This document shows, piece by piece, positions 1 to 64,000 of a stretch of DNA of 64,000 bases. Numbering within the stretch: position 1 is the first letter of the stretch; each line of letters begins with the position of its first letter. The notes under the pieces are model-generated. The model saw only the letters and a list, made by a program, of their open reading frames with translations, was not told the origin of the DNA and ran no database searches. The DNA comes from Jannaschia sp. W003 (GTDB lineage Bacteria > Pseudomonadota > Alphaproteobacteria > Rhodobacterales > Rhodobacteraceae): assembly GCF_025144335.1 (NCBI RefSeq), contig NZ_CP083539.1, forward strand, positions 118,501-182,500. Reading direction: 5' to 3'. Made by a program: the position numbers and the translations under genes.

Positions 1-1112
1 ACGTGCAGACGCTCCGGAACTGGACCGAGCTGCTGGACCTGCGCGGCGTGTTCGACCGGCGCGGGGACCGCCTCGCCACCTACGCCGCCTTCCACGGCGT
101 CCCGACCTACGACGACCTCGACGCGGTGCTGGCCGATCCGGCGGTGGAGATCGTGGTCAACCTCACCAATCCCGACCAGCACCACGAGATCACGGGCCGG
201 GCGCTCGCCGCCGGCAAGCACGTCTACTCGGAGAAGCCGCTCGCGCTGACGCTGGACGGCGCTCGCGAGCTCGTGGCGCAGGCCGATGCGGCCGGGCGGC
301 ACGTCGTCTCGGCGCCGTCGAGCCTGCTGGGCGAGGCCGCGCAGACCCTGCGCCGCGCGGTGGTGGAGCAGGTCCGCGGCCGCCCTCGGCTGGTCTACGC
401 GGAGATGGACGACGGGCTGGTGCACCGCATCGGCTACCAGAACTGGCGCACCCGCAGCGGCGCGCCCTGGCCCGCCGAGGACGAGTTCCGCACCGGCTGC
501 ACCCTGGAACATGCGGGCTACTCATTGACCTGGCTGGTCGGCCTGTTCGGCCCCGTGCGGCACATGGTGACGGGCGTGGGCCTGCTGATCCCCGACAAGG
601 GTCCGGACACGCCGGAGCCCTATGCCACGCCGGACTTCAGCTGCGCCGTGCTGCGCTTCGACGACGGCGTCATGGCGCGGCTCACGAACAGCATCGTCGC
701 GCCCCACGACCACCGGTTCCGCGTGTTCTGCGACGACGGCGTCCTTGAGGTCGACGAGACCTGGGACTTCAGCGCGCAGATCCGGTCCGTGCCCGTGGCC
801 GACAGCCGCGCCCGGCGGCTGGCCCGCAAGACGCTGGGCTGGGACGGGGGGCGCGTGCTCAAGCCCGTGCACCGGCGGCGGATCTCCACGGCGCGGCGCG
901 GCTACCACATGGACTTCGCGCTCGGCGTGGCCGAGATGGCGCAGGCGATCCGCGCCGGACGGGTGCCGCGGCTGGCGGGGGAGTTCTCGCTGCACATCAC
1001 CGAGGTGTCGCTGGCCATGCAGCATCCGGAGCGGTTCGGCGCCGAGTACGTGCCCCGCTCCGCGCCCGGTCCGGTCGCGTCGATGCTGTGGGACGACGGT
1101 GCGATCGGCTGA
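1..1112 (+). CDS. Gfo/Idh/MocA-family oxidoreductase, 5' end cut off by the window
   Basis: This reads as the C-terminal ~370 residues of an NAD(P)-dependent sugar or sugar-nucleotide oxidoreductase. The readable frame starts at base 3. The glycine-rich Rossmann motif that opens this family is missing, so the true start lies left of the window. What remains shows the second half of the Rossmann fold (EIVVNLTNPDQHHEI, then the family hallmark EKPLAL near residue 77) and the C-terminal alpha/beta substrate domain. In polysaccharide loci these enzymes oxidise or epimerise nucleotide-sugar rings. The gene converges on the flippase gene with a gap of about 10 bases. The family is clear; the substrate is not. 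Confidence 0.85.
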   Translation, partial: VQTLRNWTELLDLRGVFDRRGDRLATYAAFHGVPTYDDLDAVLADPAVEIVVNLTNPDQHHEITGRALAAGKHVYSEKPLALTLDGARELVAQADAAGRHVVSAPSSLLGEAAQTLRRAVVEQVRGRPRLVYAEMDDGLVHRIGYQNWRTRSGAPWPAEDEFRTGCTLEHAGYSLTWLVGLFGPVRHMVTGVGLLIPDKGPDTPEPYATPDFSCAVLRFDDGVMARLTNSIVAPHDHRFRVFCDDGVLEVDETWDFSAQIRSVPVADSRARRLARKTLGWDGGRVLKPVHRRRISTARRGYHMDFALGVAEMAQAIRAGRVPRLAGEFSLHITEVSLAMQHPERFGAEYVPRSAPGPVASMLWDDGAIG

Positions 1113-1122
1113 CCAGAGGCCC

Positions 1123-2577
1123 CTAGCGGAAGACGGAGACTGCCCCGCGCAGCGCCCGTAGGTCGGCCAGCGCGAGCAGCAGGTAGGCGGCCAGCGTCGC
1201 GAGCGCGGCGAGCGAGAGGTCCATCGCCGGCGGCAGTCCGAGCGGCGCCGTGCCGAAGCGTATCGCGAGACCCGCCCCGACCGCCGCCGTGAGGGCCGGC
1301 GCCACGCTGCCCAAGGCCTCGCCCCAGCCCAGGGGGATGATCCGGCGGGCCAGCGCCCAGCCCCGCGGCACGTAGGCCAGCGCCCAGACCGAGATCGCCG
1401 CCGCGACGGCCAGCAGGCCGAACGAGGACGCCGCGAGCACCAGCGCCACGCAGAGCAGCGTCCCCTCGGCGGTGAGGCGGACCTGCACGTCGGTGCGGCC
1501 GGTGGCGCGGAACACGCAGACCAGCGTGGTAATCGTCACCGCCTCCAGCGCCACGCCCGGGACCGCCAGCGCGAACACCGGCGCCACCGCGCTCCACTTC
1601 TCGGACAGCATCGCCGGGAAGAGAACCGGCCCCGCCGCGACGACCCCGCCCAGACCGGGCAGCAGCACCGTGGCGAGCAGGCGGACCGACGCGAGATAGG
1701 TCCGGGCCAGGCGGGGCGGGTCGTCGCGCGCGCGGGCCATGCGCACGAACACCACCGCCGAGGCCGGGCCGGCGAGGCCGAACTGCGGCAGGCGCGCGAA
1801 GCGCTGGTGCATCGCGTAGACCCCCAGCGGCAACGGCCCGAGGACCCGGCCGATCACGAGCGTCGTCGCCTGGAGCCGCATCACGCTCAGCAGCGAGGTG
1901 GCGATGGTGTCGCGGGCGAAGCGCAGGTGCTCGGTCAGGTGCCCGCGCGAGAAGGTCGCCGCCGGTCGGAACCGCGAGAGCGCCACGATCCCGGCCGCGC
2001 GGATCCCGGCGAGGGCGAGCTGCTGCGCCACCAGGGCCCAGAGCCCCGCGCCGAGCAGGGCGAGCCCGACCGCCGCCGCCATGCCCGCCGCCGCCGCCGC
2101 CGCCTGCAGCGCGGCGAGCGCGCCGTACTGCTCGCGGCGCTCGATCTCTGCGTTGTGCGCGGCGGTGGCGGCCTGGAGCAGCGGCAGCGCCGCCAGCGCG
2201 CACATCGCCGCCAGCAGCCGCGGCTGGTCGAACCACGCCGCCAGCAGCGGCGCGGCCGCCAGCACGGCCGCAGCCAGCCCCACCCCGATGGCGACGAGCA
2301 GCCAGAAGACGCTGGACCATTCCGCCCGGTCGACCCGGCGCGTGCGGATCAGCGAGCGGCCGAAGCCCCCGTCGCTGATCGTCCCGGCCAGGACCACCAC
2401 CGTCATCGCCAGGGCCATCACCCCGAAGTCGGCGATCGACAGCAGGCGCGCGAGGATCGGCAGGATCAGGATCTGCGAGAGCGCGACGAAGCCCCGCGAC
2501 AGGACCAGCGCGCCGACGTTCAGGAAGAAGGGGCGTTGGGGCGGGGCCGCTTCGGATGGTTCGGCCGGGGCGCTCAT
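1123..2577 (-). CDS. Wzx-like polysaccharide flippase (MOP superfamily)
   Basis: The 484-residue protein is almost wholly hydrophobic, with about 12 predicted membrane segments, the usual size and layout of lipopolysaccharide/EPS flippases. The N-terminal pattern (FLNVGALVLSRGFVALSQ, then LPILARLLSIADFGVMALA) is typical of the Wzx/RfbX group. By family it should turn lipid-linked repeat units across the inner membrane. It starts 4 bases after the stop of the upstream membrane glycosyltransferase, so the two are probably cotranscribed. It could also carry another polyprenyl-linked glycan; the surrounding EPS genes favour the EPS repeat unit. Confidence 0.85.
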   Translation of the reverse strand: MSAPAEPSEAAPPQRPFFLNVGALVLSRGFVALSQILILPILARLLSIADFGVMALAMTVVVLAGTISDGGFGRSLIRTRRVDRAEWSSVFWLLVAIGVGLAAAVLAAAPLLAAWFDQPRLLAAMCALAALPLLQAATAAHNAEIERREQYGALAALQAAAAAAGMAAAVGLALLGAGLWALVAQQLALAGIRAAGIVALSRFRPAATFSRGHLTEHLRFARDTIATSLLSVMRLQATTLVIGRVLGPLPLGVYAMHQRFARLPQFGLAGPASAVVFVRMARARDDPPRLARTYLASVRLLATVLLPGLGGVVAAGPVLFPAMLSEKWSAVAPVFALAVPGVALEAVTITTLVCVFRATGRTDVQVRLTAEGTLLCVALVLAASSFGLLAVAAAISVWALAYVPRGWALARRIIPLGWGEALGSVAPALTAAVGAGLAIRFGTAPLGLPPAMDLSLAALATLAAYLLLALADLRALRGAVSVFR

Positions 2578-2581
2578 GGGG

Positions 2582-4210
2582 TCAGTTGATCAGCTCGACC
2601 GCGGTCCACTCGAGGACCTCGACCGCGGGATCGGACCCGACCGCCCGCAGCCAGTCCGGCCGGGCGAAGGCGGGCCAGCACGCCCCCGCCTCGCGGAAGC
2701 GGACCGGACGGTAGCCGGACCGGAAGCGCGGGTCCTCGAACAGGTCGTCGAAGGCGTCGTCGTTGCTGGCCCAGAACGGCTGGGTGTCGCCCTCGCCGCA
2801 GGGGCGGTTGAAGATCGCCACCACCTCGGGCTCGTGCGCCCAGAAGGTCGCCTTGTCGAAGCTCGCGTGGTTGCGCATCCCGACCTTGATCGGCTTCGCG
2901 TGGGCCATCTCGGTCCAGTTCAGGCCGAGCAGGTCGTAGATGTGGCCGTCGTAGCTGAGCGCGATGCCCCCCGCGGGTCCGACGCCGACGGAGGGTCGCG
3001 GCGCGACGCCGTCGAGGAAGGTGCCGAAGTCGATTCCCTGCGCGTTGAGCACGAACTCCTTGCGCAGGTCGAACCGCGCCTGGTGGTAGTGCGGCCACCC
3101 CACCAGCGCGAGGCCCGCCACTGCCGCCGCCGCCGGAAGCGCCAGCGCGCGCGGCCCCGGGGCCGCGCGGCCGACGGCGACCGCCAGGCCCACGGCGGCG
3201 GCGACGGGGAGCAGCGGCTGGATCGGCTGGAAGAAGCGCCAGAGCGCGAAGTGATCGCCCCCGAGCGCCGAGTAGATCGCGAGGAAGCCGAACACTGCCG
3301 CGGCGGGGATCAGCAGCGCGGCCCCGCGCCGGCGGTCCCGCAGCCAGCGTACGGCGATCCAGGCGGCGCCCGCGATCCAGGCCACGAACAGCAGCTCCGC
3401 GAACGGGCTGCCCAGCAGGAAGCCGAGCGTGTACTTCGCGCCGTCGGTCAGGTCCTGCATCCGGTCCGAGGAGACCTTGGCGTAGAAGGTGTTCGGGAAG
3501 GGCTGGCCGAAGTAGCTGAGGCGCCAAGCCGTCACCGCGGCGAAGGACACGAGCGCCGCCCCGATCGCCGCCGCGATGCGCCCGCGCCCGCCGGGAGCGA
3601 CGATCAGCGCGAGCGCCAGCAGACCCACCGCGACAGCCACGCCCTCGGGCCGGGCCAGCGGCAGCAGGAGGGCGGCGGCCAGCAGCGGCCCCAGCGGCGC
3701 GGCGGCCCCCAGCGCCCCGCGCACCAGCGTCAGCACGAGCCAAGCGATCAACGCCGACCAGAGCGCTAGCTCCATCATCGTCCAGACCGCCCATGCGAAG
3801 TAGCCCGGCGCCGCCACCAGGAAGGCGGCGACGGTGCCGGCCGCGACGCTGCCGTGACCGCCCTCGGCCTCGGCGAGGTGACGGGCGGTGCGCAGCGCGC
3901 AGAACACGGCGCCCCACGCGAGCGCGGCGCACGCCGTGACGATCAGGATCTCGGGCGCGGAGGTGAGGAGGTAGAGCCCGGCGACGCCCAGGGCCCAGAG
4001 CAGCGTCGTGGACCCCTCCACCCGCTCGCCCCCGACGTTGTAGACGTAGCCATGCCCGGCGGCGATGTTCTCGGAGTAGGACCGCGTGATCGACGCGTCG
4101 TCGATGCCGATCAGCGGAAGGCCCCCCACCAGACCCCACGCGAGCGCCGCGCCGAGCACGGTCACCGCTGCGGCGAGCGCCAGGTCGAAGCCGCGCGCGG
4201 ACCCCGTCAT
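2582..4210 (-). CDS. GT-C type membrane glycosyltransferase-like protein
   Basis: A 542-residue multi-pass membrane protein. Near residues 36-70 it has the DDA...Y..N...G.GYVYN.GGERVEGSTTLLW pattern, which marks a broad bacterial family of GT-C fold glycosyltransferases using polyprenyl-phosphate sugars. The acidic pair in the first periplasmic loop (DDAS) is where GT-C enzymes place their catalytic acid. A soluble C-terminal part (about residues 400-542) probably lies in the periplasm. The gene lies between the Wzc-like gene and the flippase on the same strand. Role by inference: adding a side sugar to the lipid-linked or exported glycan. Donor and acceptor are unknown. Confidence 0.7.
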   Translation of the reverse strand: MTGSARGFDLALAAAVTVLGAALAWGLVGGLPLIGIDDASITRSYSENIAAGHGYVYNVGGERVEGSTTLLWALGVAGLYLLTSAPEILIVTACAALAWGAVFCALRTARHLAEAEGGHGSVAAGTVAAFLVAAPGYFAWAVWTMMELALWSALIAWLVLTLVRGALGAAAPLGPLLAAALLLPLARPEGVAVAVGLLALALIVAPGGRGRIAAAIGAALVSFAAVTAWRLSYFGQPFPNTFYAKVSSDRMQDLTDGAKYTLGFLLGSPFAELLFVAWIAGAAWIAVRWLRDRRRGAALLIPAAAVFGFLAIYSALGGDHFALWRFFQPIQPLLPVAAAVGLAVAVGRAAPGPRALALPAAAAVAGLALVGWPHYHQARFDLRKEFVLNAQGIDFGTFLDGVAPRPSVGVGPAGGIALSYDGHIYDLLGLNWTEMAHAKPIKVGMRNHASFDKATFWAHEPEVVAIFNRPCGEGDTQPFWASNDDAFDDLFEDPRFRSGYRPVRFREAGACWPAFARPDWLRAVGSDPAVEVLEWTAVELIN

Positions 4211-4279
4211 CCGGGTGTCCTCCGGCTCGGACGGGGCGCGGCGCCCCGGGAACGTTGGCGGCTCGGAGAGGTCAACGCG

Positions 4280-6511
4280 TCACGCCCGCCTCAGCGACCG
4301 GCGCGGCCGGCGCGTGAGCACCGCCCCCTCGACCTCGGTGCGCAGCTTGCGGAACAGCGCGCCGCGGGCCGTCACGTCCTTCCGCTTCGCCTCGCCCGCG
4401 GCCACCACGTAGAGCGTGGCGTCGAGCGCCGACGGCAGCGTCACGAGGTCGGCGGCCTCGTTGAGCGGCGGGCCGTCGATGACGACCGCGTCGTAATGGC
4501 GCATCATCCAGCCGAACAGCTCCTCGGCCTTCGCGGTGCCGAACAGCGCCTCGGGGTCGAGGCCGCTGACGCGGCAGGGCAAGAACGACAGGTGCAGTTC
4601 GTCGACGCGGTGGATGGCCTCGCGCAGGGGAACCTCGCCGTGCAGCGCCTCCATCAGGCCGCGGGCCTCGGGATCGGCGAGCCGCTTGCTGAGCGCCGCG
4701 CCGCGGATGTCGGCGTCCACCAGCAGGCAGTTCAGCCCCGCGTCGGCCAGGGTGTGCGCCAGCAGCACGGCGGTCATGCTCTTGTCGCCGCCGGACCGGT
4801 CGCCGACCAGGAGGGCGGACCGGACGTCCCGCCCCAGCGTGAGCGTCAGGTTCCGCCTCAGGACGCCCGACAGGCGCGCGAGGTCGCGGTCGGTGCGCAG
4901 CAGCGCGGCCAGGGCCTTGGCGCGGCGCAGCGCCGGCAGGCGCGGCAGCTCGCCGAATGTGTGCAACTGCGTGGCGCGCCGCACGTCCTCGGCGGTGGCG
5001 ACCCGGTCCGGCAGCAGCTCCAGCAGGAACGCCAGCCCGAGGGCGACGAACAGACCGCTCGCCGCCGCCAGCACCAGCGTGGGCTTGGTCCGCGGCGTCG
5101 AGGGCGATCCGGGCGGCGAGGCGAACGAGATCACCTCCGCGTCGGACCGGCGCAGGTTCTGGATCTCGCTCGACTGCTTGAAGCGGTCGAGGAAGTCCTC
5201 GTAGAGGCGCCTGTTCGCGTCGGCGATCCGTTCGAGCTGGTTGATCTCGATGTCGCTCAGCGAGCGTTCCACGGAGCGCCGCTCCAGCGCCGCGAGGCTC
5301 GCGCGCAGCGCGTCGGCGTTGATGCGCTGGACCCGGGCCAGGGCCTGCAGCTCCTCGATCACGCGCTCCACCTCGGCGGCCATCTCGGCCTCCAGTGAGG
5401 CGAGGTCGGCGTCGAGCGCGGCGAGCTGCCGGCTGTCGTCGGCGAAGCCGCGCCGCGCCTCCTCGCGCTCGCGGCGCAGCTCGGACATGCGCACGTCGAG
5501 GTCGGCCAGCACCGGGGACTCGAGCACGCCCGCGGCCGCGGTCGTGCCCTCCTCCGCGAGGAGCTTGGCGGCCTCCGAGGCGCGGGCCTCGGTCTCCGAC
5601 AGCGCGGCGCGGACGTCGACCAGCTTGCTGGTCATCTCCTGCATCTGCTGGGCGAGACGGTCGGCGTTGTCGACGTCGCTCTCCACGAGCGCCTTCTGGC
5701 GCAGCACCGCGGTCTCGCTGTCCTCGACCGCCCGGGCCAGCTCGGTGACGCGGGTCTCGAGCCAGCCGGTGTAGCGGACCGCGGCAGCGAAGCGGCGGTC
5801 CCCGGTGAAGGCCACGTACTCGTCGACGAGGGCGTTCGCGATCGCGGCCGCCGTGACCGGGTCCTCCGAGCTGGCAGTGACCCGCACCACGTAGGAGGTG
5901 CCCTGCTGCGCGACGCGCAGGCTGCGGGCGAGCCTGCCCACGATCGGCCCGAGGTCGCCCAGCATCCGGTTGCCCGCCTCGGCGGCGCTGCGCAGCGCGG
6001 GAATCTCGGCGGGGGCCGCATCGGCGTCCGGCACGTCCTCGTCGGCGGGATCGGCCGGCGGGCGCAGGATCGACCGCAGCCAGTCCTTCGCCGCGTCTAC
6101 CACCGGCACCGGCTCGGCGGGCGGGCGGAGGGCGACGTTGAACTCGGGGCTCTGGTCGAGGTCGAGCCGGTCGGCGACGCGCGCGAGCAGCGCGGTGGAG
6201 GTCAGCACCGCGATCTCGCCCTGCAGGGCGGAATCGTTGAGCGTCCGCTCGTCGAGCAGGTCGCGCGAGCCCCGGTCGCCGGACTGGTCGCCGCCGAGCA
6301 GCATCTCGGCCGAGGCGACGTAGCGCGGCGTGGTCACCGAGATCAGGTACACCGCGGCGGCGATCGCCAGGAGCACGCAGGCCGCGAGCAGCACGGCCCG
6401 CCGGCGCAGCACCCGCGCGACGTCCTCGAGGCGCAGGCCGGGCGACGCGTCCGCGGGCTCGGCGCGCGGCACCGGCATGACGTTGCGGGCGTTGATGCCG
6501 TCGTAGTTCAT
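4280..6511 (-). CDS. Wzc/ExoP-like polysaccharide co-polymerase with cytoplasmic ATPase domain
   Basis: 743 residues. A Wzz-type chain-length domain is framed by membrane segments near residues 40-58 and 475-495 with a long coiled coil between them. The BY-kinase-like ATPase domain follows: Walker A GDRSGGDKS (Lys577), the A' motif LLVDADIRG near 598, and Walker B VVIDGPP (Asp679). By family this protein sets chain length and couples polymerisation to export through the outer-membrane protein. The C-terminus ends in a basic stretch (RRPRRSLRR) and lacks the tyrosine-rich tail on which Wzc/ExoP kinases autophosphorylate, so tyrosine kinase control may be absent. The start is ATG at 6511, in a divergent promoter region shared with the sulfotransferase gene. 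Confidence 0.88.
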   Translation of the reverse strand: MNYDGINARNVMPVPRAEPADASPGLRLEDVARVLRRRAVLLAACVLLAIAAAVYLISVTTPRYVASAEMLLGGDQSGDRGSRDLLDERTLNDSALQGEIAVLTSTALLARVADRLDLDQSPEFNVALRPPAEPVPVVDAAKDWLRSILRPPADPADEDVPDADAAPAEIPALRSAAEAGNRMLGDLGPIVGRLARSLRVAQQGTSYVVRVTASSEDPVTAAAIANALVDEYVAFTGDRRFAAAVRYTGWLETRVTELARAVEDSETAVLRQKALVESDVDNADRLAQQMQEMTSKLVDVRAALSETEARASEAAKLLAEEGTTAAAGVLESPVLADLDVRMSELRREREEARRGFADDSRQLAALDADLASLEAEMAAEVERVIEELQALARVQRINADALRASLAALERRSVERSLSDIEINQLERIADANRRLYEDFLDRFKQSSEIQNLRRSDAEVISFASPPGSPSTPRTKPTLVLAAASGLFVALGLAFLLELLPDRVATAEDVRRATQLHTFGELPRLPALRRAKALAALLRTDRDLARLSGVLRRNLTLTLGRDVRSALLVGDRSGGDKSMTAVLLAHTLADAGLNCLLVDADIRGAALSKRLADPEARGLMEALHGEVPLREAIHRVDELHLSFLPCRVSGLDPEALFGTAKAEELFGWMMRHYDAVVIDGPPLNEAADLVTLPSALDATLYVVAAGEAKRKDVTARGALFRKLRTEVEGAVLTRRPRRSLRRA

Positions 6512-6848
6512 CCACGCGCCTCCGCATGCGCCGGCTCCGGAGCCGGCGGCACGGCGTGCCCGGGGGGCGCGCCGTGCCGCCTGTACGCCGACCCGTCCGG
6601 AGCGAGCCCGGCAAGCTGGTGTTCGCGGGCCGTGGCGCCGGCCCGCGGAGTGATGACCGAACGGTCCGCATCCGGGAGCGGACCCGTGCCCGGGTAAGAA
6701 TTGCGATCAGTCTGGCGCTCTTTACCCTACGTCGCAAGAAAATCCGGGCCCGGCGCGCAATCCGCGGACGCGGTGTGGTTCGGCTGGATCGGTGGGCCCG
6801 GCTGGCCTATGCTCGCGCGACCGCACGGGTCCCACCAACCGAGGTGTC
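6512..6848. promoter_or_regulatory. Divergent intergenic region with inverted repeats
   Basis: This 337-base stretch between two divergently read genes carries no convincing gene. It holds a short inverted repeat (GCCGGCTCCGGAGCCGGC, about 6531-6548) and a longer one with arms CGGCACGGCG / CGCCGTGCCG just after it. The only AT-leaning part (about 6695-6745) contains the shared motif listed separately. It probably carries promoters for both flanking units. Confidence 0.5.
6721..6735 (+). promoter_or_regulatory. Copy of recurring EPS-cluster motif (TTTACCCTACGTCGC)
   Basis: It matches the consensus yTTaCCCTwasGTca found in six intergenic regions of the cluster, with one base fewer in the centre. 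It lies about 115 bases upstream of the sulfotransferase start, reading toward it. Function as an operator or promoter element is inferred from recurrence alone. Confidence 0.4.
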
Positions 6849-7805
6849 ATGGACGGCAGGGTCGAAACCAAGGGCCGCCTCCCGGATTTCATCATCGGGG
6901 GCGCGCCGAAGTGCGGAACCACCTCCGTGCACTTCCTGCTCGGCTCCAGCCCCGAGATCGGGATCCCCGACGACGAGGTCCACTTCTTCGACGCCGACGA
7001 TCCGATCGCGCATCCCGACTTCCTCCATGCGGGCCGCGGCGGGCTCGACTGGTACGATCCGGACACCCCCGAGGGCCTGGACTGGTACCGTGGCCGCTTC
7101 GCCGCACTCGCGGACCGGCCGCTGGTCGGGGAGGACTCCACGCTTTACCTCCATTCGCCCGTCGCACCGGAGCGAATCGCCCGGGTCCTTCCGGACGCGA
7201 AGCTGATCTTCATGCTGCGCGACCCGGTGCGGCGCGCCTGCTCGCAGTACTGGCACATGGTGACCCGCGGCCGCGCCGTCTGCGGCCTCGAGACGGCGCT
7301 GAGCCGGCACCCCAACCTGATCCTCTGCTCGACCTACCTCGCCCCGCTGCGCCGCTACCTCGACCTGTTCGGGCCGGAGCGGGTGCGGGTCTGCCTGTTC
7401 GAGGACTTCCTGGCGGACCGCCAGGGGGTGATGGACGGCCTGTGCGCGTTCCTCGGCGCCGCGCCGCTGCGGGTCGGACACGAGGACGGCTGGCACAACC
7501 GCACCTTCTATCCGTCGAATCCCCGGCTGCAGCTCCTGCTCAACCGGATCAGCCGCCGGATCGCGGCGCGGCAGTACCGCAACCACTTCGACGCCGACCG
7601 CACGCCCCGCGCAGCGCTGCGCGCCCGGATGCACCGCCGCTGGTTCCGCCACGCCCACCCGGTGCTGCTGACGGCGACCCGCGCGCCCCCGGTCGCCGAG
7701 GAGACGGCGTCCTATCTCCGGCGGCACCTCTCGGACCGCAACCGGGGCCTCTCCGACCTGCTGGGCCGCGACCTCTCGCAGGTCTGGCCGGGCTTCGAGG
7801 GCTAG
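6849..7805 (+). CDS. PAPS-dependent sulfotransferase
   Basis: The 318-residue protein starts with ATG 6849, preceded by GAGG. The 5'-phosphosulfate-binding loop APKCGTTS is at residues 19-26, and the 3'-phosphate-binding segment LRDPVRRACSQY follows at the spacing expected for the NodH/heparan-type sulfotransferase family. Length is normal for the family. Known reaction: transfer of sulfate from PAPS to a hydroxyl, often on a sugar. In this locus the likely acceptor is the EPS repeat unit or its lipid-linked precursor, giving a sulfated polymer. It heads an operon with the next three genes (1-base gap, then overlaps). The acceptor is inferred, not visible. Confidence 0.85.
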   Translation: MDGRVETKGRLPDFIIGGAPKCGTTSVHFLLGSSPEIGIPDDEVHFFDADDPIAHPDFLHAGRGGLDWYDPDTPEGLDWYRGRFAALADRPLVGEDSTLYLHSPVAPERIARVLPDAKLIFMLRDPVRRACSQYWHMVTRGRAVCGLETALSRHPNLILCSTYLAPLRRYLDLFGPERVRVCLFEDFLADRQGVMDGLCAFLGAAPLRVGHEDGWHNRTFYPSNPRLQLLLNRISRRIAARQYRNHFDADRTPRAALRARMHRRWFRHAHPVLLTATRAPPVAEETASYLRRHLSDRNRGLSDLLGRDLSQVWPGFEG

Positions 7806-7806
7806 G

Positions 7807-8997
7807 GTGGCGACCGCGCACCCCGGAGCGGTGGACGTCCTCGTGGTCGCGGACCTGCGCTTCACCGGGGGCACCTCGGCCGCGCTGGCCGCCGACGTGC
7901 GGGCCTTCTCCGCGCTCGGACTGTCGGTCGCGCTGATGCCGGTGCGCTCCGCCTTCCTCGACGACGAGCAGGGCGGGATCGCCGCGGTGCTGGTCCCCCT
8001 GCTGGACCTCGCCGGCGTCGCGCTGGTCCCCGACGGCCGCCCCGCGCCCCCGGCGGAGACCGCCTTCCTCCACAACCCGATGACCTTCGCCGCGCCCCCG
8101 CGCGGGGCCCGCCCGATCGCGGCGGACCGCACCGTGCTGGTCGCCCATCACCCGCCCTTCCGGGGCGACGGCTCGCTGGAGTACAACCCCGCCGGCGTCG
8201 CGCTGCAGGTACGCCGGGCGTTCGGGGCATGGCCCCGCTGGGCGCCGGTCTCGGGGCTGATCCGGGCGCAGCTCCGCGCCTTTGCGCCGCTGATCGCACT
8301 GACCGCCGACGACTGGCACAACGTGTTCGACCCCGAGGCGTGGCGCGCGCGCCGGCCCGCCTTCTCGGGCACGGGCGGCGAGGTCGCGGCCGTGGTCGGC
8401 CGCCACGGACGCGCGGACCGGCTGAAATGGCCGGCCACCGCCGCGGACGTGACCGCGCCGCTGGCCCCCGGTCCGGGCTGGCGCGCGCGGGTCATGGGCG
8501 CGGCGCCCGAGGCGATCGCCCTCGCTGGCCCCGCCGCCGACGCCTGGGAGGTGCTGCCCTTCGGCACGCTCTCGCCGCGGTGCTTCCTCGAGGGGCTCGA
8601 CGCCTTCGTCTACCACCACCACCCCGACTGGGTGGAGGCCTTCGGGCGCACCGTGGCCGAGGCGATCCTGATGGAGCGGCCCTGCCTCCTCGACCCGAAG
8701 CTCGCCCCCACCTTCGGAGACCTCGCGGACTACGCCGCGCCGGCCGACGCCCCGGCTCGGCTGAACGCCTGGCTGGCCGCGCCCGCGGCGGCGCGGGCCG
8801 AGGCGGCGGAGCGGCGCGCGCGGGCCGTGACGCGCTTCGGCGACGCTTCGGTCGCGGGAAGGCTCGCGCGGCTCCGGGACGACGGCGGGACGCGGGCCCG
8901 CGGGGGGCCGAAGGCCGCCTCGGCGGCGGTGACGGCCCGCAAGGCGGTGGGGCTGGCGCGGCGGCAATGGGCGCGGGGCCGGTCATGGGCCGGGTGA
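7807..8997 (+). CDS. GT-B-like glycosyltransferase
   Basis: A 396-residue protein starting with GTG at 7807, one base after the sulfotransferase stop. The N-terminal beta strand VDVLVVADLRFTGGTSAAL and the C-terminal segment HPDWVEAFGRTVAEAILMER, with its spaced acidic residues, fit the nucleotide-sugar-binding half of GT1/GT4-like enzymes, although the protein is divergent. It overlaps the following GMC oxidoreductase gene by 13 bases, so translation is coupled. Role by context: transfer of one sugar during repeat-unit assembly. The sugar cannot be read from the sequence. Confidence 0.6.
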   Translation: MATAHPGAVDVLVVADLRFTGGTSAALAADVRAFSALGLSVALMPVRSAFLDDEQGGIAAVLVPLLDLAGVALVPDGRPAPPAETAFLHNPMTFAAPPRGARPIAADRTVLVAHHPPFRGDGSLEYNPAGVALQVRRAFGAWPRWAPVSGLIRAQLRAFAPLIALTADDWHNVFDPEAWRARRPAFSGTGGEVAAVVGRHGRADRLKWPATAADVTAPLAPGPGWRARVMGAAPEAIALAGPAADAWEVLPFGTLSPRCFLEGLDAFVYHHHPDWVEAFGRTVAEAILMERPCLLDPKLAPTFGDLADYAAPADAPARLNAWLAAPAAARAEAAERRARAVTRFGDASVAGRLARLRDDGGTRARGGPKAASAAVTARKAVGLARRQWARGRSWAG

Positions 8998-10589
8998 CGC
9001 TCGAGGCCGCGGCGCGGAGCCGCTACGACCTCCTGGTGCTGGGCGCCGGCGCGGCGGGCTGCACACTGGCGGACGCCGCGGCGCGCGCTGGTCTCCGCGT
9101 CCTCCTCGCGGAACGGGGCGGCGCCCTGCCCTCCCCCGCGCCCGTCACCTCGGACATCCCCGACGGCGTGCCCCACGACGCCGACGCGCGCACCGTGCGC
9201 CAGGGTCTCGGGGGAACGCTGGGGCTCTGGGGCGGGCGCTGCATCCCGCTGGAGCCCGACGACCTGCGCGACCGGCCCGGGCGCCTCGGCGGCTGGCCGA
9301 TCGCGGCCGACGACTATGCCGCCTGGATCGGCGCGGCCTCCGCGTGGCTGGGCGCGACCCCCCGCTTCGACGCCCCCCACCCGGCGGGCTGGCCCCGCGA
9401 CCCGGAGGGCGCGATCCACCTCGACCGGGTCGAGCGCTTGGTCGGCACCGATCTCGACCCCGGGCTGCGGCGACGGCTCCTGCACGGCGCGGACGGCCCC
9501 AACCTGCTGCTCGGGGCCCAGGGCGTGGGGCTCGACTGGAGCGAGGCGGGGGACGCGGTCCGCGCGGTGCGCCTGCGTCCCGCCGCAGGCGGGGGCGGCA
9601 CGCGCGCCGTCGGGGCGGAGGCGGTGGCGCTGGCCTGCGGCGGGCTGCAGGTCGCCCGCCTCCTGCTCTTGGAGGCCCGCGCCGCGCCCGGCCGGTTCGC
9701 GGGATCGGCCTGGCTCGGGCGGGGCTACGCGGGGCACCTGACCGGCTCCGTCGCGACGGTCCGCCCCCGCGACCCGGCCGCGGCCGCGGCGTTCCGCTAC
9801 CACCGCGCGGGCGGCCCCGACCCCCAGCGGCGGCGCCTCCTTCTGCTCGCCGAGCACGGCACCGACGTGGCCTTCTGGCTGCGCAACCTGCCGCTCGAAG
9901 ACCCCGGCCACCGCTCCGGGGAGCTGTCGGCCAAGGCGCTGGTCCGCTGCAGCCGCCGCGGCGGCGGCGCGGCGGCGGAGCATCTGCGCAACCTTGCCGC
10001 CGATCCCGCCGGCGGGCTTCGCGGCATCGGCTCGGCGCTGCGCACCCGCACCCTGCGCGCCCGCCACGCCGAGCGGCTGGCCGTGCGCCCCGGCGCCGCC
10101 TACCGCCTCGTCTACCACGCCGAGCACCTGCCCGACCGCGACAGCCACGTCCGGCTGGCCGACCGCCTGGCCGAGGACGGGCTGCCCGCGCTGCACGTCG
10201 CCTTCCGCTACGGGCGCGCCACGATCGACGGCCTCGTGGACGCGCACCTGCGCGTGGCGCCGTTCCTCGAGCGGGACGGGTTCGCCGCCGTGGAGATGCC
10301 CCGGAGCCGCGACGCGCTTGCTGAATCGATCCGCGGGCAGGCGCGCGACGGCTACCACCAGATCGGCCTGACCCGGATGGCGCGCGACCCCTCGATGGGC
10401 GTGGTCGATGGCGACGGGCGCGTGTTCGGCACCCGCAACCTCCACGTCGCCTCGGCCAGCACCTTCCCGACCGCGAGCCAGGCCAACCCGACGCTGACGA
10501 TCGTGGCGCTGGCGCTGCGCATGGCGGCGCACCTCGCCGGGGCGCGCGCGCGCGCGCGCGCCCCGGCCTCCGGGCGGGCGGCACGGTGA
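8985..10589 (+). CDS. GMC-family FAD oxidoreductase (first of three)
   Basis: 534 residues from ATG 8985; ATG 8967 in the same frame is an alternative. The FAD-binding motif VLGAGAAGCTLADAAARAG is near the N-terminus, a GGTLGLWGGR segment follows, and the GMC C-terminal domain ends with HQIGLTRM, a GVVDGDGRVFGTRNLHVAS block and ANPTLTIVALALRMA. Family enzymes oxidise alcohols, often sugars or polyols. Unlike the other two GMC genes here it has no small Tat-signal partner; it lies between a glycosyltransferase and the O-antigen-ligase-like gene, overlapping both. The 3' end contains an uninterrupted run of about ten GC dinucleotides coding alternating Ala and Arg. Confidence 0.82.
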   Translation: MGRVTLEAAARSRYDLLVLGAGAAGCTLADAAARAGLRVLLAERGGALPSPAPVTSDIPDGVPHDADARTVRQGLGGTLGLWGGRCIPLEPDDLRDRPGRLGGWPIAADDYAAWIGAASAWLGATPRFDAPHPAGWPRDPEGAIHLDRVERLVGTDLDPGLRRRLLHGADGPNLLLGAQGVGLDWSEAGDAVRAVRLRPAAGGGGTRAVGAEAVALACGGLQVARLLLLEARAAPGRFAGSAWLGRGYAGHLTGSVATVRPRDPAAAAAFRYHRAGGPDPQRRRLLLLAEHGTDVAFWLRNLPLEDPGHRSGELSAKALVRCSRRGGGAAAEHLRNLAADPAGGLRGIGSALRTRTLRARHAERLAVRPGAAYRLVYHAEHLPDRDSHVRLADRLAEDGLPALHVAFRYGRATIDGLVDAHLRVAPFLERDGFAAVEMPRSRDALAESIRGQARDGYHQIGLTRMARDPSMGVVDGDGRVFGTRNLHVASASTFPTASQANPTLTIVALALRMAAHLAGARARARAPASGRAAR

Positions 10590-11899
10590 CCTTCGCCGCC
10601 CCCGCCCCCCCCGCCGCCCGGCGCATCTTCGGCCTCCGGATCGACGAGACCCGGCGCGACCACATCCTCGTGACGCTCTGGTTCCTGGTGACCTTCAAGC
10701 AGTTCCCCGGCGACGAGCTGATCCTCTACCCGATGGCGCTGTGGTTCTTCTGGTCGTTCGTGCGCGACATGCCCGCGCTGATCGATCTCGTGGCGCGATC
10801 CTGGGTGCTGTGGCTGTTTCCGATCTGGTGGATGCTGTCGCTGAGCTGGGGCACCGAGACCGCGCTGATCTTCAAGTCCGGGCTGCAGATGATCCTCACC
10901 ACGATCATCTGCTACTGCATCGCGCTGCGGCTCACGGCGCGGCACATCATGATCTCGATCCTGATCGCGGCCAGCTTCTACGCGGTGGCCAGCGTGGTCG
11001 ACATCGCGCAGGGCGGGGTCGCGGCGCGCGGGGCCTTCCTCAGCAAGAACGCCTTCGGCATGGCGATGGTGATGCTGTGGATCGCCGCCATCTGCACGTT
11101 GCTCGACGGCGGCATCGGCCGCACGGGGCCGGCGCGCCTCCTGCGCCCGCTGGCCCTGCCGACGGCCCTGCTGGCCGCGGTGCTGATCCAGGTCTCCAAC
11201 AGCCTCACGGCCGTGCTGCTGGCCGCGGGGTCGCTGGTGCTGATCATCGGGTTGCGGCTCGTCACGGCGCTGTCGGGCGCGGCGCTGGTGGCCGCGGCGA
11301 CCTTCGCGCTGGCCGCCCTGACGACCGCGACCGCATACGGCACCTTCGCAATGCTGGAGTTCGACCCGATCACCCCGGTGCTCGAGGCCTTCGGCAAGGA
11401 CGCCACGCTGACGGGCCGGACGGTGCTGTGGGACTACGCCGCGGTCGAGATCGAGAAGGACCCCTGGCTGGGCAAGGGGGCAGGCGGCTTCTGGACGCCG
11501 CGCGACGGGCTGTCCACCGCCCACCGCATCTACGTGGAGTTCCACAAGGCTCCCTGGGCGACCTTCTCGTTCCACAACTCCTACTACGAGGTGGCGGTGC
11601 ACCAGGGACTGATCGGCGTGGGCCTCATGGTGCTGGCGACCGCGTGGTGCGTCTGGCGCACGGTCCTGCAGGCGTTCCGCACCCGCAGGATGCCGAGCAT
11701 CTTCTTCCTGTGCTTCGCGATGGTGACGCTGGCGCGCAGCCTGTCCGAGCCCGGTCTGATGATGCCGTTCTCGCTCCTGTCGATGCTGCTGATCGTCGGG
11801 GCCCTGCTCAGCCTGCCGATCGCCGCGCCCGGTGCGCGGGCGCGCGGGCCCGCCCGGCCCCTGCTGCTGGTCGACCCGATCGAAGAGCCCGGGCGCTGA
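10586..11899 (+). CDS. O-antigen ligase / Wzy-type polymerase family membrane protein
   Basis: 437 residues with about 10-12 membrane segments. It shows the Wzy_C/O-antigen-ligase signature: SKNAFG before a membrane helix, a large periplasmic loop containing TGRTVLW and GKGAGGFW, and the HNSYYEV motif. In EPS clusters this family (ExoQ-like) polymerises the repeat units on the periplasmic face. The GTG start overlaps the upstream stop as GTGA. It is the last gene of the sulfotransferase operon. Polymerase versus ligase cannot be separated by sequence, but the cluster has no lipid-A-core genes, which favours polymerase. Confidence 0.82.
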   Translation: MTFAAPAPPAARRIFGLRIDETRRDHILVTLWFLVTFKQFPGDELILYPMALWFFWSFVRDMPALIDLVARSWVLWLFPIWWMLSLSWGTETALIFKSGLQMILTTIICYCIALRLTARHIMISILIAASFYAVASVVDIAQGGVAARGAFLSKNAFGMAMVMLWIAAICTLLDGGIGRTGPARLLRPLALPTALLAAVLIQVSNSLTAVLLAAGSLVLIIGLRLVTALSGAALVAAATFALAALTTATAYGTFAMLEFDPITPVLEAFGKDATLTGRTVLWDYAAVEIEKDPWLGKGAGGFWTPRDGLSTAHRIYVEFHKAPWATFSFHNSYYEVAVHQGLIGVGLMVLATAWCVWRTVLQAFRTRRMPSIFFLCFAMVTLARSLSEPGLMMPFSLLSMLLIVGALLSLPIAAPGARARGPARPLLLVDPIEEPGR

Positions 11900-12376
11900 G
11901 ATCCGGCGGCGCCAGTGCCCCTGCAGATCGCCGGAACGGGCATCGCGGAGGGTCCGGACAAAACGACGCAGCGGCCCGTTGAACTCGCAGATTTCCCCCT
12001 AAGTCTGGCGAGGGACAGGGAAGAAGTACTTGAGGGGAATGGTTTATCCCGGCGGATTCCTACCCGGCATTTGGTTCCGCCGCCACCCCCGAATCGTCCC
12101 GAGGCCGACCGTGTCGGCCGATTCTCTCCCAGACCGGCGGCCCGGCCGGGCAGGAACCTGCGCGGATGCGGTTCCCCCCTGGGCGATCCGGAGCCCTCTC
12201 CTTGAATCGCCCGTGAGCGAGCTTGATTAGGCGGACCGACACGGCCGCCCCCCCAGGGCCATTCAAACAGAGCGGATGAAATCGATGACAAGCTTGCGGA
12301 CCTTCACGCCCCCTGCCGAGGCTTCGAGCCCGGCCCTTCCGTGCCTCCGGGCAGCCGAACGTGCGGGGTGCACGTC
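11900..12376. promoter_or_regulatory. 477-base intergenic region upstream of the multi-CBM glycosidase
   Basis: No supportable gene was found. The short frames are proline/arginine-rich shadows. The 11990-12060 part is less GC-rich and carries a copy of the recurring motif plus AAGTACTTGAGGGG, so the promoter of the downstream gene is probably here, leaving a long 5' leader. Confidence 0.45.
11992..12007 (+). promoter_or_regulatory. Copy of recurring EPS-cluster motif (TTTCCCCCTAAGTCTG)
   Basis: A divergent copy of yTTaCCCTwasGTca, about 370 bases upstream of the glycosidase start and reading toward it. Confidence 0.3.
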
Positions 12377-15300
12377 ATGACCGGCACCAAGGAACTCGGC
12401 ACGGTGCGGACCTCGGTCTTCGCCCCCTACAGCGAATGGACGGTCGCGAACCCGACCATCGACGGCAACGCCTTCGACCTCGAGGCGACCGTGACCTTCG
12501 TCCAGGCCGGGACCGGCCGGACGATCGAGACGGGCATGTTCTACACCGGCTCCGACTACGCGTTCCGCTTCACCGCCCCGGACGACGGTGACTGGACGTT
12601 CTCCACCGTGTCCGAGGACGCCGACCTCGACGGCCTCTCGGGCACCGTGCAGGTCGCCAGGGACGCGGACGCGAAGGGCTTCGTGGTCGCGGCGGGCGAC
12701 AAGTTCGCGCAGCAGAACGGCGACGGCTCGCTGACGGCGCTTCTGCCCAACTACGCGATGATCGACCCCGACCTGAGCGCCTACGCCGACGATCCCTCGA
12801 AGATCGACGGCCTGATCGACACCTTCATCGACGGGCACGGCTTCACCGGGTTCCACATCCCGAACATCGGCGGGCAGTTCTTCGACATCGACAACACGAA
12901 GGGCGATGCGGGCAGCGCCATAGGCTCGAACGCCTTCAATCCGGACCCCGAGTCGTTCGCCGCGCTCGAGCAGATCATCACCGCCACCCACGCGGCGGGC
13001 GGGACCGTGCACTTCTGGCCCTGGGGCGACTCGGCCCGCGGGCAGACGCCGGACGAACTGCCAGGCGGTGAGAACGGCGAGGTCCACCACCGCTTCCTCG
13101 AGTACCTCGCCGACCGGCTGGCCCCCCTGCCCGGCTGGACCATGGGCTACGGCTTCGACAACGACGAGTGGACCAGCCCGGCCCAGGCGGCGGAGCGGAC
13201 CGCCTTCTTCGACGCGCAGACCGGCTACGATCACCTGCTGACGGTGCGCGCGGTCGGCCCGAACTCCGGGCTGAACCACAGCGGCTCGGTAGGATGGGCG
13301 AAGGGCCAGGACTTCGCGGACTTCGAGCACCACTCGCCCGAGTACGAGACCTACGTCGCGGCCCTCGAGGCGGCCGGGGGCAAGCCCGTGCTGAGCGGGG
13401 ACCGCTTCCGGATCCGCGACCAGGGCCGCTCCAAGGACTACACCGCCGAGCAGACGGTGGACGGCCTGTGGGACGCGACCATGGCCGGCGGCGTCGCCAA
13501 CATCTGGGGCAACCTGATCCGGGCCGACGGGACGCAGTCGCCCACGGGCAACTTCGGCTCGTTCGCCTATCCCAAGGACACCGCGGCGCAGATCGACACC
13601 TGGAACGAGTTCACCGTGGGCCAGGGCCGCTTCGAGCTCGACATGGAGCGCGCCAACGAACTGACCGGCGGCGCCGGCAAGGGCCAGTACGCCCTGCGGA
13701 GCGACGCGGCCGACAGCGTGATCGTCTACGCCGAGGACACGGCCTCCGTGCAGCTGAACCTCTCGCGCCTCGCGTCCGATCCGGACTGGGGCGACGCGGC
13801 CGAGATCGTCGCGGTCGACACCGAGGAGGCCTACGCCGAGATCTCGCTGGGCACGGTCTCGCTGTCGAACCAGACGGTCAGGCTCGGCTCGACGAGCGAC
13901 TGGGCGCTCTACCTGCGGCCCGCGGACGGGTCCGCTCCCGCCCCTGCCCCCGCTCCCGTGCCTGCGCCCGTGGACGAACCTGCCGTCGTGCCGGATGAAC
14001 CTGCCGTCGAGCCGGACGCCGCGCCCGACTCGGGGTCCGACACCGGGTCCGGCCAGACGCCGGCGGACGGATCCGCCGACTTCGCGACCCTCTACGAGGT
14101 CGAGGACTTCTCGCTCGAGAACTACAGCGTGGAGCGCCAGCGGGATGCGTCCGGCGATGCGGTCGTGCGCCTCGACTCGAAGTCGGTGGGCGTGGCGGAG
14201 GCGAGCTTCGCCTTCGACGGCGCCACCGGTACCTACGACGTCGAGGTCTGCTATCTCGACGAGAGCGACGGGCAGGGCACCGTCTCGCTGGTGGTCGGCG
14301 GCTCGACCCTGGAGACGTGGACCCTCGACGCGGACACCGACGGCCTCCGGACCGTCACGCTGAGCGACGTGGAGATCGCCGCGGGCGAGACCGTCGCGCT
14401 CGTCGGCACGAGCGACCGCGGCGAGCGCGCGCGCCTCGATCACCTGATGATCGAGTCGAGCACAGCGTCCACGGAAGGTCTCGCGGCCGAGGAGCCGGCC
14501 CCCGAGCCCGAACCGCAGCCTGAGCCGCAACCCGAGCCCACGCCCGAGCCAGCCCCCGAGCCCGCACCTGCGCCTGCACCGGAAGAAGAGGTTTCCGCAC
14601 CTGCGCCTTCGGGCGGCACGGAGGTGCTGGCGAGCTCGGTCCTGCGCCTCGAGGCCGAGGACCTCGTGCTCGAGAACTACGCGGCGGACAGCAAGTCCGC
14701 GGCGTCGGGCGGCGCGGTCGCCAAGCTGGTCGACAAGGGCGTCGGCGTGGCGCGCGCCTCGACCACCTTCGAGGGCGGCAGCGGCAGCTACGACGTGAGC
14801 CTGACCTACTTCGACGAGAACGACGGGCAGGGCGAGGTCTCGGTGCTGGTCGACGGCGCGGCCGTGGGCAGCTGGGCGCTGGACCGCGACGACAACGCGC
14901 TGCACACGGTGACGCTGGAGGGCGTCGCGCTCGAGCGCGGGCAGACCGTGACGATCGAGGGCCGGAGCGACGCCGGCGAGCGCGCCCGCGTGGACGCGAT
15001 CGAGATCGCCACCGCCAACGGTGCGCCAGCGCCGGAGCCCGCGCCGGAACCGGAGCCGCAGCCGGAACCGGAGCCGCAGCAGAAGCCGGCCCCCGAGCCG
15101 GAGCCGCAGCCCGAGCCGACCCTCGTGCAGGATCCGGCCCCGGAGCCCGAGCCCGCTCCCGTGCCGGAGAAGGAGGTTTCCGAGCCCGCGCCCTCGAACG
15201 GTGCGGCGGCCCCGGAGTTCTCCGTGCTGCGCCTTGAGGCCGAGGACATGGTCCTCGAGAACTACGCGACCGACCGCATCCGTTCGGCGTCGGGCGGCGA

Positions 15301-15628
15301 GGTGGCGCGGCTGGTGGACAAGTCCATCGGCACCGCCTCCGCGTCCACGACGTTCGACGGACCGGAGGGCGTCTACGACCTGGAGCTCGGCTGGTTCGAC
15401 GAGCGGGACGGAAGCGGCGACATGTTCATCTTCGTGGGTGAGCAGCAGATCGGGGGTTGGGCGCTGGACGCCGACAACGAGGCAATCGCGACCGGCGTCG
15501 TCGAGGACGTCCGGCTCCGGCCCGGCGACCGGATCGAGATCGTCGGGAACAGCGACGCGGGCGAGCGTGCCCGGGTCGACTACCTCGAGATCGCCACCGT
15601 CGACACCGCGGACGCGGTCTTCGCCTGA
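12377..15628 (+). CDS. DUF5060/TIM-barrel-like glycosidase with three CBM-like modules
   Basis: 1083 residues from ATG 12377, preceded by GGGGTG; a GTG at 12341 in frame is possible. An N-terminal beta domain (to about residue 85, with TGSDYAFRFTAPDDGDWTF) resembles DUF5060. A ~400-residue catalytic part follows, with GYGFDNDEW and the Trp-rich FWPWGD as candidate active-site regions. Then come three ~130-residue modules at about 570-700, 752-882 and 947-1080, each opening with LEAEDxxLENY and ending GERARxDxLEI, which look like CBM6/35 carbohydrate-binding domains. They are joined by long Pro-Glu linkers. No N-terminal signal peptide or RTX repeats can be seen, so the export route is unclear. 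Likely role: attack or remodelling of the cluster's own polysaccharide. Confidence 0.7.
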   Translation: MTGTKELGTVRTSVFAPYSEWTVANPTIDGNAFDLEATVTFVQAGTGRTIETGMFYTGSDYAFRFTAPDDGDWTFSTVSEDADLDGLSGTVQVARDADAKGFVVAAGDKFAQQNGDGSLTALLPNYAMIDPDLSAYADDPSKIDGLIDTFIDGHGFTGFHIPNIGGQFFDIDNTKGDAGSAIGSNAFNPDPESFAALEQIITATHAAGGTVHFWPWGDSARGQTPDELPGGENGEVHHRFLEYLADRLAPLPGWTMGYGFDNDEWTSPAQAAERTAFFDAQTGYDHLLTVRAVGPNSGLNHSGSVGWAKGQDFADFEHHSPEYETYVAALEAAGGKPVLSGDRFRIRDQGRSKDYTAEQTVDGLWDATMAGGVANIWGNLIRADGTQSPTGNFGSFAYPKDTAAQIDTWNEFTVGQGRFELDMERANELTGGAGKGQYALRSDAADSVIVYAEDTASVQLNLSRLASDPDWGDAAEIVAVDTEEAYAEISLGTVSLSNQTVRLGSTSDWALYLRPADGSAPAPAPAPVPAPVDEPAVVPDEPAVEPDAAPDSGSDTGSGQTPADGSADFATLYEVEDFSLENYSVERQRDASGDAVVRLDSKSVGVAEASFAFDGATGTYDVEVCYLDESDGQGTVSLVVGGSTLETWTLDADTDGLRTVTLSDVEIAAGETVALVGTSDRGERARLDHLMIESSTASTEGLAAEEPAPEPEPQPEPQPEPTPEPAPEPAPAPAPEEEVSAPAPSGGTEVLASSVLRLEAEDLVLENYAADSKSAASGGAVAKLVDKGVGVARASTTFEGGSGSYDVSLTYFDENDGQGEVSVLVDGAAVGSWALDRDDNALHTVTLEGVALERGQTVTIEGRSDAGERARVDAIEIATANGAPAPEPAPEPEPQPEPEPQQKPAPEPEPQPEPTLVQDPAPEPEPAPVPEKEVSEPAPSNGAAAPEFSVLRLEAEDMVLENYATDRIRSASGGEVARLVDKSIGTASASTTFDGPEGVYDLELGWFDERDGSGDMFIFVGEQQIGGWALDADNEAIATGVVEDVRLRPGDRIEIVGNSDAGERARVDYLEIATVDTADAVFA

Positions 15629-15652
15629 AGCCGCACCGCTCCGATCGACCCC

Positions 15653-15681
15653 GCACGCCCCGGCCCCGCGCCGGGGCGTGC
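15653..15681. terminator. Hairpin between convergent genes
   Basis: A perfect 12-bp stem (GCACGCCCCGGC / GCCGGGGCGTGC) with a 5-base loop lies between two convergent genes. No T-run follows on either strand, so termination is inferred from position and strength only. Confidence 0.55.
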
Positions 15682-15703
15682 GCACGACGAAGCCTGTCGC
15701 CTC

Positions 15704-16705
15704 CTACGAGGCCTCCGGCACCGGCTCGCGCGGCGAGGCCGTCGGCGGCGCCGGCCGGAACAGGTAGACCAGCCCTCCGAACGCGCCGACCAGCAGGACC
15801 AGCCCGAACTCGAGCCATGCGAAGGCGAGCGCGTCGCTCTCGGCGACCCCGGCGACGCCCAGCAGGAACACGAACGCCGTCTCGCGCAGGCCGATGCCGT
15901 TGATGCTGATCGGCAGCATCATCACGAAGATCGCCAGCGGGATGATCGCGTAGAAGGTGGCGTAGGGCACCTCCAGCGACAGCGCGCGCGACAGCATCCA
16001 GTAGAACGTCACCACGTTGACCTGCAGCAGCAGCGAGCACAGCGCCGCCCTCGCGAACGCCCCGTGGGCCCCGCGATAGACGCGCAGGGCGTCGGCGACC
16101 TTGCCGGCCATCCGGGCGAGCGCCGAGGGCACCCAGCCCGGCACGCCGCCGCGCCGCCCGAACAGCAGCCCCGCCAGGATCAGCAGCGCCGCCGCGGTCC
16201 CGATCGACAGGGGCAGCAGCACGCCCGACAGCCCCGGGATCGTGCTGCCCAGCACGGCCAGCGCGGCGAAGGCGAACACGGCCAGGGCCAGCAGGCCGAG
16301 CAGCCGGTCCACGAAGAGCGACATCAGCGCGAACCCCGAAGACGCGCCCACGCGCCACGCGTCGTGGGCGCGCAGCGCGTCGCCGCCGATCACCGAGGGC
16401 ATGAACTGGCGCACGAACAGCGACGAGAGCGTGGACACGACGAGGAAGGGATAGCCCGGCCGCACGCCGCCCGCCGCCAGAAGGATGCGCCAGCGCAGCG
16501 CGATGATGGAGGCCCCGAGGATCTGGGCGGCGAAGGCCAGCGCGAACCAGCCCGGCTCGGTCTCCGAAAGCGCCGCCAGGACCGGCGCGAGGTCGGTGCG
16601 CCACACGATCCAGGCGAAGAGCCCCGCCGAGACCGCGAACTTGAGCCAGAACCCCGGCCCCCATCCGCGCCGCCGCCCGGCGCGCGCCGGTGGTGCCTCG
16701 TCCAT
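15704..16705 (-). CDS. UPF0104 / YbhN-like integral membrane protein (lysylphosphatidylglycerol synthase TM-region family)
   Basis: 333 residues from ATG 16705. About eight membrane segments are visible. The family hallmark PISINGIGLRETAFVFLLG is near residue 280, and RWRILLAAGG lies in the first third. Members include the flippase part of MprF and many YbhN-like proteins found beside glycosyltransferases; they are thought to move lipids or lipid-linked sugars. The gene stands alone, with a stem-loop terminator downstream and a divergent acyltransferase upstream. Its substrate is unknown; its place in this cluster suggests handling of a lipid carrier. Confidence 0.75.
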   Translation of the reverse strand: MDEAPPARAGRRRGWGPGFWLKFAVSAGLFAWIVWRTDLAPVLAALSETEPGWFALAFAAQILGASIIALRWRILLAAGGVRPGYPFLVVSTLSSLFVRQFMPSVIGGDALRAHDAWRVGASSGFALMSLFVDRLLGLLALAVFAFAALAVLGSTIPGLSGVLLPLSIGTAAALLILAGLLFGRRGGVPGWVPSALARMAGKVADALRVYRGAHGAFARAALCSLLLQVNVVTFYWMLSRALSLEVPYATFYAIIPLAIFVMMLPISINGIGLRETAFVFLLGVAGVAESDALAFAWLEFGLVLLVGAFGGLVYLFRPAPPTASPREPVPEAS

Positions 16706-16958
16706 CCTGAATTCCGATCCTCGAATGCCCCCGCAGGCTAGCGGAGACGCCTCCGTTCTCCAAGCGCCGCTGCGGCAATCGCTTGACAGGAGGGCGCGAC
16801 GTGGGTGCAGATTTACCATGGGTCAACGTGGCTCGCCCGATCCGAGCCCGATCGCAGGACGTCGACATCGAGACCAGCGCGTTCCTCCCTGCCCGAGCCC
16901 CGCTCGCGCGCCGCCCCCGGCGGCCCCTCCCGGTCCGCCGGCGCCGCGGGACGGGGCC

Positions 16959-18965
16959 GTGAGCCGCCCCGCCTACCGTGCGGACATCGACGGACTGCGG
17001 GCCGTCGCAGTGCTGCCCGTGGTGCTGTTCCACGCGGGCTTCGCTTGGATGCCGGGCGGCTTCGTGGGCGTCGATGTGTTCTTCGTCATCTCCGGCTACC
17101 TCATCACCACGATCGTCTCGCGCGAGATCGCCGCAGGCGCCTTCTCGCTCCTGCACTTCTACGAGCGGCGCATCCGCCGCATCCTGCCCGCGCTGTTCGC
17201 GGTGATCGCCGTGGTGCTGGTCGGCGCGACGATCCTGTTCGTGCCGTCCGACCTGGCCAACGCGGCGCAGAGCGCGGCGGCGGCGGCGCTCTTCTCGGCG
17301 AACGTCCTGTTCTGGCTGGAGGCGGGCTATTTCGACGCCGCGTCCTACGGCAAGCCCCTCCTGCACACCTGGTCGCTGGGTATCGAGGAGCAGTTCTACA
17401 TCGTGCTGCCGATCCTGCTGATCGCGGTGGCGCGGCGGGGCGGGCGGATGCTGCCCTGGGTCGCCGGCATCACCGCCGTCTCGCTGGCGCTGAGCGTGGC
17501 GACCACGCCGGCGGTGCCGACGGCGGCCTACTACCTGCTGCCCTGGCGGGCCTGGGAGCTGGGGCTGGGGGCGCTGCTGGCGCTCGGCGCCGTGCCCGCG
17601 ATCGGACGGCCCTGGCTGCGCGAGGTCGCCGCCGCGGCCGGCCTCGCGATGATCCTGGCCTCCGCGCTCCTCATCACCCGCGCCACGCCCTTCCCCGGCG
17701 CGGCCGCACTCGTGCCGACCCTGGGCGCGGCGCTGGTGATCCATGCCGGGCGCGAGGGCGCGACCGGGGCGGGCCGCCTCCTGTCCACCGCCCTGCCGGT
17801 GTGGATCGGGCGGATCTCCTACTCGCTCTATCTCTGGCACTGGCCGGTGATCGTGGCCTTTGTCTACCTCGCGCTCCGCATGCCCTCCGGCGCCGAGGCG
17901 GCCGGGCTGATCGCGCTGTCCGTGGCGCTGGCCTGGGTCAGCTTCCGCTTCATCGAGCAGCCGTTCCGACACGGGGGCGACGGGCGCACGCGCCGCCGCA
18001 TTTTCGGCGCGGCGGCCCTGGGCACGGGCGCGGTCGTCGCGCTCGCCGGCCTCGTGGTGGTCACCGGCGGCCTGCCCGGACGCCTGCCCGAGGACGCCCG
18101 CCGCATCGCCGCCTTCTCGTGGGACACGCCGGAATGGGCGGGCCCGTGCTACCGGCGCAAGACCTCCGAGGAGACCTGGAGCGTACCTTGCGTGTTCGGG
18201 GCCGAGGCGGGGGCGGCCCGGCTCGCCGTCTGGGGCGACAGCCACGCGCCGACCCTGGTGCCGGCGCTCGACGAGGCGGCGCGGGCGCGCGGCATCGCCG
18301 TCGCCCTCTATGCCCGCGACGGCTGCCCCCCGATCGAGACCTTCGAGGTCTACTGGGTGGGCCAGGCCCACGACTGCTCGGCGTACCTCGCCGAGACCTA
18401 CCGCGCGATCCTCGCCGATCCCGCGATCGACCGCGTGGTGATCGCCCTGCGCGCGCAGATCTACACGCAGGGCTGGCACGCCGACGGCCTCGCCGAGCGG
18501 GACCGCACGCCGCTGCTGGTGGGCACCGACGACGCGGTGCTGTCGCCGGACGCCGACCGCACCGCCTTCTTCCTCGCGGGGCTGGACCGCACGGTCGCCG
18601 CGCTGCGGGCGGCGGGCAAGTCCGTGGCGCTGGTCTATCCGCTGCCCGAGGCCGGGTTCGACGTGCCCGCGGGCGTGATGCGCGCGACGCTGTGGCGCAA
18701 CGGCGATCCCCACGTGCCGCGCGCCGCCTTCGACGGCCGCGCGGCGGCGATCATCGCGGGCTACGACGCCATCGTCGCGCGGCACGGCGCGATCCCGATC
18801 CGCCTCGACCAGGCGGTCTGCGGCGCCGAGTCCTGCCCGCTCGTGTTCGAGGGGGCGCCGATCTTCCGCGACTCCAACCACCTGACGCAGACCGCGGCGC
18901 GTGCGCTGGAGCCCCACCTTTTGCCGGCGCTGGCGGACCTCGGCCGCGAGACGCTGGGTGACTGA
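16959..18965 (+). CDS. Acyltransferase 3 (OafA/OatA-like) fused to an SGNH domain
   Basis: 668 residues starting with GTG 16959, chosen because the protein begins SRPAYRADIDGLRAVAV, exactly where the family starts. The AT3 membrane domain spans about residues 1-370, with the R-x(9)-H pair (LRAVAVLPVVLFH), FFVISGYL and GIEEQFY. The extracytoplasmic SGNH domain follows, with GDSH (Asp427-Ser428-His429) and the C-terminal DSNH block (Asp638, His641). Known function: transfer of acetyl or another acyl group from the cytoplasm to sugars on the outside. Likely role here is O-acylation of the EPS, like ExoZ. It overlaps the next acyltransferase gene by 8 bases. Confidence 0.88.
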   Translation: MSRPAYRADIDGLRAVAVLPVVLFHAGFAWMPGGFVGVDVFFVISGYLITTIVSREIAAGAFSLLHFYERRIRRILPALFAVIAVVLVGATILFVPSDLANAAQSAAAAALFSANVLFWLEAGYFDAASYGKPLLHTWSLGIEEQFYIVLPILLIAVARRGGRMLPWVAGITAVSLALSVATTPAVPTAAYYLLPWRAWELGLGALLALGAVPAIGRPWLREVAAAAGLAMILASALLITRATPFPGAAALVPTLGAALVIHAGREGATGAGRLLSTALPVWIGRISYSLYLWHWPVIVAFVYLALRMPSGAEAAGLIALSVALAWVSFRFIEQPFRHGGDGRTRRRIFGAAALGTGAVVALAGLVVVTGGLPGRLPEDARRIAAFSWDTPEWAGPCYRRKTSEETWSVPCVFGAEAGAARLAVWGDSHAPTLVPALDEAARARGIAVALYARDGCPPIETFEVYWVGQAHDCSAYLAETYRAILADPAIDRVVIALRAQIYTQGWHADGLAERDRTPLLVGTDDAVLSPDADRTAFFLAGLDRTVAALRAAGKSVALVYPLPEAGFDVPAGVMRATLWRNGDPHVPRAAFDGRAAAIIAGYDAIVARHGAIPIRLDQAVCGAESCPLVFEGAPIFRDSNHLTQTAARALEPHLLPALADLGRETLGD

Positions 18966-19731
18966 CGCGCCGCGCTCCGAACGGATCGCGAAGGACCGCG
19001 TCGTCGAGGCCCTGTCGGGCGACGCGTCGGCCCTGGAGAAGTACCGCCGGTTCTTCGTCGGCAGCGACCGCTGGTCCGACCTGCTGCTCTACGAGACCGC
19101 GGTGACCTTCGCCGCGCCGCTGCCCGGGGCGGCCGGATTCGCGCTGCGCAAGCTGCTGTTCGCGCGCCTCTTCGGCGAGGTCGGCCGCGGCGCGAACTTC
19201 GGCCGCGGCCTGTCGCTGCGCCATCCGGGCCGGATGCGGATCGGGGCAGGCGTGGCGATCGACGACAACTGCGCGCTCGACGCGCGCGGCGCGGACGGGC
19301 CGGACGGGTTCGCGATCGGCGCGCGCACGCTGGTGGCGCGCGACACGATCCTGGTGGTCAAGCAGAACCACATCCGGATCGGGGCCGACTGCTCGATCGG
19401 CAGCCAGTGCTGCCTCAGCGCCGTGTCGGGCATCGAGATCGGCGACTTCGCTATCATCGCGGGCCAGTGCTACATCGGCGGCGGCCGCTACAGGACCGAG
19501 ACCGGCGGCACCCCGATGGTGCGGCAGGGGCTGGAGACCAGGGGACCGGTGGTGATCGGCCGCGACGTCTGGCTCGGCGCCGGGGCGCGCGTGCTCGACG
19601 GCGCGCGGATCGGCGAGGGCGCGATCGTGGCGGCCGGCGCGGTGGTGACGGGCGACGTCGCGGCGGGCGAGATCGTCGGCGGCGTTCCCGCCCGCCGGAT
19701 CGGGACGCGGGGCGCCGCCATCGAGGCCTAG
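18958..19731 (+). CDS. Left-handed beta-helix (hexapeptide) acyltransferase
   Basis: 257 residues starting with GTG 18958, inside the end of the AT3 gene. The C-terminal two-thirds consist of hexapeptide repeats ([LIV]-G-x4) from about residue 85, ending in the CysE/LacA/WbbJ-type closing segment VVTGDVAAGEIVGGVPARRIG. Such enzymes transfer acetyl or similar groups from acyl-CoA to sugars in the cytoplasm. The tight coupling to the AT3-SGNH gene suggests both decorate the same glycan, one inside and one outside the cell. It converges on the tiny gene at 19728, overlapping by 4 bases. Confidence 0.82.
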   Translation: MTDAPRSERIAKDRVVEALSGDASALEKYRRFFVGSDRWSDLLLYETAVTFAAPLPGAAGFALRKLLFARLFGEVGRGANFGRGLSLRHPGRMRIGAGVAIDDNCALDARGADGPDGFAIGARTLVARDTILVVKQNHIRIGADCSIGSQCCLSAVSGIEIGDFAIIAGQCYIGGGRYRTETGGTPMVRQGLETRGPVVIGRDVWLGAGARVLDGARIGEGAIVAAGAVVTGDVAAGEIVGGVPARRIGTRGAAIEA

Positions 19732-19883
19732 CGGCGCCGGCGGCGCCGCAGCAGGACGGCCCCCACCGCGACCCCCACCAACGCCGCAAGCACGGTCCCG
19801 GTCCAGAAGCTGCCCGGCACCAGGAGGCGCAGCGCCACGGCGGCGGCCGCGACTGCGAGCGCGATCCCCAGGGCGAGCCTCAC
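19728..19883 (-). CDS. Tiny two-helix membrane protein at the end of a GMC operon
   Basis: 51 residues starting with GTG 19883, which overlaps the upstream stop as GTGA. It contains two hydrophobic segments (LALGIALAVAAAAVALRLLV and TGTVLAALVGVAVGAVLL) and a terminal run of arginines. I recognise no family. The coupling to the Tat-signal protein and GMC oxidoreductase upstream supports it being a real gene, perhaps a membrane anchor for that enzyme. Confidence 0.5.
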   Translation of the reverse strand: MRLALGIALAVAAAAVALRLLVPGSFWTGTVLAALVGVAVGAVLLRRRRRR

Positions 19884-20209
19884 GCCCCGGCCCCGGCGGA
19901 AAGCGCCACGAGCGCACAGAGCCGCGCCTCGGTCCGCGCGAGCACCCAGTCCTCGACGTGGACGATGCGGCCGCCGGCATAATCCGCCCGGATCGCCGCG
20001 CGCCACGTGCCGTCCAGGCTCGCCTCGGCTGAGGAGTCGAGCCCAAGCGCCGCGCGCAGGCCCGCCGCATCGCGCTCGGCCGCGCCGGCGCGCAGCACCG
20101 CCCGCCCGATCCGCGCCGCATCCGCCGCGGCATCCCGGCCGGGCCCCGCCACCGCCGCCACCGGCGCGGCCCCGAGCACCGCCGCCAGGAAGATCCGTCG
20201 GTCCATCAT
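19880..20209 (-). CDS. Small Tat-signal protein paired with GMC oxidoreductase
   Basis: 109 residues from ATG 20209 (or 20206), preceded by GAGGGGGG. The N-terminus MMDRRIFLAAVLGAAPVAAV is a short twin-arginine signal (RRxFL) with a hydrophobic core and a likely cut after residues ~22. The rest is Ala-rich and helical. It sits 10 bases after the GMC gene. In membrane gluconate/fructose dehydrogenases a small Tat-exported subunit carries the cofactor-free-signal GMC flavoprotein across the membrane; the same arrangement at 31257-33100 suggests that role here. No sequence family could be assigned, so this is inference from order and signal. Confidence 0.65.
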   Translation of the reverse strand: MMDRRIFLAAVLGAAPVAAVAGPGRDAAADAARIGRAVLRAGAAERDAAGLRAALGLDSSAEASLDGTWRAAIRADYAGGRIVHVEDWVLARTEARLCALVALSAGAGA

Positions 20210-20219
20210 CGCGCCCCCC

Positions 20220-21809
20220 TCACAGCCGGCCCCGCCCGGCATCCTCGCGGAACAGGTCCGCCATCCGTATCGACAGCGCGACGATCGTCAGCGTCGGGTT
20301 GGCGTAGCCATGGGTCGGGAAGACCGACGAGCTGCCGACGAAGAGGTTGCGCACGCCGTGCACCCGGCAATCCGCGTCCACCACGCCGGTGGCGGGGTCG
20401 TCGGACATCCGCGTGGTCCCGCAGTGGTGCTTTCCCCGGGCCACGTAGTCGGGCCAGGCGTAGTCGTCGCGCAGCACCTCGGTCCAGCTCCGGCCGAGGC
20501 CCATGCGCCCGACCTCGCCCGCCAGGATTTCGGTCGCCCGCCGCACCGTCCGCATCTCGGTCTCGGTGAGCTGCCAGTCGAGGCCTATGCGGCGCTGCCC
20601 GAACCGGTCCCGCTCGTCGACCAGCCGCACGCGGCTGTCGGGATTCGGCACGCTCTCGATGGTCAGCCATGGCGCCAGCCAGTCGCGCGCGATCACGTCG
20701 TCGTCGCCGCCGGACCACCGGAACAAGGCGTTCGCGGCGCCGTCGAGGTCCGTCAGCACGTTGCCGATCTCGGAGGAGAGGTAAGGCGGCACGTCGCCGC
20801 GCCGGGCCGACCGGAACAGGTTCACCAGCGACCGCGCGCCCGGCGACGCGTCGCCGGGAAACAGGTGGCACACGAAGCCGCCGATCTGCTCGCGCCGCAG
20901 GAGCGCCTCGGACGAGGCGAGCGTGCCTATCAGCCCGCCCGAGGGGAAGAAGCTCGGCTCGGTGTAGAGGTCGACCCCCGCGCGGTCGCGCGCCAGCAGG
21001 ATCCGCATCGCCGGACGGATCGCGGCATGGTCGGCGAAGAACCGGCCGACCAGGTCGTTGCCGTTGCCCAGCCCCGCCTGCTGGACCCGGTTCGACAGGA
21101 ACAGCAGGCGCGGGATCTCGATGCCCCCGGCGCACAGCACGAACCGCCGGGCGCGCACGCCGAAGCGCGGGCCGTCGATGCACGCGGCCCGGACCTCGGT
21201 CACCTCGCTCGCGGCGTCATCCGTCTCCAGCTCCTGCACGTTGGCGTGGAGGTAGACGGAGACGTTCCGCGCCGCCGCGAGCCGGGCCTCGTAGGTGAAG
21301 CCGAAGGCCGTCGGCGGGCTCTTGTTGACGCTGACGTTGCTGAGCTGCTCCGCATCGACCGGCAGCAGCGCCTTGCCCAGCCGCTCCGCCCAGAACGCCA
21401 AGTCGTAGGGACGTTCGGTCGGCAGCTCCAGGTAGGGCTGCGCCCGCATGTAGTAGTCGTGCAGGTCATCGTAGCCGATGGGCCAGCCCGAATGGGCCAT
21501 CCAGTCGCGCCGCTCGAAGTCGATCGGGAGCAGCGGCATGCAGTTGCCGGCCCAGTGGTTCGAGGAGCCGCCGAGGAAGCGCAGCCGCGCCTCGTCGAGG
21601 GGGTCGTACTGGAAGCCGAGGTTCGGCCCGGCGTAGAGCTCCTGCGTGGCGTCGTCGTAGGCCATGCCGCCGCTCTCGAGGAGGACGACCTTCAGGGGGC
21701 CGTCCGCGAGCTCCAGCGCCAGGGTGATGCCCGCGGGCCCTCCGCCGACGATGCAGACGTCCGCGTCGAGAACCTGCCCGTCGGGCAGTTGCCTGCTGTC
21801 AACGATCAT
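20220..21809 (-). CDS. GMC-family FAD oxidoreductase (second of three)
   Basis: 529 residues from ATG 21809. The FAD motif CIVGGGPAGITLALELADG is near residue 20, LGGSSNHWAGNCMPL marks the GMC core, and the C-terminal domain shows HHCGTTRMSDDPATGVVD, GVRNLFVGSSSVFPT and ANPTLTIVALSIRMA. The family oxidises primary or secondary alcohols of sugars and polyols. It is the first gene of an operon with a small Tat-signal protein and a tiny membrane protein, which suggests export as a complex, because the flavoprotein itself has no signal peptide. The promoter lies in the divergent region shared with the giant GH16-RTX gene. Confidence 0.88.
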   Translation of the reverse strand: MIVDSRQLPDGQVLDADVCIVGGGPAGITLALELADGPLKVVLLESGGMAYDDATQELYAGPNLGFQYDPLDEARLRFLGGSSNHWAGNCMPLLPIDFERRDWMAHSGWPIGYDDLHDYYMRAQPYLELPTERPYDLAFWAERLGKALLPVDAEQLSNVSVNKSPPTAFGFTYEARLAAARNVSVYLHANVQELETDDAASEVTEVRAACIDGPRFGVRARRFVLCAGGIEIPRLLFLSNRVQQAGLGNGNDLVGRFFADHAAIRPAMRILLARDRAGVDLYTEPSFFPSGGLIGTLASSEALLRREQIGGFVCHLFPGDASPGARSLVNLFRSARRGDVPPYLSSEIGNVLTDLDGAANALFRWSGGDDDVIARDWLAPWLTIESVPNPDSRVRLVDERDRFGQRRIGLDWQLTETEMRTVRRATEILAGEVGRMGLGRSWTEVLRDDYAWPDYVARGKHHCGTTRMSDDPATGVVDADCRVHGVRNLFVGSSSVFPTHGYANPTLTIVALSIRMADLFREDAGRGRL

Positions 21810-22194
21810 CCCGAAAGCCCCGTCCGACAAGCGCGGCCTTGCCGGCCACGCGCGCAGTCTGACCCGGGCTGCGGCCCGCGATCAAGGCCCGCACCGCGCG
21901 GCGGTGCCCGGAAGGGCCGCGCATCGTTGCCTGCGCGGTCATTCATCGTTTCGGCCGGATCATGGCGAAAATGCGGCAAGACGCGGGCAGGAGGTTTGCC
22001 AAGTCCGCGATGCCCGTGCTAGCTTTCCCTAGCGTTACCTTGCCGGAACGCGTTTGCCCGACCGTCCCGGCGCAGTTCGACCGTCAGTCCGTCACGGGTG
22101 CCGATTTCCGCCACATTCCGCGGATCCCCGACTCGACTGGCACGGGTCATCGATTTCGCAGGCACCCGCCTGCAGCCGGGGGATTCTCATCATC
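21810..22194. promoter_or_regulatory. Divergent intergenic region upstream of the giant RTX gene
   Basis: 385 bases with no supportable gene. It separates the GMC operon (minus) from the RTX glycanase (plus). The 21935-22045 part is the least GC-rich and holds the recurring motif at 22023; promoters for both units are expected here. Confidence 0.5.
22023..22038 (+). promoter_or_regulatory. Copy of recurring EPS-cluster motif (CTTTCCCTAGCGTTAC)
   Basis: It lies about 155 bases upstream of the giant RTX gene and reads toward it; 12 of 16 bases equal the copy at 34525. Confidence 0.4.
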
Positions 22195-25100
22195 ATGACT
22201 ACCTATTCCGCGTTCCAGGCCGATTTCGATCCCTTCGTGCCCGAGCAGTGGCGCATATCCGACTACACCAACGGCGCCGGCTGGATCGACACGACCTGGA
22301 CGCCGGACAACGTCCTGATCTCGCCCGGCCTGGTGGAGCTGCGCCTCGACGGACGCGACGGCGGCGGCAAGCGATTCTCGGGCGCCGAGATGCGGGCCAC
22401 CGAGGATACCTTCTACGGCACCTACGAGGTGACGATGCGGCCCTCCGGCGTGGAGGGGGTGCTGTCCAGCTTTTTCCTCTACACCGGCGCGCCCTTCGGC
22501 TCCCCCACCAGCGAGATCGACTTCGAGTTCCTCGGCGGCGACACCACCGAGGTCCTCCTGAGCATCCACACCCCCGAGGGGGTCTCCTCCGCCACCGTCG
22601 ACCTGGGATTCGACGCGGCGGCGGGCTTCCACGACTACGCCTTCGAATGGGGCCCCGACTCGGTGACCTGGTACGCCGACGGCGTGGAGCTCCACCGGAT
22701 GGAGGACCTCGACATCGGGATGGCCGCCTATCCCGGCCGCACCCACACGAGCATCTGGACCGGCAACAACGCCTTCACGGGGTCGCCGGCGAACAACGTC
22801 GACACGGTCGCCGCCTACGCGTCGGTCTCCTACACGCCGCGCACCGCGCCCGTCGCCATCGACGACCGCGTGCTGGTCGCGCAGGGCGGCGCTGCGGTGG
22901 TCGACGTGCTGGCCAACGACGGGACGATGGGCACCGCGCCGCTGGCCTCCACCGTCGCGATCGCGTCCGGCCCCAGCCACGGCACGGTGAGCGTCGATCC
23001 CTCCACGGGCGCGATCACCTACACGCCCGACGCCGGGTTCACGGGCAACGACACCTTCTCCTACGTCGCCTCGGACGGCACGGAGCAGACCAACGCGGCC
23101 GACGTGGAGATGATGGTCGGCTACCCGGTATACGCCACGTTCACCTCTGGCGCGGAGGGGTTTGCGTATGCGGACGACGCGTTCCGGGGCACGGCGCAGC
23201 CGGACTACGCGTCGGGGGCTCTGGGGAGCGGGACGCTTCAGGTGGTGCTGGGCGGGGGCTCGACCAAGTCGGCGGTCACCGACATCTCGGGCGGCTGGAG
23301 CCAGGCGTTCACCAGCGCCGCGGGCCAGAGCGGCACGCTGACGCTGCGCTACCGCATCACGCTGACGAGCGACCTCGACGAGGGCGAGTGGGGCGAGGTG
23401 CTCGTGGACGTCGACGGCACCGAGTACGCGGTGGCGCTGATGGAGGCCACCGACGACGACGACGAGGTGCTCGACAGCGGCTTCGTGGACGTCACGCTCG
23501 ACCTGGGCACGCTCGCGGGCGGCAGCCACGTGCTGACGCTGGGCGGCTTTCTCAACCAGCGCACCCGCTCCAACGAGACCGTGCTGGTGGAGTTCGACAG
23601 CGTCGCGCTGAGCCTGGGCGCAGCTTCACCCGCCGACGACGACGGCAACCTCGCGCTCGCCGCGCCCGACACGCTGATCGACGGCGCCGAGGCCGGCGCG
23701 GTGGCGTTCGAGATCAGCGGCCTCGACGCCGACGCCACCGCCACCGTGAGCGTCACCGACGGCACCGCCACGGTGACCGGCACCCGCGGCACCGACGGCA
23801 CCCTCGTCCTCGACCTGTCGAGCCTCGCCGACGGGCCCCTCGCCTCCTCGCTCACCGCCACCGACGGCGACGGCGCCACCGCCACCGTGGCCGGGCCCGC
23901 GCTGTCGCTGGTGCCCGCCGGCGGCGACGACGACGGCAACCTCGCGCTCGCCGCGCCCGACACCGAGATCGACGGCGCCGAGATGGGCGCCGTGGCGTTC
24001 GAGATCGCCGGCCTCGACGCCGACGCCACCGCCACCGTGGTCGTCACCGACGGCACCGCCACCGTGACCGGCACCCGCAGCACCGACGGCACCCTCACCC
24101 TCGACCTCTCGAGCCTCGCCGACGGCCCCCTCGCCACCACCGTCACCGCCACCGACAGCTTCGGATCCTCCACCACCGTCGCAGGACCAGACCTCACGCT
24201 GGACACCGCGCCGCCGCCGCCGCCGCCGCCCACGCCCATCGAGGCCACGTTCACGTCCGGCGCGGAGGGGTTTGCGTATGCGGACGACGCGTTCCGGGGC
24301 ACGGCCGAGCCGGACTACGCGTCGGGGGCTCTGGGGAGCGGGACGCTTCAGGTGGTGCTGGGCGGGGGCTCGACCAAGTCGGCGGTCACCGACATCTCGG
24401 GCGGCTGGAGCCAGGCGTTCACCAGCGCCGCGGGCCAGAGCGGCACGCTGACGCTGCGCTACCGCATCACGCTGACGAGCGACCTCGACGAGGGCGAGTG
24501 GGGCGAGGTGCTCGTGGACGTCGACGGCACCGAGTACGCGGTGGCGCTGATGGAGGCCACCGACGACGACGACGAGGTGCTCGACAGCGGCTTCGTGGAC
24601 GTCACGCTCGACCTGGGCACGCTCGCGGGCGGCAGCCACGTGCTGACGCTGGGCGGCTTTCTCAACCAGCGCACCCGCTCCAACGAGACCGTGCTGGTGG
24701 AGTTCGACAGCGTCGCGCTGAGCCTGGGCGCAGCTTCACCCGCCGACGACGACGGCAACCTCGCGCTCGCCGCGCCCGACACGCTGATCGACGGCGCCGA
24801 GGCCGGCGCGGTGGCGTTCGAGATCAGCGGCCTCGACGCCGACGCCACCGCCACCGTGAGCGTCACCGACGGCACCGCCACGGTGACCGGCACCCGCGGC
24901 ACCGACGGCACCCTCGTCCTCGACCTGTCGAGCCTCGCCGACGGGCCCCTCGCCTCCTCGCTCACCGCCACCGACGGCGACGGCGCCACCGCCACCGTGG
25001 CCGGGCCCGCGCTGTCGCTGGTGCCCGCCGGCGGCGACGACGACGGCAACCTCGCGCTCGCCGCGCCCGACACCGAGATCGACGGCGCCGAGATGGGCGC

Positions 25101-27765
25101 CGTGGCGTTCGAGATCGCCGGCCTCGACGCCGACGCCACCGCCACCGTGGTCGTCACCGACGGCACCGCCACCGTGACCGGCACCCGCAGCACCGACGGC
25201 ACCCTCACCCTCGACCTCTCGAGCCTCGCCGACGGCCCCCTCGCCACCACCGTCACCGCCACCGACAGCTTCGGATCCTCCACCACCGTCGCAGGACCAG
25301 ACCTCACGCTGGACACCGCGCCGCCGCCGCCGCCGCCGCCCACGCCCATCGAGGCCACGTTCACGTCCGGCGCGGAGGGGTTTGCGTATGCGGACGACGC
25401 GTTCCGGGGCACGGCCGAGCCGGACTACGCGTCGGGGGCTCTGGGGAGCGGGACGCTTCAGGTGGTGCTGGGCGGGGGCTCGACCAAGTCGGCGGTCACC
25501 GACATCTCGGGCGGCTGGAGCCAGGCGTTCACCAGCGCCGCGGGCCAGAGCGGCACGCTGACGCTGCGCTACCGCATCACGCTGACGAGCGACCTCGACG
25601 AGGGCGAGTGGGGCGAGGTGCTCGTGGACGTCGACGGCACCGAGTACGCGGTGGCGCTGATGGAGGCCACCGACGACGACGACGAGGTGCTCGACAGCGG
25701 CTTCGTGGACGTCACGCTCGACCTGGGCACGCTCGCGGGCGGCAGCCACGTGCTGACGCTGGGCGGCTTTCTCAACCAGCGCACCCGCTCCAACGAGACC
25801 GTGCTGGTGGAGTTCGACAGCGTCGCGCTGAGCCTGGGCGCAGCTTCACCCGCCGACGACGACGGCAACCTCGCGCTCGCCGCGCCCGACACGCTGATCG
25901 ACGGCGCCGAGGCCGGCGCGGTGGCGTTCGAGATCAGCGGCCTCGACGCCGACGCCACCGCCACCGTGAGCGTCACCGACGGCACCGCCACGGTGACCGG
26001 CACCCGCGGCACCGACGGCACCCTCGTCCTCGACCTGTCGAGCCTCGCCGACGGGCCCCTCGCCTCCTCGCTCACCGCCACCGACGGCGACGGCGCCACC
26101 GCCACCGTGGCCGGGCCCGCGCTGTCGCTGGTGCCCGCCGGCGGCGACGACGACGGCAACCTCGCGCTCGCCGCGCCCGACACCGAGATCGACGGCGCCG
26201 AGATGGGCGCCGTGGCGTTCGAGATCGCCGGCCTCGACGCCGACGCCACCGCCACCGTGGTCGTCACCGACGGCACCGCCACCGTGACCGGCACCCGCAG
26301 CACCGACGGCACCCTCACCCTCGACCTCTCGAGCCTCGCCGACGGCCCCCTCGCCACCACCGTCACCGCCACCGACAGCTTCGGATCCTCCACCACCGTC
26401 GCAGGACCAGACCTCACGCTGGACCGGACACCGGTCGCGCTGAGCTTCGCGGACGAGACCCGCGCGCTCGTGATCGACCTGGAAGCGGGGTGGTCGGCGC
26501 AGGCCGCGCGGGTGCTGCCGATCGGGGACTCGCTGACCCACGGCTACAGCGGCGGGACCGACCAGGACACGTTGGACAACCGCGCCCTGCAGGAGGGCTA
26601 TCGCGGCGACCTGTTCGAGGGACTTCTCGCGGCGGGCGCCTTCGTCGACTACGTGGGAGCCTACGCGTCCGGCCCGGACTGGCTGATCGACCAGGACCAC
26701 ACCGGCGCGCCCTCGCGCGAGTTCCGCCAGCTCGTGAACTCCAGCACCGAGGAGTACCACTTCCGCACGAACGTGATCGACACCGACGCGGACGTGGTGC
26801 TGCTGATGGCCGGCACCAACGACTTCTCGCACACGGGCAGCAGCTTCTACACCTCGAACTTCCCGGGGATCATGAACCAGGTCACGAAGGCGGTGAACCA
26901 CTTCTTCGCGCTCCCCGGGGCCGACGAGAAGCATCTCGTGATCTCGACGATCCCGCCCAAGCTGAAGCAGGGCGACGCCTTCGTGTCGGAGATCGTCAAC
27001 GAAGGCTTCAGCACGGTCGACGGCTCGCCGGTGATCGGGGACGCCGGCAACGGGACCTACCAGCCGGGCATCAAGGCGATCGTGACGGCGCTGATGGCGG
27101 ACCATCCGACGCTGCACCTGCACGACGCGCCCTTCGACACCTCCGGGGTCGGTCCCGACCTCGTCCACCTGACCGACGACGCCTACGCCGCCTACGCGGC
27201 CAGCCTGCAGGCCCTGCTCGCCGACGAGATCGGCCTGTCGGGCGGCACGATCGACGGCACCACCCAGAGCTTCGGCCTCGCCACCGAGGTCGAGGGCGGC
27301 GCCGCGGGGGACTGGATCCTCGGCACCGCCGCGGGCGACCTGATCAGGGGCGGCGGCGGCAACGACATTGTCGACGGCCGCGGGGGCGACGACACGATCG
27401 AGGGCCAGGACGGGCGCGACCGGATCGCCGGTGGCGCCGGGGCCGACCAAGTCGCGGGCGGCGCCGACGCCGACACCTTCGTCTACAACACGGACTTCGC
27501 CGACGGCACGTCGGCCGCGGACGCGATCCTGGACTTCGGGCTCGGCGCCGACCGGCTGGTGCTGGCCGACGCCTTCGAGGGCGCGGTCACCGTCACCGAC
27601 ATCGCGGGGGGCGTGCGGCTGGCGGTCGGCGGGTTCGGGACGATCGAGGTGTTCGGCGCGCAGGCCGACGCGCTGAAGGGAGCGGATCTCGGGGGCGGGT
27701 CGTTCGCGCTGACGACGGACGCCGATCTCGTGACCTACTTCGCGGAAAGCATGCTATCACTGTAG
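22195..27765 (+). CDS. Giant secreted GH16 glycanase / SGNH hydrolase with RTX repeats
   Basis: 1856 residues from ATG 22195. In order: a GH16 domain (about 1-215) with catalytic motif EIDFE (Glu107, Asp109, Glu111); a cadherin-like Ig domain (about 216-308); three repeats of 370 residues (314-683, 684-1053, 1054-1410), each a carbohydrate-binding-like domain plus two Ig-like domains; a GDSL/SGNH esterase-like domain with GDS (Ser1446), GTND (1540-1543) and DLVH (Asp1655, His1658); and RTX calcium-binding repeats near 1715-1770 (GGGGNDIVDGRGGDD). There is no N-terminal signal; the RTX end points to type I secretion, as for ExsH/PlyA glycanases. It could both cut the EPS backbone and remove acyl groups. 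No type I transporter is in the window. Confidence 0.88.
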   Translation: MTTYSAFQADFDPFVPEQWRISDYTNGAGWIDTTWTPDNVLISPGLVELRLDGRDGGGKRFSGAEMRATEDTFYGTYEVTMRPSGVEGVLSSFFLYTGAPFGSPTSEIDFEFLGGDTTEVLLSIHTPEGVSSATVDLGFDAAAGFHDYAFEWGPDSVTWYADGVELHRMEDLDIGMAAYPGRTHTSIWTGNNAFTGSPANNVDTVAAYASVSYTPRTAPVAIDDRVLVAQGGAAVVDVLANDGTMGTAPLASTVAIASGPSHGTVSVDPSTGAITYTPDAGFTGNDTFSYVASDGTEQTNAADVEMMVGYPVYATFTSGAEGFAYADDAFRGTAQPDYASGALGSGTLQVVLGGGSTKSAVTDISGGWSQAFTSAAGQSGTLTLRYRITLTSDLDEGEWGEVLVDVDGTEYAVALMEATDDDDEVLDSGFVDVTLDLGTLAGGSHVLTLGGFLNQRTRSNETVLVEFDSVALSLGAASPADDDGNLALAAPDTLIDGAEAGAVAFEISGLDADATATVSVTDGTATVTGTRGTDGTLVLDLSSLADGPLASSLTATDGDGATATVAGPALSLVPAGGDDDGNLALAAPDTEIDGAEMGAVAFEIAGLDADATATVVVTDGTATVTGTRSTDGTLTLDLSSLADGPLATTVTATDSFGSSTTVAGPDLTLDTAPPPPPPPTPIEATFTSGAEGFAYADDAFRGTAEPDYASGALGSGTLQVVLGGGSTKSAVTDISGGWSQAFTSAAGQSGTLTLRYRITLTSDLDEGEWGEVLVDVDGTEYAVALMEATDDDDEVLDSGFVDVTLDLGTLAGGSHVLTLGGFLNQRTRSNETVLVEFDSVALSLGAASPADDDGNLALAAPDTLIDGAEAGAVAFEISGLDADATATVSVTDGTATVTGTRGTDGTLVLDLSSLADGPLASSLTATDGDGATATVAGPALSLVPAGGDDDGNLALAAPDTEIDGAEMGAVAFEIAGLDADATATVVVTDGTATVTGTRSTDGTLTLDLSSLADGPLATTVTATDSFGSSTTVAGPDLTLDTAPPPPPPPTPIEATFTSGAEGFAYADDAFRGTAEPDYASGALGSGTLQVVLGGGSTKSAVTDISGGWSQAFTSAAGQSGTLTLRYRITLTSDLDEGEWGEVLVDVDGTEYAVALMEATDDDDEVLDSGFVDVTLDLGTLAGGSHVLTLGGFLNQRTRSNETVLVEFDSVALSLGAASPADDDGNLALAAPDTLIDGAEAGAVAFEISGLDADATATVSVTDGTATVTGTRGTDGTLVLDLSSLADGPLASSLTATDGDGATATVAGPALSLVPAGGDDDGNLALAAPDTEIDGAEMGAVAFEIAGLDADATATVVVTDGTATVTGTRSTDGTLTLDLSSLADGPLATTVTATDSFGSSTTVAGPDLTLDRTPVALSFADETRALVIDLEAGWSAQAARVLPIGDSLTHGYSGGTDQDTLDNRALQEGYRGDLFEGLLAAGAFVDYVGAYASGPDWLIDQDHTGAPSREFRQLVNSSTEEYHFRTNVIDTDADVVLLMAGTNDFSHTGSSFYTSNFPGIMNQVTKAVNHFFALPGADEKHLVISTIPPKLKQGDAFVSEIVNEGFSTVDGSPVIGDAGNGTYQPGIKAIVTALMADHPTLHLHDAPFDTSGVGPDLVHLTDDAYAAYAASLQALLADEIGLSGGTIDGTTQSFGLATEVEGGAAGDWILGTAAGDLIRGGGGNDIVDGRGGDDTIEGQDGRDRIAGGAGADQVAGGADADTFVYNTDFADGTSAADAILDFGLGADRLVLADAFEGAVTVTDIAGGVRLAVGGFGTIEVFGAQADALKGADLGGGSFALTTDADLVTYFAESMLSL
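23134..26424 (+). repeat. Three in-frame tandem repeats of 1110 bp
   Basis: Unit 1 is 23134-24243, unit 2 24244-25353, unit 3 25354-26424 (lacking the last 39 bases, which code a Pro-rich linker). Units 2 and 3 look identical base for base; unit 1 differs at only a few positions near its start (for example ACCTCTGGC versus ACGTCCGGC, and GCGCAG versus GCCGAG). Within each unit two Ig-like halves are also related. Such identity at silent sites indicates recent duplication or gene conversion, and makes copy number prone to change or to misassembly. Confidence 0.95.
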
Positions 27766-27788
27766 GGCGGGACCGCCGGGGGGGACGC

Positions 27789-28814
27789 ATGGACGGGGGG
27801 AGCGGACAAGCGCTCGTGACCGGCGCGACGGGCTTTACGGGCGGCCATCTCGCCCGGACGCTCAGGGCCCGCGGCTACGCCGTGCGCGCCCTCGTCCGCG
27901 ACGGGGCGAGCCCGGCCGCGCGAGCGTTGGAGCGCGACGGGATCGAACTGGCGCAGGGCGACCTGACCGACGCGGCCGCGATCGACCGGGCGGTGGCGGG
28001 ACGAAGCCACGTCTTCCACATCGGTGCCGTCTACCGCAGCGCGAACCATCCGGACAGCTACTACGACGCGGTGAACCGCGGCGCCGTCGCGCACGTCCTG
28101 GACGCCGGCAGGCGCCACGGGGTCGCGCGCATCGTGCACTGCTCGACCTGCGGCGTGCACGGCGACGTGGCCGAGATCCCCGCGACCGAGGAGACCGCGT
28201 TCAATCCCAGCGACGTCTACCAGCGGTCCAAGCTGGCGGGCGAGATGCTGGCGCGGGCCGCGATCGAGGCCGGGGCGCCGGTCTCCATCGTCCGCCCCAC
28301 CGGCATCTACGGGCCGGGCGACCTGCGCTTCCTGAAGCTGTTCCGCACGGTCGAGAACCGCACCTTCCGGATGTTCGGCAGCGGCGAGATCGCCTACCAC
28401 ATGAGCTACATCGACGACCTCGTGCAGGGCTTCGTCCTGTGCGCCGAGCACCCCGCCGCCGTCGGCGAGACCTTCCTGATCGGCTCCGACCGGTACACCA
28501 CGCTGAACGGCCTGGTGCGCGAGGTCGCCGCCGTGCTCGACGTGCCGCCGCCGCGGGGGCGCCTTCCGGTCGCGCCGCTGATGGCGGCCGCGACACTGTG
28601 CGAGGTGGCGTGCCGCCCGTTCGGCATCGACCCGCCGCTGCACCGCCGGCGGGTGTCCTTCTTCACGAAGGCACGGGCCTTCTCGGTGGACAAGGCCAAG
28701 CGGCTGATCGGCTACGAGCCACAGGTTCCCCTGGCCGAGGGCCTCAGGCGCACCGCGGCGTGGTATCGCGCGGAGGGGCACCTGCGGCCCGCCCCGGCCG
28801 GGGTCGCGGCATGA
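27789..28814 (+). CDS. NAD-dependent epimerase/dehydratase (extended SDR)
   Basis: 341 residues from ATG 27789. The NAD-binding motif TGATGFTGGHLA is near residue 12, the active-site YQRSK (YxxxK) is near residue 147, with CSTCGVHG upstream as the Ser/Thr region and VRPTGIYGPGD after it, as in the extended SDR family. Members act on nucleotide sugars or on steroid-like and dihydroflavonol substrates; next to methyltransferase and membrane glycosyltransferase genes a sugar-nucleotide or lipid-linked substrate is likely. It starts 23 bases after the giant RTX gene and its stop overlaps the methyltransferase start (ATGA). Confidence 0.82.
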   Translation: MDGGSGQALVTGATGFTGGHLARTLRARGYAVRALVRDGASPAARALERDGIELAQGDLTDAAAIDRAVAGRSHVFHIGAVYRSANHPDSYYDAVNRGAVAHVLDAGRRHGVARIVHCSTCGVHGDVAEIPATEETAFNPSDVYQRSKLAGEMLARAAIEAGAPVSIVRPTGIYGPGDLRFLKLFRTVENRTFRMFGSGEIAYHMSYIDDLVQGFVLCAEHPAAVGETFLIGSDRYTTLNGLVREVAAVLDVPPPRGRLPVAPLMAAATLCEVACRPFGIDPPLHRRRVSFFTKARAFSVDKAKRLIGYEPQVPLAEGLRRTAAWYRAEGHLRPAPAGVAA

Positions 28815-29560
28815 GCACGGTCGAGGGCCTCCACGGCCCCGTCGCCGACATCGGCGCGCCGGAAGCCGACCTCGACGCGTCGACGGACCGCTACGCGCGG
28901 CGCTTCTCGGGCCCGGCGGGGCGCTGGCTGCTGGCCCGGCAGACGCGGATCCTGCGCGAGCTGATCGCCCCGTGGCCCCGGTCGCGCGTGCTCGACGTCG
29001 GCGGCGGGCACGGCCAGGTCGCGGCCCCGCTGCGCGAGGACGGGCATGCGGTGCACGTCCACGCCAGCTCCGCGCGGGCGCTCGGGCGGGCGGCCGGGGT
29101 TCCCGGCGTCGAGTTCGGCTGGGGCTCGCTGACCGACCTGCCCCATCCGGATCGGAGCTTCGACGTGGTGACCTCGTTCCGCATCCTCGCCCACGTCGGC
29201 GACTGGGAGCGGCTGCTGGCCGAGGCCTGCCGGGTCGCGCGCCATGCGGTGATCGTCGACTTCCCCGCCCCCGGCGGCTTCAACCTGCTGGAGCCGGTCC
29301 TGTTCGGCCTCAAGCGGCGGATCGAGGGCGACACGCGGCGCTACGTGAGCCTGTCGCGCGCGGAGGTCAGCGCCTGCGCGCGGAGCCACGGCTTCGCCCA
29401 CCGCCACGAGATCGGACAGTTCGTGCTGCCAATGGTGCTGCACCGAAAGCTCGCCCGCCCCGCGGTGTCGGACCGGCTCGAGCGCACGCTGCGCGCGGCC
29501 GGGCTCGGCGACCGGGCCGGATCTCCCGTGATCGCGAGGATCACCCGCGAGGCGATGTGA
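28811..29560 (+). CDS. SAM-dependent methyltransferase (class I)
   Basis: 249 residues from ATG 28811, coupled to the SDR gene by ATGA. SAM-binding motif I is VLDVGGGHGQVA near residue 57; the motif IV region is RSFDVVTSFRILAHV, typical of the UbiE/Methyltransf_11 group. It probably methylates a small molecule or a sugar in this pathway. The acceptor cannot be seen. The stop overlaps the next gene (GTGA). Confidence 0.8.
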   Translation: MSTVEGLHGPVADIGAPEADLDASTDRYARRFSGPAGRWLLARQTRILRELIAPWPRSRVLDVGGGHGQVAAPLREDGHAVHVHASSARALGRAAGVPGVEFGWGSLTDLPHPDRSFDVVTSFRILAHVGDWERLLAEACRVARHAVIVDFPAPGGFNLLEPVLFGLKRRIEGDTRRYVSLSRAEVSACARSHGFAHRHEIGQFVLPMVLHRKLARPAVSDRLERTLRAAGLGDRAGSPVIARITREAM

Positions 29561-31296
29561 AACCCGGAACGCTGCCGACCGATGCCCACGGCCCGACCCG
29601 CGCCCCGTCGCGCGGCGGCGCGCTGGCCGTGGCGGGCGCCGCGGCGCTGCTCTTCGCGGCGGCGCTGCTGACCCGCACCGGGATCCTCGGCCTGCCGCCG
29701 ATCTACGACGAGCTCTACCACCTGCTCCCGGCAATGAGCCTGCAGGACGCGGGCACCTTCGCCATCCTCGACGGCAGCTACGAGCGCGGTGCGCTCTACA
29801 CCCGCCTCGTCGCGGCGTCGTGGGACCTCGCGGGGACGCGCGGCATGGGCGCCGCGCGGCTGCTGCCCTCGGCGGTCCCGGGCGCGCTCCTGGTGGTGGT
29901 GGCGACCGTGTGGGTCTGGCGCGTGGCGGGCCTTGCGGCGGCCGCGGTCTCGGCGGTGTTCCTGCTGCTCTGGCCCAACGGAATCGAGGTGTCGCAATAC
30001 GTGCGCTTCTACGCGCTGCACGGTCTGGCGACGCTGGTCGCGGTTCTGCTCGTCTACGAGGCGCTGTGCGGCGCGCGGAGCGGCTGGCACCGCAGCGCGG
30101 TGCTGCTGGCGGTGGCGGGGGCGCTCATGCTGTTCGCGCTGCGCCTGCAGCAGACGACGCTGATCGTTGCCGCCGCCGCGGCGCTGTGGGCGGGGGCGCT
30201 GTTCGGGCCGTCGTGGCTGCGGCAGGTCCCCTGGCTCCGCTGGGCGGCGCTGGCGGCCGCGGCGGCGGCCGGGCTGGTGCTGGCCAGCGGCGCGCTCGAC
30301 GGGACGCTGTCCCGCCTGTGGACGACCTACCGCTGGGAGCCCTGGCCGATCCTGCGCGACACGACCTTCTACCACCGGGACTTTCGCGACAACTACGCGA
30401 CGTTCTGGTCTCTGTTCCCGTTCGCCGCGCTGATCGCGCTGCGGGCGCGGTTCGTGCCCGCGTCCTTCTGCTTGGTGCTCTTCGGCGCGACCTTCCTCGC
30501 GCAATCGTTCGGGGGGCTGAAGAACATCCGCTACCTCTACCCGACGATGCCGTTCTTCTTCGCGATCTGGGCCATAGCGCTGGCATACGTGGGCGGCACC
30601 CTGCTGCGCTACTTCGGCGGCGCGGCGGCGGCGCTGCTTCCGCAGCGCCTCGGGCCCCGGACGCGCCGGGCGGCGGTGGCCGCCACGCTCGCGGTCGCCG
30701 CCCTCTTCGCGGTCGGCTCGAACAACGCCGTGTGGAACTCGGCGCGCCTCGTCTCCGGCGCCGAGACGCGGTTTCTGTTGGGCAAGCGGCGCTGGCAATG
30801 GGAGGCGGCGACCGAGATGGCCGCGCCCTGGCTGGAGCGGGGCGCGGTCGTCGTCACCACCGAGGAGATGCTCGCGGTGCAGTGGCTGGGCGACTTCGAC
30901 GTGGCGCTCAACCGGCCGCGCTTCTCGGAGATGGAGTTCTCGCTCGGCCCCGGCACGCGCCCCTACGCCGCGGACTTCCGAACCGGCCGACCCATCGTCG
31001 CCACGGTCGAGGAGTTGCGGCCCCTCGTGGCCTGCCGTCCGGTCGGCATCGTGGTGGCCAACGCCCCCTGGATCGACGGCGCCGACGCGCGCCGCCTCGG
31101 ACGCATCGCCGCCGAGGAGGGGGCCGAAGTCACGGCCACCGCGCAGGGGCACATGTCGCTCCTGGGCTGGTCGCGCGCGGCCGGCGCGCGGACGGGCGCC
31201 GGCTGCGACGCGCTGCCCGGGCCCTCCGCCGCGGCGGCGATCACCGCCGGCGCGCGTCAGCCGAAGCCGGTCTCCTCGGCCAGCGCCGAGAGGTAG
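29557..31296 (+). CDS. Membrane glycosyltransferase-like protein (GT-C/GT39-like)
   Basis: 579 residues from GTG 29557, which overlaps the upstream stop. About ten membrane segments fill residues 20-400; the first periplasmic loop contains LPPIYDELYHLLPA, the acidic motif position of GT-C enzymes, followed by a soluble C-terminal part. Likely role: transfer of a sugar from a polyprenyl-phosphate donor to a lipid-linked or exported glycan, perhaps the product of the SDR and methyltransferase genes in the same operon. Its 3' end overlaps the convergent Tat-signal gene by 40 bases. Confidence 0.65.
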   Translation: MKPGTLPTDAHGPTRAPSRGGALAVAGAAALLFAAALLTRTGILGLPPIYDELYHLLPAMSLQDAGTFAILDGSYERGALYTRLVAASWDLAGTRGMGAARLLPSAVPGALLVVVATVWVWRVAGLAAAAVSAVFLLLWPNGIEVSQYVRFYALHGLATLVAVLLVYEALCGARSGWHRSAVLLAVAGALMLFALRLQQTTLIVAAAAALWAGALFGPSWLRQVPWLRWAALAAAAAAGLVLASGALDGTLSRLWTTYRWEPWPILRDTTFYHRDFRDNYATFWSLFPFAALIALRARFVPASFCLVLFGATFLAQSFGGLKNIRYLYPTMPFFFAIWAIALAYVGGTLLRYFGGAAAALLPQRLGPRTRRAAVAATLAVAALFAVGSNNAVWNSARLVSGAETRFLLGKRRWQWEAATEMAAPWLERGAVVVTTEEMLAVQWLGDFDVALNRPRFSEMEFSLGPGTRPYAADFRTGRPIVATVEELRPLVACRPVGIVVANAPWIDGADARRLGRIAAEEGAEVTATAQGHMSLLGWSRAAGARTGAGCDALPGPSAAAAITAGARQPKPVSSASAER

Positions 31297-31691
31297 AGGC
31301 CGCAGGCCGGCTCCCACGGGTCGGGATCGACGTAGTCGAAGGGGGCCTCCGCCCCGCCGTGGATCGCGATGATGTTGCTGCGGGTCAGGATCGTCTGCAG
31401 GAACCGCGCCTCCAGCTCCTCGGCCGCCCCGATCATGTGCACCCGGTCGCCCTGCCAGGCGAAGTAGGCCTCCGCACCGGCCCGCTTGAGCGCGCTGCCC
31501 CGCCCGGCCAGCGCGGCGTAGTCGGCGACGAAGTCCCCGATCCCGTCGATCCCCAGCACCTCGGGTCCGAAGTGCCGCGCCAGTACCCGGCGCAGGAACG
31601 CGTCCAGACCGCCCATGGCGACGGGCACCGCCGCGGCGGCGGCGACGGCGGCGGTGCCTCCCAGCAGGACGGTGCGGCGGGACGGTCTCAT
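31257..31691 (-). CDS. Small Tat-signal protein paired with GMC oxidoreductase
   Basis: 144 residues from ATG 31691, overlapping the GMC stop as ATGA. The N-terminus MRPSRRTVLLGGTAAVAAAA is a clear twin-arginine signal (SRRTVLLG) with an Ala-rich hydrophobic core. The mature part has no motif I can name; it contains PFDYVDPDPWEPACGLYL near the end. Size, signal and position recall the small subunit of gluconate-2-dehydrogenase-type GMC complexes, which carries the flavoprotein through the Tat system. It probably serves the GMC enzyme encoded just upstream. Confidence 0.7.
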   Translation of the reverse strand: MRPSRRTVLLGGTAAVAAAAAVPVAMGGLDAFLRRVLARHFGPEVLGIDGIGDFVADYAALAGRGSALKRAGAEAYFAWQGDRVHMIGAAEELEARFLQTILTRSNIIAIHGGAEAPFDYVDPDPWEPACGLYLSALAEETGFG

Positions 31692-33100
31692 GCGGCGCGC
31701 TCCCCGAGGCGGAGCGACAGGGCCGCCAGCGTCAGCGTCGGGTTCGCGGCCCCCCCGGTCGGGAAGGCGCCCGCCCCGAGGCAGGCGACGTTCGGCACGT
31801 CGAACAGGCGGCACTCTGCATCGACCACGCCCTCCGCCGCCGTGGCGCCCATCGGCGTGCCGCCGATGATGTGCGCCTCGGTGGGCTCCGGGGGGCCGAA
31901 GGCGATGCGCTCCGCGAAGGGCAGCAGTCCGGACAGCCCCTCGCGCGCGCGGGCCAGCCCCGCCTCCGTGAAGGCGCTGTGCCCGGTCCATTCGATCACC
32001 GGCTCGTCCTCCTCCAGCACGATCCGGTTGCGCGCCAGCGGGATGTCCTCGGCCACGAGCTTCAACTTCAGGCGCTGCAGCCACTTGCCCCGCTCCATCC
32101 GCAGCGACGGCGGGGCGTTCCAGCTCTCGAGCAGGACCGAGGCCGCCTCGGACCGGAACGGCCCGTCGTAGAACGCGTATCCAAGCCCGGTGATCGAGGT
32201 GCCGCCGTAGTAGTTGTCGAACGGCACGTCGATCCACGCGAACTGCCCGGCCTGCTCGTGCAGGCCCTCGCCCACGCGCGCGCCGCCGATGCCGGAGCGC
32301 AGGAGGATCGCCGCGTTGCCGATCGGGTTCGCGGCGAGGCCTATCAGATCGCCCCGCAGCGCGGTCTCCCGGCCCGAGGCGTCGCGCACCGTGATCCCCG
32401 TGGCCCGCCCCGCCGCCGTCTCGACCCGCCGGCATTCGGCCTCCACCACGAGGCTCAGGTCGGGGTCGGCGAAGGCGTCCCGGCCGTTCAGGATCGTGAA
32501 CTTGGCATCGACCGGGCATAGCGAGCAGGACCCCGCCGCGCAGCACGAGGCCCGGCTGCCGCCGTTGGCGCGGGCCGTGGGCATCGGAACCCAACTCGCG
32601 TCCAACTCCATCAGGCGCCGCTCGGCGCGGGTCGGCGCATGGGCCGGATGGGGATAGGGCCGCGAGCGGGGCACGATGTGCTCGCTGCCGCCCCCGGCCA
32701 CTTCCATGACCGCCTCGGCCTCGGCCATGAAGGGCTCCAGCGCGTCGTAGCCGAAGGGCCAGTCCGCCGCCACGCCGTGGCGCGAGCGCAGCGCGAAGTC
32801 GGACGGGTGCAGGCGCGGCGTGTTGCCCCACCAGCAGTTCGAGCAGCCGCCGAACTGGTGGCGCACGGCCCAGTCCTTCGGCTGGCCCGAGCTGTTGCGC
32901 TGCGCGGGCACGGGGGGGCGGTCGGAGTGGCGCTGCGCGAGCTGCGTCTCCCGGTCGACGTAGGGGCCGCGCTCCACCATGAGCACCCGCAGCCCCCGGC
33001 CCCGCAGGCCCCGCGCGAAGAAGCAGGCCGCGAAGGACGACCCCGCGAGGATCACGTCCCACCGCTGGCGGGCCGCTTCCTCCAGGCCGATCCGCCGCAT
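31688..33100 (-). CDS. GMC-family oxidoreductase with Cys-rich insertion (third of three)
   Basis: 470 residues from ATG 33100. The FAD-binding segment DVILAGSSFAACFFARGLRG is degenerate (GSSFAA instead of GxGxxG). A cysteine cluster CCAAGSCSLCPVDAKF near residue 190 matches the position of Cys motifs in the gluconate/fructose dehydrogenase branch of GMC enzymes. The C-terminal domain shows HIIGGTPMGATAAEGVVD and ANPTLTLAALSLRLG. It is coupled upstream to a glycosyltransferase (TGATG) and downstream to a Tat-signal protein. Likely a periplasmic alcohol or sugar dehydrogenase passing electrons to the respiratory chain. Confidence 0.82.
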   Translation of the reverse strand: MRRIGLEEAARQRWDVILAGSSFAACFFARGLRGRGLRVLMVERGPYVDRETQLAQRHSDRPPVPAQRNSSGQPKDWAVRHQFGGCSNCWWGNTPRLHPSDFALRSRHGVAADWPFGYDALEPFMAEAEAVMEVAGGGSEHIVPRSRPYPHPAHAPTRAERRLMELDASWVPMPTARANGGSRASCCAAGSCSLCPVDAKFTILNGRDAFADPDLSLVVEAECRRVETAAGRATGITVRDASGRETALRGDLIGLAANPIGNAAILLRSGIGGARVGEGLHEQAGQFAWIDVPFDNYYGGTSITGLGYAFYDGPFRSEAASVLLESWNAPPSLRMERGKWLQRLKLKLVAEDIPLARNRIVLEEDEPVIEWTGHSAFTEAGLARAREGLSGLLPFAERIAFGPPEPTEAHIIGGTPMGATAAEGVVDAECRLFDVPNVACLGAGAFPTGGAANPTLTLAALSLRLGERAA

Positions 33101-34284
33101 CAGCCCGCGTCCGCCGCCACCGGGGCCGCGCCCCGGCCGAGGCGCGGCTCGATCACGTCCGAGAGGAAACCGTCGAGCTTGCGCCGGTAGGCGGCGGGGC
33201 TGAACTCCGCGGCGACCCGTGCCTGCGCAGCGGCGCCGAGGCGCTCGCGCAGTGCCGCGTCCTCCAGCAGGCGCTCCAGCGCCGCGGCCATCGCCTCCGG
33301 CTCGGGGTCCGCCAGTATGGCGATCGCGTCGTCCAGAACCTGCGTGTGGGTCGGCAGGCGCGTGGCGAGCAGCGGGCGCCCGCTGTCGAGGTAGGAGTAG
33401 ATCTTCATCGGCGTGTTACGGCCTTGGGTCCGCGGAGAGGCGGTGATCGTGGCGGCTGCGAGGTAGCGGCCGAGCTGTTCCACCGGGCGCGGCCCCAGGA
33501 AATGCGCGCGCCCGCCGATCCCCAGTTCCTCGACGCGCCTCTTCGCGGCGGCGACGTGCGCGGCGCCCCCGCCGATGACCACCAGCCGCGCGGGATGCGT
33601 CGCGGGGTCCAGCCGGGCCATCGCGTCGATCAGCAGGTCCACGCCCTGGTAGCCCTCGAGGTTGCCCACGTACATCACCACCGGGTCCGCGAAGCGGCAG
33701 TCCTCCGGCACGCTCCGGTCCTCGCCCAGCATGGTCACGTCCTCGACGGTGCGCACGGGCACCTCCGGCGCGTGGCTCTCGACGATCTCCTGCAGCGCCC
33801 GGCAGCAGGTGACCGCGCCCGCGGCGCGGCGCAGCATCGCCCCCTCGGCCCGGTCGAGCAGCCGCCGCAGCCAGGGCGGGAGGCCGACCTTGTCGTCGAT
33901 CTGCTCGGGCATCGAGCTGTCCACGTCGGCGAGGAAGGGAACGCCGAACAGCGGCCGCAGCGCCATCGCCATGAACGCCGCCTCCTCGACGCCGATCACG
34001 AGGTCGTAGCGCGTGCGCGCCATCCGCCAGCCGGCCATCGGCAGCATCACCGCGTCGGCCGCCAGCTTGCGCAGCGAGAAGCCGGGCGCGAAGCCCCGCA
34101 GTCCCGGCAGGGCCGGCACGCGGTGGATGCGGCAGCCCTCGATCTCCACGTCCTCGCCTTCGGGAAAGGTCAGCAGGTCGACCCGGTCGCCGCGCGCGGA
34201 CAGCGTCTCGAGCATCATGCGGACCGCGATGGGCGTGCCGCGCTGCGTCATGAACGGCTGCGGCGCGAGCACCAGAATCCTCAT
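33100..34284 (-). CDS. GT-B glycosyltransferase (GT4-like)
   Basis: 394 residues from ATG 34284. Features of GT4 enzymes: N-terminal MRILVLAPQPFMTQRGTPIA with the glycine-containing loop, the C-terminal Rossmann domain start PVVMYVGNLEGYQGVDLLI, and the region TQGRNTPMKIYSYLDSGRPL in place of the classic E-x7-E. By family it transfers a sugar from a nucleotide donor to the growing lipid-linked glycan. It is the first gene of a three-gene operon with a GMC oxidoreductase and a Tat-signal protein, and shares a divergent promoter region with the GT2 gene at 34561. Confidence 0.85.
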   Translation of the reverse strand: MRILVLAPQPFMTQRGTPIAVRMMLETLSARGDRVDLLTFPEGEDVEIEGCRIHRVPALPGLRGFAPGFSLRKLAADAVMLPMAGWRMARTRYDLVIGVEEAAFMAMALRPLFGVPFLADVDSSMPEQIDDKVGLPPWLRRLLDRAEGAMLRRAAGAVTCCRALQEIVESHAPEVPVRTVEDVTMLGEDRSVPEDCRFADPVVMYVGNLEGYQGVDLLIDAMARLDPATHPARLVVIGGGAAHVAAAKRRVEELGIGGRAHFLGPRPVEQLGRYLAAATITASPRTQGRNTPMKIYSYLDSGRPLLATRLPTHTQVLDDAIAILADPEPEAMAAALERLLEDAALRERLGAAAQARVAAEFSPAAYRRKLDGFLSDVIEPRLGRGAAPVAADAG

Positions 34285-34524
34285 GCCCGCCCCGGCGGCG
34301 CTGCGGGGGATGGCGGAGGAGGACACTGCGTCGCACGGAACATGGCACGCACTCGCCGGCGGAGGAATGGGCGGGCGGGCCAGCGGTCCGCCCCCGGTCA
34401 CGCCCGCATGGTGGGCGCTCGCCGGGCGGATGTCATCCCTCAATTGCGACTTGTCCGGGAATGCCGGGCCCGCGCGCCGAAAGGCCCGCGCGACGGTTTT
34501 GGCTTGGTGGAATGGCGCCGAGGG

Positions 34525-34540
34525 CTTACCCTTACGTCAT
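34525..34540 (+). promoter_or_regulatory. Copy of recurring EPS-cluster motif (CTTACCCTTACGTCAT)
   Basis: The best-formed copy of the motif, only 20 bases upstream of the GT2 start at 34561 and reading toward it. So close to the start, it could overlap a promoter or the 5' end of the transcript. Confidence 0.45.
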
Positions 34541-34560
34541 TTCAGCGAGTTGTTCTTCGC

Positions 34561-35487
34561 ATGCCCATAGACATCTCGGCCATCGTGCCGATCCTGAACG
34601 AGGAGGAGAGCGTCGCGCTCATGCGCGAGCGCGTGGTCGCGGCGCTGGAGCCGCTCGGCCGCCCCTTCGAGGTGATCTTCGTCGACGACGGCTCCACCGA
34701 CCGCAGTTTCGAGCTTCTGGCAGCCATGGCCGCCGAGGACCCCCGGATCGTGGTGCTCAAGTTCCGGCGCAACGCCGGGCAGACGGCGGCCATGACCGCC
34801 GGCATCGAGTACGCCCGCGGCGCGCTCCTTGTGACGATGGACGGCGACCTGCAGAACGACCCCGCTGACATTCCCATGATGCTCGCCAAGATCGAGGAGG
34901 GCTACGACCTCGTGGTCGGCTGGCGCATGAACCGCCAGGACAAGTGGCTGTCGCGCAAGCTGCCCTCGATGATCGCCAACCGCCTGATCGGGAGCGTGAC
35001 GCGCCTGCCCATCCGCGACAACGGCTGCTCGCTGAAGGTCTACCGCGCCGAGCTGATCAAGAAGGTGCCGCTCTACTCGGACATGCACCGCTTCATTCCC
35101 GCGATGACCCTGCCCCTGGGGGGGCGCATCGCGGAGGTCGGCGTGCGCCATCACGCGCGCCAGTTCGGCGAGTCGAAGTACGGCCTGTCGCGGATCTACA
35201 AGGTGCTGATCGACCTCATCGCGATCAAGACGATCCTGCTGTTCGCGCGCCAGCCGCTGCGCCGCTTCGCGGCCCTCGCCGGCCTCGCGGCCCTGGGCGC
35301 CGCGCTCGCGGTCTGGCCGATCGTCTCCGCCGGGGCGGAGGCGGGCGGCGGCAGCGTCATGGTCTACACCACGATCGCCACGCTTCTGGGGTCGCTCGCG
35401 ATCTTCCTGATGCTGCTGGGCTCCGTGACCGCGCTGGTCTTCCGGCGCGCGGCGGAGATGACCCCGTCGTGGCTCGACGATGGCTGA
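34561..35487 (+). CDS. GT2 glycosyltransferase of the polyprenyl-phosphate (DPM1/GtrB) type
   Basis: 308 residues from ATG 34561. GT2 motifs: AIVPILNEEE, FVDDGSTDRS, MDGDLQNDP (the DxD-containing loop) and SKYGLSRIYKVLIDL, the last typical of dolichol-phosphate-mannose-synthase-like enzymes. Two membrane helices close the protein (about residues 240-260 and 275-295). Known role of the family: making polyprenyl-phosphate sugars that GT-C enzymes use on the periplasmic side. That fits the two or more GT-C proteins in this window. The following gene is a related protein without the catalytic motifs. Confidence 0.87.
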   Translation: MPIDISAIVPILNEEESVALMRERVVAALEPLGRPFEVIFVDDGSTDRSFELLAAMAAEDPRIVVLKFRRNAGQTAAMTAGIEYARGALLVTMDGDLQNDPADIPMMLAKIEEGYDLVVGWRMNRQDKWLSRKLPSMIANRLIGSVTRLPIRDNGCSLKVYRAELIKKVPLYSDMHRFIPAMTLPLGGRIAEVGVRHHARQFGESKYGLSRIYKVLIDLIAIKTILLFARQPLRRFAALAGLAALGAALAVWPIVSAGAEAGGGSVMVYTTIATLLGSLAIFLMLLGSVTALVFRRAAEMTPSWLDDG

Positions 35488-35509
35488 GATCCTTAGTGGA
35501 GCGGACACC

Positions 35510-36499
35510 ATGACCAAGCACGATCCCCTCGCCGTGAACGCCGCCGACGCGCCGGCGCTGTCGGTCGTCATCGCGGCCGACGGCGACGGTGCGGGCCTCG
35601 TCGAGCTGGTCGACGGCTACCTCGCAGCCCTGGACGCGCGCGGCGAGCGGTACGAGGCGTTCCTGCTCCACGAGGACGCCCATCCCGGCCTGCGCGAGGC
35701 GGTGCGCACGCTGGCGGATCGCGCGGGCCTGCAGATCACCGCTCCGCGCCCCTGGGCCGGCCTCGACGAGGCGGTCACCGACGGCATCCGCCGCGCCGCG
35801 GGCCGCGTCGTCGTGGTCCTGCCCGGCTGGCGCGAGATCGACCCCTCGCAGATCGGCCAGCTGATCGACGCCGTGGGCCCCGACACCGACCTCGCCACCG
35901 CGCGGCGCGTGGGCGCCCACCTCTCGGCGGCGCAGAAGCCCCGCGTGGCGCTGGCCCACGGGCTGGTGCGGTCGCTGTTCGGCCAGAGCTTCGAGGACAT
36001 CTTCAGCCGCAGCCGCGCCGGGTTCCGCGACGTGTTCATGCGCTCCGTCGACCTGGGCATGCGCCAGCACTTCCTGCCGCTGATCGCCGCCAAGGAGGGG
36101 TTCCGCGTCCGCGAGGTCGACGTAGAGATCGCCCGCGACGCCGTGCGCCCCGCGCTGCACCAGCTTCGGCCGCTGTCGCACATCTCGGGCCTCGTCGACA
36201 TGATCGCGCTCTACGTCGCGCTGAACTTCCTCAAGCGGCCCCTGCGCTTCTTCGGATCGATCGGCCTGCCCCTCGTCGCGCTCGGGGCGCTGACGACCGT
36301 CTGGCTGGTGATCTCCCGGCTGGCCTTCGGCGTGGCGCTGGCGGACCGCCCGGCGCTGGTCTTTTCGGTGATGATGCTGGTGCTCGGCATCCAGATCGTC
36401 GCGCTCGGCCTGATCGGCGAGATCGTGATCTTCGCCTCCAGCCGCCGGATGCGCAGCTACGAGATCGACAAGATCCTGCGCGGCCGCCCCCCGGAGTAG
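35510..36499 (+). CDS. GT2-like protein that has lost the catalytic motifs
   Basis: 329 residues from ATG 35510, preceded by TGGAG at good spacing; ATG 35480, inside the upstream gene, is a weaker alternative. Overall layout copies the neighbouring DPM1/GtrB-like GT2: N-terminal Rossmann-like half, then FLKRPLRFFGSIGLPLVAL and two C-terminal membrane helices. But the DDGS and DGD metal-binding motifs are absent (it reads IAADGDGAGLV and VVLPGWREID). It may be a non-catalytic partner of the upstream enzyme, or have a changed activity. The gene appears intact, so it is not a pseudogene by sequence. Confidence 0.7.
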   Translation: MTKHDPLAVNAADAPALSVVIAADGDGAGLVELVDGYLAALDARGERYEAFLLHEDAHPGLREAVRTLADRAGLQITAPRPWAGLDEAVTDGIRRAAGRVVVVLPGWREIDPSQIGQLIDAVGPDTDLATARRVGAHLSAAQKPRVALAHGLVRSLFGQSFEDIFSRSRAGFRDVFMRSVDLGMRQHFLPLIAAKEGFRVREVDVEIARDAVRPALHQLRPLSHISGLVDMIALYVALNFLKRPLRFFGSIGLPLVALGALTTVWLVISRLAFGVALADRPALVFSVMMLVLGIQIVALGLIGEIVIFASSRRMRSYEIDKILRGRPPE

Positions 36500-36518
36500 C
36501 CGCGGCGGCGCGCCCGCG

Positions 36519-37415
36519 TCAGGTCCGGCGCCGCGGCACGAGGCACAGCAGCCAGAACCCCGCCACCAGCGCGAGGCCGACGTAGGAGGCCATGTCGCGC
36601 AGCCCGTCGGGATGGGCATGCACCGCCTGCAGCTCCACCGTCCGCGCGTCGCGGAACACGCCCCGCACCGAGACCTGCCCCGAACGCTCCGGCACGGTTC
36701 CGGCCACCGCGAACGCGTCGCCCGTCCAGACGTGCAGCACGGCATCCCCCCCGGGCGCCACCTCGAGCCGCGCCCGGTCGAAGGCCACCGCCCGGCCTGC
36801 GCGGTCCGCGCCGGGCCGCAGCGTCGCGGCGGAATGCAGGTCGGCCGCCTCGGCCGCGCCGGTCAGCGCCGCCGGCCCCACGAGGTAGAGCCCCCCGGCC
36901 AGCGCCGCCAGCAGGGCCCCGCCCCGCCCCGGCAGGCGCAGGTCGCCGGCGGATTTCGGGCTCCGCCACAGCGCCAGCGCCCCGACCACGAGGCCGAGCA
37001 GCGTCAGCGCCGCGGTGGCCGCGTCCTCGGGCCAGAAGAGCCCGACGTTCAGCAGGTCCCACCGCACCGGTGCCCAGAGCACGACCCCGTTGCCCCACTT
37101 CGTCTGCATCGCGTCCAGCACGAGGTGCAGCGCGCTGCCTCCTGCCAAGATCGCGAAGCAGCGCCCCAGCTGCCGCGAGAAGCAGGCGAGCGCCAGCGAC
37201 AGCAGCACCGCGAACGCGAGCGAGCTCTGGACGATCGCGTAGAGTCGCAGGTCGATGGGGTCGGTGCCCGGCAGGGCCGCGCGCGCCACGCGCTGCCCGA
37301 TCCACGGCAGGTCGGGCAGGATGCAGGCCAGCCAGATCCACTTGACGTCGGCGTTGCGCAGCACGCCGCGCGTCGCCAGCGTCTGGATCCCGAGATGCCC
37401 CAGCGTGTTCGGCAC
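36519..37415 (-). CDS. Membrane protein of the YdjM/LexA-binding metal-dependent hydrolase type
   Basis: 298 residues, GTG start at 37415. It opens with MPNTLGHLGIQTLATRG, has PDLPW in the first loop and HLVLDAMQTKWGNGVVLWAP further on, a pattern like the YdjM family of membrane-bound putative metal hydrolases (conserved H, PD and HxxxD positions). Five or so membrane segments and a C-terminal beta-rich soluble part are visible. Six bases separate it from the upstream PHP/amidohydrolase-like gene. Its function is not known even for the family. Confidence 0.6.
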   Translation of the reverse strand: MPNTLGHLGIQTLATRGVLRNADVKWIWLACILPDLPWIGQRVARAALPGTDPIDLRLYAIVQSSLAFAVLLSLALACFSRQLGRCFAILAGGSALHLVLDAMQTKWGNGVVLWAPVRWDLLNVGLFWPEDAATAALTLLGLVVGALALWRSPKSAGDLRLPGRGGALLAALAGGLYLVGPAALTGAAEAADLHSAATLRPGADRAGRAVAFDRARLEVAPGGDAVLHVWTGDAFAVAGTVPERSGQVSVRGVFRDARTVELQAVHAHPDGLRDMASYVGLALVAGFWLLCLVPRRRT

Positions 37416-37421
37416 TCCGCG

Positions 37422-38183
37422 CTACCGGCGCCGTTTGCGGAGCTGCATGGCGACCTGCTGCCGCAGCGCACGGGGCAGCGACTCGAGACGGCCGTAGGTG
37501 GGCGGCGATCCCTCCTGGGCACGGAGCATCGCCGCCACCGAGGCGAAGGGTCGCGCCGGGTCGGGCGCATGCGGCAGGCGGATGCCGAAGCGGCCGGGCT
37601 TCCGCTCCTCGCCGGGCAGCGGCAGCGGATCGGTGCCCGCCAGCACGCGCCAGCCGTGCCGCTCGGCGCGGCGCAAGAGGGCGGGGCGCGGCAGCAGCGC
37701 CGGCCGGACGCCGCTGTCTGCCAGGAAGGTGTCGGGCGGCGGCGCGCCCTCCTCCACCAGCGCCGCGACGGCGCGGCCGCGCGCGCCGGTCCACTTGCCC
37801 ACCCCCCAGGGCAGCACCGCGAGGCCTCCCGCCGCCACAATCTCGGCCATCGTCGCCTCCAGCGGGCCGCCGTCCTCGCCGGCCGCGGCGCCCAGCGACA
37901 GCACCTCCAGCCCGCCCCGGGCCACCACCTGCCGCCCGCCGATCAGCCACAGGCAGGCGCCGTCCGCGCGCGAGGCGCGGCGCGTGATGGCCTCGGCGGT
38001 GGGCCTGATCGACCAGGCCCCGGCCCGCGGGGGCAGCGCCTCGACGCCGGTGCAGCCCGGTGCCTCGAGGACGAACAGCACGCCCTCGGCACCCATGTGC
38101 CCGGCCGCCGCGTCGAGGCACCGCGCCGGATCGACGCCGCGGTGCAGGTGCACGTGGGTGTCGGCGGGGCAGCCGCTCAGCAT
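37422..38183 (-). CDS. PHP/amidohydrolase-like protein (weakly supported function)
   Basis: 253 residues from ATG 38183, preceded by GGGCGGGCGG; ATG 38201 is possible. The N-terminus ADTHVHLHRGVD has the HxH metal motif typical of TatD, PHP and other metallo-dependent hydrolases, and LAGTDPLPLPGE near residue 200 could supply a late metal-binding Asp. The middle is Ala/Gly-rich and gives no further family marks. It is followed closely by the YdjM-like gene and is divergent to the FAD oxidoreductase at 38261. Confidence 0.5.
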   Translation of the reverse strand: MLSGCPADTHVHLHRGVDPARCLDAAAGHMGAEGVLFVLEAPGCTGVEALPPRAGAWSIRPTAEAITRRASRADGACLWLIGGRQVVARGGLEVLSLGAAAGEDGGPLEATMAEIVAAGGLAVLPWGVGKWTGARGRAVAALVEEGAPPPDTFLADSGVRPALLPRPALLRRAERHGWRVLAGTDPLPLPGEERKPGRFGIRLPHAPDPARPFASVAAMLRAQEGSPPTYGRLESLPRALRQQVAMQLRKRRR

Positions 38184-38260
38184 CCGCCCGCCCCCGCCCA
38201 TTGCCCCGCGCCGCGGGCGCGGTATCGTGCCCGGACCGCCCGAGCGAGGGACGCGCCGCG

Positions 38261-39406
38261 ATGACCCGGACCCCATACGACCTGATCGTCGTCGGAGGCG
38301 GCGTCCAGGGCCTGTGCACCGGGCTGCTGGCGGCGGAGCGCGGGCTGCGCGTGCGGCTGGTGGAGCGGGGCGGGCTGGGCGGGGGCGCGACCGGCGGCTG
38401 GTTCGGCATCCTCCACGGCGGGCTGCGCTACCTCCAGAGCCTCGACGTGCTCCGGTTCCGCGCCTCGCTCAAAGACAGCCGCTGGTTCCTGCGGACCCTG
38501 CCCGACGAGGTCGAGCGGCACTCCTTCCTCCTGCCGCTCCACGACCGCGGCCTCCGGCGGCCGGCGGTGTTCCGGGCGGCCTTCGCGGTGGAGCGCGCGC
38601 TCGGGGCGGACCGCAACCTCGGCGTGCCCCCGGGGGGGCGGCTGACACGCGGCCGGATCCTCTCGGCAGCCGAGGTCCTTCGCGCGGCCCCCCTGGTGCC
38701 GCGCGAAGGACTGACCGGCGGGGCCCTCTGGGACGAGCTGGTGGTGCCCGACGCGGACGCCTTCGTCGCGGCGCTCGCGGCCCGCGCCCGCGCGGCGGGG
38801 CTGGAGATCGACACCGGGACCGAGGCCGAGGCGCTGGTCCTCGACGGCCCCCGCGTCGCCGGCCTCCGGGCGGGCGGCGCGGTGCTGCCCGCCGCCGCGG
38901 TGGTGATCGCCGCGGGGGCTTGGACCCCCGCCCTCGCCCGTCGCTTCGACCCGGAGGCCCGCTCGCCCTTCGGCCACCCGGTGCGGGCGTTCAACCTGCT
39001 CCTGGACCGCCCCCCGCCGTCGCGCCACGGCCTGTCGGTCGACGACGGGGGCGGCGCGGGCATGGTGTTCCTGCGCCCCATGGGTCGGGCTACCTTCGCA
39101 GGCACGGCCTACCTGCCCCACGCGGGCGGCGCCGACGACCTCCAGATCCCCGACGCGGCGATCGCCGCCTTCCTCGCCCGCATCGACCGGGCGCTGCCGG
39201 GCTTCGGCGCGGCGGGCGCCCGGATCCTCGCGGTGACGCGCGGCCTCCTGCCCGGTCCCGAGCCGGGGGGCACCGCGCTGCTCGCGCGGGACGCCATCTT
39301 CAACCACGGCGCCGCGGGCGGGCCGCAGGGCCTGCACAGCGTCTGGGGCGTAAAGCTCACCACCGCGCCGGGCCTCGCCCGCCGGGTGCTGCGAACCTTG
39401 CGCTGA
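38261..39406 (+). CDS. FAD-dependent oxidoreductase, GlpD/DAO type
   Basis: 381 residues from ATG 38261. The FAD motif IVVGGGVQGLCTGLLAAERG begins the protein and GGATGGWFGILHGGLRYLQ follows, the segment characteristic of glycerol-3-phosphate dehydrogenases and relatives; GLHSVWGVKLTTAPGLAR ends it, as in that family. The C-terminal cap domain of true GlpD is missing, so the substrate may differ: another sugar phosphate or hydroxy acid. The gene is monocistronic and converges on a glycosyltransferase gene after 126 GC-rich bases without a clear gene. Confidence 0.78.
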   Translation: MTRTPYDLIVVGGGVQGLCTGLLAAERGLRVRLVERGGLGGGATGGWFGILHGGLRYLQSLDVLRFRASLKDSRWFLRTLPDEVERHSFLLPLHDRGLRRPAVFRAAFAVERALGADRNLGVPPGGRLTRGRILSAAEVLRAAPLVPREGLTGGALWDELVVPDADAFVAALAARARAAGLEIDTGTEAEALVLDGPRVAGLRAGGAVLPAAAVVIAAGAWTPALARRFDPEARSPFGHPVRAFNLLLDRPPPSRHGLSVDDGGGAGMVFLRPMGRATFAGTAYLPHAGGADDLQIPDAAIAAFLARIDRALPGFGAAGARILAVTRGLLPGPEPGGTALLARDAIFNHGAAGGPQGLHSVWGVKLTTAPGLARRVLRTLR

Positions 39407-39532
39407 CCCCGCCGCGGGCGGGGGCCGGCCGTGGATCGTGTCACCATAGGTCATGGGGCGCCCCCGCGGTGGCCTGCCGTGCTGCCCGCGATCCTCGGGC
39501 GCGGGCGCGATCCGATCAAGGTCCGGGGCATG

Positions 39533-40534
39533 CTACGGCATCGTCCGGGCCATCTCGAGCAGCTCGAGGAACCGCGCCGCCCCGGCGGCCGGGCTGAGCG
39601 TCTCGGCCACGAAGGCCCGCGGCGCGAAGCCGTCGCGGCGGGCCAGGAAGGCGTCGAGCTGCCGCTCCATCGTCCCGATGCGGAACGTCATCCCGCAGCG
39701 GTCGTCGAAGTAGGGCACCGAGGAGACCCGCAGCCCCGGCGGCGCCAGCGCGCGCTCGCGCGGGTCCATCAGCACGCCCTCGTCCCAGGCCAGCACCGGA
39801 AGGTTGGCGGCCATCGCCTCCTGGTAGGCCAGTCCCTGGGTCTCGTGCTCGCACACGAACAGCAGCGCCCGCGCCCGCTCCAGCGCGCGCCGGTACTGCG
39901 CGAAGTGGTGCGCGCCGTAGCGAAGCGTCTCGTGGCGCAGGCCGCGCGCGTCCAGCGCCGCGCGCAGCGGGGCCAGCAGGTCGGCCTCCCGCTCCGCGCG
40001 CCGGCGGTAGATCTTGTCGTAGAGGAGGAAGTCGACCGCCTTCTCGCGCCGCGACAGGTCGGGCCAGTCGGCGGTGTCGACCGCGCAGAACATCGGCTGC
40101 ACCCGGTCCCCCAGGTCGGGATAGAGCCGGCAGGGCCATTCCGACGGATGCGTGAAGATCTTGATGTTGTGGGTGCGGTCGATCTCGGGGATGCGGTCCG
40201 GGTCCGGCACGAAGCCGGGTCCGAACACGGCCGGGTTGGGCAGCACCACCCGGTCGTAGACCGCCTCGAAGCCGCTGATCCCGACCGGCATCCGCGGGTT
40301 CGCCCGGGCGAAGGCGAAGTCGTTCACCCGCACCCGGATGCCCGCCACTTCGAGGCTGTGCTTCAGCGCGAGGAACGCGGTGAAGAACCCGGTGTTCACC
40401 TGCGTGCGGCGCAGCCCGCGCCAGGCGGCCCGGGCGCGGCGGCGCAGCTCGGAGCGCAGGCGGCCGCCGGGGTGGTCGAAGGCCTGCGTCTCGAAGCCGT
40501 GATAGAACAGCGCCACCTCGGAGGGCGGCGTCAC
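39533..40534 (-). CDS. Putative glycosyltransferase (GT-B-like, divergent)
   Basis: 333 residues from GTG 40534, which overlaps the stop of the upstream GT2 gene (GTGA). The C-terminal half has the pattern of GT-B enzymes: ARALLFVCEHETQGLAYQEAMAANLPVLAWDEG, with spaced acids (E-x5-E). The N-terminal half is divergent and starts PPSEVALFYHGFETQ. Coupling to an ExoM-like GT2 suggests both act on the same repeat unit. The substrate is not visible. Confidence 0.65.
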   Translation of the reverse strand: MTPPSEVALFYHGFETQAFDHPGGRLRSELRRRARAAWRGLRRTQVNTGFFTAFLALKHSLEVAGIRVRVNDFAFARANPRMPVGISGFEAVYDRVVLPNPAVFGPGFVPDPDRIPEIDRTHNIKIFTHPSEWPCRLYPDLGDRVQPMFCAVDTADWPDLSRREKAVDFLLYDKIYRRRAEREADLLAPLRAALDARGLRHETLRYGAHHFAQYRRALERARALLFVCEHETQGLAYQEAMAANLPVLAWDEGVLMDPRERALAPPGLRVSSVPYFDDRCGMTFRIGTMERQLDAFLARRDGFAPRAFVAETLSPAAGAARFLELLEMARTMP

Positions 40535-41526
40535 GACGGGACCGCGCCGTAGTTCGCCTGCCGCGGCGGCGCGATGCAGCCCGACACGACGCCGGCATGG
40601 AAGGCGCCGCGCATCAGCCAGAACGCGGCGCGGTCGGGCCGCGGCGCCGCGGCCAGCGCGCGCAGCCCGCAATAGGCCGCCTTCGCGGCGCCCTGCCCCA
40701 TCAGGCCCAGCCGCCGCGAGCCGTCGACCGAGGCGCAGGCCCCGTAGAGCGCACCCACCGTGCGGCTGCGCCGGAGCAGCCAGCCCAGCGACATGCGCGC
40801 GCGCGCGACGGGCTCGCGCACCACGGCGTCGTCGGTGATCGTCATCCGCACGCCGCTGCGGTGGAGGCGGAAGAAGAAATCCACGTCCTCGCCGCCCGTG
40901 CGGCCGAAGGCGGTGTCGAATCTCGTCGTTCCCATGCGTGGATCGGAAAGGTCCAGAAGGGCGTTACAGGAATGACCGGTTTCGACGACACCGCAATTGC
41001 TGACGGGAATATTGGAATGAAAGGCGTTGACGCGCATCCAGGCCGGAGCCCCGGGCGGATACTCCGCGTGGGCCGGGCCGAACACCACCCCCGCCCCCGT
41101 GGCGCGCCAGGCCGCGACCATGCGCGCGACCCAGTCGGGCTCGGCGATCTCGTCGTCGTCGATGAAGAGCATCACGTCGGCCCGCGTGCCGTCGGGACCG
41201 GGCTCCAGCGCCGCCTCCAGGCACGCGTTGCGCGCGATCGAAATGTTGCGGCCCGGCGCGTGGCGGTAGTGCAGCGGCAGGCCCAGGTCGCGCGCCGTGC
41301 GCTCGATCAGGGTGCGCAGGGCCGGCGTGTCGTCGTTCTCGGCGACCACGACGCGCAGCGCGACGTCCCCGGGCAGCACCTGCGCGGCGAGGCTGCGCAG
41401 GGTGTCCACGATCGCGGGGCGCCGGAAGGCGCAGACGCAGACCGCCGCCGACGTCACCCCCCCCGACGCGCGGCCTTCCGCACACGGCCCTTGGGCCCGG
41501 GGACAATCTGTTGCATTCCTATTCAC
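40531..41526 (-). CDS. GT2 glycosyltransferase, ExoM-like
   Basis: 331 residues with GTG 41526 as start; a second GTG at 41457 after GGGGGG would begin TSAAVCVCAFRRPAI, where ExoM-type proteins usually begin, and may be the real start. GT2 features: VCVCAFRRPAIVDTLRSL, LHYRHAPGRNISIARN, and the DxD motif in MLFIDDDEIAEPDW. A GGEDVDFFFRL block contains the catalytic-base region. The ExoM type adds an internal glucose in succinoglycan synthesis; here a homologous step is likely but the sugar may differ. Confidence 0.8.
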   Translation of the reverse strand: MNRNATDCPRAQGPCAEGRASGGVTSAAVCVCAFRRPAIVDTLRSLAAQVLPGDVALRVVVAENDDTPALRTLIERTARDLGLPLHYRHAPGRNISIARNACLEAALEPGPDGTRADVMLFIDDDEIAEPDWVARMVAAWRATGAGVVFGPAHAEYPPGAPAWMRVNAFHSNIPVSNCGVVETGHSCNALLDLSDPRMGTTRFDTAFGRTGGEDVDFFFRLHRSGVRMTITDDAVVREPVARARMSLGWLLRRSRTVGALYGACASVDGSRRLGLMGQGAAKAAYCGLRALAAAPRPDRAAFWLMRGAFHAGVVSGCIAPPRQANYGAVPS

Positions 41527-41564
41527 GCGATCGCAAAAGTCCCCACCCGCTCGCAGAGGAATCG

Positions 41565-41792
41565 ATGAAGGCTCGCATCCTCATACCGCCATTGATCGCG
41601 TCCGTCCTGCTGTCCGCAATGCTCGGCACCCTCCTGGGCGGATCTCCGTGGCTCTGGCTGGGACTGGCATGGGTGGCCGCGGTGCCCCTGACGCTGGTCT
41701 GGGTCCGCGTCATGGAGATGTGGAGCCGGGCGGACCTGCGCGCGCCGCAGGTCACGCACCGCTCTATCGCGCGCCGGACAGACGACCGCTGA
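41565..41792 (+). CDS. Small two-helix membrane protein
   Basis: 75 residues from ATG 41565 with AGAGGA at ideal spacing. Two hydrophobic segments (ILIPPLIASVLLSAMLGTLL and WLWLGLAWVAAVPLTLVWV) followed by a basic tail. I do not recognise the family. It diverges from the ExoM-like gene and its end overlaps the convergent ExoY-like gene by 29 bases. It may be a small regulator in the membrane, as ExoX is for ExoY in rhizobia, but there is no sequence support for that. Confidence 0.55.
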   Translation: MKARILIPPLIASVLLSAMLGTLLGGSPWLWLGLAWVAAVPLTLVWVRVMEMWSRADLRAPQVTHRSIARRTDDR

Positions 41793-42513
41793 GGAAGTCG
41801 GTCATGGTCCGCCACAGGACCCACAGGTCCACGCGCAGCGACGCGTTCGAGGCATACCAGGTGTCCATCCTCACCCGCTGGACGTAGCAGGTGTCCGAGC
41901 GGCCCGAGATCTGCCAGATTCCGGTCAGGCCAGGTCGCACGGACTGGTAGGCGATCCGGCGCTGGCCGTAGTGGTCCGTCAGTTCCTCGACGGTGACGGG
42001 GCGCGGGCCCACCAGGCTCATGTCGCCGCGCAGGACGTTCAGGATCTGGGGCAGCTCGTCGAGGCTCGTGCGGCGCAGGAAGTTTCCGACCCCGGCGATG
42101 ATCCGGGGGTCCTGGTCGAGCTTGCGGCAGGCATACCACTGGCGGCGCGCCTCGGGGTCCGACTTCAGCAGGGTGTCGAGCGCGTGGTCGGCGTCGCGCA
42201 CCATGGTCCGGAACTTCAGGCAGGGGAACCGCCGCCCGGACCGGCCGACCCTCCAGTGCATGTAGACGACCGGACGACCGGACTTCACCAGAATGGCCGC
42301 GGCGATGGCCAACAGGTGCGGGAGGAAAAGGAGCAGCATGAGGCTCGCGCCCAGAATATCGAGCGATCGCTTGCCAAAGTACTCCGCATCTTGGCGCGAC
42401 CGCGAACCTTCCGTCGTCGCTTCGATATTGAGATCTTGGAATGCCTCTAAAGACGAGACCGGATCGAATGGGGCGAACGCAGACAGATCGCCCCTCAACC
42501 TTCGTACAAACAT
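41764..42513 (-). CDS. ExoY-like undecaprenyl-phosphate sugar phosphotransferase
   Basis: 249 residues from ATG 42513. One membrane helix (SLDILGASLMLLLFLPHLLA) precedes the cytoplasmic catalytic domain of the bacterial sugar transferase family: KFRTMV, RRTSLDELPQ, DMSLVGPRP and RPGLTGIWQISGR are all present. It adds sugar-1-phosphate to undecaprenyl phosphate and so starts each repeat unit; the short single-helix form matches ExoY/WbaP C-terminal type rather than full-length WbaP. It is probably the committed step of the pathway coded by this region. Confidence 0.93.
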   Translation of the reverse strand: MFVRRLRGDLSAFAPFDPVSSLEAFQDLNIEATTEGSRSRQDAEYFGKRSLDILGASLMLLLFLPHLLAIAAAILVKSGRPVVYMHWRVGRSGRRFPCLKFRTMVRDADHALDTLLKSDPEARRQWYACRKLDQDPRIIAGVGNFLRRTSLDELPQILNVLRGDMSLVGPRPVTVEELTDHYGQRRIAYQSVRPGLTGIWQISGRSDTCYVQRVRMDTWYASNASLRVDLWVLWRTMTDFLSGRLSGAR

Positions 42514-42707
42514 ATTACCCCCCGAACTGAGAATAAATTCTCAATTGCGCCTTCATGATGCCACATTTTCGCACCTGCGCAAACCCTCGTGGGCTCGACC
42601 TCGCCCCCGGGGTTCCGCCGGGGGGAAAACCCATAGGGGCCAGATGGTTGACGGGTGGGCCACCTCGGCGGGAAGCCCGCGTGCAGGTGCGGCAGGGTGC
42701 CGCTAGG

Positions 42708-43799
42708 TCAACCCGAGGAAGCTGCCGCAGGGTCAACCCGAATCAGCGCGGCGATGCGGTCCATCGTGCCCAGCACGGCCAGCGTCTCGTCGAGCGGCAT
42801 CACGGGGCTCTCGTGGCACCCCTCGCGCAGGCAACGCGCGACCTCGTCGGCCTGCGGGCCCAGCCCCGTCCCGGGATACGGCCCTGCGATCGCGCGCCCG
42901 TCGCGGCCGGCCAGCCGGCGCAGCGCCCCGCGCAGCGGCGAGTTCGCGAGCCGCCGGCGCAGCTCGGACACCGGCGCCGGACGCTCGCGCGCGGCATTCA
43001 CTCGGACCGCGCGCGCCCCGCGCGCGGCGATGAACGGCGCGTCCACCGTGATCCGGCCCGACGCCCCCGCGACCACCAGCGCGTTGGCGAGCTCGGTGCC
43101 GTGGCTCGCGCGCAAGCTCGACAGCGCAGTGCCGTCCACGGTCGCGTGCCGCATCACGACCGCGACGTCGCGCACGCCGCCGCCCGGCCCGCGGATCGCC
43201 TGCGCGGCGATCTCGACGGGCGGGCCGAGCAGGTCGTGCGCGACCGAGACGCCGTAGATCCCCAAGTCGTGCAGCGCCCCGCCGCCGTGGGCCGGCGCCG
43301 TGATCGACGCGGTGGCCGCGGTCTCGGCATAAGGAAAGCCCAGATCGGCCGAGAGCTGGCTCACCGGACCGAGCTCGCCCGCCTGCACGCGGCGGCGCAG
43401 CTCCGTCATCACCGGCAGGAAGCGCGTCCACATCGCCTCCATGCAGAACAGGCCCCGCGCCCGGGCCGCCTCGACCACCTCGCGCGCCTCGGCGGCGCTC
43501 AGCGCGAAGGGCTTCTCGCACAGCACGGGCTTGCCCGCCTCGAGGGCCGCCAGCGCGTGATCGCGGTGCAGCGCCGCGGGCGTGGCGACGTAGACGACGT
43601 CGACGTCCGGCGCGGCGGCCAGCGCGGCGACGTCGGGGGCCGTCCCGGCGCCGTGGCGAGCAGCAAGCGCCTCGGCCCGTTCGGGCCGCCGGGCGCAGAC
43701 ACGCGCGACATGTCCGGTGTGTCCGCGCGCGAGGTCGGCCGCGAAGTTCGCGGCGATCCAGCCGGCTCCGGCGATGCCCCAGCGGAGCGGGCCGCTCAT
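42708..43799 (-). CDS. Gfo/Idh/MocA-family oxidoreductase
   Basis: 363 residues from ATG 43799, coupled to the upstream GT2 gene (ATGA). It has the complete Rossmann motif GIAGAGWIAANFAADLARG, the EKPFAL hallmark near residue 95, and the C-terminal domain with GGGALHDLGIYGV, holding the conserved Asp and His. Family members oxidise or reduce the ring carbons of sugars. In this operon (GH16, GT2, oxidoreductase) it may make a special sugar for the EPS. It ends in a region with two direct copies of GGTCAACCCGA. Confidence 0.87.
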   Translation of the reverse strand: MSGPLRWGIAGAGWIAANFAADLARGHTGHVARVCARRPERAEALAARHGAGTAPDVAALAAAPDVDVVYVATPAALHRDHALAALEAGKPVLCEKPFALSAAEAREVVEAARARGLFCMEAMWTRFLPVMTELRRRVQAGELGPVSQLSADLGFPYAETAATASITAPAHGGGALHDLGIYGVSVAHDLLGPPVEIAAQAIRGPGGGVRDVAVVMRHATVDGTALSSLRASHGTELANALVVAGASGRITVDAPFIAARGARAVRVNAARERPAPVSELRRRLANSPLRGALRRLAGRDGRAIAGPYPGTGLGPQADEVARCLREGCHESPVMPLDETLAVLGTMDRIAALIRVDPAAASSG

Positions 43800-44797
43800 G
43801 CGCCGCGGTCGGCGGCGGCGGCGCCGCCGCGCCCGGTCAAGGCGTGCAGGCGCCGCGCGCCGCGCAGGCGGACCTGCTCGGCCAGGCGGCCCGCCAGCGC
43901 CGCCGAGACGCGCGGGTGCGCCGCGAAGCAGGCCAGCCCCGCGCGCGGGTCGCGCGCGCGCACCGCCTCGATCAGGCGCATCCAGCGCCAGCGCTCCTGC
44001 GTCTCGCGGTCGTGGGCGCGAAGCACGGCGCGCGCCTCGGCATCCAGCCCCGGCAACGTCGCCAGCCAGCGGCTCGCGCGGGCCAGTCCGCCTAAGGCCG
44101 CCGCGTCGTGCCGCCCGCTCAGCGAGGCGGGGCGCACCAGCGCCACGTATCCGCAGGGGTCCGTCAGGCAGGCCCGCGCCCCGAAGGCCATCGCCGCGGC
44201 ATAGAGCGCGAAGTCCTCGCCCAGCCGCATGTCCTCGCGGTAGCGCAGGCCGTGCCGGTCCAGCACCGCGCGGCGGATCAGCGGCTTGAGGAAGCCCAGC
44301 TCGCCCCGGTGCGCCGTGGCCCTGCTAAGGTTGCCGGCGACGAAGGCGGCGAAGTCGAGCGGCACGACCCCGATCACATCGTCGCGCCACAACCGCCGGC
44401 GGGGGCTGCCGGGCGCGTGGCTCTCGACCTTGAACAGATCGTCGGCCACGAAGTCCCAGCCGCCCGCCCCAGCCAGGGCATGCAGCCGCGCGAGGCGGTC
44501 GGGCGCCATCGCGTCGTCGGCGTCCAGCACGGTCACCCAGGGCGCCGTCGACGCCGCCAGGGCCCGGTTGCGCGCCGCCGCCGGGCCGGCGTTGCGCGGC
44601 TGCCGCAGCACGCGCAGGCGCGGGTCGTGCGCGGCCATCGTCTCCAGCACCGCGGCGGTGCCGTCGGTGGACGCATCGTCGACGGCGATCACCTCGACCG
44701 CCGGCCCCGTCTGGGCCAGCGCGCTGCGCACCGCGCCCCCGATCGTCGCCTCCGCGTTCCAGGCGGCGACGATCACGGCGATCTCGGGTGCGCTCAC
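43796..44797 (-). CDS. GT2 glycosyltransferase, ExoO/ExoW-like
   Basis: 333 residues from GTG 44797, which overlaps the GH16 stop (GTGA). GT2 motifs: IAVIVAAWNAEATIGGAVRS, VDDASTDGT, NAGPAAARNRAL, LDADDAMAPDR and GEDFALYAAAM. It is closely similar in layout to the GT2 coded at 45667 (LDADDTLRPG, GEDAHLVMEC), so the two are probably paralogues adding successive sugars. It is the second gene of the operon GH16-GT2-oxidoreductase. Confidence 0.85.
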   Translation of the reverse strand: MSAPEIAVIVAAWNAEATIGGAVRSALAQTGPAVEVIAVDDASTDGTAAVLETMAAHDPRLRVLRQPRNAGPAAARNRALAASTAPWVTVLDADDAMAPDRLARLHALAGAGGWDFVADDLFKVESHAPGSPRRRLWRDDVIGVVPLDFAAFVAGNLSRATAHRGELGFLKPLIRRAVLDRHGLRYREDMRLGEDFALYAAAMAFGARACLTDPCGYVALVRPASLSGRHDAAALGGLARASRWLATLPGLDAEARAVLRAHDRETQERWRWMRLIEAVRARDPRAGLACFAAHPRVSAALAGRLAEQVRLRGARRLHALTGRGGAAAADRGA

Positions 44798-45591
44798 CGC
44801 CAGGTCCCGGGCGGCAGGTCCGAGCATTCCGACCCGGTCGTGCCCGCCGGACGATAGGATACGCAACGGACCTCCATGCGCGAGCGCAGGTCCCCGGGCG
44901 TCGGCGCCAGCCACTCCGCCATGGCGGGCGTGCCCGCCCAGATGCTCAGGAACAGGCGCCCCGGCACGTCGGGGATCGGGAACGTAGCCGCGTCCACGCG
45001 GGCGATCTCCTCGCCGGCGGCGAACCAGACGATCTCGTCGGGGCGCCACTCCATCCGGTAGAGGTGCGGCGCGGCCGCCGCGTCGAAGCCGAGCGGCACC
45101 AGCCGGCCCCCCATCTTCTCGCCCTTGGTGAACACGTTGATCCACACGGAGGAGGTCTCGCGGCCGAGGAACTCGAAGTCGATCTCCTCGTGCGGGTCGC
45201 CGAACGGCGGCCCCGTGTAGGTGAAGAAGGCCGAGACCAGCCCGTCGCCGCGTCCGGGCCGGAGGATCGCCTCGTAGGCCCCGAAGTGGTGGCCGTCGGA
45301 GCGGCGCAGCTCCGCCCCGGCGAAGGGCTTGGTGTCGTCCTCGGGCGCGGGATCGAGGGCCAGCGCGATGCGCCCGGGCCCGTCGTCCAGCACCTGCTCG
45401 TCGCGCCAGCCGGTCACGAACTTCGGGCCCATGTCGTAATCCGCCAGGTACCAGCTCCGGCGCCAGTCGCGGGCGTCGAACACCTCGATGAAGCCCGGCG
45501 CGGAGGCTTCCTGGGCGCCGGCGGAACTCGGCGCAATTCCGAGCGCGACGACGATCGCGCCGAAATTCACCTTGCGTGCGTCACTCATCAT
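44794..45591 (-). CDS. Secreted GH16 glycanase, ExoK-like
   Basis: 265 residues from ATG 45591 (or 45588). A signal peptide is visible (KVNFGAIVVALGIAPSSAGA, likely cut before QEAS). The GH16 catalytic motif is EEIDFEFLG near residue 146, and the domain ends at the C-terminus with no other modules. ExoK is a periplasmic or secreted beta-glucanase that shortens succinoglycan during synthesis. It resembles the GH16 domain of the giant RTX protein (shared FFTYTGPPFG-like and LGFDAAA segments). It leads an operon with a GT2 and an oxidoreductase and has a shared-motif copy about 52 bases upstream. Confidence 0.88.
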   Translation of the reverse strand: MMSDARKVNFGAIVVALGIAPSSAGAQEASAPGFIEVFDARDWRRSWYLADYDMGPKFVTGWRDEQVLDDGPGRIALALDPAPEDDTKPFAGAELRRSDGHHFGAYEAILRPGRGDGLVSAFFTYTGPPFGDPHEEIDFEFLGRETSSVWINVFTKGEKMGGRLVPLGFDAAAAPHLYRMEWRPDEIVWFAAGEEIARVDAATFPIPDVPGRLFLSIWAGTPAMAEWLAPTPGDLRSRMEVRCVSYRPAGTTGSECSDLPPGTWR

Positions 45592-45642
45592 CTTGATCAC
45601 GTCGAAGTGTTCGATAGGGACACTCTGTCCTGCCAATCTACG

Positions 45643-45658
45643 GTGACGCTAGGGTAAG
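45643..45658 (-). promoter_or_regulatory. Copy of recurring EPS-cluster motif (CTTACCCTAGCGTCAC on minus)
   Basis: It lies in the 75-base divergent gap, reads toward the ExoK-like gene, and ends 8 bases from the start codon of the GT2 gene on the other strand, so a bound protein would affect both. Confidence 0.45.
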
Positions 45659-45666
45659 TGGGCGGG

Positions 45667-46635
45667 ATGCACCATACAACAGTGATCATGCCCGCCTGGA
45701 ATGCCGAGGCGACGATCCTGCGCAGCATCGCATCGGCGGCGCAGCAGGACGGCGTCGAGGTGGTGGTGGCCGACGACTCCTCGCGCGACGGCACGGTCGC
45801 GGCCGTGCGCGCGGACGGGCGGGCCCGGGTGCTCACCACGTCCGTGAACGGCGGCCCCGCCGCGGCGCGCAACCGGGCGATCGACGCGGCCACCGGCGAC
45901 TGGATCGCGGTGCTCGACGCCGACGACACGCTGCGGCCCGGTGCCCTCGCCCACCTGCGCGCGGTCGCCGGGGAGACCGGCGCCGACGTGGTGCTCTGCA
46001 ACCTCCAGCGCGTCGACCCCGCGGGGCGGCCCATCGAGGCGCGTGCCTACATCGACCGTCCCGCCGACGCCCCGCCCGAGCCGGTGACGCTGTCCGGCTT
46101 CCTGGCCGCCAACCACGGCCGCGCGGGCACGCGCACGCTCGGCTACCTCAAGCCGCTCTTCCGGCGTGCCTTCCTGGAGGCGCGCGGGCTGCGCTACGAC
46201 GAGACGCTGCGGAACGGCGAGGACGCCCACCTCGTCATGGAGTGCCTCGCCGCGGGCGGGCGCGTCGTCGTCTCGCCGCGCGCGGACTACCTCTACACGG
46301 TGCGCGAGGGATCGCTGTCGCACCGGGCCGACCCGGACCACCTGCGCGCGCTCGTGGCCGCCGGCGACCGGTTCGCCGCCCGCCACGCCGACGCGCTGTC
46401 TCCCGAGAGCCGGTCCCTGCTCGCCGCGCGCCGCCGCGCGCTGGTCGAGATGGCCGAGAGCGAGGCGATCCTGCAGGCCATCAAGCACCGCCGCCCCGGC
46501 GCCGCCGCGAGTGGGCTCTGGAACCATCCCAACGCCCTCCGCCGCGTCCTGCGACAACTCGCCGAAGCGGCGGGCAACCGGCTCGACGCCCTGCGACGCG
46601 AGGAGGCGGCACCGGTCCGCCGCAGTGGGCGCTGA
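45667..46635 (+). CDS. GT2 glycosyltransferase, ExoO/ExoW-like
   Basis: 322 residues from ATG 45667, with GTGGGCGGG just upstream. GT2 motifs: TVIMPAWNAEATILRSIASA, VADDSSRDGT, NGGPAAARNRAI, LDADDTLRPG and GEDAHLVMECL. Very like the GT2 coded at 43796 on the opposite strand. It probably adds one sugar to the lipid-linked repeat unit. The next glycosyltransferase gene follows on the same strand. Confidence 0.85.
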   Translation: MHHTTVIMPAWNAEATILRSIASAAQQDGVEVVVADDSSRDGTVAAVRADGRARVLTTSVNGGPAAARNRAIDAATGDWIAVLDADDTLRPGALAHLRAVAGETGADVVLCNLQRVDPAGRPIEARAYIDRPADAPPEPVTLSGFLAANHGRAGTRTLGYLKPLFRRAFLEARGLRYDETLRNGEDAHLVMECLAAGGRVVVSPRADYLYTVREGSLSHRADPDHLRALVAAGDRFAARHADALSPESRSLLAARRRALVEMAESEAILQAIKHRRPGAAASGLWNHPNALRRVLRQLAEAAGNRLDALRREEAAPVRRSGR

Positions 46636-46685
46636 GCCCACCCGGCGCGCACGCGGGGCCTGATCGGCCCGTCGCCACCCTCCTC

Positions 46686-47930
46686 GTGCGCCGGCGCCTC
46701 GACGACCTGCGTTCGGGCTCCGGGGTGTACCTGTGCGCCCTGATCGACGCGCTGAACGGGGCGGGCTTCCGCGTCCGGGTGGTGCTGGCGCCGATCTCGG
46801 CCTTCGGCAGCCTCGCCGTGTCGCGGCCGTCGGCCACGATCGCCGCGCGGGGCTGCGAGGTGGTGTGGCCCGACACGCTGCGGCTGGGACGCCTCTACGT
46901 GTCGATGCGGTCCGAGGTCTGGCTGCGGATGCTCAGGCGCGCGCGCGCGCAGCTCGGCTGGCTGCTGCGGGGCCGGCGCGGACCGCGCCCGTCCCGGCCC
47001 AGCGACGTCAGCGAGCCCCCCGTCCCGGTGGACGCCGCCGCCCTCGCCGCCGAGGCCAACGCGGTGGCCTCGCGGCTGGTGGTGGCCGAGTACTCCAGCC
47101 TCGCCCCCTGCCTCGCCCGCTGCCGGGCGGACCACCGCGCGGTGCTGCTCCACGACCTGATGTCGCGGCGCAGCCGCTCGTTCCGCCGGGCGGGGCTGGA
47201 CCCTGACCACGTCGACGTGCCCCCCGACGACGAGATCGGCTGGCTCGCCCCGGCCGACCTGTGCATCTACGTCTCGCCCGTGGAGCAGGCGGCCTTCGCC
47301 CCGCGCCTGCCGGGCAAGACGCACGTCACCTTCCGGCTGCCGATCTGTCCCCGCACGGGCGCGGTGCGCGCCGGGGGGCCGGTGCGGGCGGTGTTCATCG
47401 GCGTGCGCCACGGCGGTAACCGCGACGCGCTCGACGCGATCCTAGGTGAGATCTGGCCGCGCGCCCACGCCGCCTGCCCCGAGGCCGAGCTGTGGATCGT
47501 GGGCGAGATCGGCGAGGACGTCCGCCGCCCCCTGCCGCCGGGCGTGCGCGTGCTGGGGCGGCTCGACGACCTCGACCCGGTGGGCGGCCCCGACGCGATC
47601 GGGCTCGCCCCCGCCCGCGCCGCCAGCGGGGTCAGCATCAAGGTCGGGACCTACCTGGAACTGGGCATGGCCGCGCTCGCCACCAGCATCGCGCTCGAGG
47701 GGTTCGCGGGCACGCTGGGCGGCGCGGTGCGGGCGACCGACAGCATCGAGGCCTTCACGGTGGCCCTGATCGAGCTGCTGCGCGACCGCGAGGCGCGCCA
47801 CGCGCTGGCGGCGAAGGGCCTTCAGGCGCGCCGGCCCCGGGACGCGGAGATGCAGCGCCTGCTCGCGTCGATGGCCGAGACGCCCGCTACTGCGTCGCCA
47901 TCCCCTCCTCCTGCGAGACCAGCGACCTGA
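46686..47930 (+). CDS. GT-B-like glycosyltransferase, N-terminus uncertain
   Basis: At least 414 residues from GTG 46686. The beta strand VATLLVRRRLDD seems to begin before this codon, so a start further up (for example CTG 46632, just before the previous stop) may be real; no ATG or GTG lies between. The sequence fits a GT1/GT4-type enzyme: SGSGVYLCALIDALNGAGF in the first loop, PVRAVFIGVRHGGNRDALD opening the second domain, and KVGTYLELGMAALAT in the donor-binding region. Its end overlaps the convergent export gene by 44 bases. Confidence 0.7.
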   Translation: MRRRLDDLRSGSGVYLCALIDALNGAGFRVRVVLAPISAFGSLAVSRPSATIAARGCEVVWPDTLRLGRLYVSMRSEVWLRMLRRARAQLGWLLRGRRGPRPSRPSDVSEPPVPVDAAALAAEANAVASRLVVAEYSSLAPCLARCRADHRAVLLHDLMSRRSRSFRRAGLDPDHVDVPPDDEIGWLAPADLCIYVSPVEQAAFAPRLPGKTHVTFRLPICPRTGAVRAGGPVRAVFIGVRHGGNRDALDAILGEIWPRAHAACPEAELWIVGEIGEDVRRPLPPGVRVLGRLDDLDPVGGPDAIGLAPARAASGVSIKVGTYLELGMAALATSIALEGFAGTLGGAVRATDSIEAFTVALIELLRDREARHALAAKGLQARRPRDAEMQRLLASMAETPATASPSPPPARPAT

Positions 47931-49125
47931 CGACGAGCACGTCGCCGGGCTGCAGCGGCGTGGTCGCGGACACCACCTGCGCCTCGTCTTCCGGGCTGCC
48001 CTCGCGCAGCACCGAGTAGATCGTCTCGACCTCCAGCCCCAGTCCCGCCGCACCGGCCCCGCCGCCGGCCAGCAGCAGCTGCTCGGCCAGGAGGCGGTCG
48101 ACCTCGAGCTGGTCGATCCGCTCGCCCACGCGCTGGATCTCCCCGGCGATCTCGATGCGCCGCCGGGTCCGCAGGTCCACGAGGTCGCGCGCGTTCTCGG
48201 TGATACGCTGGCGAGCGCGGAAGATGTTGTTGAGAAGGTCCGTCTCGTCGCCCTGCAGGCTCAGGAGGCGCGTCTGCGACTCGGCCAGCCGCGTGCCCCG
48301 CGCCAGACCCTGCTCGGCCAGCCCGCTGACGTTCTGGAGCATCTCCTCGGCCAGCCGGATCTGCTCGTTCTGGCCCGCGAGCTTGCGCTCCAGGTTCTCG
48401 ATCTCCGCGTTCAGCAGCCGCCCGAGATCATCCAGCGTCTCGACCTCCAGCGCGAAGGCCTGGCGCCGGGCCTCGAACAGCGCGACCTCGTCGGCCCGGA
48501 TCGTGGCCAGTCGCTCCGGGCCGTCGGGGTGCCGCACCGAGGGGTCGAAGACGATCGCCTCCTTCTCGCCCGCCTCGGCGTCGAGGCGGGCCAGCCGCAC
48601 CCGCGCCCGCGCCAGGTCGCCCAGGGTGCGGACCAGGCGGCTCGCATCGCGCAGGGCGGCGTCCGTGTCGGCCTCGCCCGCGCGCACGGACCGCGACACC
48701 CCGCCCGCCAGCGTCACCGCCTGCAGGGCGTTCAGCCCCGGCTTTCCCTCGTAGGCCCCCGGGCGCGCCACGTCGCCGGTCACGTAGAGCGGCCGGTACT
48801 CCACCACCGACACCGCGAGGTCGGGCGTCTGCCGCAGCCCGCCGCGGGCGCGCAGCGCGGCGGCGATCTCCTCGGACAAGCCCTCGAGCGTCAGGTCCGC
48901 CGCCGCGACGGCGCCCGCCAGCGGCAGGGCCAGCGTGCCGTCGGCCTGCACCTCGTACTCGCCGTCCAGCACCTCCCAGCGGACATGGGCGCGGCTCGCC
49001 TCGTCCCAGGCTACGGCGCGGATGCCGATGCGGTCCTGCGGCGCCAGGCGGTACGGCTCCGCCGCCCCCGCCTCCGCGCAGAGCCACGACGCTGCCAGCA
49101 GCGCTGCGAATCCGGACCTCGTCAT
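47887..49125 (-). CDS. Polysaccharide export protein (OPX), ExoF-like
   Basis: 412 residues from ATG 49125, with a strong GGAGGT seven bases upstream. A signal peptide (GFAALLAASWLCAEAGA, cut before AEPYRL) is followed by the Poly_export domain (LAPQDRIGIRAV to VVEYRPLYVTGDVARPG), an SLBB-like segment, then a long coiled coil (about residues 200-350), as in ExoF rather than Wza. No lipobox cysteine is at the cut site. It should connect the Wzc/ExoP-like co-polymerase with the outer membrane for chain export. Confidence 0.87.
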   Translation of the reverse strand: MTRSGFAALLAASWLCAEAGAAEPYRLAPQDRIGIRAVAWDEASRAHVRWEVLDGEYEVQADGTLALPLAGAVAAADLTLEGLSEEIAAALRARGGLRQTPDLAVSVVEYRPLYVTGDVARPGAYEGKPGLNALQAVTLAGGVSRSVRAGEADTDAALRDASRLVRTLGDLARARVRLARLDAEAGEKEAIVFDPSVRHPDGPERLATIRADEVALFEARRQAFALEVETLDDLGRLLNAEIENLERKLAGQNEQIRLAEEMLQNVSGLAEQGLARGTRLAESQTRLLSLQGDETDLLNNIFRARQRITENARDLVDLRTRRRIEIAGEIQRVGERIDQLEVDRLLAEQLLLAGGGAGAAGLGLEVETIYSVLREGSPEDEAQVVSATTPLQPGDVLVVRSLVSQEEGMATQ

Positions 49126-49238
49126 CGTTCGGACCTCCACCGCGGATGGCCGGGCCGGCGCGTTCCGCGAAAATCCGCGACCCGCCCGGCCGGCGCGTCT
49201 ATACTGCGGGGGCATTCCGCCACAGCACAACAGGTTTC

Positions 49239-50462
49239 ATGCATTCCATCACCGCGATCGTGGCAACATACAATCGCCGCGACTACCTCGAGCAGGCCGT
49301 CGACGCCCTGCTGGCCCAGACCCGCCCCCCGGAGCAGATCGTGATCTGGGACGACGGCTCCACCGACGGCACCGAGCGCTATGCGGCCCCGCTGGCCGCC
49401 GCCTCGGACGGGCGCATCCTCTACCGGCGCGGCGAGAATCGCGGCAAGTCGGCCGCGCTCAATGCCGCGCTGCACTGCGCCACCGGCGACCGCATCTGGA
49501 TCTGCGACGACGACGACATCGCCATGCCCGACGCAGCCGAGCGCCTCGCGGCGGCACTCGACGCCTCCGGGGCGGGCATGGCCATCGGCCGGCACACGCG
49601 CTTCCGGACCGATCCGGCGACCGGGGCCGAGCAGGATCTCGGCACCGGCTACTGGCCCGACCTCTCGCAGGGCAGCCTTCTGCGGCACCTGCTCGAGGAC
49701 ATCTTCTTCTTCCAGAACGCCGCGCTGGTGCGGCGCGAGGCGCTGGGTCGGGTCGGTCCGTTCCGCGAGGACCTCGCGCGGTCGATCGACTACGAGATGT
49801 TCGTGCGCCTCGCCGTGCGCGTGCCCATGGTGCTGGCCGACGGCATCCTGTTCCGCCAGCGCAAGCACGACGGCGCCCGCGGCCCGGCCGCCGCCCGCCA
49901 CGCTGCGGCCCGCTCCGAGGCGGTCTGGCGCGAGGCCGATCGCGCCATCTTCGCCGCGTTCCGCCCCGTGCTGCCGCTCGCGCTCTACGAGGCGCTGTTC
50001 GACGCCGGCGATCCCGCGCTGCTGCGACGGGCCGCGCTGCTGCAGCGGGGCTGCGTCCACGCCCGGCGCACCGACTGGCCCGCCGCGTGGGAGGACTTCG
50101 AGGCCGCCGCGGCGATCCACGCCCCCGGCCCGCTCGCGCCGACCGAGCGCGCCATCCTCCGCCGCGCTCTCGCGGGCAAGCACGGGCCGGCCGACGGCTT
50201 CGCCGCCCCCGCCCTCGCGCGCCTGCGGACGCTGGCCCGTACCGGCCCGCTGGGGCGCGAGATCGCGGCCGCGTTGGGACGCGGTGCGGTGTGGCGCGCC
50301 CGTGCCGCGCTCGGCGCGCGCGACCTCTCCGCGGCCGTCCGCGCCGCGCGCTTCGTGTGGCGGGCCGGCGGCGCCGCGGCCCTGCGCCCCCCGACCGCCG
50401 GCGACGCCGCGCCGCACATCACCGAACGCCGGACCCCGGCGCCCCGTGCCTATGCGTGGTGA
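49239..50462 (+). CDS. GT2 glycosyltransferase with long C-terminal extension
   Basis: 407 residues from ATG 49239. The first ~230 residues form a GT2 domain: ITAIVATYNRRDYLEQAVDA, IWDDGSTDGT, NRGKSAALNAAL, the acidic run ICDDDDIAMPD, and RSIDYEMFVRLA. The last ~170 residues are Ala/Arg-rich and helical with no family marks. The gene is divergent to the ExoF-like gene and overlaps the next GT-B gene by 11 bases. Likely a sugar transferase of the repeat unit. Confidence 0.8.
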   Translation: MHSITAIVATYNRRDYLEQAVDALLAQTRPPEQIVIWDDGSTDGTERYAAPLAAASDGRILYRRGENRGKSAALNAALHCATGDRIWICDDDDIAMPDAAERLAAALDASGAGMAIGRHTRFRTDPATGAEQDLGTGYWPDLSQGSLLRHLLEDIFFFQNAALVRREALGRVGPFREDLARSIDYEMFVRLAVRVPMVLADGILFRQRKHDGARGPAAARHAAARSEAVWREADRAIFAAFRPVLPLALYEALFDAGDPALLRRAALLQRGCVHARRTDWPAAWEDFEAAAAIHAPGPLAPTERAILRRALAGKHGPADGFAAPALARLRTLARTGPLGREIAAALGRGAVWRARAALGARDLSAAVRAARFVWRAGGAAALRPPTAGDAAPHITERRTPAPRAYAW

Positions 50463-51621
50463 TCCCCCCGCCGCCGGGCGCGTCGCGTATTTCGGGCACA
50501 ACGTCGGCGACGCCGCGGTCCGGCGGCGCGTCGACGCGCTTCGCCGCGCGGGCTACGAGGTGCTCGGTCTCATGCCGCGCCGCGCCGGCGCCGCGGCGCC
50601 GGACTGGCCCCACGTCGACCTCGGCGAGACGCGCGACAACGCCTATGCCGCCCGCCTCGCCGCGATCGCCTCCGGCAGCCGCCGGGCGATGGAGGCCGCG
50701 GACGCCCTGCGCGCCTGCGACGTGATCCTGGCGCGCAACATCGACATGCTGGCGATGGCCCACCGGGTGCGGCGGCGCCTCGGCCTGCGCGTGCCAGTGA
50801 TCTACGAGTGCCTCGACATCCACTACCGCCTGTCCGGGCAAGGCGCCTCGGGGGCGCTGCTGCGCCTGTGGGAGCGGCGGCTGCTGCGCCGCACTGCGGC
50901 CACGCTGATCTCCTCGCCGCGCTTCGCCTCCGAGCACTTCGACCGCCACCACCCCGGCCTCGCCCCGCCGGTGCTGATGGAGAACCGGCTGATCGAGGGC
51001 GGCGCCTTCGGCCCCCGGCCCGGCGCCGGCGCGGGCGATGCGCCCCGGCCCGGCGGCCCGCTGCGGCTGGGCTGGTTCGGCAACCTGCGCTGCCGCCGCT
51101 CGCTGGACCTGCTCAAGGGGCTGGCCGCCGCTTTCCCCAGGGCCGTGCAGGTGGAGCTGCGCGGCTATCCCGCCCCCGGCGTCTTCTCCGACTTCGAGGC
51201 GGAGCTGCGCCCCCACCCCAACATCCGCTTCCACGGCCGCTACCGCGCCCCCGAGGAACTGGGCGCCATCTACGCGGGGATCGACCTGATCTGGGCTGGG
51301 GACTGGTACGAGGCGGGCGCGAACTCCCTGTGGCTCCTGCCGAACCGGATCTACGAGGGCGGCTACTTCGCCACCCCCGCGATCGCCCCCGAGGGCACCG
51401 AGACCGCGCGCTGGTTGCGCGGCACCGGGGGCGCCTTCCTGCTGGAGGGACCGGTCGAGCCTGCGCTGCACCGCCTCGTCGCCGACCTCGTCGCGGATCC
51501 CGGACCGATCGCCGCGCGCCGCGCCGCGCTCGCCGCCCTGCCCCGCGACCGCTTCGTGGAAGGCCCCGAGGTGATCGCCGCGCTGATCGAGGGCGCGCGA
51601 GCGGGGACCCCCGCGCCCTAG
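50452..51621 (+). CDS. GT-B-like glycosyltransferase
   Basis: 389 residues from ATG 50452. The N-terminal half contains CDVILARNIDMLAMAHRVR and VIYECLDIHYRLSGQG, a pattern frequent in GT4-like EPS enzymes; the second domain begins PLRLGWFGNLRCRRSLDLL and has LPNRIYEGGYFATPAIAPEG at the donor site. Its stop overlaps by 4 bases the stop of the convergent ExoA-like gene. It probably adds one sugar of the repeat unit, coupled to the GT2 upstream. Confidence 0.78.
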   Translation: MRGDPPAAGRVAYFGHNVGDAAVRRRVDALRRAGYEVLGLMPRRAGAAAPDWPHVDLGETRDNAYAARLAAIASGSRRAMEAADALRACDVILARNIDMLAMAHRVRRRLGLRVPVIYECLDIHYRLSGQGASGALLRLWERRLLRRTAATLISSPRFASEHFDRHHPGLAPPVLMENRLIEGGAFGPRPGAGAGDAPRPGGPLRLGWFGNLRCRRSLDLLKGLAAAFPRAVQVELRGYPAPGVFSDFEAELRPHPNIRFHGRYRAPEELGAIYAGIDLIWAGDWYEAGANSLWLLPNRIYEGGYFATPAIAPEGTETARWLRGTGGAFLLEGPVEPALHRLVADLVADPGPIAARRAALAALPRDRFVEGPEVIAALIEGARAGTPAP

Positions 51622-52661
51622 GGCGCGGAGACCGGTCCACGGCTCCGCGGCCAGGTCGCCGACCGCGCCAGCTGCACGAGGAACCCGGCCCCCCAGGCGT
51701 TGTGCATCAGCCCCAGCGCCGGCCCCGCCCAGAGGCCGCACGGGCTGCGCATCGCCACCACGCCGCCGGCCGAGACCCCGAGCAGGAGGCTCAGGTAGGC
51801 GAACGGCACCGCGAGGGCGATCGGCAGCACCGACGCCGCGAGCAGGCACAGCACGATCACCGCGAAGTTCGCGGGCGGGATCACCTGGCGCGCTCTCGGG
51901 CGGATGCGGTGCTTGAGCAGGGTGCGCGCGCGCCCCCGGCCGTAGTTCCAGTACTGCCGCGCCAGCGCCCCGGGCGAGCTGCGGACGTGGTAGCCTACGC
52001 GCAGCGTCGCATCGAGCCAGATGCGCCCGCCCGCCTGCCCCAGCCGCACGTCCAGCTCGGCGTCCTCGTTGTGGCTGAAGCCGGGGTCGTAGCCGCCGAC
52101 CCGCCGGAACCAGTCCAGCCGCAGACCGGCGTGGTGCGCGTGATCGACCCACCGCGACGCGTCGCCGCCGCGATGCGCCGAGCCGCCCGAGCCGAGCCGC
52201 AGGTCGACGATCCACGCGGCCGCCCGCGCGAAGCAGGTGTCGCCCTCGGAATCGAGCACGCTGCAGACCGAGGCTGCGTCGGGACGTGCCGCGAGGCTCG
52301 CGGCAACGTCGCGGACGTAGCCCTCCGGGTAGCGCGCATGGGCGTCGCAGCGCACCATCAGCGACTGGTCCCGCTCCGTCGCCGCCACGGCCGCGTTAAG
52401 CCCGGCCGATTGCAGGCGGTCGGGGTTGGCGATCAGCGCGAGGTTCGGGAACTCGGGCGCGAGATCGCGGACGATCTGGCGGGTGCCGTCGTCGCTGCCG
52501 CCGTCGGCCACGAGGATCGGCACGGCACGGGCGAACGGGTCGGAGGCGAGCGAGCGGATGCACGTCTCGATGTGGTCGCACTCGTTCAGGGTGGGGATCA
52601 CCACCACGACGTCGTCGGGCCTCACGCCCGTCTCGCTGTTGGTCGTGCGCGCCTCTCCCAT
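51618..52661 (-). CDS. GT2 glycosyltransferase, ExoA-like
   Basis: 347 residues from ATG 52661. The ExoA-type signature is strong: VVVVIPTLNECDHIETCIRS, VADGGSDDGT, RLQSAGLNAAVA, VRCDAHARYPEGYV (DxD-like), FSHNEDAELDVRLGQAGG and YWNYGRGRARTLLKH, then two or three C-terminal membrane helices. In rhizobia ExoA adds a glucose to the lipid-linked succinoglycan precursor. The same role, perhaps with another sugar, is likely. It shares a divergent intergenic region with the desaturase gene. Confidence 0.9.
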   Translation of the reverse strand: MGEARTTNSETGVRPDDVVVVIPTLNECDHIETCIRSLASDPFARAVPILVADGGSDDGTRQIVRDLAPEFPNLALIANPDRLQSAGLNAAVAATERDQSLMVRCDAHARYPEGYVRDVAASLAARPDAASVCSVLDSEGDTCFARAAAWIVDLRLGSGGSAHRGGDASRWVDHAHHAGLRLDWFRRVGGYDPGFSHNEDAELDVRLGQAGGRIWLDATLRVGYHVRSSPGALARQYWNYGRGRARTLLKHRIRPRARQVIPPANFAVIVLCLLAASVLPIALAVPFAYLSLLLGVSAGGVVAMRSPCGLWAGPALGLMHNAWGAGFLVQLARSATWPRSRGPVSAP

Positions 52662-53038
52662 AGAATCTCGTCGGACCCCGCTGTGGCGATGCTACCGAGT
52701 TGACCCGCTAAGTTGCCCTTAAGTCAAGCACGCTGTCCGCTCGGCGAGCCCGGGGGAATACGGGGCGGTTCGGGCACCCCGCGCGCGTCGGCCCGGATCC
52801 CGCGCCCGCGGGGAATGCCGTCGCCCTGCGCACCTTTCGCGCCAGCGCCCTGCGGAGAAGGCGCCACACCGCCGATTCAACTTCCCGTTCCCCCCCCTCC
52901 CCTTCCGCCGCGCATGCCCTACTTGCACAACGCATTGCGACGGTGTTCGGGTGCGCCCGCGCGACCCGGGAGCCTGCGCCCCTCCCCAGCCCCATCCCGA
53001 GCTCTCAGCCCCGGGCCGCATTGGAGACCTTCGCCACC
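52662..53038. promoter_or_regulatory. Divergent intergenic region between ExoA-like and desaturase genes
   Basis: 377 bases with no supportable gene. A CCCTTAAGTCAAG segment at 52716 belongs to the recurring motif. The part from 52780 on is very GC-rich with C-runs and holds no clear promoter; GGAGACC at about 53023 is the likely ribosome binding site of the desaturase gene. Confidence 0.45.
52712..52727 (+). promoter_or_regulatory. Copy of recurring EPS-cluster motif (GTTGCCCTTAAGTCAA)
   Basis: It reads toward the desaturase gene 310 bases away, but is only 51 bases from the ExoA-like start on the other strand, which may be its true target. Confidence 0.35.
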
Positions 53039-54073
53039 ATGACCGTCCCCCCCGCCAGCGAAATGTCCCCGGAGGCACGCCGCTGGGTTCCCGTGCTGGC
53101 CCGCTACCGCGAGCCCTCGGACCGCCGCAGCCTCCTGGAGATCGCGGTGACGCTCGCGGCGTTCGCCCTTCTCTGGGCCCTGGGCTGGTGGGCGATGTCC
53201 GTCAGCGCCTGGCTCGCCGCGGCCATCGCGGTGCTGAACGGCTTCTTCCTCGTGCGGCTCTTCGTGATCCAGCACGACTGCGGCCACGGCTCGCTGTTCC
53301 GCAACAAGACCCTGGGCGACTGGGTGGGCCGCGCCCTCGGCGTGCTGACCGTGACGCCCTACGATGTGTGGCGCCGGATCCACGCGATCCACCACGGCGT
53401 CGCCGGCAACCTCGACCGCCGCGGCGTGGGCGAGGTCTTCACCCTCACCGCCGCGGAGTACCGCGCCCGCTCGCCCCTCGGGCGCCTGCGCTACCGCGTC
53501 TACCGGCATCCGCTGGTCCTTTTCGGCATCGGGCCCGCCTGGGTGTTCCTGGTGGAGAACCGCCTGCCGCTCGGCCTGATGCGCGCGGGCCCGCGCTACT
53601 GGATCAGCGCCATGGGCACCAACCTCGGGGTCGTGCTGGCGCTCGGCGTGCTCTACGCCGCCGGCGGCCTCGCCCCGATCCTCCTGCTGTTCCTGCCCAC
53701 CACCCTCTCGGCGGCCACGATCGGCGTCTGGCTGTTCTACGTGCAGCACCAGTTCGAGGAGACGCACTACGACCCCGAGCCGCACTGGGACCTCCACGAG
53801 GCCGCGCTCCACGGCTCGTCGCACTACGACCTGCCGGTGGTGTTCCACTGGCTGACCGCCAACATCGGCCTGCACCATGTCCACCACCTGAACAGCCGGA
53901 TTCCGTTCTATCGGCTCCCCGCGGTGCTGCGCGACCACCCCGAGCTCGAGAGCCCCGGCCACAAGCTCACCTTCCTCGAGAGCCTGCACTGCGTGCGCCT
54001 GAAGCTCTGGGACGAGGAGCGCCGGCGGCTCGTGACGCTGCGCGAGGCCTTCGCGCCTCCTGCCGCCGCCTGA
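53039..54073 (+). CDS. Membrane fatty acid desaturase
   Basis: 344 residues from ATG 53039. All three histidine boxes of the membrane di-iron desaturases are present: HDCGH (79-83), HAIHH (115-119) and HHVHH (279-283), with paired membrane segments between them. QHDCGHGSLF and the HHGVAGNLDRRGVGEVFTL region resemble bacterial acyl-lipid omega-6/delta-12-type enzymes. It inserts a cis double bond into membrane acyl chains using oxygen and ferredoxin-like donors. It is the last host gene before the tRNA-borne element and has no obvious link with EPS synthesis. Confidence 0.9.
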   Translation: MTVPPASEMSPEARRWVPVLARYREPSDRRSLLEIAVTLAAFALLWALGWWAMSVSAWLAAAIAVLNGFFLVRLFVIQHDCGHGSLFRNKTLGDWVGRALGVLTVTPYDVWRRIHAIHHGVAGNLDRRGVGEVFTLTAAEYRARSPLGRLRYRVYRHPLVLFGIGPAWVFLVENRLPLGLMRAGPRYWISAMGTNLGVVLALGVLYAAGGLAPILLLFLPTTLSAATIGVWLFYVQHQFEETHYDPEPHWDLHEAALHGSSHYDLPVVFHWLTANIGLHHVHHLNSRIPFYRLPAVLRDHPELESPGHKLTFLESLHCVRLKLWDEERRRLVTLREAFAPPAAA

Positions 54074-54129
54074 GCCTCGCATCCACGGGCGGGGCACAAG
54101 TCGCGCCCGATACCTGGGATAGGGATATA

Positions 54130-54165
54130 CGGCCTCGGCGGCTCCCCCCGCCGGGGCCGCGGCCT
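54130..54165 (+). terminator. Possible terminator after the desaturase gene
   Basis: Arms CCTCGGCGG and CCGCCGGGG (one G-T pair) separated by a short C-rich loop, about 60 bases after the stop codon, with only a short TTT following. Weak support. Confidence 0.35.
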
Positions 54166-54354
54166 TTCCGGACAGCACGTGTGCGTAACGCCTCGCCGCG
54201 GCGAAAAGCATGCTACGCGGTCCGGCGGGGGCCGCCGGCACCATCGCCATTGCGTCGGTGTTCGTTCCAGCTCGGCTCTGCTATCGGCTCGCTGCAATCT
54301 CACGAACGATCGCCGCGCCGGGCGTCAGCTCGGCTCGGCCTCGTGAATTGGTAC

Positions 54355-54561
54355 ATGTCCACCCGAGAGCTCGAAAGCAGGCGGCTGCTTTCTGTCCCCC
54401 ATGCTGAGGATGAAATCGATGTATTAACGGGCCGCTCGACGCCCGACCCGGATGTCGCGACGAGATCGCCGGAGTTCCCCGTGGAATGGGAACCGAGCGT
54501 TGGTTTCCGGAAGGACGTGCCATCGTCGGCGGGAGGGATCAGCGCAGCGCGCGTCTTGTGA
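54355..54561 (+). CDS. Small hypothetical ORF, doubtful
   Basis: 68 residues from ATG 54355, in the 54074-54640 gap between the desaturase gene and the rRNA-operon terminator. The gap is less GC-rich than its neighbours and otherwise empty. The protein (STRELESRRLLSVPHAEDE at the start) matches no family I know, and a frame on the other strand is equally open. It could be noise or a relic of an older insertion. Confidence 0.2.
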   Translation: MSTRELESRRLLSVPHAEDEIDVLTGRSTPDPDVATRSPEFPVEWEPSVGFRKDVPSSAGGISAARVL

Positions 54562-54641
54562 GTGAGCGCCCGCATCATTCCGGCCGCCACCGTCTTCCCG
54601 ATGGAGCCTCGTTCACTTTCGCCCCACGGACGGGGTGCCCA

Positions 54642-54677
54642 ACGCCAACGGCCGCCCCAGGGGGCGGCCGTTGGCGT
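54642..54677 (-). terminator. Displaced terminator hairpin of the rRNA operon
   Basis: A perfect 17-bp stem (left arm ACGCCAACGGCCGCCCC) closes over only two bases, 13 bases beyond the 3' end of the truncated tRNA copy. Before the element inserted, it lay directly downstream of tRNA-fMet on the minus strand, so it is most simply the original terminator of the rrn operon. No T-run follows. Confidence 0.6.
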
Positions 54678-54686
54678 CGATCTGTG

Positions 54687-54739
54687 GATTTGGTTGCGGG
54701 GGTAGGATTTGAACCTACGACCTTCAGGTTATGAGCCTG
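54687..54739 (-). repeat. attL: 3' fragment of tRNA-fMet
   Basis: 53 bases identical to 61931-61983. It includes 49 bases of tRNA-fMet from the anticodon stem through the CCA end (54691-54739, minus strand). The identity stops sharply on both sides (G versus A at either edge). Confidence 0.95.
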
Positions 54740-54828
54740 GTTGGGGCATGTTCGTAAGGTGTTGTGCCCGGGGCGCTTTCTCCGCATTGTGACGCGATAC
54801 GAGTGTGTTACGGGAGACACGAGCCGCT

Positions 54829-56028
54829 ATGCCGAGACCTTCGATGCCACCCGATGCGCACGAGACCACGGACACAGCACGGACACCGCCCGCCCGTGTC
54901 CGCATCTCCGACAAGCTCGCCCGCAGCCTGGAGCCGCCCGCCTCGGGCAACCGGATCGTGTACGACGACACCGTCCGAGGCTTCGGCCTCCGGGTGACGG
55001 CTAAGGGCGCCCGCTCCTTCGTGCTGAACTACCGCATGAAGGGCCGCGAGCGGCGTATCACTATCGGCCAGTACCCTGCGTGGTCTGTCGCCGCCGCCCG
55101 CAAGCAGGCCGAGGACTACCGCCGCCGGATCAGCTTGGGCGACGATCCTCTGGAGGAACGGCAAACCCTCCGTGCCGCCCCTACGGTCGCGGACCTGTTC
55201 GAGCGCTACGCGGCGGAGCACCTGCCCACGAAGGCACCCCGCTCCGCTTCCGACGACCGGGCCATGTGGGCGAAGGACATTCTGCCCGCCCTGGGGCCGA
55301 AGAAGGTCGCGGACCTCACCTCGTCCGACTGCGATGCTCTGCACCGGGCCATCTCGCGAGACCGCCCGACGCGGGCCAACCGAGTGATGGAGGTGCTGCG
55401 CAAGGCGCTCAACCTCGCGATCCGCTGGGGCTGGATCGAGCGCAACCCGGCCTCGGGCGTGCGGCGCAACGTCGAGAAGCGGCGCACGCGCTACCTGACC
55501 CCCGAAGAGATCGCGCGCCTGCGCGCCGCCCTCGATGCCCACCCGCAGCAGGCCTCGGCCGACGCGATTCTGTTCCTTATGCTCACGGGCTGCCGCCGGG
55601 GCGAGGCGCTGGGGGCGACGTGGGACCAGTTCGACTTGCCCCGCCGCGTCTGGACCAAGCCCGAGGGGACGACGAAGCAGCGCCGCGTTCACCGCGTCCC
55701 TTATTCCGAAGCGGTGGCCGCCCTCTTGGAACGCAGGCGCGCCGAGGCTGGAGGAGCCTTCGTGTTCACCGGAAGCCTCGGCGCGCCGTTGGTCGACGTG
55801 AAACGGACCTGGGCCAGCGTGTGCCGCACGGCGGAGCTCGATGACGTGCGGATGCACGACCTGCGCCACACCTATGCGAGCCTTCTGGCCTCGTCGGGCG
55901 CCTCGCTGCCCGTGGTGGGTGCCCTACTCGGGCATAGCCAGCCGCAGACCACCGCGCGCTATGCGCATCTGTATGACGACACGTTGCGGTCGGCGACGCA
56001 GTCGGTGGCCGATGCGATCCACCGCTAG
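54829..56028 (+). CDS. Tyrosine-type site-specific integrase (P4-like)
   Basis: 399 residues from ATG 54829, with GGGAG upstream; a GTG at 54805 is an alternative. An N-terminal arm-binding domain of the DUF4102 type (DDTVRGFGLRVTAKGARSF, ITIGQYPAWSVAAARK) is followed by a core-binding SAM-like domain and the catalytic domain with Arg256 (TGCRRGEALG), His343 and Arg346 (HDLRH), His369 (GHSQPQTT) and Tyr378 (ARYAHL). It should carry out integration and excision at the tRNA-fMet site, 90 bases away. All catalytic residues are present, so the enzyme looks functional. Confidence 0.93.
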   Translation: MPRPSMPPDAHETTDTARTPPARVRISDKLARSLEPPASGNRIVYDDTVRGFGLRVTAKGARSFVLNYRMKGRERRITIGQYPAWSVAAARKQAEDYRRRISLGDDPLEERQTLRAAPTVADLFERYAAEHLPTKAPRSASDDRAMWAKDILPALGPKKVADLTSSDCDALHRAISRDRPTRANRVMEVLRKALNLAIRWGWIERNPASGVRRNVEKRRTRYLTPEEIARLRAALDAHPQQASADAILFLMLTGCRRGEALGATWDQFDLPRRVWTKPEGTTKQRRVHRVPYSEAVAALLERRRAEAGGAFVFTGSLGAPLVDVKRTWASVCRTAELDDVRMHDLRHTYASLLASSGASLPVVGALLGHSQPQTTARYAHLYDDTLRSATQSVADAIHR

Positions 56029-56341
56029 CGCTTTGTGACGCCATTGGGTGCCGCGAGATGTCAGGGGCGCAATTCGTGCTTGCACGCCCCGTTGTCGGTC
56101 GTGTTCATCAACGGTGCAGCGAATGGCACATGAAATAATCAGCATCACGCATATAAATCAAACTGCAGAACGTAATACACGCACAGACGACATCCGATAC
56201 ACAAAGCAAACCGCAGACAAAGCAACGATACGCACCTGAATTAGATGACGAGAACCGCTGCATTCCATCAATTCGGGTGCTGCGGAGCCGGCCTTGAGGG
56301 TGCGGCTCTCTAGGCACCTCCCCCCCCGTGAGAGGTTCCGC
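56029..56341. other. Intergenic region between integrase and AlpA-like gene
   Basis: 313 bases with no supportable gene. An inverted repeat GGGGCG...CGCCCC (about 56067-56091) could end integrase transcription. From 56120 to 56240 the sequence is AT-rich with many CA/GA-rich stretches, the probable promoter of the AlpA-rep unit. Confidence 0.4.
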
Positions 56342-56545
56342 ATGATAACGAAGAGCGTGGCAGACCGGCTCTGCCCGAAGGAAGCTGCCGACTACATCGG
56401 CCTGAGCGTGCGCACGCTCGCCCGCTACCGCGCCGAAGAGGTCGGCCCCCGCTGGCTGAAGGTCGGCCGCTCGATCCAGTACCGGCGCGCGAGCATCGAC
56501 GCCTGGCTCCTGGCGCAAGAGCAAACTCCCAAACGCAACGTGTGA
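56342..56545 (+). CDS. AlpA/excisionase-like DNA-binding protein
   Basis: 67 residues from ATG 56342, with GAGAGG upstream. The sequence (CPKEAADYIGLSVRTLARYR, then GPRWLKVGRSIQYRRASIDA) is the winged-helix MerR/AlpA-type fold of excisionases: a helix-turn-helix followed by a basic wing. In P4-like elements AlpA activates integrase expression or excision. Here it stands between the integrase and rep genes, as expected for the switch that sends the element out of the chromosome. Confidence 0.85.
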   Translation: MITKSVADRLCPKEAADYIGLSVRTLARYRAEEVGPRWLKVGRSIQYRRASIDAWLLAQEQTPKRNV

Positions 56546-56565
56546 GCCCGCCGACACCGTGGCCA

Positions 56566-56633
56566 GTGCGGCGCGCGTAGCGCGCCGTGCGGGCCGCAGG
56601 GGCGGCGGGAGGGGGGTTTTGTAGCACCCCCCT
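56566..56633. other. Two hairpins just upstream of the rep gene
   Basis: First hairpin: 8-bp perfect stem CGGCGCGC/GCGCGCCG with loop GTA (56569-56587), extendable with G-T pairs to 56566-56590. Second: AGGGGGGT/ACCCCCCT with an 8-base loop (56610-56633). They may be a terminator, an mRNA control of rep, or the double-strand origin nicked by the Rep protein, whose gene begins 31 bases on. Confidence 0.45.
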
Positions 56634-56664
56634 CTAGAAATACATCCCACGAGGATCACCACGC

Positions 56665-57825
56665 ATGGACGTGCTCTATTCGGGGTTCGACGGTCTCGAC
56701 CTCGCCCTTCGGTTCAACATCGGCGACGACTTCGCCGCCTACCTCGACGCCAAGCAGAAGGAGGCTGCAGAGGCGCGGCACGATATCGGCGGCATGTGGG
56801 CGGACCAGTGGTTCACGGTCGCCTCCTCCGGCGGACAGGGCGGCTACGCGTTCCGCCTCGACACCGGGCCGACCGGGGAGACGTGGTTTCTCAAGCGGCC
56901 CCACGCCAGCGATCCGTGGGGTGTTCGTGTCTCGGCCAAGTCTGCCGCCCTTCTCGCGCATGGCCTGGGCGGATGGCAGCGGCGCATGGAGGCGGTGGCA
57001 CGGGCGTTTGGCGCGAGCATGGAGCCTGGCACCACCTCGATCGGCCGTGTCGATGTCGCCGTCGACATTCTCGCCCCGGACTTCGTGCTCGATGACGACG
57101 CCTTCGTCATGCACGCGCGTACGAACCGGAAGGCGATCAAGGAGATCGTGCAGACGAACGGCCGCTCAGGGCGGCTCACCTCCGTCACGGTGGGCAAGAT
57201 GCCGGGGCGGCAGGTGATCTTGTATGACAAGCGCGAAGAGGTCACGGTGAAGCGCAAGGTGGAATGGCACCTGGCTTGGAACGCCCGACGGACGGCGCTG
57301 GGACTGCCGCCCCTCGACCTTGCGGACCCTGCCGCCTCCCGGGTATGGCGCGTGGAAGTGCGCGCGGCCAAGCAGCACCTCAAGAAGCAGTGGCACGTGA
57401 CCGGATGGGGCGACCTTCACGCGATGCTCTCACCGATAATCGGCGATGCGATGGACCGAGTACGGTACTGCGCCCCCTCCTCGGACACCAACCGCGCGCG
57501 TTGGCCGACGCACAAGCTCTGGACCCTCGCCAGGAACACACTCCTCGACCACATCGTGGATCAGCCCCCGTGCCTCGACCCCGAGACGATCCGTGAGGAA
57601 ACGAAGGCGCAGAAAATCGAGCTGCTGATGAAGCAAAGCCTCGGATGTCTAACGGGCGTGGCTGCGCTCGAACGGGTCAGCGCGGTAGGCTATGACAGGT
57701 TTCTCGACATCATCGGAAAGCGGCTCGCTACGGCGTCGCGGCACCATCCCGATGCACCGGATGTGAGGTTGCGACAGGCTGGCGAGCGGTATGCTCGACT
57801 GACCGGCCGGGATGAAGTCGGCTAA
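56665..57825 (+). CDS. Replication initiation factor (Rep_trans-like)
   Basis: 386 residues from ATG 56665, with GAGGA upstream. The central part, with SIGRVDVAVDIL, GRSGRLTSVTVGKMPGRQV, ILYDKREEVTVKRK and VWRVEVRAAKQHLKK, fits the replication initiation factor domain found in Rep proteins of rolling-circle plasmids and of integrative elements. The candidate nicking Tyr is in VILYDKR (near residue 190). It would let the excised element replicate as a circle. Base composition is intermediate between the host and the following AT-rich genes. Confidence 0.8.
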   Translation: MDVLYSGFDGLDLALRFNIGDDFAAYLDAKQKEAAEARHDIGGMWADQWFTVASSGGQGGYAFRLDTGPTGETWFLKRPHASDPWGVRVSAKSAALLAHGLGGWQRRMEAVARAFGASMEPGTTSIGRVDVAVDILAPDFVLDDDAFVMHARTNRKAIKEIVQTNGRSGRLTSVTVGKMPGRQVILYDKREEVTVKRKVEWHLAWNARRTALGLPPLDLADPAASRVWRVEVRAAKQHLKKQWHVTGWGDLHAMLSPIIGDAMDRVRYCAPSSDTNRARWPTHKLWTLARNTLLDHIVDQPPCLDPETIREETKAQKIELLMKQSLGCLTGVAALERVSAVGYDRFLDIIGKRLATASRHHPDAPDVRLRQAGERYARLTGRDEVG

Positions 57826-57911
57826 CGGCCCATAGCGGCCATTGGGACGTGAAGTCTTCGCCATAGCGCTGCTTCGCGAGAGCGGACAATCGATCAGGCT
57901 GTTGGTTCCTA

Positions 57912-57997
57912 CTGCTAAAGCGTCGAGATAAGATTGCGAAACCGATAGCTCAATGGCGATTCGTCAATGATATCGGTCACTGCTGCTAAAGCGTCGA
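57912..57997. other. Hairpin flanked by 15-bp direct repeats upstream of the reverse transcriptase
   Basis: CTGCTAAAGCGTCGA occurs at 57912-57926 and again at 57983-57997. Centred between them is a stem ACCGATA / TATCGGT (57941-57947 and 57971-57977). The whole 246-base gap 57826-58071 has no gene. Such an ordered structure next to a defence-type reverse transcriptase could be the template non-coding RNA, or an operator bound by a dimer. No T-run follows. Confidence 0.4.
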
Positions 57998-58071
57998 AGT
58001 TGAGGCAGGCTCACAAGGTGACTATCGTCGTTGCTGGCAAGGGCCATGCATTGCATTAGAGGATTTTAATA

Positions 58072-59709
58072 ATGGTCACCAAAGCCGAGTTTAAAAAGGC
58101 GGCCAAACTTGCCGTTCGGAACGTCATTAAACACGGCGATACAGACATCTTTCCTTTTCCGTTTGAAAATCATGCATTTTTTGACAAGGAAATAGAGGCA
58201 GTTGAGCTAGTGACTGAGTATGACGAGAACTTTGAGCAGTACTTGAATCAGTTCCCGCCAAAGAATGTTAGTTCCTTGACCCCCGTCACATATTCTGGCT
58301 TCCGATGGGCCACACAAATTGACCCCTTGTGGAACGCACATTTTCTTGCTTCAGTTGCAGCAATTGGTAAATCGATTGAGCGAGCAAGGATTGATCGTGA
58401 TAATGAGGCGGTATTTTCCTACCGGTTCGAACCAGACAAAGAGACTGGGGACGTATTCTGCCGTGAGGTGGGTTGGCTGCAATTCATGAAGAGGTCACTC
58501 GAACTGGCAGAAATTCATCCATTTACTGTCATATGTGACATTTCAGAGTTCTATCCTAGGCTAGGTCACCATCGGCTTGAAAACGCTCTGAGGCAAGTCG
58601 CTGGAGAGACCCCGTATCCAAAAAGAATAATGAGCTTTCTGTCAAACTTCTCCAATACAAACTCATTTGGCTTGCCTATCGGCGGGCCAGCAACAAGGCT
58701 ACTCTCTGAGATTACTATCAACCAGGTTGATCGGCTTCTCCAATCGAAAGGCATAGTATTCACCAGGTTTGCAGATGATTATCACCTATTCGCTGACACG
58801 AAAGAAGACGCCTACCGGAACCTAATATTCCTTTCTGAGAAGCTATTCATAAATCAGGGACTTACCCTGCAGAAATCAAAGACTAGGATTATGAGTTCGG
58901 CAGAGTTCAAAGCCACAAGTCCAATCAAGGATGAGGAAAAGCCCGAAGAGGAGCAAGCCGCCGAAGCGGCGATCAATCACTCACATAGTGCCCTGATGCG
59001 CTTTTCGCTTAGATTCGATCCCTATTCTCCAACTGCAGACGATGACTACGAAGCACTCAAAGCCGAGGTCCGAAAATTTGATATCATAGGCATGCTCAAA
59101 GAGGAGTTGGCCAAGAGCAGAGTTCACACGTCTCTCGCACGGAAGATTATCTCCGCAATAAAGTTTTTGGAGGGGAAGTCAAAGCAGGATGCGGTATTGT
59201 CTGTGATGGACAACTGCGATGTCCTATACCCGATTTTCTCTTCGGTACTTATGATGATCGATGATCAATTTGATAGTCTTGAAGAGGATACACAAAACGC
59301 CGTGTTGGCCAATATCCAATACCTTATTGATCAAGACTCCCACGTCTTCAGAGTGGACATACATTTGAGCTTCGCGATCCGTGTCTTAGCCCATAGCAAT
59401 ACTCCCCAAATCCAGTTTTTGCTTCAGAAGTTGTTTGATAGTCGACCTTCGGAACTTATTCGACGGGACATCATTCTAATAATGGCTCGCTGGGGTGAGT
59501 GGTATTGGCTTTCCGATCTTAAGAATCGGTATCGAGAGTTGAGCGCCCCCGAGAGGCGAGCATTTATTGCTTCATCGTTCATCTCGAAGGACGAAGGCAA
59601 GCATTGGCGAGACCATATGAAAAGAGAGTTCGATCCGTTTGAGGAGCTGGTACTGAAGTGGGCCGGTGAGAAGATGCAGGCTCAACAGAACTGGAGTGTA
59701 CCGTTGTGA
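58072..59709 (+). CDS. Reverse transcriptase of the Abi/UG (defence-associated) kind
   Basis: 545 residues from ATG 58072, with AGAGGA upstream. The palm motifs are present: CDISEFYPRLGHHRL (Asp156, with Phe-Tyr), FGLPIGGPATRLLSEI (199-214) and FADD (233-236, for the usual YxDD), then LQKSKTRIM. No thumb VTG motif of retrons or maturase domain of group II introns is visible. Residues about 330-545 are all-helical, like the helical repeats of AbiK and the UG reverse transcriptases, which protect against phage. The gene is far more AT-rich than the host, overlaps the next gene by 4 bases (GTGA) and sits in a mobile element, all fitting an imported defence system. The subclass cannot be fixed by eye. 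Confidence 0.85.
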   Translation: MVTKAEFKKAAKLAVRNVIKHGDTDIFPFPFENHAFFDKEIEAVELVTEYDENFEQYLNQFPPKNVSSLTPVTYSGFRWATQIDPLWNAHFLASVAAIGKSIERARIDRDNEAVFSYRFEPDKETGDVFCREVGWLQFMKRSLELAEIHPFTVICDISEFYPRLGHHRLENALRQVAGETPYPKRIMSFLSNFSNTNSFGLPIGGPATRLLSEITINQVDRLLQSKGIVFTRFADDYHLFADTKEDAYRNLIFLSEKLFINQGLTLQKSKTRIMSSAEFKATSPIKDEEKPEEEQAAEAAINHSHSALMRFSLRFDPYSPTADDDYEALKAEVRKFDIIGMLKEELAKSRVHTSLARKIISAIKFLEGKSKQDAVLSVMDNCDVLYPIFSSVLMMIDDQFDSLEEDTQNAVLANIQYLIDQDSHVFRVDIHLSFAIRVLAHSNTPQIQFLLQKLFDSRPSELIRRDIILIMARWGEWYWLSDLKNRYRELSAPERRAFIASSFISKDEGKHWRDHMKREFDPFEELVLKWAGEKMQAQQNWSVPL

Positions 59710-60071
59710 TCGACGCTGCAACCTTCTCGTCAACGTACAACGCTTTTTGGGCTGAAGCCGCCCCTATGCTGGAGCATTTCACCCGACGATTGAACCTAGA
59801 GCATCTAGATCGGTTCGATACACCCATGAAATATGATAAGACCGGTCGCAAGGCACTGATCGCTGAATTTGGCTTCTCTATGATGGTAGAAATTATCCGA
59901 TCTGCAGGGAATTCGGGAGATCGAGCAGAATTACAGGAAAACGCATGGAACGATACGAAGCGTCGGCTCAGACCTTTTCTTGGACAAGGCGTCGATCTTG
60001 ATACGCCTTTGCAGCACAGCGAGAAAGCCGAGGCCGCAGAGATTGAGAGAAGACTGGTCGAGTTTTTTTAG
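59706..60071 (+). CDS. Helical protein of the reverse-transcriptase cassette (perhaps N-terminal half of a split gene)
   Basis: 121 residues from GTG 59706, overlapping the reverse-transcriptase stop. The protein looks fully helical (FSSTYNAFWAEAAPMLEHFT; KALIAEFGFSMMVEIIR) and has no known motif. It ends at a TAG after a run of seven T. The reading frame continues without further stop through five codons into the nuclease-like ORF at 60087, so this may be the front part of one protein of about 248 residues broken by one amber codon, or two genes in operon order. Confidence 0.6.
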   Translation: MIDAATFSSTYNAFWAEAAPMLEHFTRRLNLEHLDRFDTPMKYDKTGRKALIAEFGFSMMVEIIRSAGNSGDRAELQENAWNDTKRRLRPFLGQGVDLDTPLQHSEKAEAAEIERRLVEFF

Positions 60072-60086
60072 GGAGCTAATGTACCA

Positions 60087-60410
60087 GTGAAAACACGTCC
60101 GTTGTTCAAAGGATGTGGATTTGTAGACGCATCAGAGGGCGACATCTTGACCAAATCGACGCTGTTCGAAGTCAAGACCGTCGATAGATCGTTTAGAGGA
60201 GCTGACCTGAGACAGCTTTTAACCTACACAGCTCTGAACTCAGCATCGCGTGATGCTGAAATCTCTTCCGTTGGGTTGGTGAACCCTAGACGGGGGGTAT
60301 CATTCGAAGTGTCTGTCGGTCAGCTTTGCATCGATATCTCTGGTCGTTCCGCAGAAGATCTGTTCGCAATGATTGTGCAAGTTCTTTCGAGCGGTGAAAT
60401 CTCCCGCTAG
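60087..60410 (+). CDS. PD-(D/E)xK nuclease-like protein of the cassette
   Basis: 107 residues from GTG 60087, with GGGAGC nine bases upstream. The core FKGCGFVDASEGDIL...TLFEVKTV...DLRQLLTYTALN has the layout of a PD-(D/E)xK nuclease: Asp19, Glu28-x-Lys30 and the following Arg42-Gln43 on a helix. GLVNPRRG follows as the next strand. At about 107 residues it is small for a complete nuclease, which supports it being the catalytic half of a longer protein started at 59706 (same frame). No family name is certain. Likely role: effector nuclease or DNA-handling partner of the reverse transcriptase. Confidence 0.6.
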   Translation: MKTRPLFKGCGFVDASEGDILTKSTLFEVKTVDRSFRGADLRQLLTYTALNSASRDAEISSVGLVNPRRGVSFEVSVGQLCIDISGRSAEDLFAMIVQVLSSGEISR

Positions 60411-60841
60411 TCAGGACGATGGCACCATTCAGTTAAGATGCGGCGGAATTGGAAACGTGCAAAGATATCGGTCGGAACGTCTGCTTCGCTTCGACTTCAC
60501 TATGTTCTGCGCCTTTGCAACGAAAGTCCGGAATCCGCCCTTATGTCGGGGTCTCCATCCACTGAGGTGTTGGGTCGCTGAGCCGGGTCGATACTGACGC
60601 TTACTTCTGAGCGCACCTCACGTCCGGACTAACTCCGAAGCGGTGCCGGCGGTGATGCGTCACATTGCTAGAATCCTGGGCGGCCAGGTAGCGAAGGGGC
60701 CTTCCGTCTCTTTGGCCTTCTTGCTGGCTCCTCGGGCGAGGGTTGTAAGGCGATAGATAGCTGCCGCTGCGTTATTCGCGTCGTTCTCCATGTCGGGTCG
60801 GCTCAGCACGCCGGGGCGATGACCTCAAACCTGTTCGCACT
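60411..60841. other. 431-base region without a gene inside the element
   Basis: Between the cassette and the convergent hydrolase gene. Composition returns to moderate GC. Short open frames lack ribosome binding sites and known domains. No repeat or clear terminator is seen; it may be scar sequence from earlier cargo exchange. Confidence 0.4.
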
Positions 60842-61621
60842 TCATTCCTCGACGGTCTTCAAAATGACCTCTGCGGCTTCCGTCGGGCGGTCCCATTGCG
60901 GGAAGTGACCGCATCGCTCGAACCAATGGAGCTGGGCGGTAGGGAAAGCTGCTTGAGCACGTTCCGCTTGCCTAGGCAGCAGGAGACGGTCGTTACGACC
61001 CCATCCAATCGTCACGCGGCCCGGAGGTGTGGCCGTCCCCTCCTGCAACGGACCGTTCGCCAACTCGCGCAGCATCGCGTCGAAGACTTCTGTCCCGGCT
61101 ATGGCCGTCAGCTCTTTCTGGACCAATTGGGGATCGAGGGTGCCGGGTCTCGCCGATAGTTGCATCAGAAGGGCCGTCCGCGCGGCCCTGTTCTGCGACA
61201 ACGTCGGAATGCGCGACCGTAAGCGGCGTACCAGCCGAACCGAGGCGGACAGCGTGTAGCGGAACCAAGCCGTTTCCCAGCCCCGCCAGAAACCGCCAGG
61301 ATCATAGGCGACCGTGTGGCCGCCGACGCCCCGCCGCGACAATTCCAGAACCAAACGCGCGCCGACGGAACTGCCGGCCGTGTCAACTTCTGTCAGCCCA
61401 TTCAAGTCGATGAATTGCTCGAGCGCGTCCGCATAGGCGGCGATTGTTTGGGGCCCCGAAAGCGCCGGGGACTTGCCATGCCCCGGCAGATCGATCAGCA
61501 CGATCTCGCGCGCATGGGATAGCATCGGGACGATGTTGTCCCATGACCGGACACTTCCGCCGAGCCCGTGAACCATAAGCAAGGGCCGTCCCGCACCATG
61601 ACGTTCGCAATTTAATTTCAT
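60842..61621 (-). CDS. Alpha/beta hydrolase
   Basis: 259 residues from ATG 61621, chosen because the fold starts right there (MKLNCERHGAGRPLLMVHGL). HGLGGS forms the oxyanion region; the nucleophile elbow GSSVG has Ser85; Asp211 is in GWGRNDRLLL and His239 in ERCGHFPQW, completing the triad. Family members are esterases, lactonases, haloperoxidase-like enzymes and others, so the substrate is unknown. It is cargo of the element, reading back toward the reverse-transcriptase cassette, with host-like GC content. Confidence 0.85.
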   Translation of the reverse strand: MKLNCERHGAGRPLLMVHGLGGSVRSWDNIVPMLSHAREIVLIDLPGHGKSPALSGPQTIAAYADALEQFIDLNGLTEVDTAGSSVGARLVLELSRRGVGGHTVAYDPGGFWRGWETAWFRYTLSASVRLVRRLRSRIPTLSQNRAARTALLMQLSARPGTLDPQLVQKELTAIAGTEVFDAMLRELANGPLQEGTATPPGRVTIGWGRNDRLLLPRQAERAQAAFPTAQLHWFERCGHFPQWDRPTEAAEVILKTVEE

Positions 61622-61882
61622 ACAGTAACAACGGCCAGAACTTCCTTTGGTTTCACTATCAGCTGTCAGGACATTGCATCGGCGTCGCAATCCGTCGGAC
61701 GACTCCGTGTAGCTTCCTCGAATTGCGACCGCTTTGTGGGCACCGCTCGCTCTCGTGACAGGTGCGGCGAACGACCGCTCACCGCCCTCCTCACACGCCT
61801 GCTGCGCGCGCACGTTCTGTGTTCGGAACGAGCCTATCTACATCGCCCTCGCGGACATCTTACGGACACGGCGTCCCAGCGC

Positions 61883-61906
61883 AAAAAGCCTCCCACACGG
61901 GAGGCT
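61883..61906 (-). terminator. Rho-independent terminator for the rrn-tRNA-fMet transcript
   Basis: On the minus strand: stem AGCCTCCC/GGGAGGCT with loop GTGT, then five T's followed by GC. It lies 28 bases beyond the 3' end of tRNA-fMet and inside the element, so the element seems to supply a new terminator in place of the displaced host hairpin at 54642. Confidence 0.85.
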
Positions 61907-61930
61907 CTGAACCGTCTGTTTTCTTTGATA

Positions 61931-62011
<81 letters not shown>

Positions 62012-62084
62012 ACGGTAGGGCTTGGGTAAGCCCTGGGTGTCGGTGGCATCGTCATAGAGATACGCGTTCCGGGCCCTTGCTAGG

Positions 62085-62199
62085 TTTGGCGATGACCTAC
62101 TCTCCCACGTCTTAAGACGCAGTACCATTGGCGCTACGGCACTTAACGGCCGAGTTCGGGATGGGATCGGGTGTTTTGCTCGCGCTATGATCACCAAAC
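62085..62199 (-). rRNA. 5S ribosomal RNA
   Basis: About 115 nt. On the minus strand it begins GTTTGGTGATCATAGCGCGA and contains CCCGATCCCATCCCGAACTC and TGGGAGAGTAGGTC, all standard 5S segments; the two ends pair (GGTTTGG with CCAAACC). Ends are good to a few bases. Confidence 0.95.
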
Positions 62200-62274
62200 C
62201 GAGCAAGGGTCCGGAGGGTCCAAGTCTTGTGCACTTCGTATGCTTTCGAGCGGAAGCCTTGCTTCCACTGGATC

Positions 62275-64000
<1,726 letters not shown>

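What the first reader, a model, noticed from the sequence alone, without database searches (positions are those of the whole stretch)
58072..60410. Reverse transcriptase with a nuclease-like partner: candidate new anti-phage cassette
Seen directly: a 545-residue protein with reverse-transcriptase palm motifs (CDISEFY, FGLPIGGPATR, FADD) and a helical C-terminal part; a 4-base overlap with a helical ORF; then an ORF with Asp...Glu-x-Lys...Arg-Gln typical of PD-(D/E)xK enzymes. Known: Abi/UG reverse transcriptases form many DRT defence types, often with helical C-terminal repeats and partner genes. Inferred: this RT plus helical/nuclease partner is a defence unit, and I cannot match the three-part order to a DRT type I know with certainty.
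Basis: partly seen in the sequence, partly recalled or inferred. Interest (0 to 1): 0.85.

Follow-up and report, generated by a model that had tools for sequence, protein, structure and literature searches.

The report
DRT8 anti-phage cassette on mini-element
The sequence holds a known kind of bacterial anti-virus system (a reverse transcriptase with a DNA-cutting partner, called DRT8), here with the partner gene interrupted, riding on a small mobile element whose relatives often carry other anti-virus systems in the same slot.

Summary
The reverse transcriptase (RT) and nuclease-like partner are real but match a catalogued system, DRT8. The RT scores 540 bits against PADLOC Drt8, the next family 112. 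The 'helical ORF' and 'nuclease ORF' are halves of one gene, PADLOC RTasPDDEXK, in one frame, split by TAG at 60069-60071. In 8 of 8 genome-contig relatives it is one open frame. This copy is recently broken or makes a two-piece nuclease.

The partner's predicted fold resembles Cas4/Dna2/RecB-type nucleases. The RT's 15 best solved matches are DRT4, UG15, DRT6, AbiA and Abi-P2.

What I did not find in print is the carrier: a 7,244-bp insertion at a tRNA-Met gene with integrase, excisionase-like and Rep_trans-like genes and 53-bp repeats; an unoccupied paralogous site exists. Related Rep genes occur in 21 of 248 genomes of the host's family, its own included. In 10 of 15 delimited relatives the cargo slot strongly matches other defence proteins: 17 of 39 scanned cargo ORFs at E<=1e-20, against 1 of 76 flanking chromosomal ORFs. 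Closest published analogue: PICMI satellites of Vibrionaceae. Transfer and defence are untested.

The parts
54687..54739 (.). attL: 53-bp direct repeat, copy of the tRNA-Met 3' end
   Evidence: exact repeat of 61931-61983; unoccupied paralogous site C1:26029-27500 in the same genome matches 54641-54739 (97%) and 61931-63356 (100%)
54805..56028 (+). tyrosine integrase, 407 aa
   Evidence: Phage_integrase E 2.6e-24, Arm-DNA-bind_3 E 1.4e-19
56294..56545 (+). small helix-turn-helix protein, excisionase-like
   Evidence: HTH_17 E 9.8e-9; TIGR01764 excise E 0.0057, below its cutoff; phrog_66 excisionase and transcriptional regulator E 1e-7
56665..57825 (+). Rep_trans-like replication initiator (or relaxase), 386 aa
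   Evidence: Pfam Rep_trans E 0.012, below cutoff; the L002 relative, 32% identical, scores E 5.7e-6, also below cutoff
57904..57997 (.). two imperfect 23-nt direct repeats, 71 nt apart, just downstream of rep (iteron-like; function unknown)
   Evidence: family D5
58072..59709 (+). Drt8 reverse transcriptase, 545 aa; catalytic Asp codons 58537-58539, 58774-58776, 58777-58779
   Evidence: PADLOC Drt8 540 bits; D156, D235, D236 invariant in 11 aligned Drt8 RTs; positions
59706..60071 (+). N-terminal half of the RTasPDDEXK partner gene (helical part)
   Evidence: profile positions 1-114, E 4.7e-19; helices in the model of the L002 relative
60069..60071 (+). in-frame TAG interrupting the partner gene
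   Evidence: absent from 8 of 8 genome-contig relatives
60087..60410 (+). C-terminal half of the partner: PD-(D/E)XK core; Asp codon 60141-60143, Glu 60168-60170, Lys 60174-60176, Gln 60213-60215, Tyr 60225-60227
   Evidence: profile positions 121-226, E 1.3e-42; conservation; positions
60842..61813 (-). alpha/beta hydrolase inside the element, role unknown; not found near the cassette in L002
   Evidence: Abhydrolase_6 E 9.6e-20; no match in L002
61931..61983 (.). attR: 53-bp direct repeat inside the intact tRNA-Met gene
61935..62011 (-). tRNA-Met (cat), target of integration, beside the 5S/23S rRNA genes
   Evidence: ARAGORN, Rfam

Best explanation
58072-60410 is a DRT8 (defence-associated reverse transcriptase, type 8) operon: the RT followed, with a 4-base overlap, by a PD-(D/E)XK nuclease of RecB/Cas4 type. 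In this genome the nuclease gene is interrupted by one in-frame TAG. The operon is cargo of a 7,244-bp integrative element (integrase, excisionase-like HTH protein, Rep_trans-like protein) inserted at a tRNA-Met gene. Shown here: family membership, operon layout, interruption, element ends, an unoccupied paralogous site, and that related elements carry other defence systems in the same slot. Inferred: like the Abi-type RTs whose structures it resembles, the RT makes DNA without a nucleic-acid template, probably protein-primed; the nuclease acts on DNA ends. I think it more likely (about 55:45) that the nuclease normally trims the RT's own DNA product and that infection upsets this balance, as host RecBCD and ExoI do for DRT3 and DRT9, than that it is the killing effector. 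In this copy the system is probably impaired unless the two halves are both translated and assemble.
For: RT: PADLOC Drt8 540 bits against 112 for the next family; partner 67 + 144 bits to one profile. The cassette is a discrete unit: DNA similarity to L003 covers 58064-60406 and to L004 58068-60411. Only 49 bp (L004) and 37 bp (L007) separate the RT from the gene upstream, which leaves no room there for an upstream template RNA; Rfam at gathering thresholds finds only rRNA and tRNA in the window. RT model (pLDDT 77.0): ranks 1-15 in PDB are DRT4, UG15, DRT6, AbiA, Abi-P2, best E 1.1e-9. Partner model of L002's intact protein (pLDDT 88.4): best hits are the Cas4-family ACE1 (E 2.0e-5) and Dna2 (E 9.1e-4), then AddAB, MGME1 and RecBCD at weaker E; D146, E155, K157, R169, Q170, Y174 invariant in 8 aligned intact partners. 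Host nucleases restrain DRT3 and DRT9 (PMC13174585, section 9 read). Element: 53-bp exact repeats, unoccupied site, same layout and same tRNA-Met in L002 with int 35% and rep 32% aa identity although the cassettes share 87% of nucleotides.
Against: No defence activity, DNA synthesis or nuclease activity was or could be tested. Global superpositions are poor (RT ranks 1-15 TM 0.35-0.45; partner TM 0.40-0.44 with rmsd about 11 for the ACE1 hits); normalised by target length, group II intron and DGR RT domains score higher (0.56-0.63). The interrupted nuclease beside an RT that shows purifying selection (71 silent: 14 replacing codon changes on the window branch) speaks against a strictly needed guard nuclease, unless a host nuclease stands in. 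3 of 17 inspected Drt8-type loci (L041, L090, L091) show no such partner. A downstream or distant template RNA is not excluded.
Confidence: 0.85

Rival explanations
1. The nuclease is the effector: infection makes the RT produce DNA that activates it, and it destroys host or phage DNA. In this genome the effector is broken, so the cassette is a decaying remnant.
For: An interrupted nuclease beside an open RT frame is harmless if the nuclease is the toxic arm; intact in 8 of 8 genome-contig relatives. In DRT1, DNA synthesis activates a nitrilase effector (PMC13275509, passages).
Against: RecB/Cas4-type matches suggest work on DNA ends rather than general cutting; the part after the stop still shows few replacing changes on the window branch (5 of 13; P 0.007 against an equal-rates neutral expectation of 74%), so decay, if any, is recent.
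Confidence: 0.35
2. The interruption is a working two-gene split: ORF 59706-60071 and a restart at GTG 60087 give two polypeptides that assemble into one nuclease.
For: The stop falls in a loop of the model, after helix 104-122 and before strand 133-135; GGAG at 60072-60075 lies 11 nt before the GTG; the part after the stop keeps all five catalytic or motif residues.
Against: Seen in one genome only; 8 of 8 genome-contig relatives are unsplit; the 11-nt spacing is long (recalled); the GGAG is also present inside the unsplit gene of L002, so it is no sign of adaptation.
Confidence: 0.15
3. The TAG is a sequencing or assembly error and the gene is intact in the living strain.
For: It stands next to a run of seven T; only one assembly of this strain was available.
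Against: A wrong run length would shift the frame, yet both halves are in the same frame, so the error would have to be a substitution.
Confidence: 0.1
4. The carrier is an integrative and mobilizable element whose Rep_trans-like protein is a conjugation relaxase, not a phage satellite.
For: A 2017 review of such elements contains 'Rep_trans' 9 times and 'integrase' 39 times (PMC5704250, search listing only); no phage genes were recognised in the window's element.
Against: Among the loci whose gene order I inspected, one Rep relative lies in a provirus with a major capsid protein (L105); the layout is close to PICMI satellites (PMC10803314, passages).
Confidence: 0.35

Closest known systems
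DRT8 (PADLOC Drt8 + RTasPDDEXK; called UG7 in the UG/Abi classification, recalled)
   Same: RT profile, partner profile, gene order; DRT8 is described by its PD-(D/E)XK domain (PMC12596737, passage)
   Different: partner interrupted by an in-frame TAG; sits on a 7.2-kb integrative element
DRT4, DRT6, UG15, AbiA, Abi-P2 (Abi-type RTs with solved structures)
   Same: best fold matches of the RT, which has an all-helical C-terminal part
   Different: sequence places it in Drt8, not in these (Drt4 68 bits, Drt6 47.5 bits); has a nuclease partner
PICMI satellites (Vibrionaceae; PMC10803314)
   Same: about 6-7 kb, integrase plus a small regulator (AlpA there, HTH_17 here) plus one replication protein, and one slot holding defence systems including R-M, PARIS and a DRT (passages)
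   Different: primase there, Rep_trans-like protein here; integrates beside fis there, in tRNA genes here; helper phage shown there, unknown here
I55-type genomic islands of Pseudomonas and 'phage defense elements' (PMC12595487, passages)
   Same: tyrosine integrase, direct repeats, tmRNA/tRNA sites, defence cargo, no recognised transfer genes
   Different: I55-type islands share an ~18-kb region and are larger; AlpA at the far end; no Rep_trans-like protein mentioned in the passages I saw

Membership tests
DRT8 | RT matching the Drt8 profile far above other UG/Abi profiles | tested here: met
   540 bits, next family 112
DRT8 | PD-(D/E)XK partner (RTasPDDEXK) directly downstream | tested here: met
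   both halves match one profile, but the frame is interrupted by TAG
DRT8 | intact partner protein | tested here: not met
   in-frame TAG 60069-60071; the RT itself is intact, so membership of the locus stands but activity is doubtful
DRT8 | anti-phage activity | not testable with these tools
   needs plating tests
template-free Abi-type (Class 1) RTs | helical-repeat C-terminal domain and fold match to Abi-type RTs | tested here: met
   all-helical after residue 276; ranks 1-15 in PDB; class label for DRT8 itself not seen in a held paper
template-free Abi-type (Class 1) RTs | no dedicated template RNA | tested here: inconclusive
   no room upstream in L004 and L007, no DNA similarity upstream in L003/L004; downstream or distant RNA not excluded
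group II intron RT | TIGR04416 score above cutoff | tested here: not met
   49.9 bits against 300
retron | retron RT profile above cutoff | tested here: not met
   best NCBIfam retron model 38.8 bits against 235
PICMI satellite | integrase-AlpA-primase core beside fis | tested here: not met
   Rep_trans-like instead of primase, tRNA-Met site
phage satellite (general) | mobilised by a helper phage | not testable with these tools
   no relatives of Rep in 50,697 phage records or, with the two patterns used, in IMG/VR contigs

The most novel reading that the evidence does not exclude
The window's element belongs to an undescribed family of 6-10 kb integrating replicons of Rhodobacterales-type bacteria (int-xis-Rep, one exchangeable slot ending at a tRNA att site) whose cargo is mainly anti-phage systems: an alphaproteobacterial counterpart of PICMI. 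Its Rep lineage is shared with at least one provirus that has a PM2-type capsid gene. DRT8 carries its own RecB-type nuclease, so that phage inhibitors of such nucleases could trigger it.
Probability: 0.4. Interest if true: 0.7.

Novelty: new member of a known kind. Interest (0 to 1): 0.42.

Why it matters
DRT8 is one of the DRT types whose mechanism is called not yet established in two 2026 papers (PMC13213688, part 1 of 2 read; PMC13314766, passage). The RecB/Cas4-type reading of the partner gives a direct test: does the partner protect cells from the RT's DNA, as RecBCD and ExoI do for DRT3 and DRT9? The carrier, if confirmed as a family, explains how whole defence operons are exchanged: two elements with backbones only 32-35% identical at the protein level hold the same cassette at 87% DNA identity. 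It would also offer a compact place to look for new systems, since 3 of 15 delimited elements carry cargo that PADLOC does not recognise.

Tried and rejected
Group II intron and retron readings: rejected by profile scores. Three separate genes: rejected. Alternative genetic code: not considered likely; no suppressor tRNA search was run on the whole genome. Viral origin of the cassette: no relative of the RT in 50,697 phage records or, by the six peptide patterns used, in IMG/VR contigs. Upstream template RNA: no support. Corticovirus-like helper in the same family: the Thalassospira P2 capsid protein has a relative in 1 of 248 family genomes; that genome (G843) is not among the 21 with the element's Rep and its provirus region shows no related Rep, so the capsid link rests on one record (L105). 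No RT tree was built; no template-RNA covariation model was built, because no candidate RNA was found. Element membership of L005, L003 and L004 cassettes: no int, xis or rep of this type within the loci held, except a weak xis match (E 5.8e-4) 2.1 kb from the RT start in L004's flank beyond the cassette.

Weak points of the cargo count: I scanned 39 of the 48 cargo ORFs of 90 aa or more (9 short or doubtful ones left out by eye), and 76 of 89 flanking ORFs of 150 aa or more (13 left out because they overlapped rRNA or ran to a locus end). The flanking set probably contains some antisense ORFs that are no genes, which lowers its hit rate. At E<=1e-5 the figures are 22 of 39 against 8 families with one member each (at most 8 of 76). 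Two of the 15 elements (L071, L082) were delimited by the tRNA alone, without a direct repeat. Some PADLOC names among the strong hits ('beta', PDC-M50) denote candidates whose role I did not check.
Full report
WHAT IS THERE. Against PADLOC it matches Drt8 over residues 8-534 with 540 bits; the next family, RT_UG21, scores 112 bits. The two following frames are one gene. 59706-60071 matches positions 1-114 and 60087-60410 matches positions 121-226 of the same profile, RTasPDDEXK. They share a frame and are separated by TAG at 60069-60071. A search of the whole genome reports one match with '1 TAG' inside.

RELATIVES. One scan of GTDB-based genome contigs gave 8 loci with a relative of the RT (48-93% identity). 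In 8 of 8 the partner follows the RT and is one open frame of 234-241 aa. One of them, the MAG locus L007, has a TAA inside its RT instead. The plasmid collection gave 13 records; I opened 7. Four have the partner (L039, L040, L089, L092) and three do not (L041, L090, L091). With the window and L100, 14 of 17 inspected loci have it; L100 was found through the partner, so 13 of 16 is the fairer count. The Drt8 label was tested by PADLOC for 10 of these 17 RTs and was the best family each time. The partner family is rare: 4 of 385 genomes of the class (one of them, G261, a partial match, E 2.8e-12), 1 of 398 of the phylum and 4 of 292 of the order, the window's genome counted each time. Of 60 near relatives only the window's own genome holds the cassette. 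No relative of the RT was found in the phage records.

THE INTERRUPTION. Codon changes assigned to the window's branch (L002 and L005 as comparison) are 71 silent: 14 replacing in the RT, 11: 5 before the stop and 8: 5 after it. After the stop 5 of 13 are replacing, fewer than an equal-rates neutral expectation of 74% (P 0.007); the difference from the RT is not significant (P 0.12). So the stop is recent, or the second half still works. In the model of L002's intact protein (pLDDT 88.4) the break falls between helix 104-122 and strand 133-135. A GGAG stands 11 nt before the GTG at 60087.

WHAT THE PARTS LOOK LIKE. The partner model's best PDB matches are the Cas4-family proteins ACE1 (E 2.0e-5) and Dna2 (E 9.1e-4); AddAB, MGME1 and RecBCD follow with weaker values. 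Asp146, Glu155, Lys157, Arg169, Gln170 and Tyr174 (L002 numbering) are invariant in the 8 aligned intact partners. The Q-x-x-x-Y pattern is the RecB-type signature (recalled). The RT model (pLDDT 77.0) is all-helical after residue 276. Its ranks 1-15 in PDB are DRT4, UG15, DRT6, AbiA and Abi-P2; TM-scores are only 0.35-0.45, and short RT domains of group II introns score higher when normalised by their own length.

IS THERE A TEMPLATE RNA? DNA similarity to L003 begins at 58064 and ends at 60406, to L004 58068-60411; with L002 and L005 it reaches 70-85 bp further upstream and 75-140 bp further downstream. In L004 and L007 only 49 and 37 bp lie between the upstream gene and the RT. This speaks against an upstream template RNA and fits RTs that need no nucleic-acid template. 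It does not exclude an RNA elsewhere.

THE CARRIER. Exact 53-bp repeats at 54687-54739 and 61931-61983 enclose integrase, HTH/excisionase-like, Rep_trans-like, DRT8 and an alpha/beta hydrolase; the right repeat lies in an intact tRNA-Met gene. In the same genome, C1:26029-27500 shows the site without the insert: it matches 54641-54739 (97%) and runs on as 61931-63356 (100%). The insert is 7,244 bp. L002 (Amylibacter cionae, now Neptunicoccus cionae, Rhodobacterales) has the same gene order at a tRNA-Met, with int 35% and rep 32% identical, yet its cassette is 87% identical in DNA. The cassette has therefore moved between distant elements. That the host belongs to the same family as L002 follows from a match of coordinates: G1097:C4:1970-2668, 'same family', is the L002 partner gene.

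THE ELEMENT FAMILY. A profile of the two Rep proteins matches 21 of 248 genomes of the host's family (E<=1e-15), the window's included. I fetched 19 stretches. 13 show exact direct repeats of 37-51 bp; in 12 of these one copy overlaps a tRNA gene (Met, Lys, Arg, Asn or Thr). For 15 stretches (13 with repeats, L071 and L082 by the tRNA alone) I listed the cargo between rep and the far end and scanned 39 of 48 ORFs against PADLOC. 17 of 39 match at E<=1e-20, in 10 of 15 elements: AriA-like (L073), type I R-M plus PtuAB (L074), dCTPase (L075), type IIG (L076, L082), 'beta' (L077), ThsB plus PDC-M50 (L081), AbiU (L083), type III R-M (L084), Drt6 (L085). At E<=1e-5 it is 22 of 39 and 12 of 15, adding L072 and L086 (TIR plus caspase). 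L070, L071 and L080 show none. Control: of 76 chromosomal ORFs beside the same elements 1 reaches 1e-20 (SoFic); at 1e-5 eight families have one member each. Three more stretches from genomes that carry DRT8 gave HamAB (L101), type IIG (L103) and nothing (L102). In named records, Ruegeria sp. TM1040 has such an element (47-bp repeat at tRNA-Met, AAA ATPase plus an unknown), and in Indioceanicola profundi the Rep is followed by an ATP-dependent endonuclease, a UvrD-type helicase and an integrase.

WHAT IS KNOWN. A 2025 paper characterises DRT8 by its PD-(D/E)XK domain (PMC12596737, passage). Two 2026 papers call its mechanism unresolved (PMC13213688, part 1 of 2; PMC13314766, passage). A 2023 table lists a Cap17 effector for DRT8 (PMC10952713, passages), so other DRT8 forms exist. 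The classification paper that, as I recall, introduced DRT8 is not held. For the carrier, PICMI satellites are closest (PMC10803314, passages), then I55-type islands (PMC12595487, passages). Searches of the held open-licence library listed no title or abstract that describes this Rhodobacterales family; most subscription papers are not in it.

HOW IT PROBABLY WORKS. Inferred: the RT makes DNA without a template; infection lets that DNA build up or signals through it; the nuclease acts on DNA ends. Host RecBCD and ExoI restrain DRT3 and DRT9, and DRT3 cannot be kept in cells without RecBCD (PMC13174585, section 9). A RecB-type nuclease encoded with the RT would be a built-in version of that restraint. 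The interrupted copy in this window is a natural exception to that idea and keeps the effector reading open.

VERDICT. A real DRT8 locus with an interrupted partner: ordinary as a system. The defence-loaded mini-element and the RecB-type reading of the partner are the parts worth following.

Noticed in passing
L105:8001-12076 (Thalassospira marina pCSC3H3): A relative of the element's Rep (33.7% over 87%) stands in a provirus with 'major capsid protein P2' and a DUF87 ATPase: possible link to PM2-type tailless phages. One family genome has such a capsid gene but with no related Rep beside it.
   Followed up: partly
L106:8004-14574 (Indioceanicola profundi plasmid): Rep followed by an ATP-dependent endonuclease, a UvrD-type helicase and an integrase: looks Gabija-like (name recalled, not profiled) beside the same Rep type.
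   Followed up: no
L104:4833-12490 (Ruegeria sp. TM1040 megaplasmid): A named, complete example of the element: int-xis-Rep, 47-bp repeat at tRNA-Met, cargo AAA ATPase plus an unknown protein.
   Followed up: partly
L073:4817-15782: Two int-xis-rep sets in tandem within one stretch; the first is bounded by a 38-bp repeat with no tRNA found.
   Followed up: no
L007:6484-6486: The RT of this DRT8 relative (a MAG) is interrupted by an in-frame TAA while its partner is open.
   Followed up: no
L041:3968-7653 (Aminobacter plasmid): A Drt8 RT without the nuclease partner is followed by a second RT-like protein.
   Followed up: no
L100:81-1989: A divergent Drt8 RT (cut by the contig end) plus partner ends 72 bp from a tRNA-Thr gene, perhaps another element.
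   Followed up: partly
window 57904-57997: Two imperfect 23-nt direct repeats just downstream of rep, possible iterons or origin.
   Followed up: no
window 54642-54677: Perfect 17-nt inverted repeat beside attL, also next to the unoccupied tRNA-Met copy: probably the old tRNA/rRNA operon terminator.
   Followed up: no
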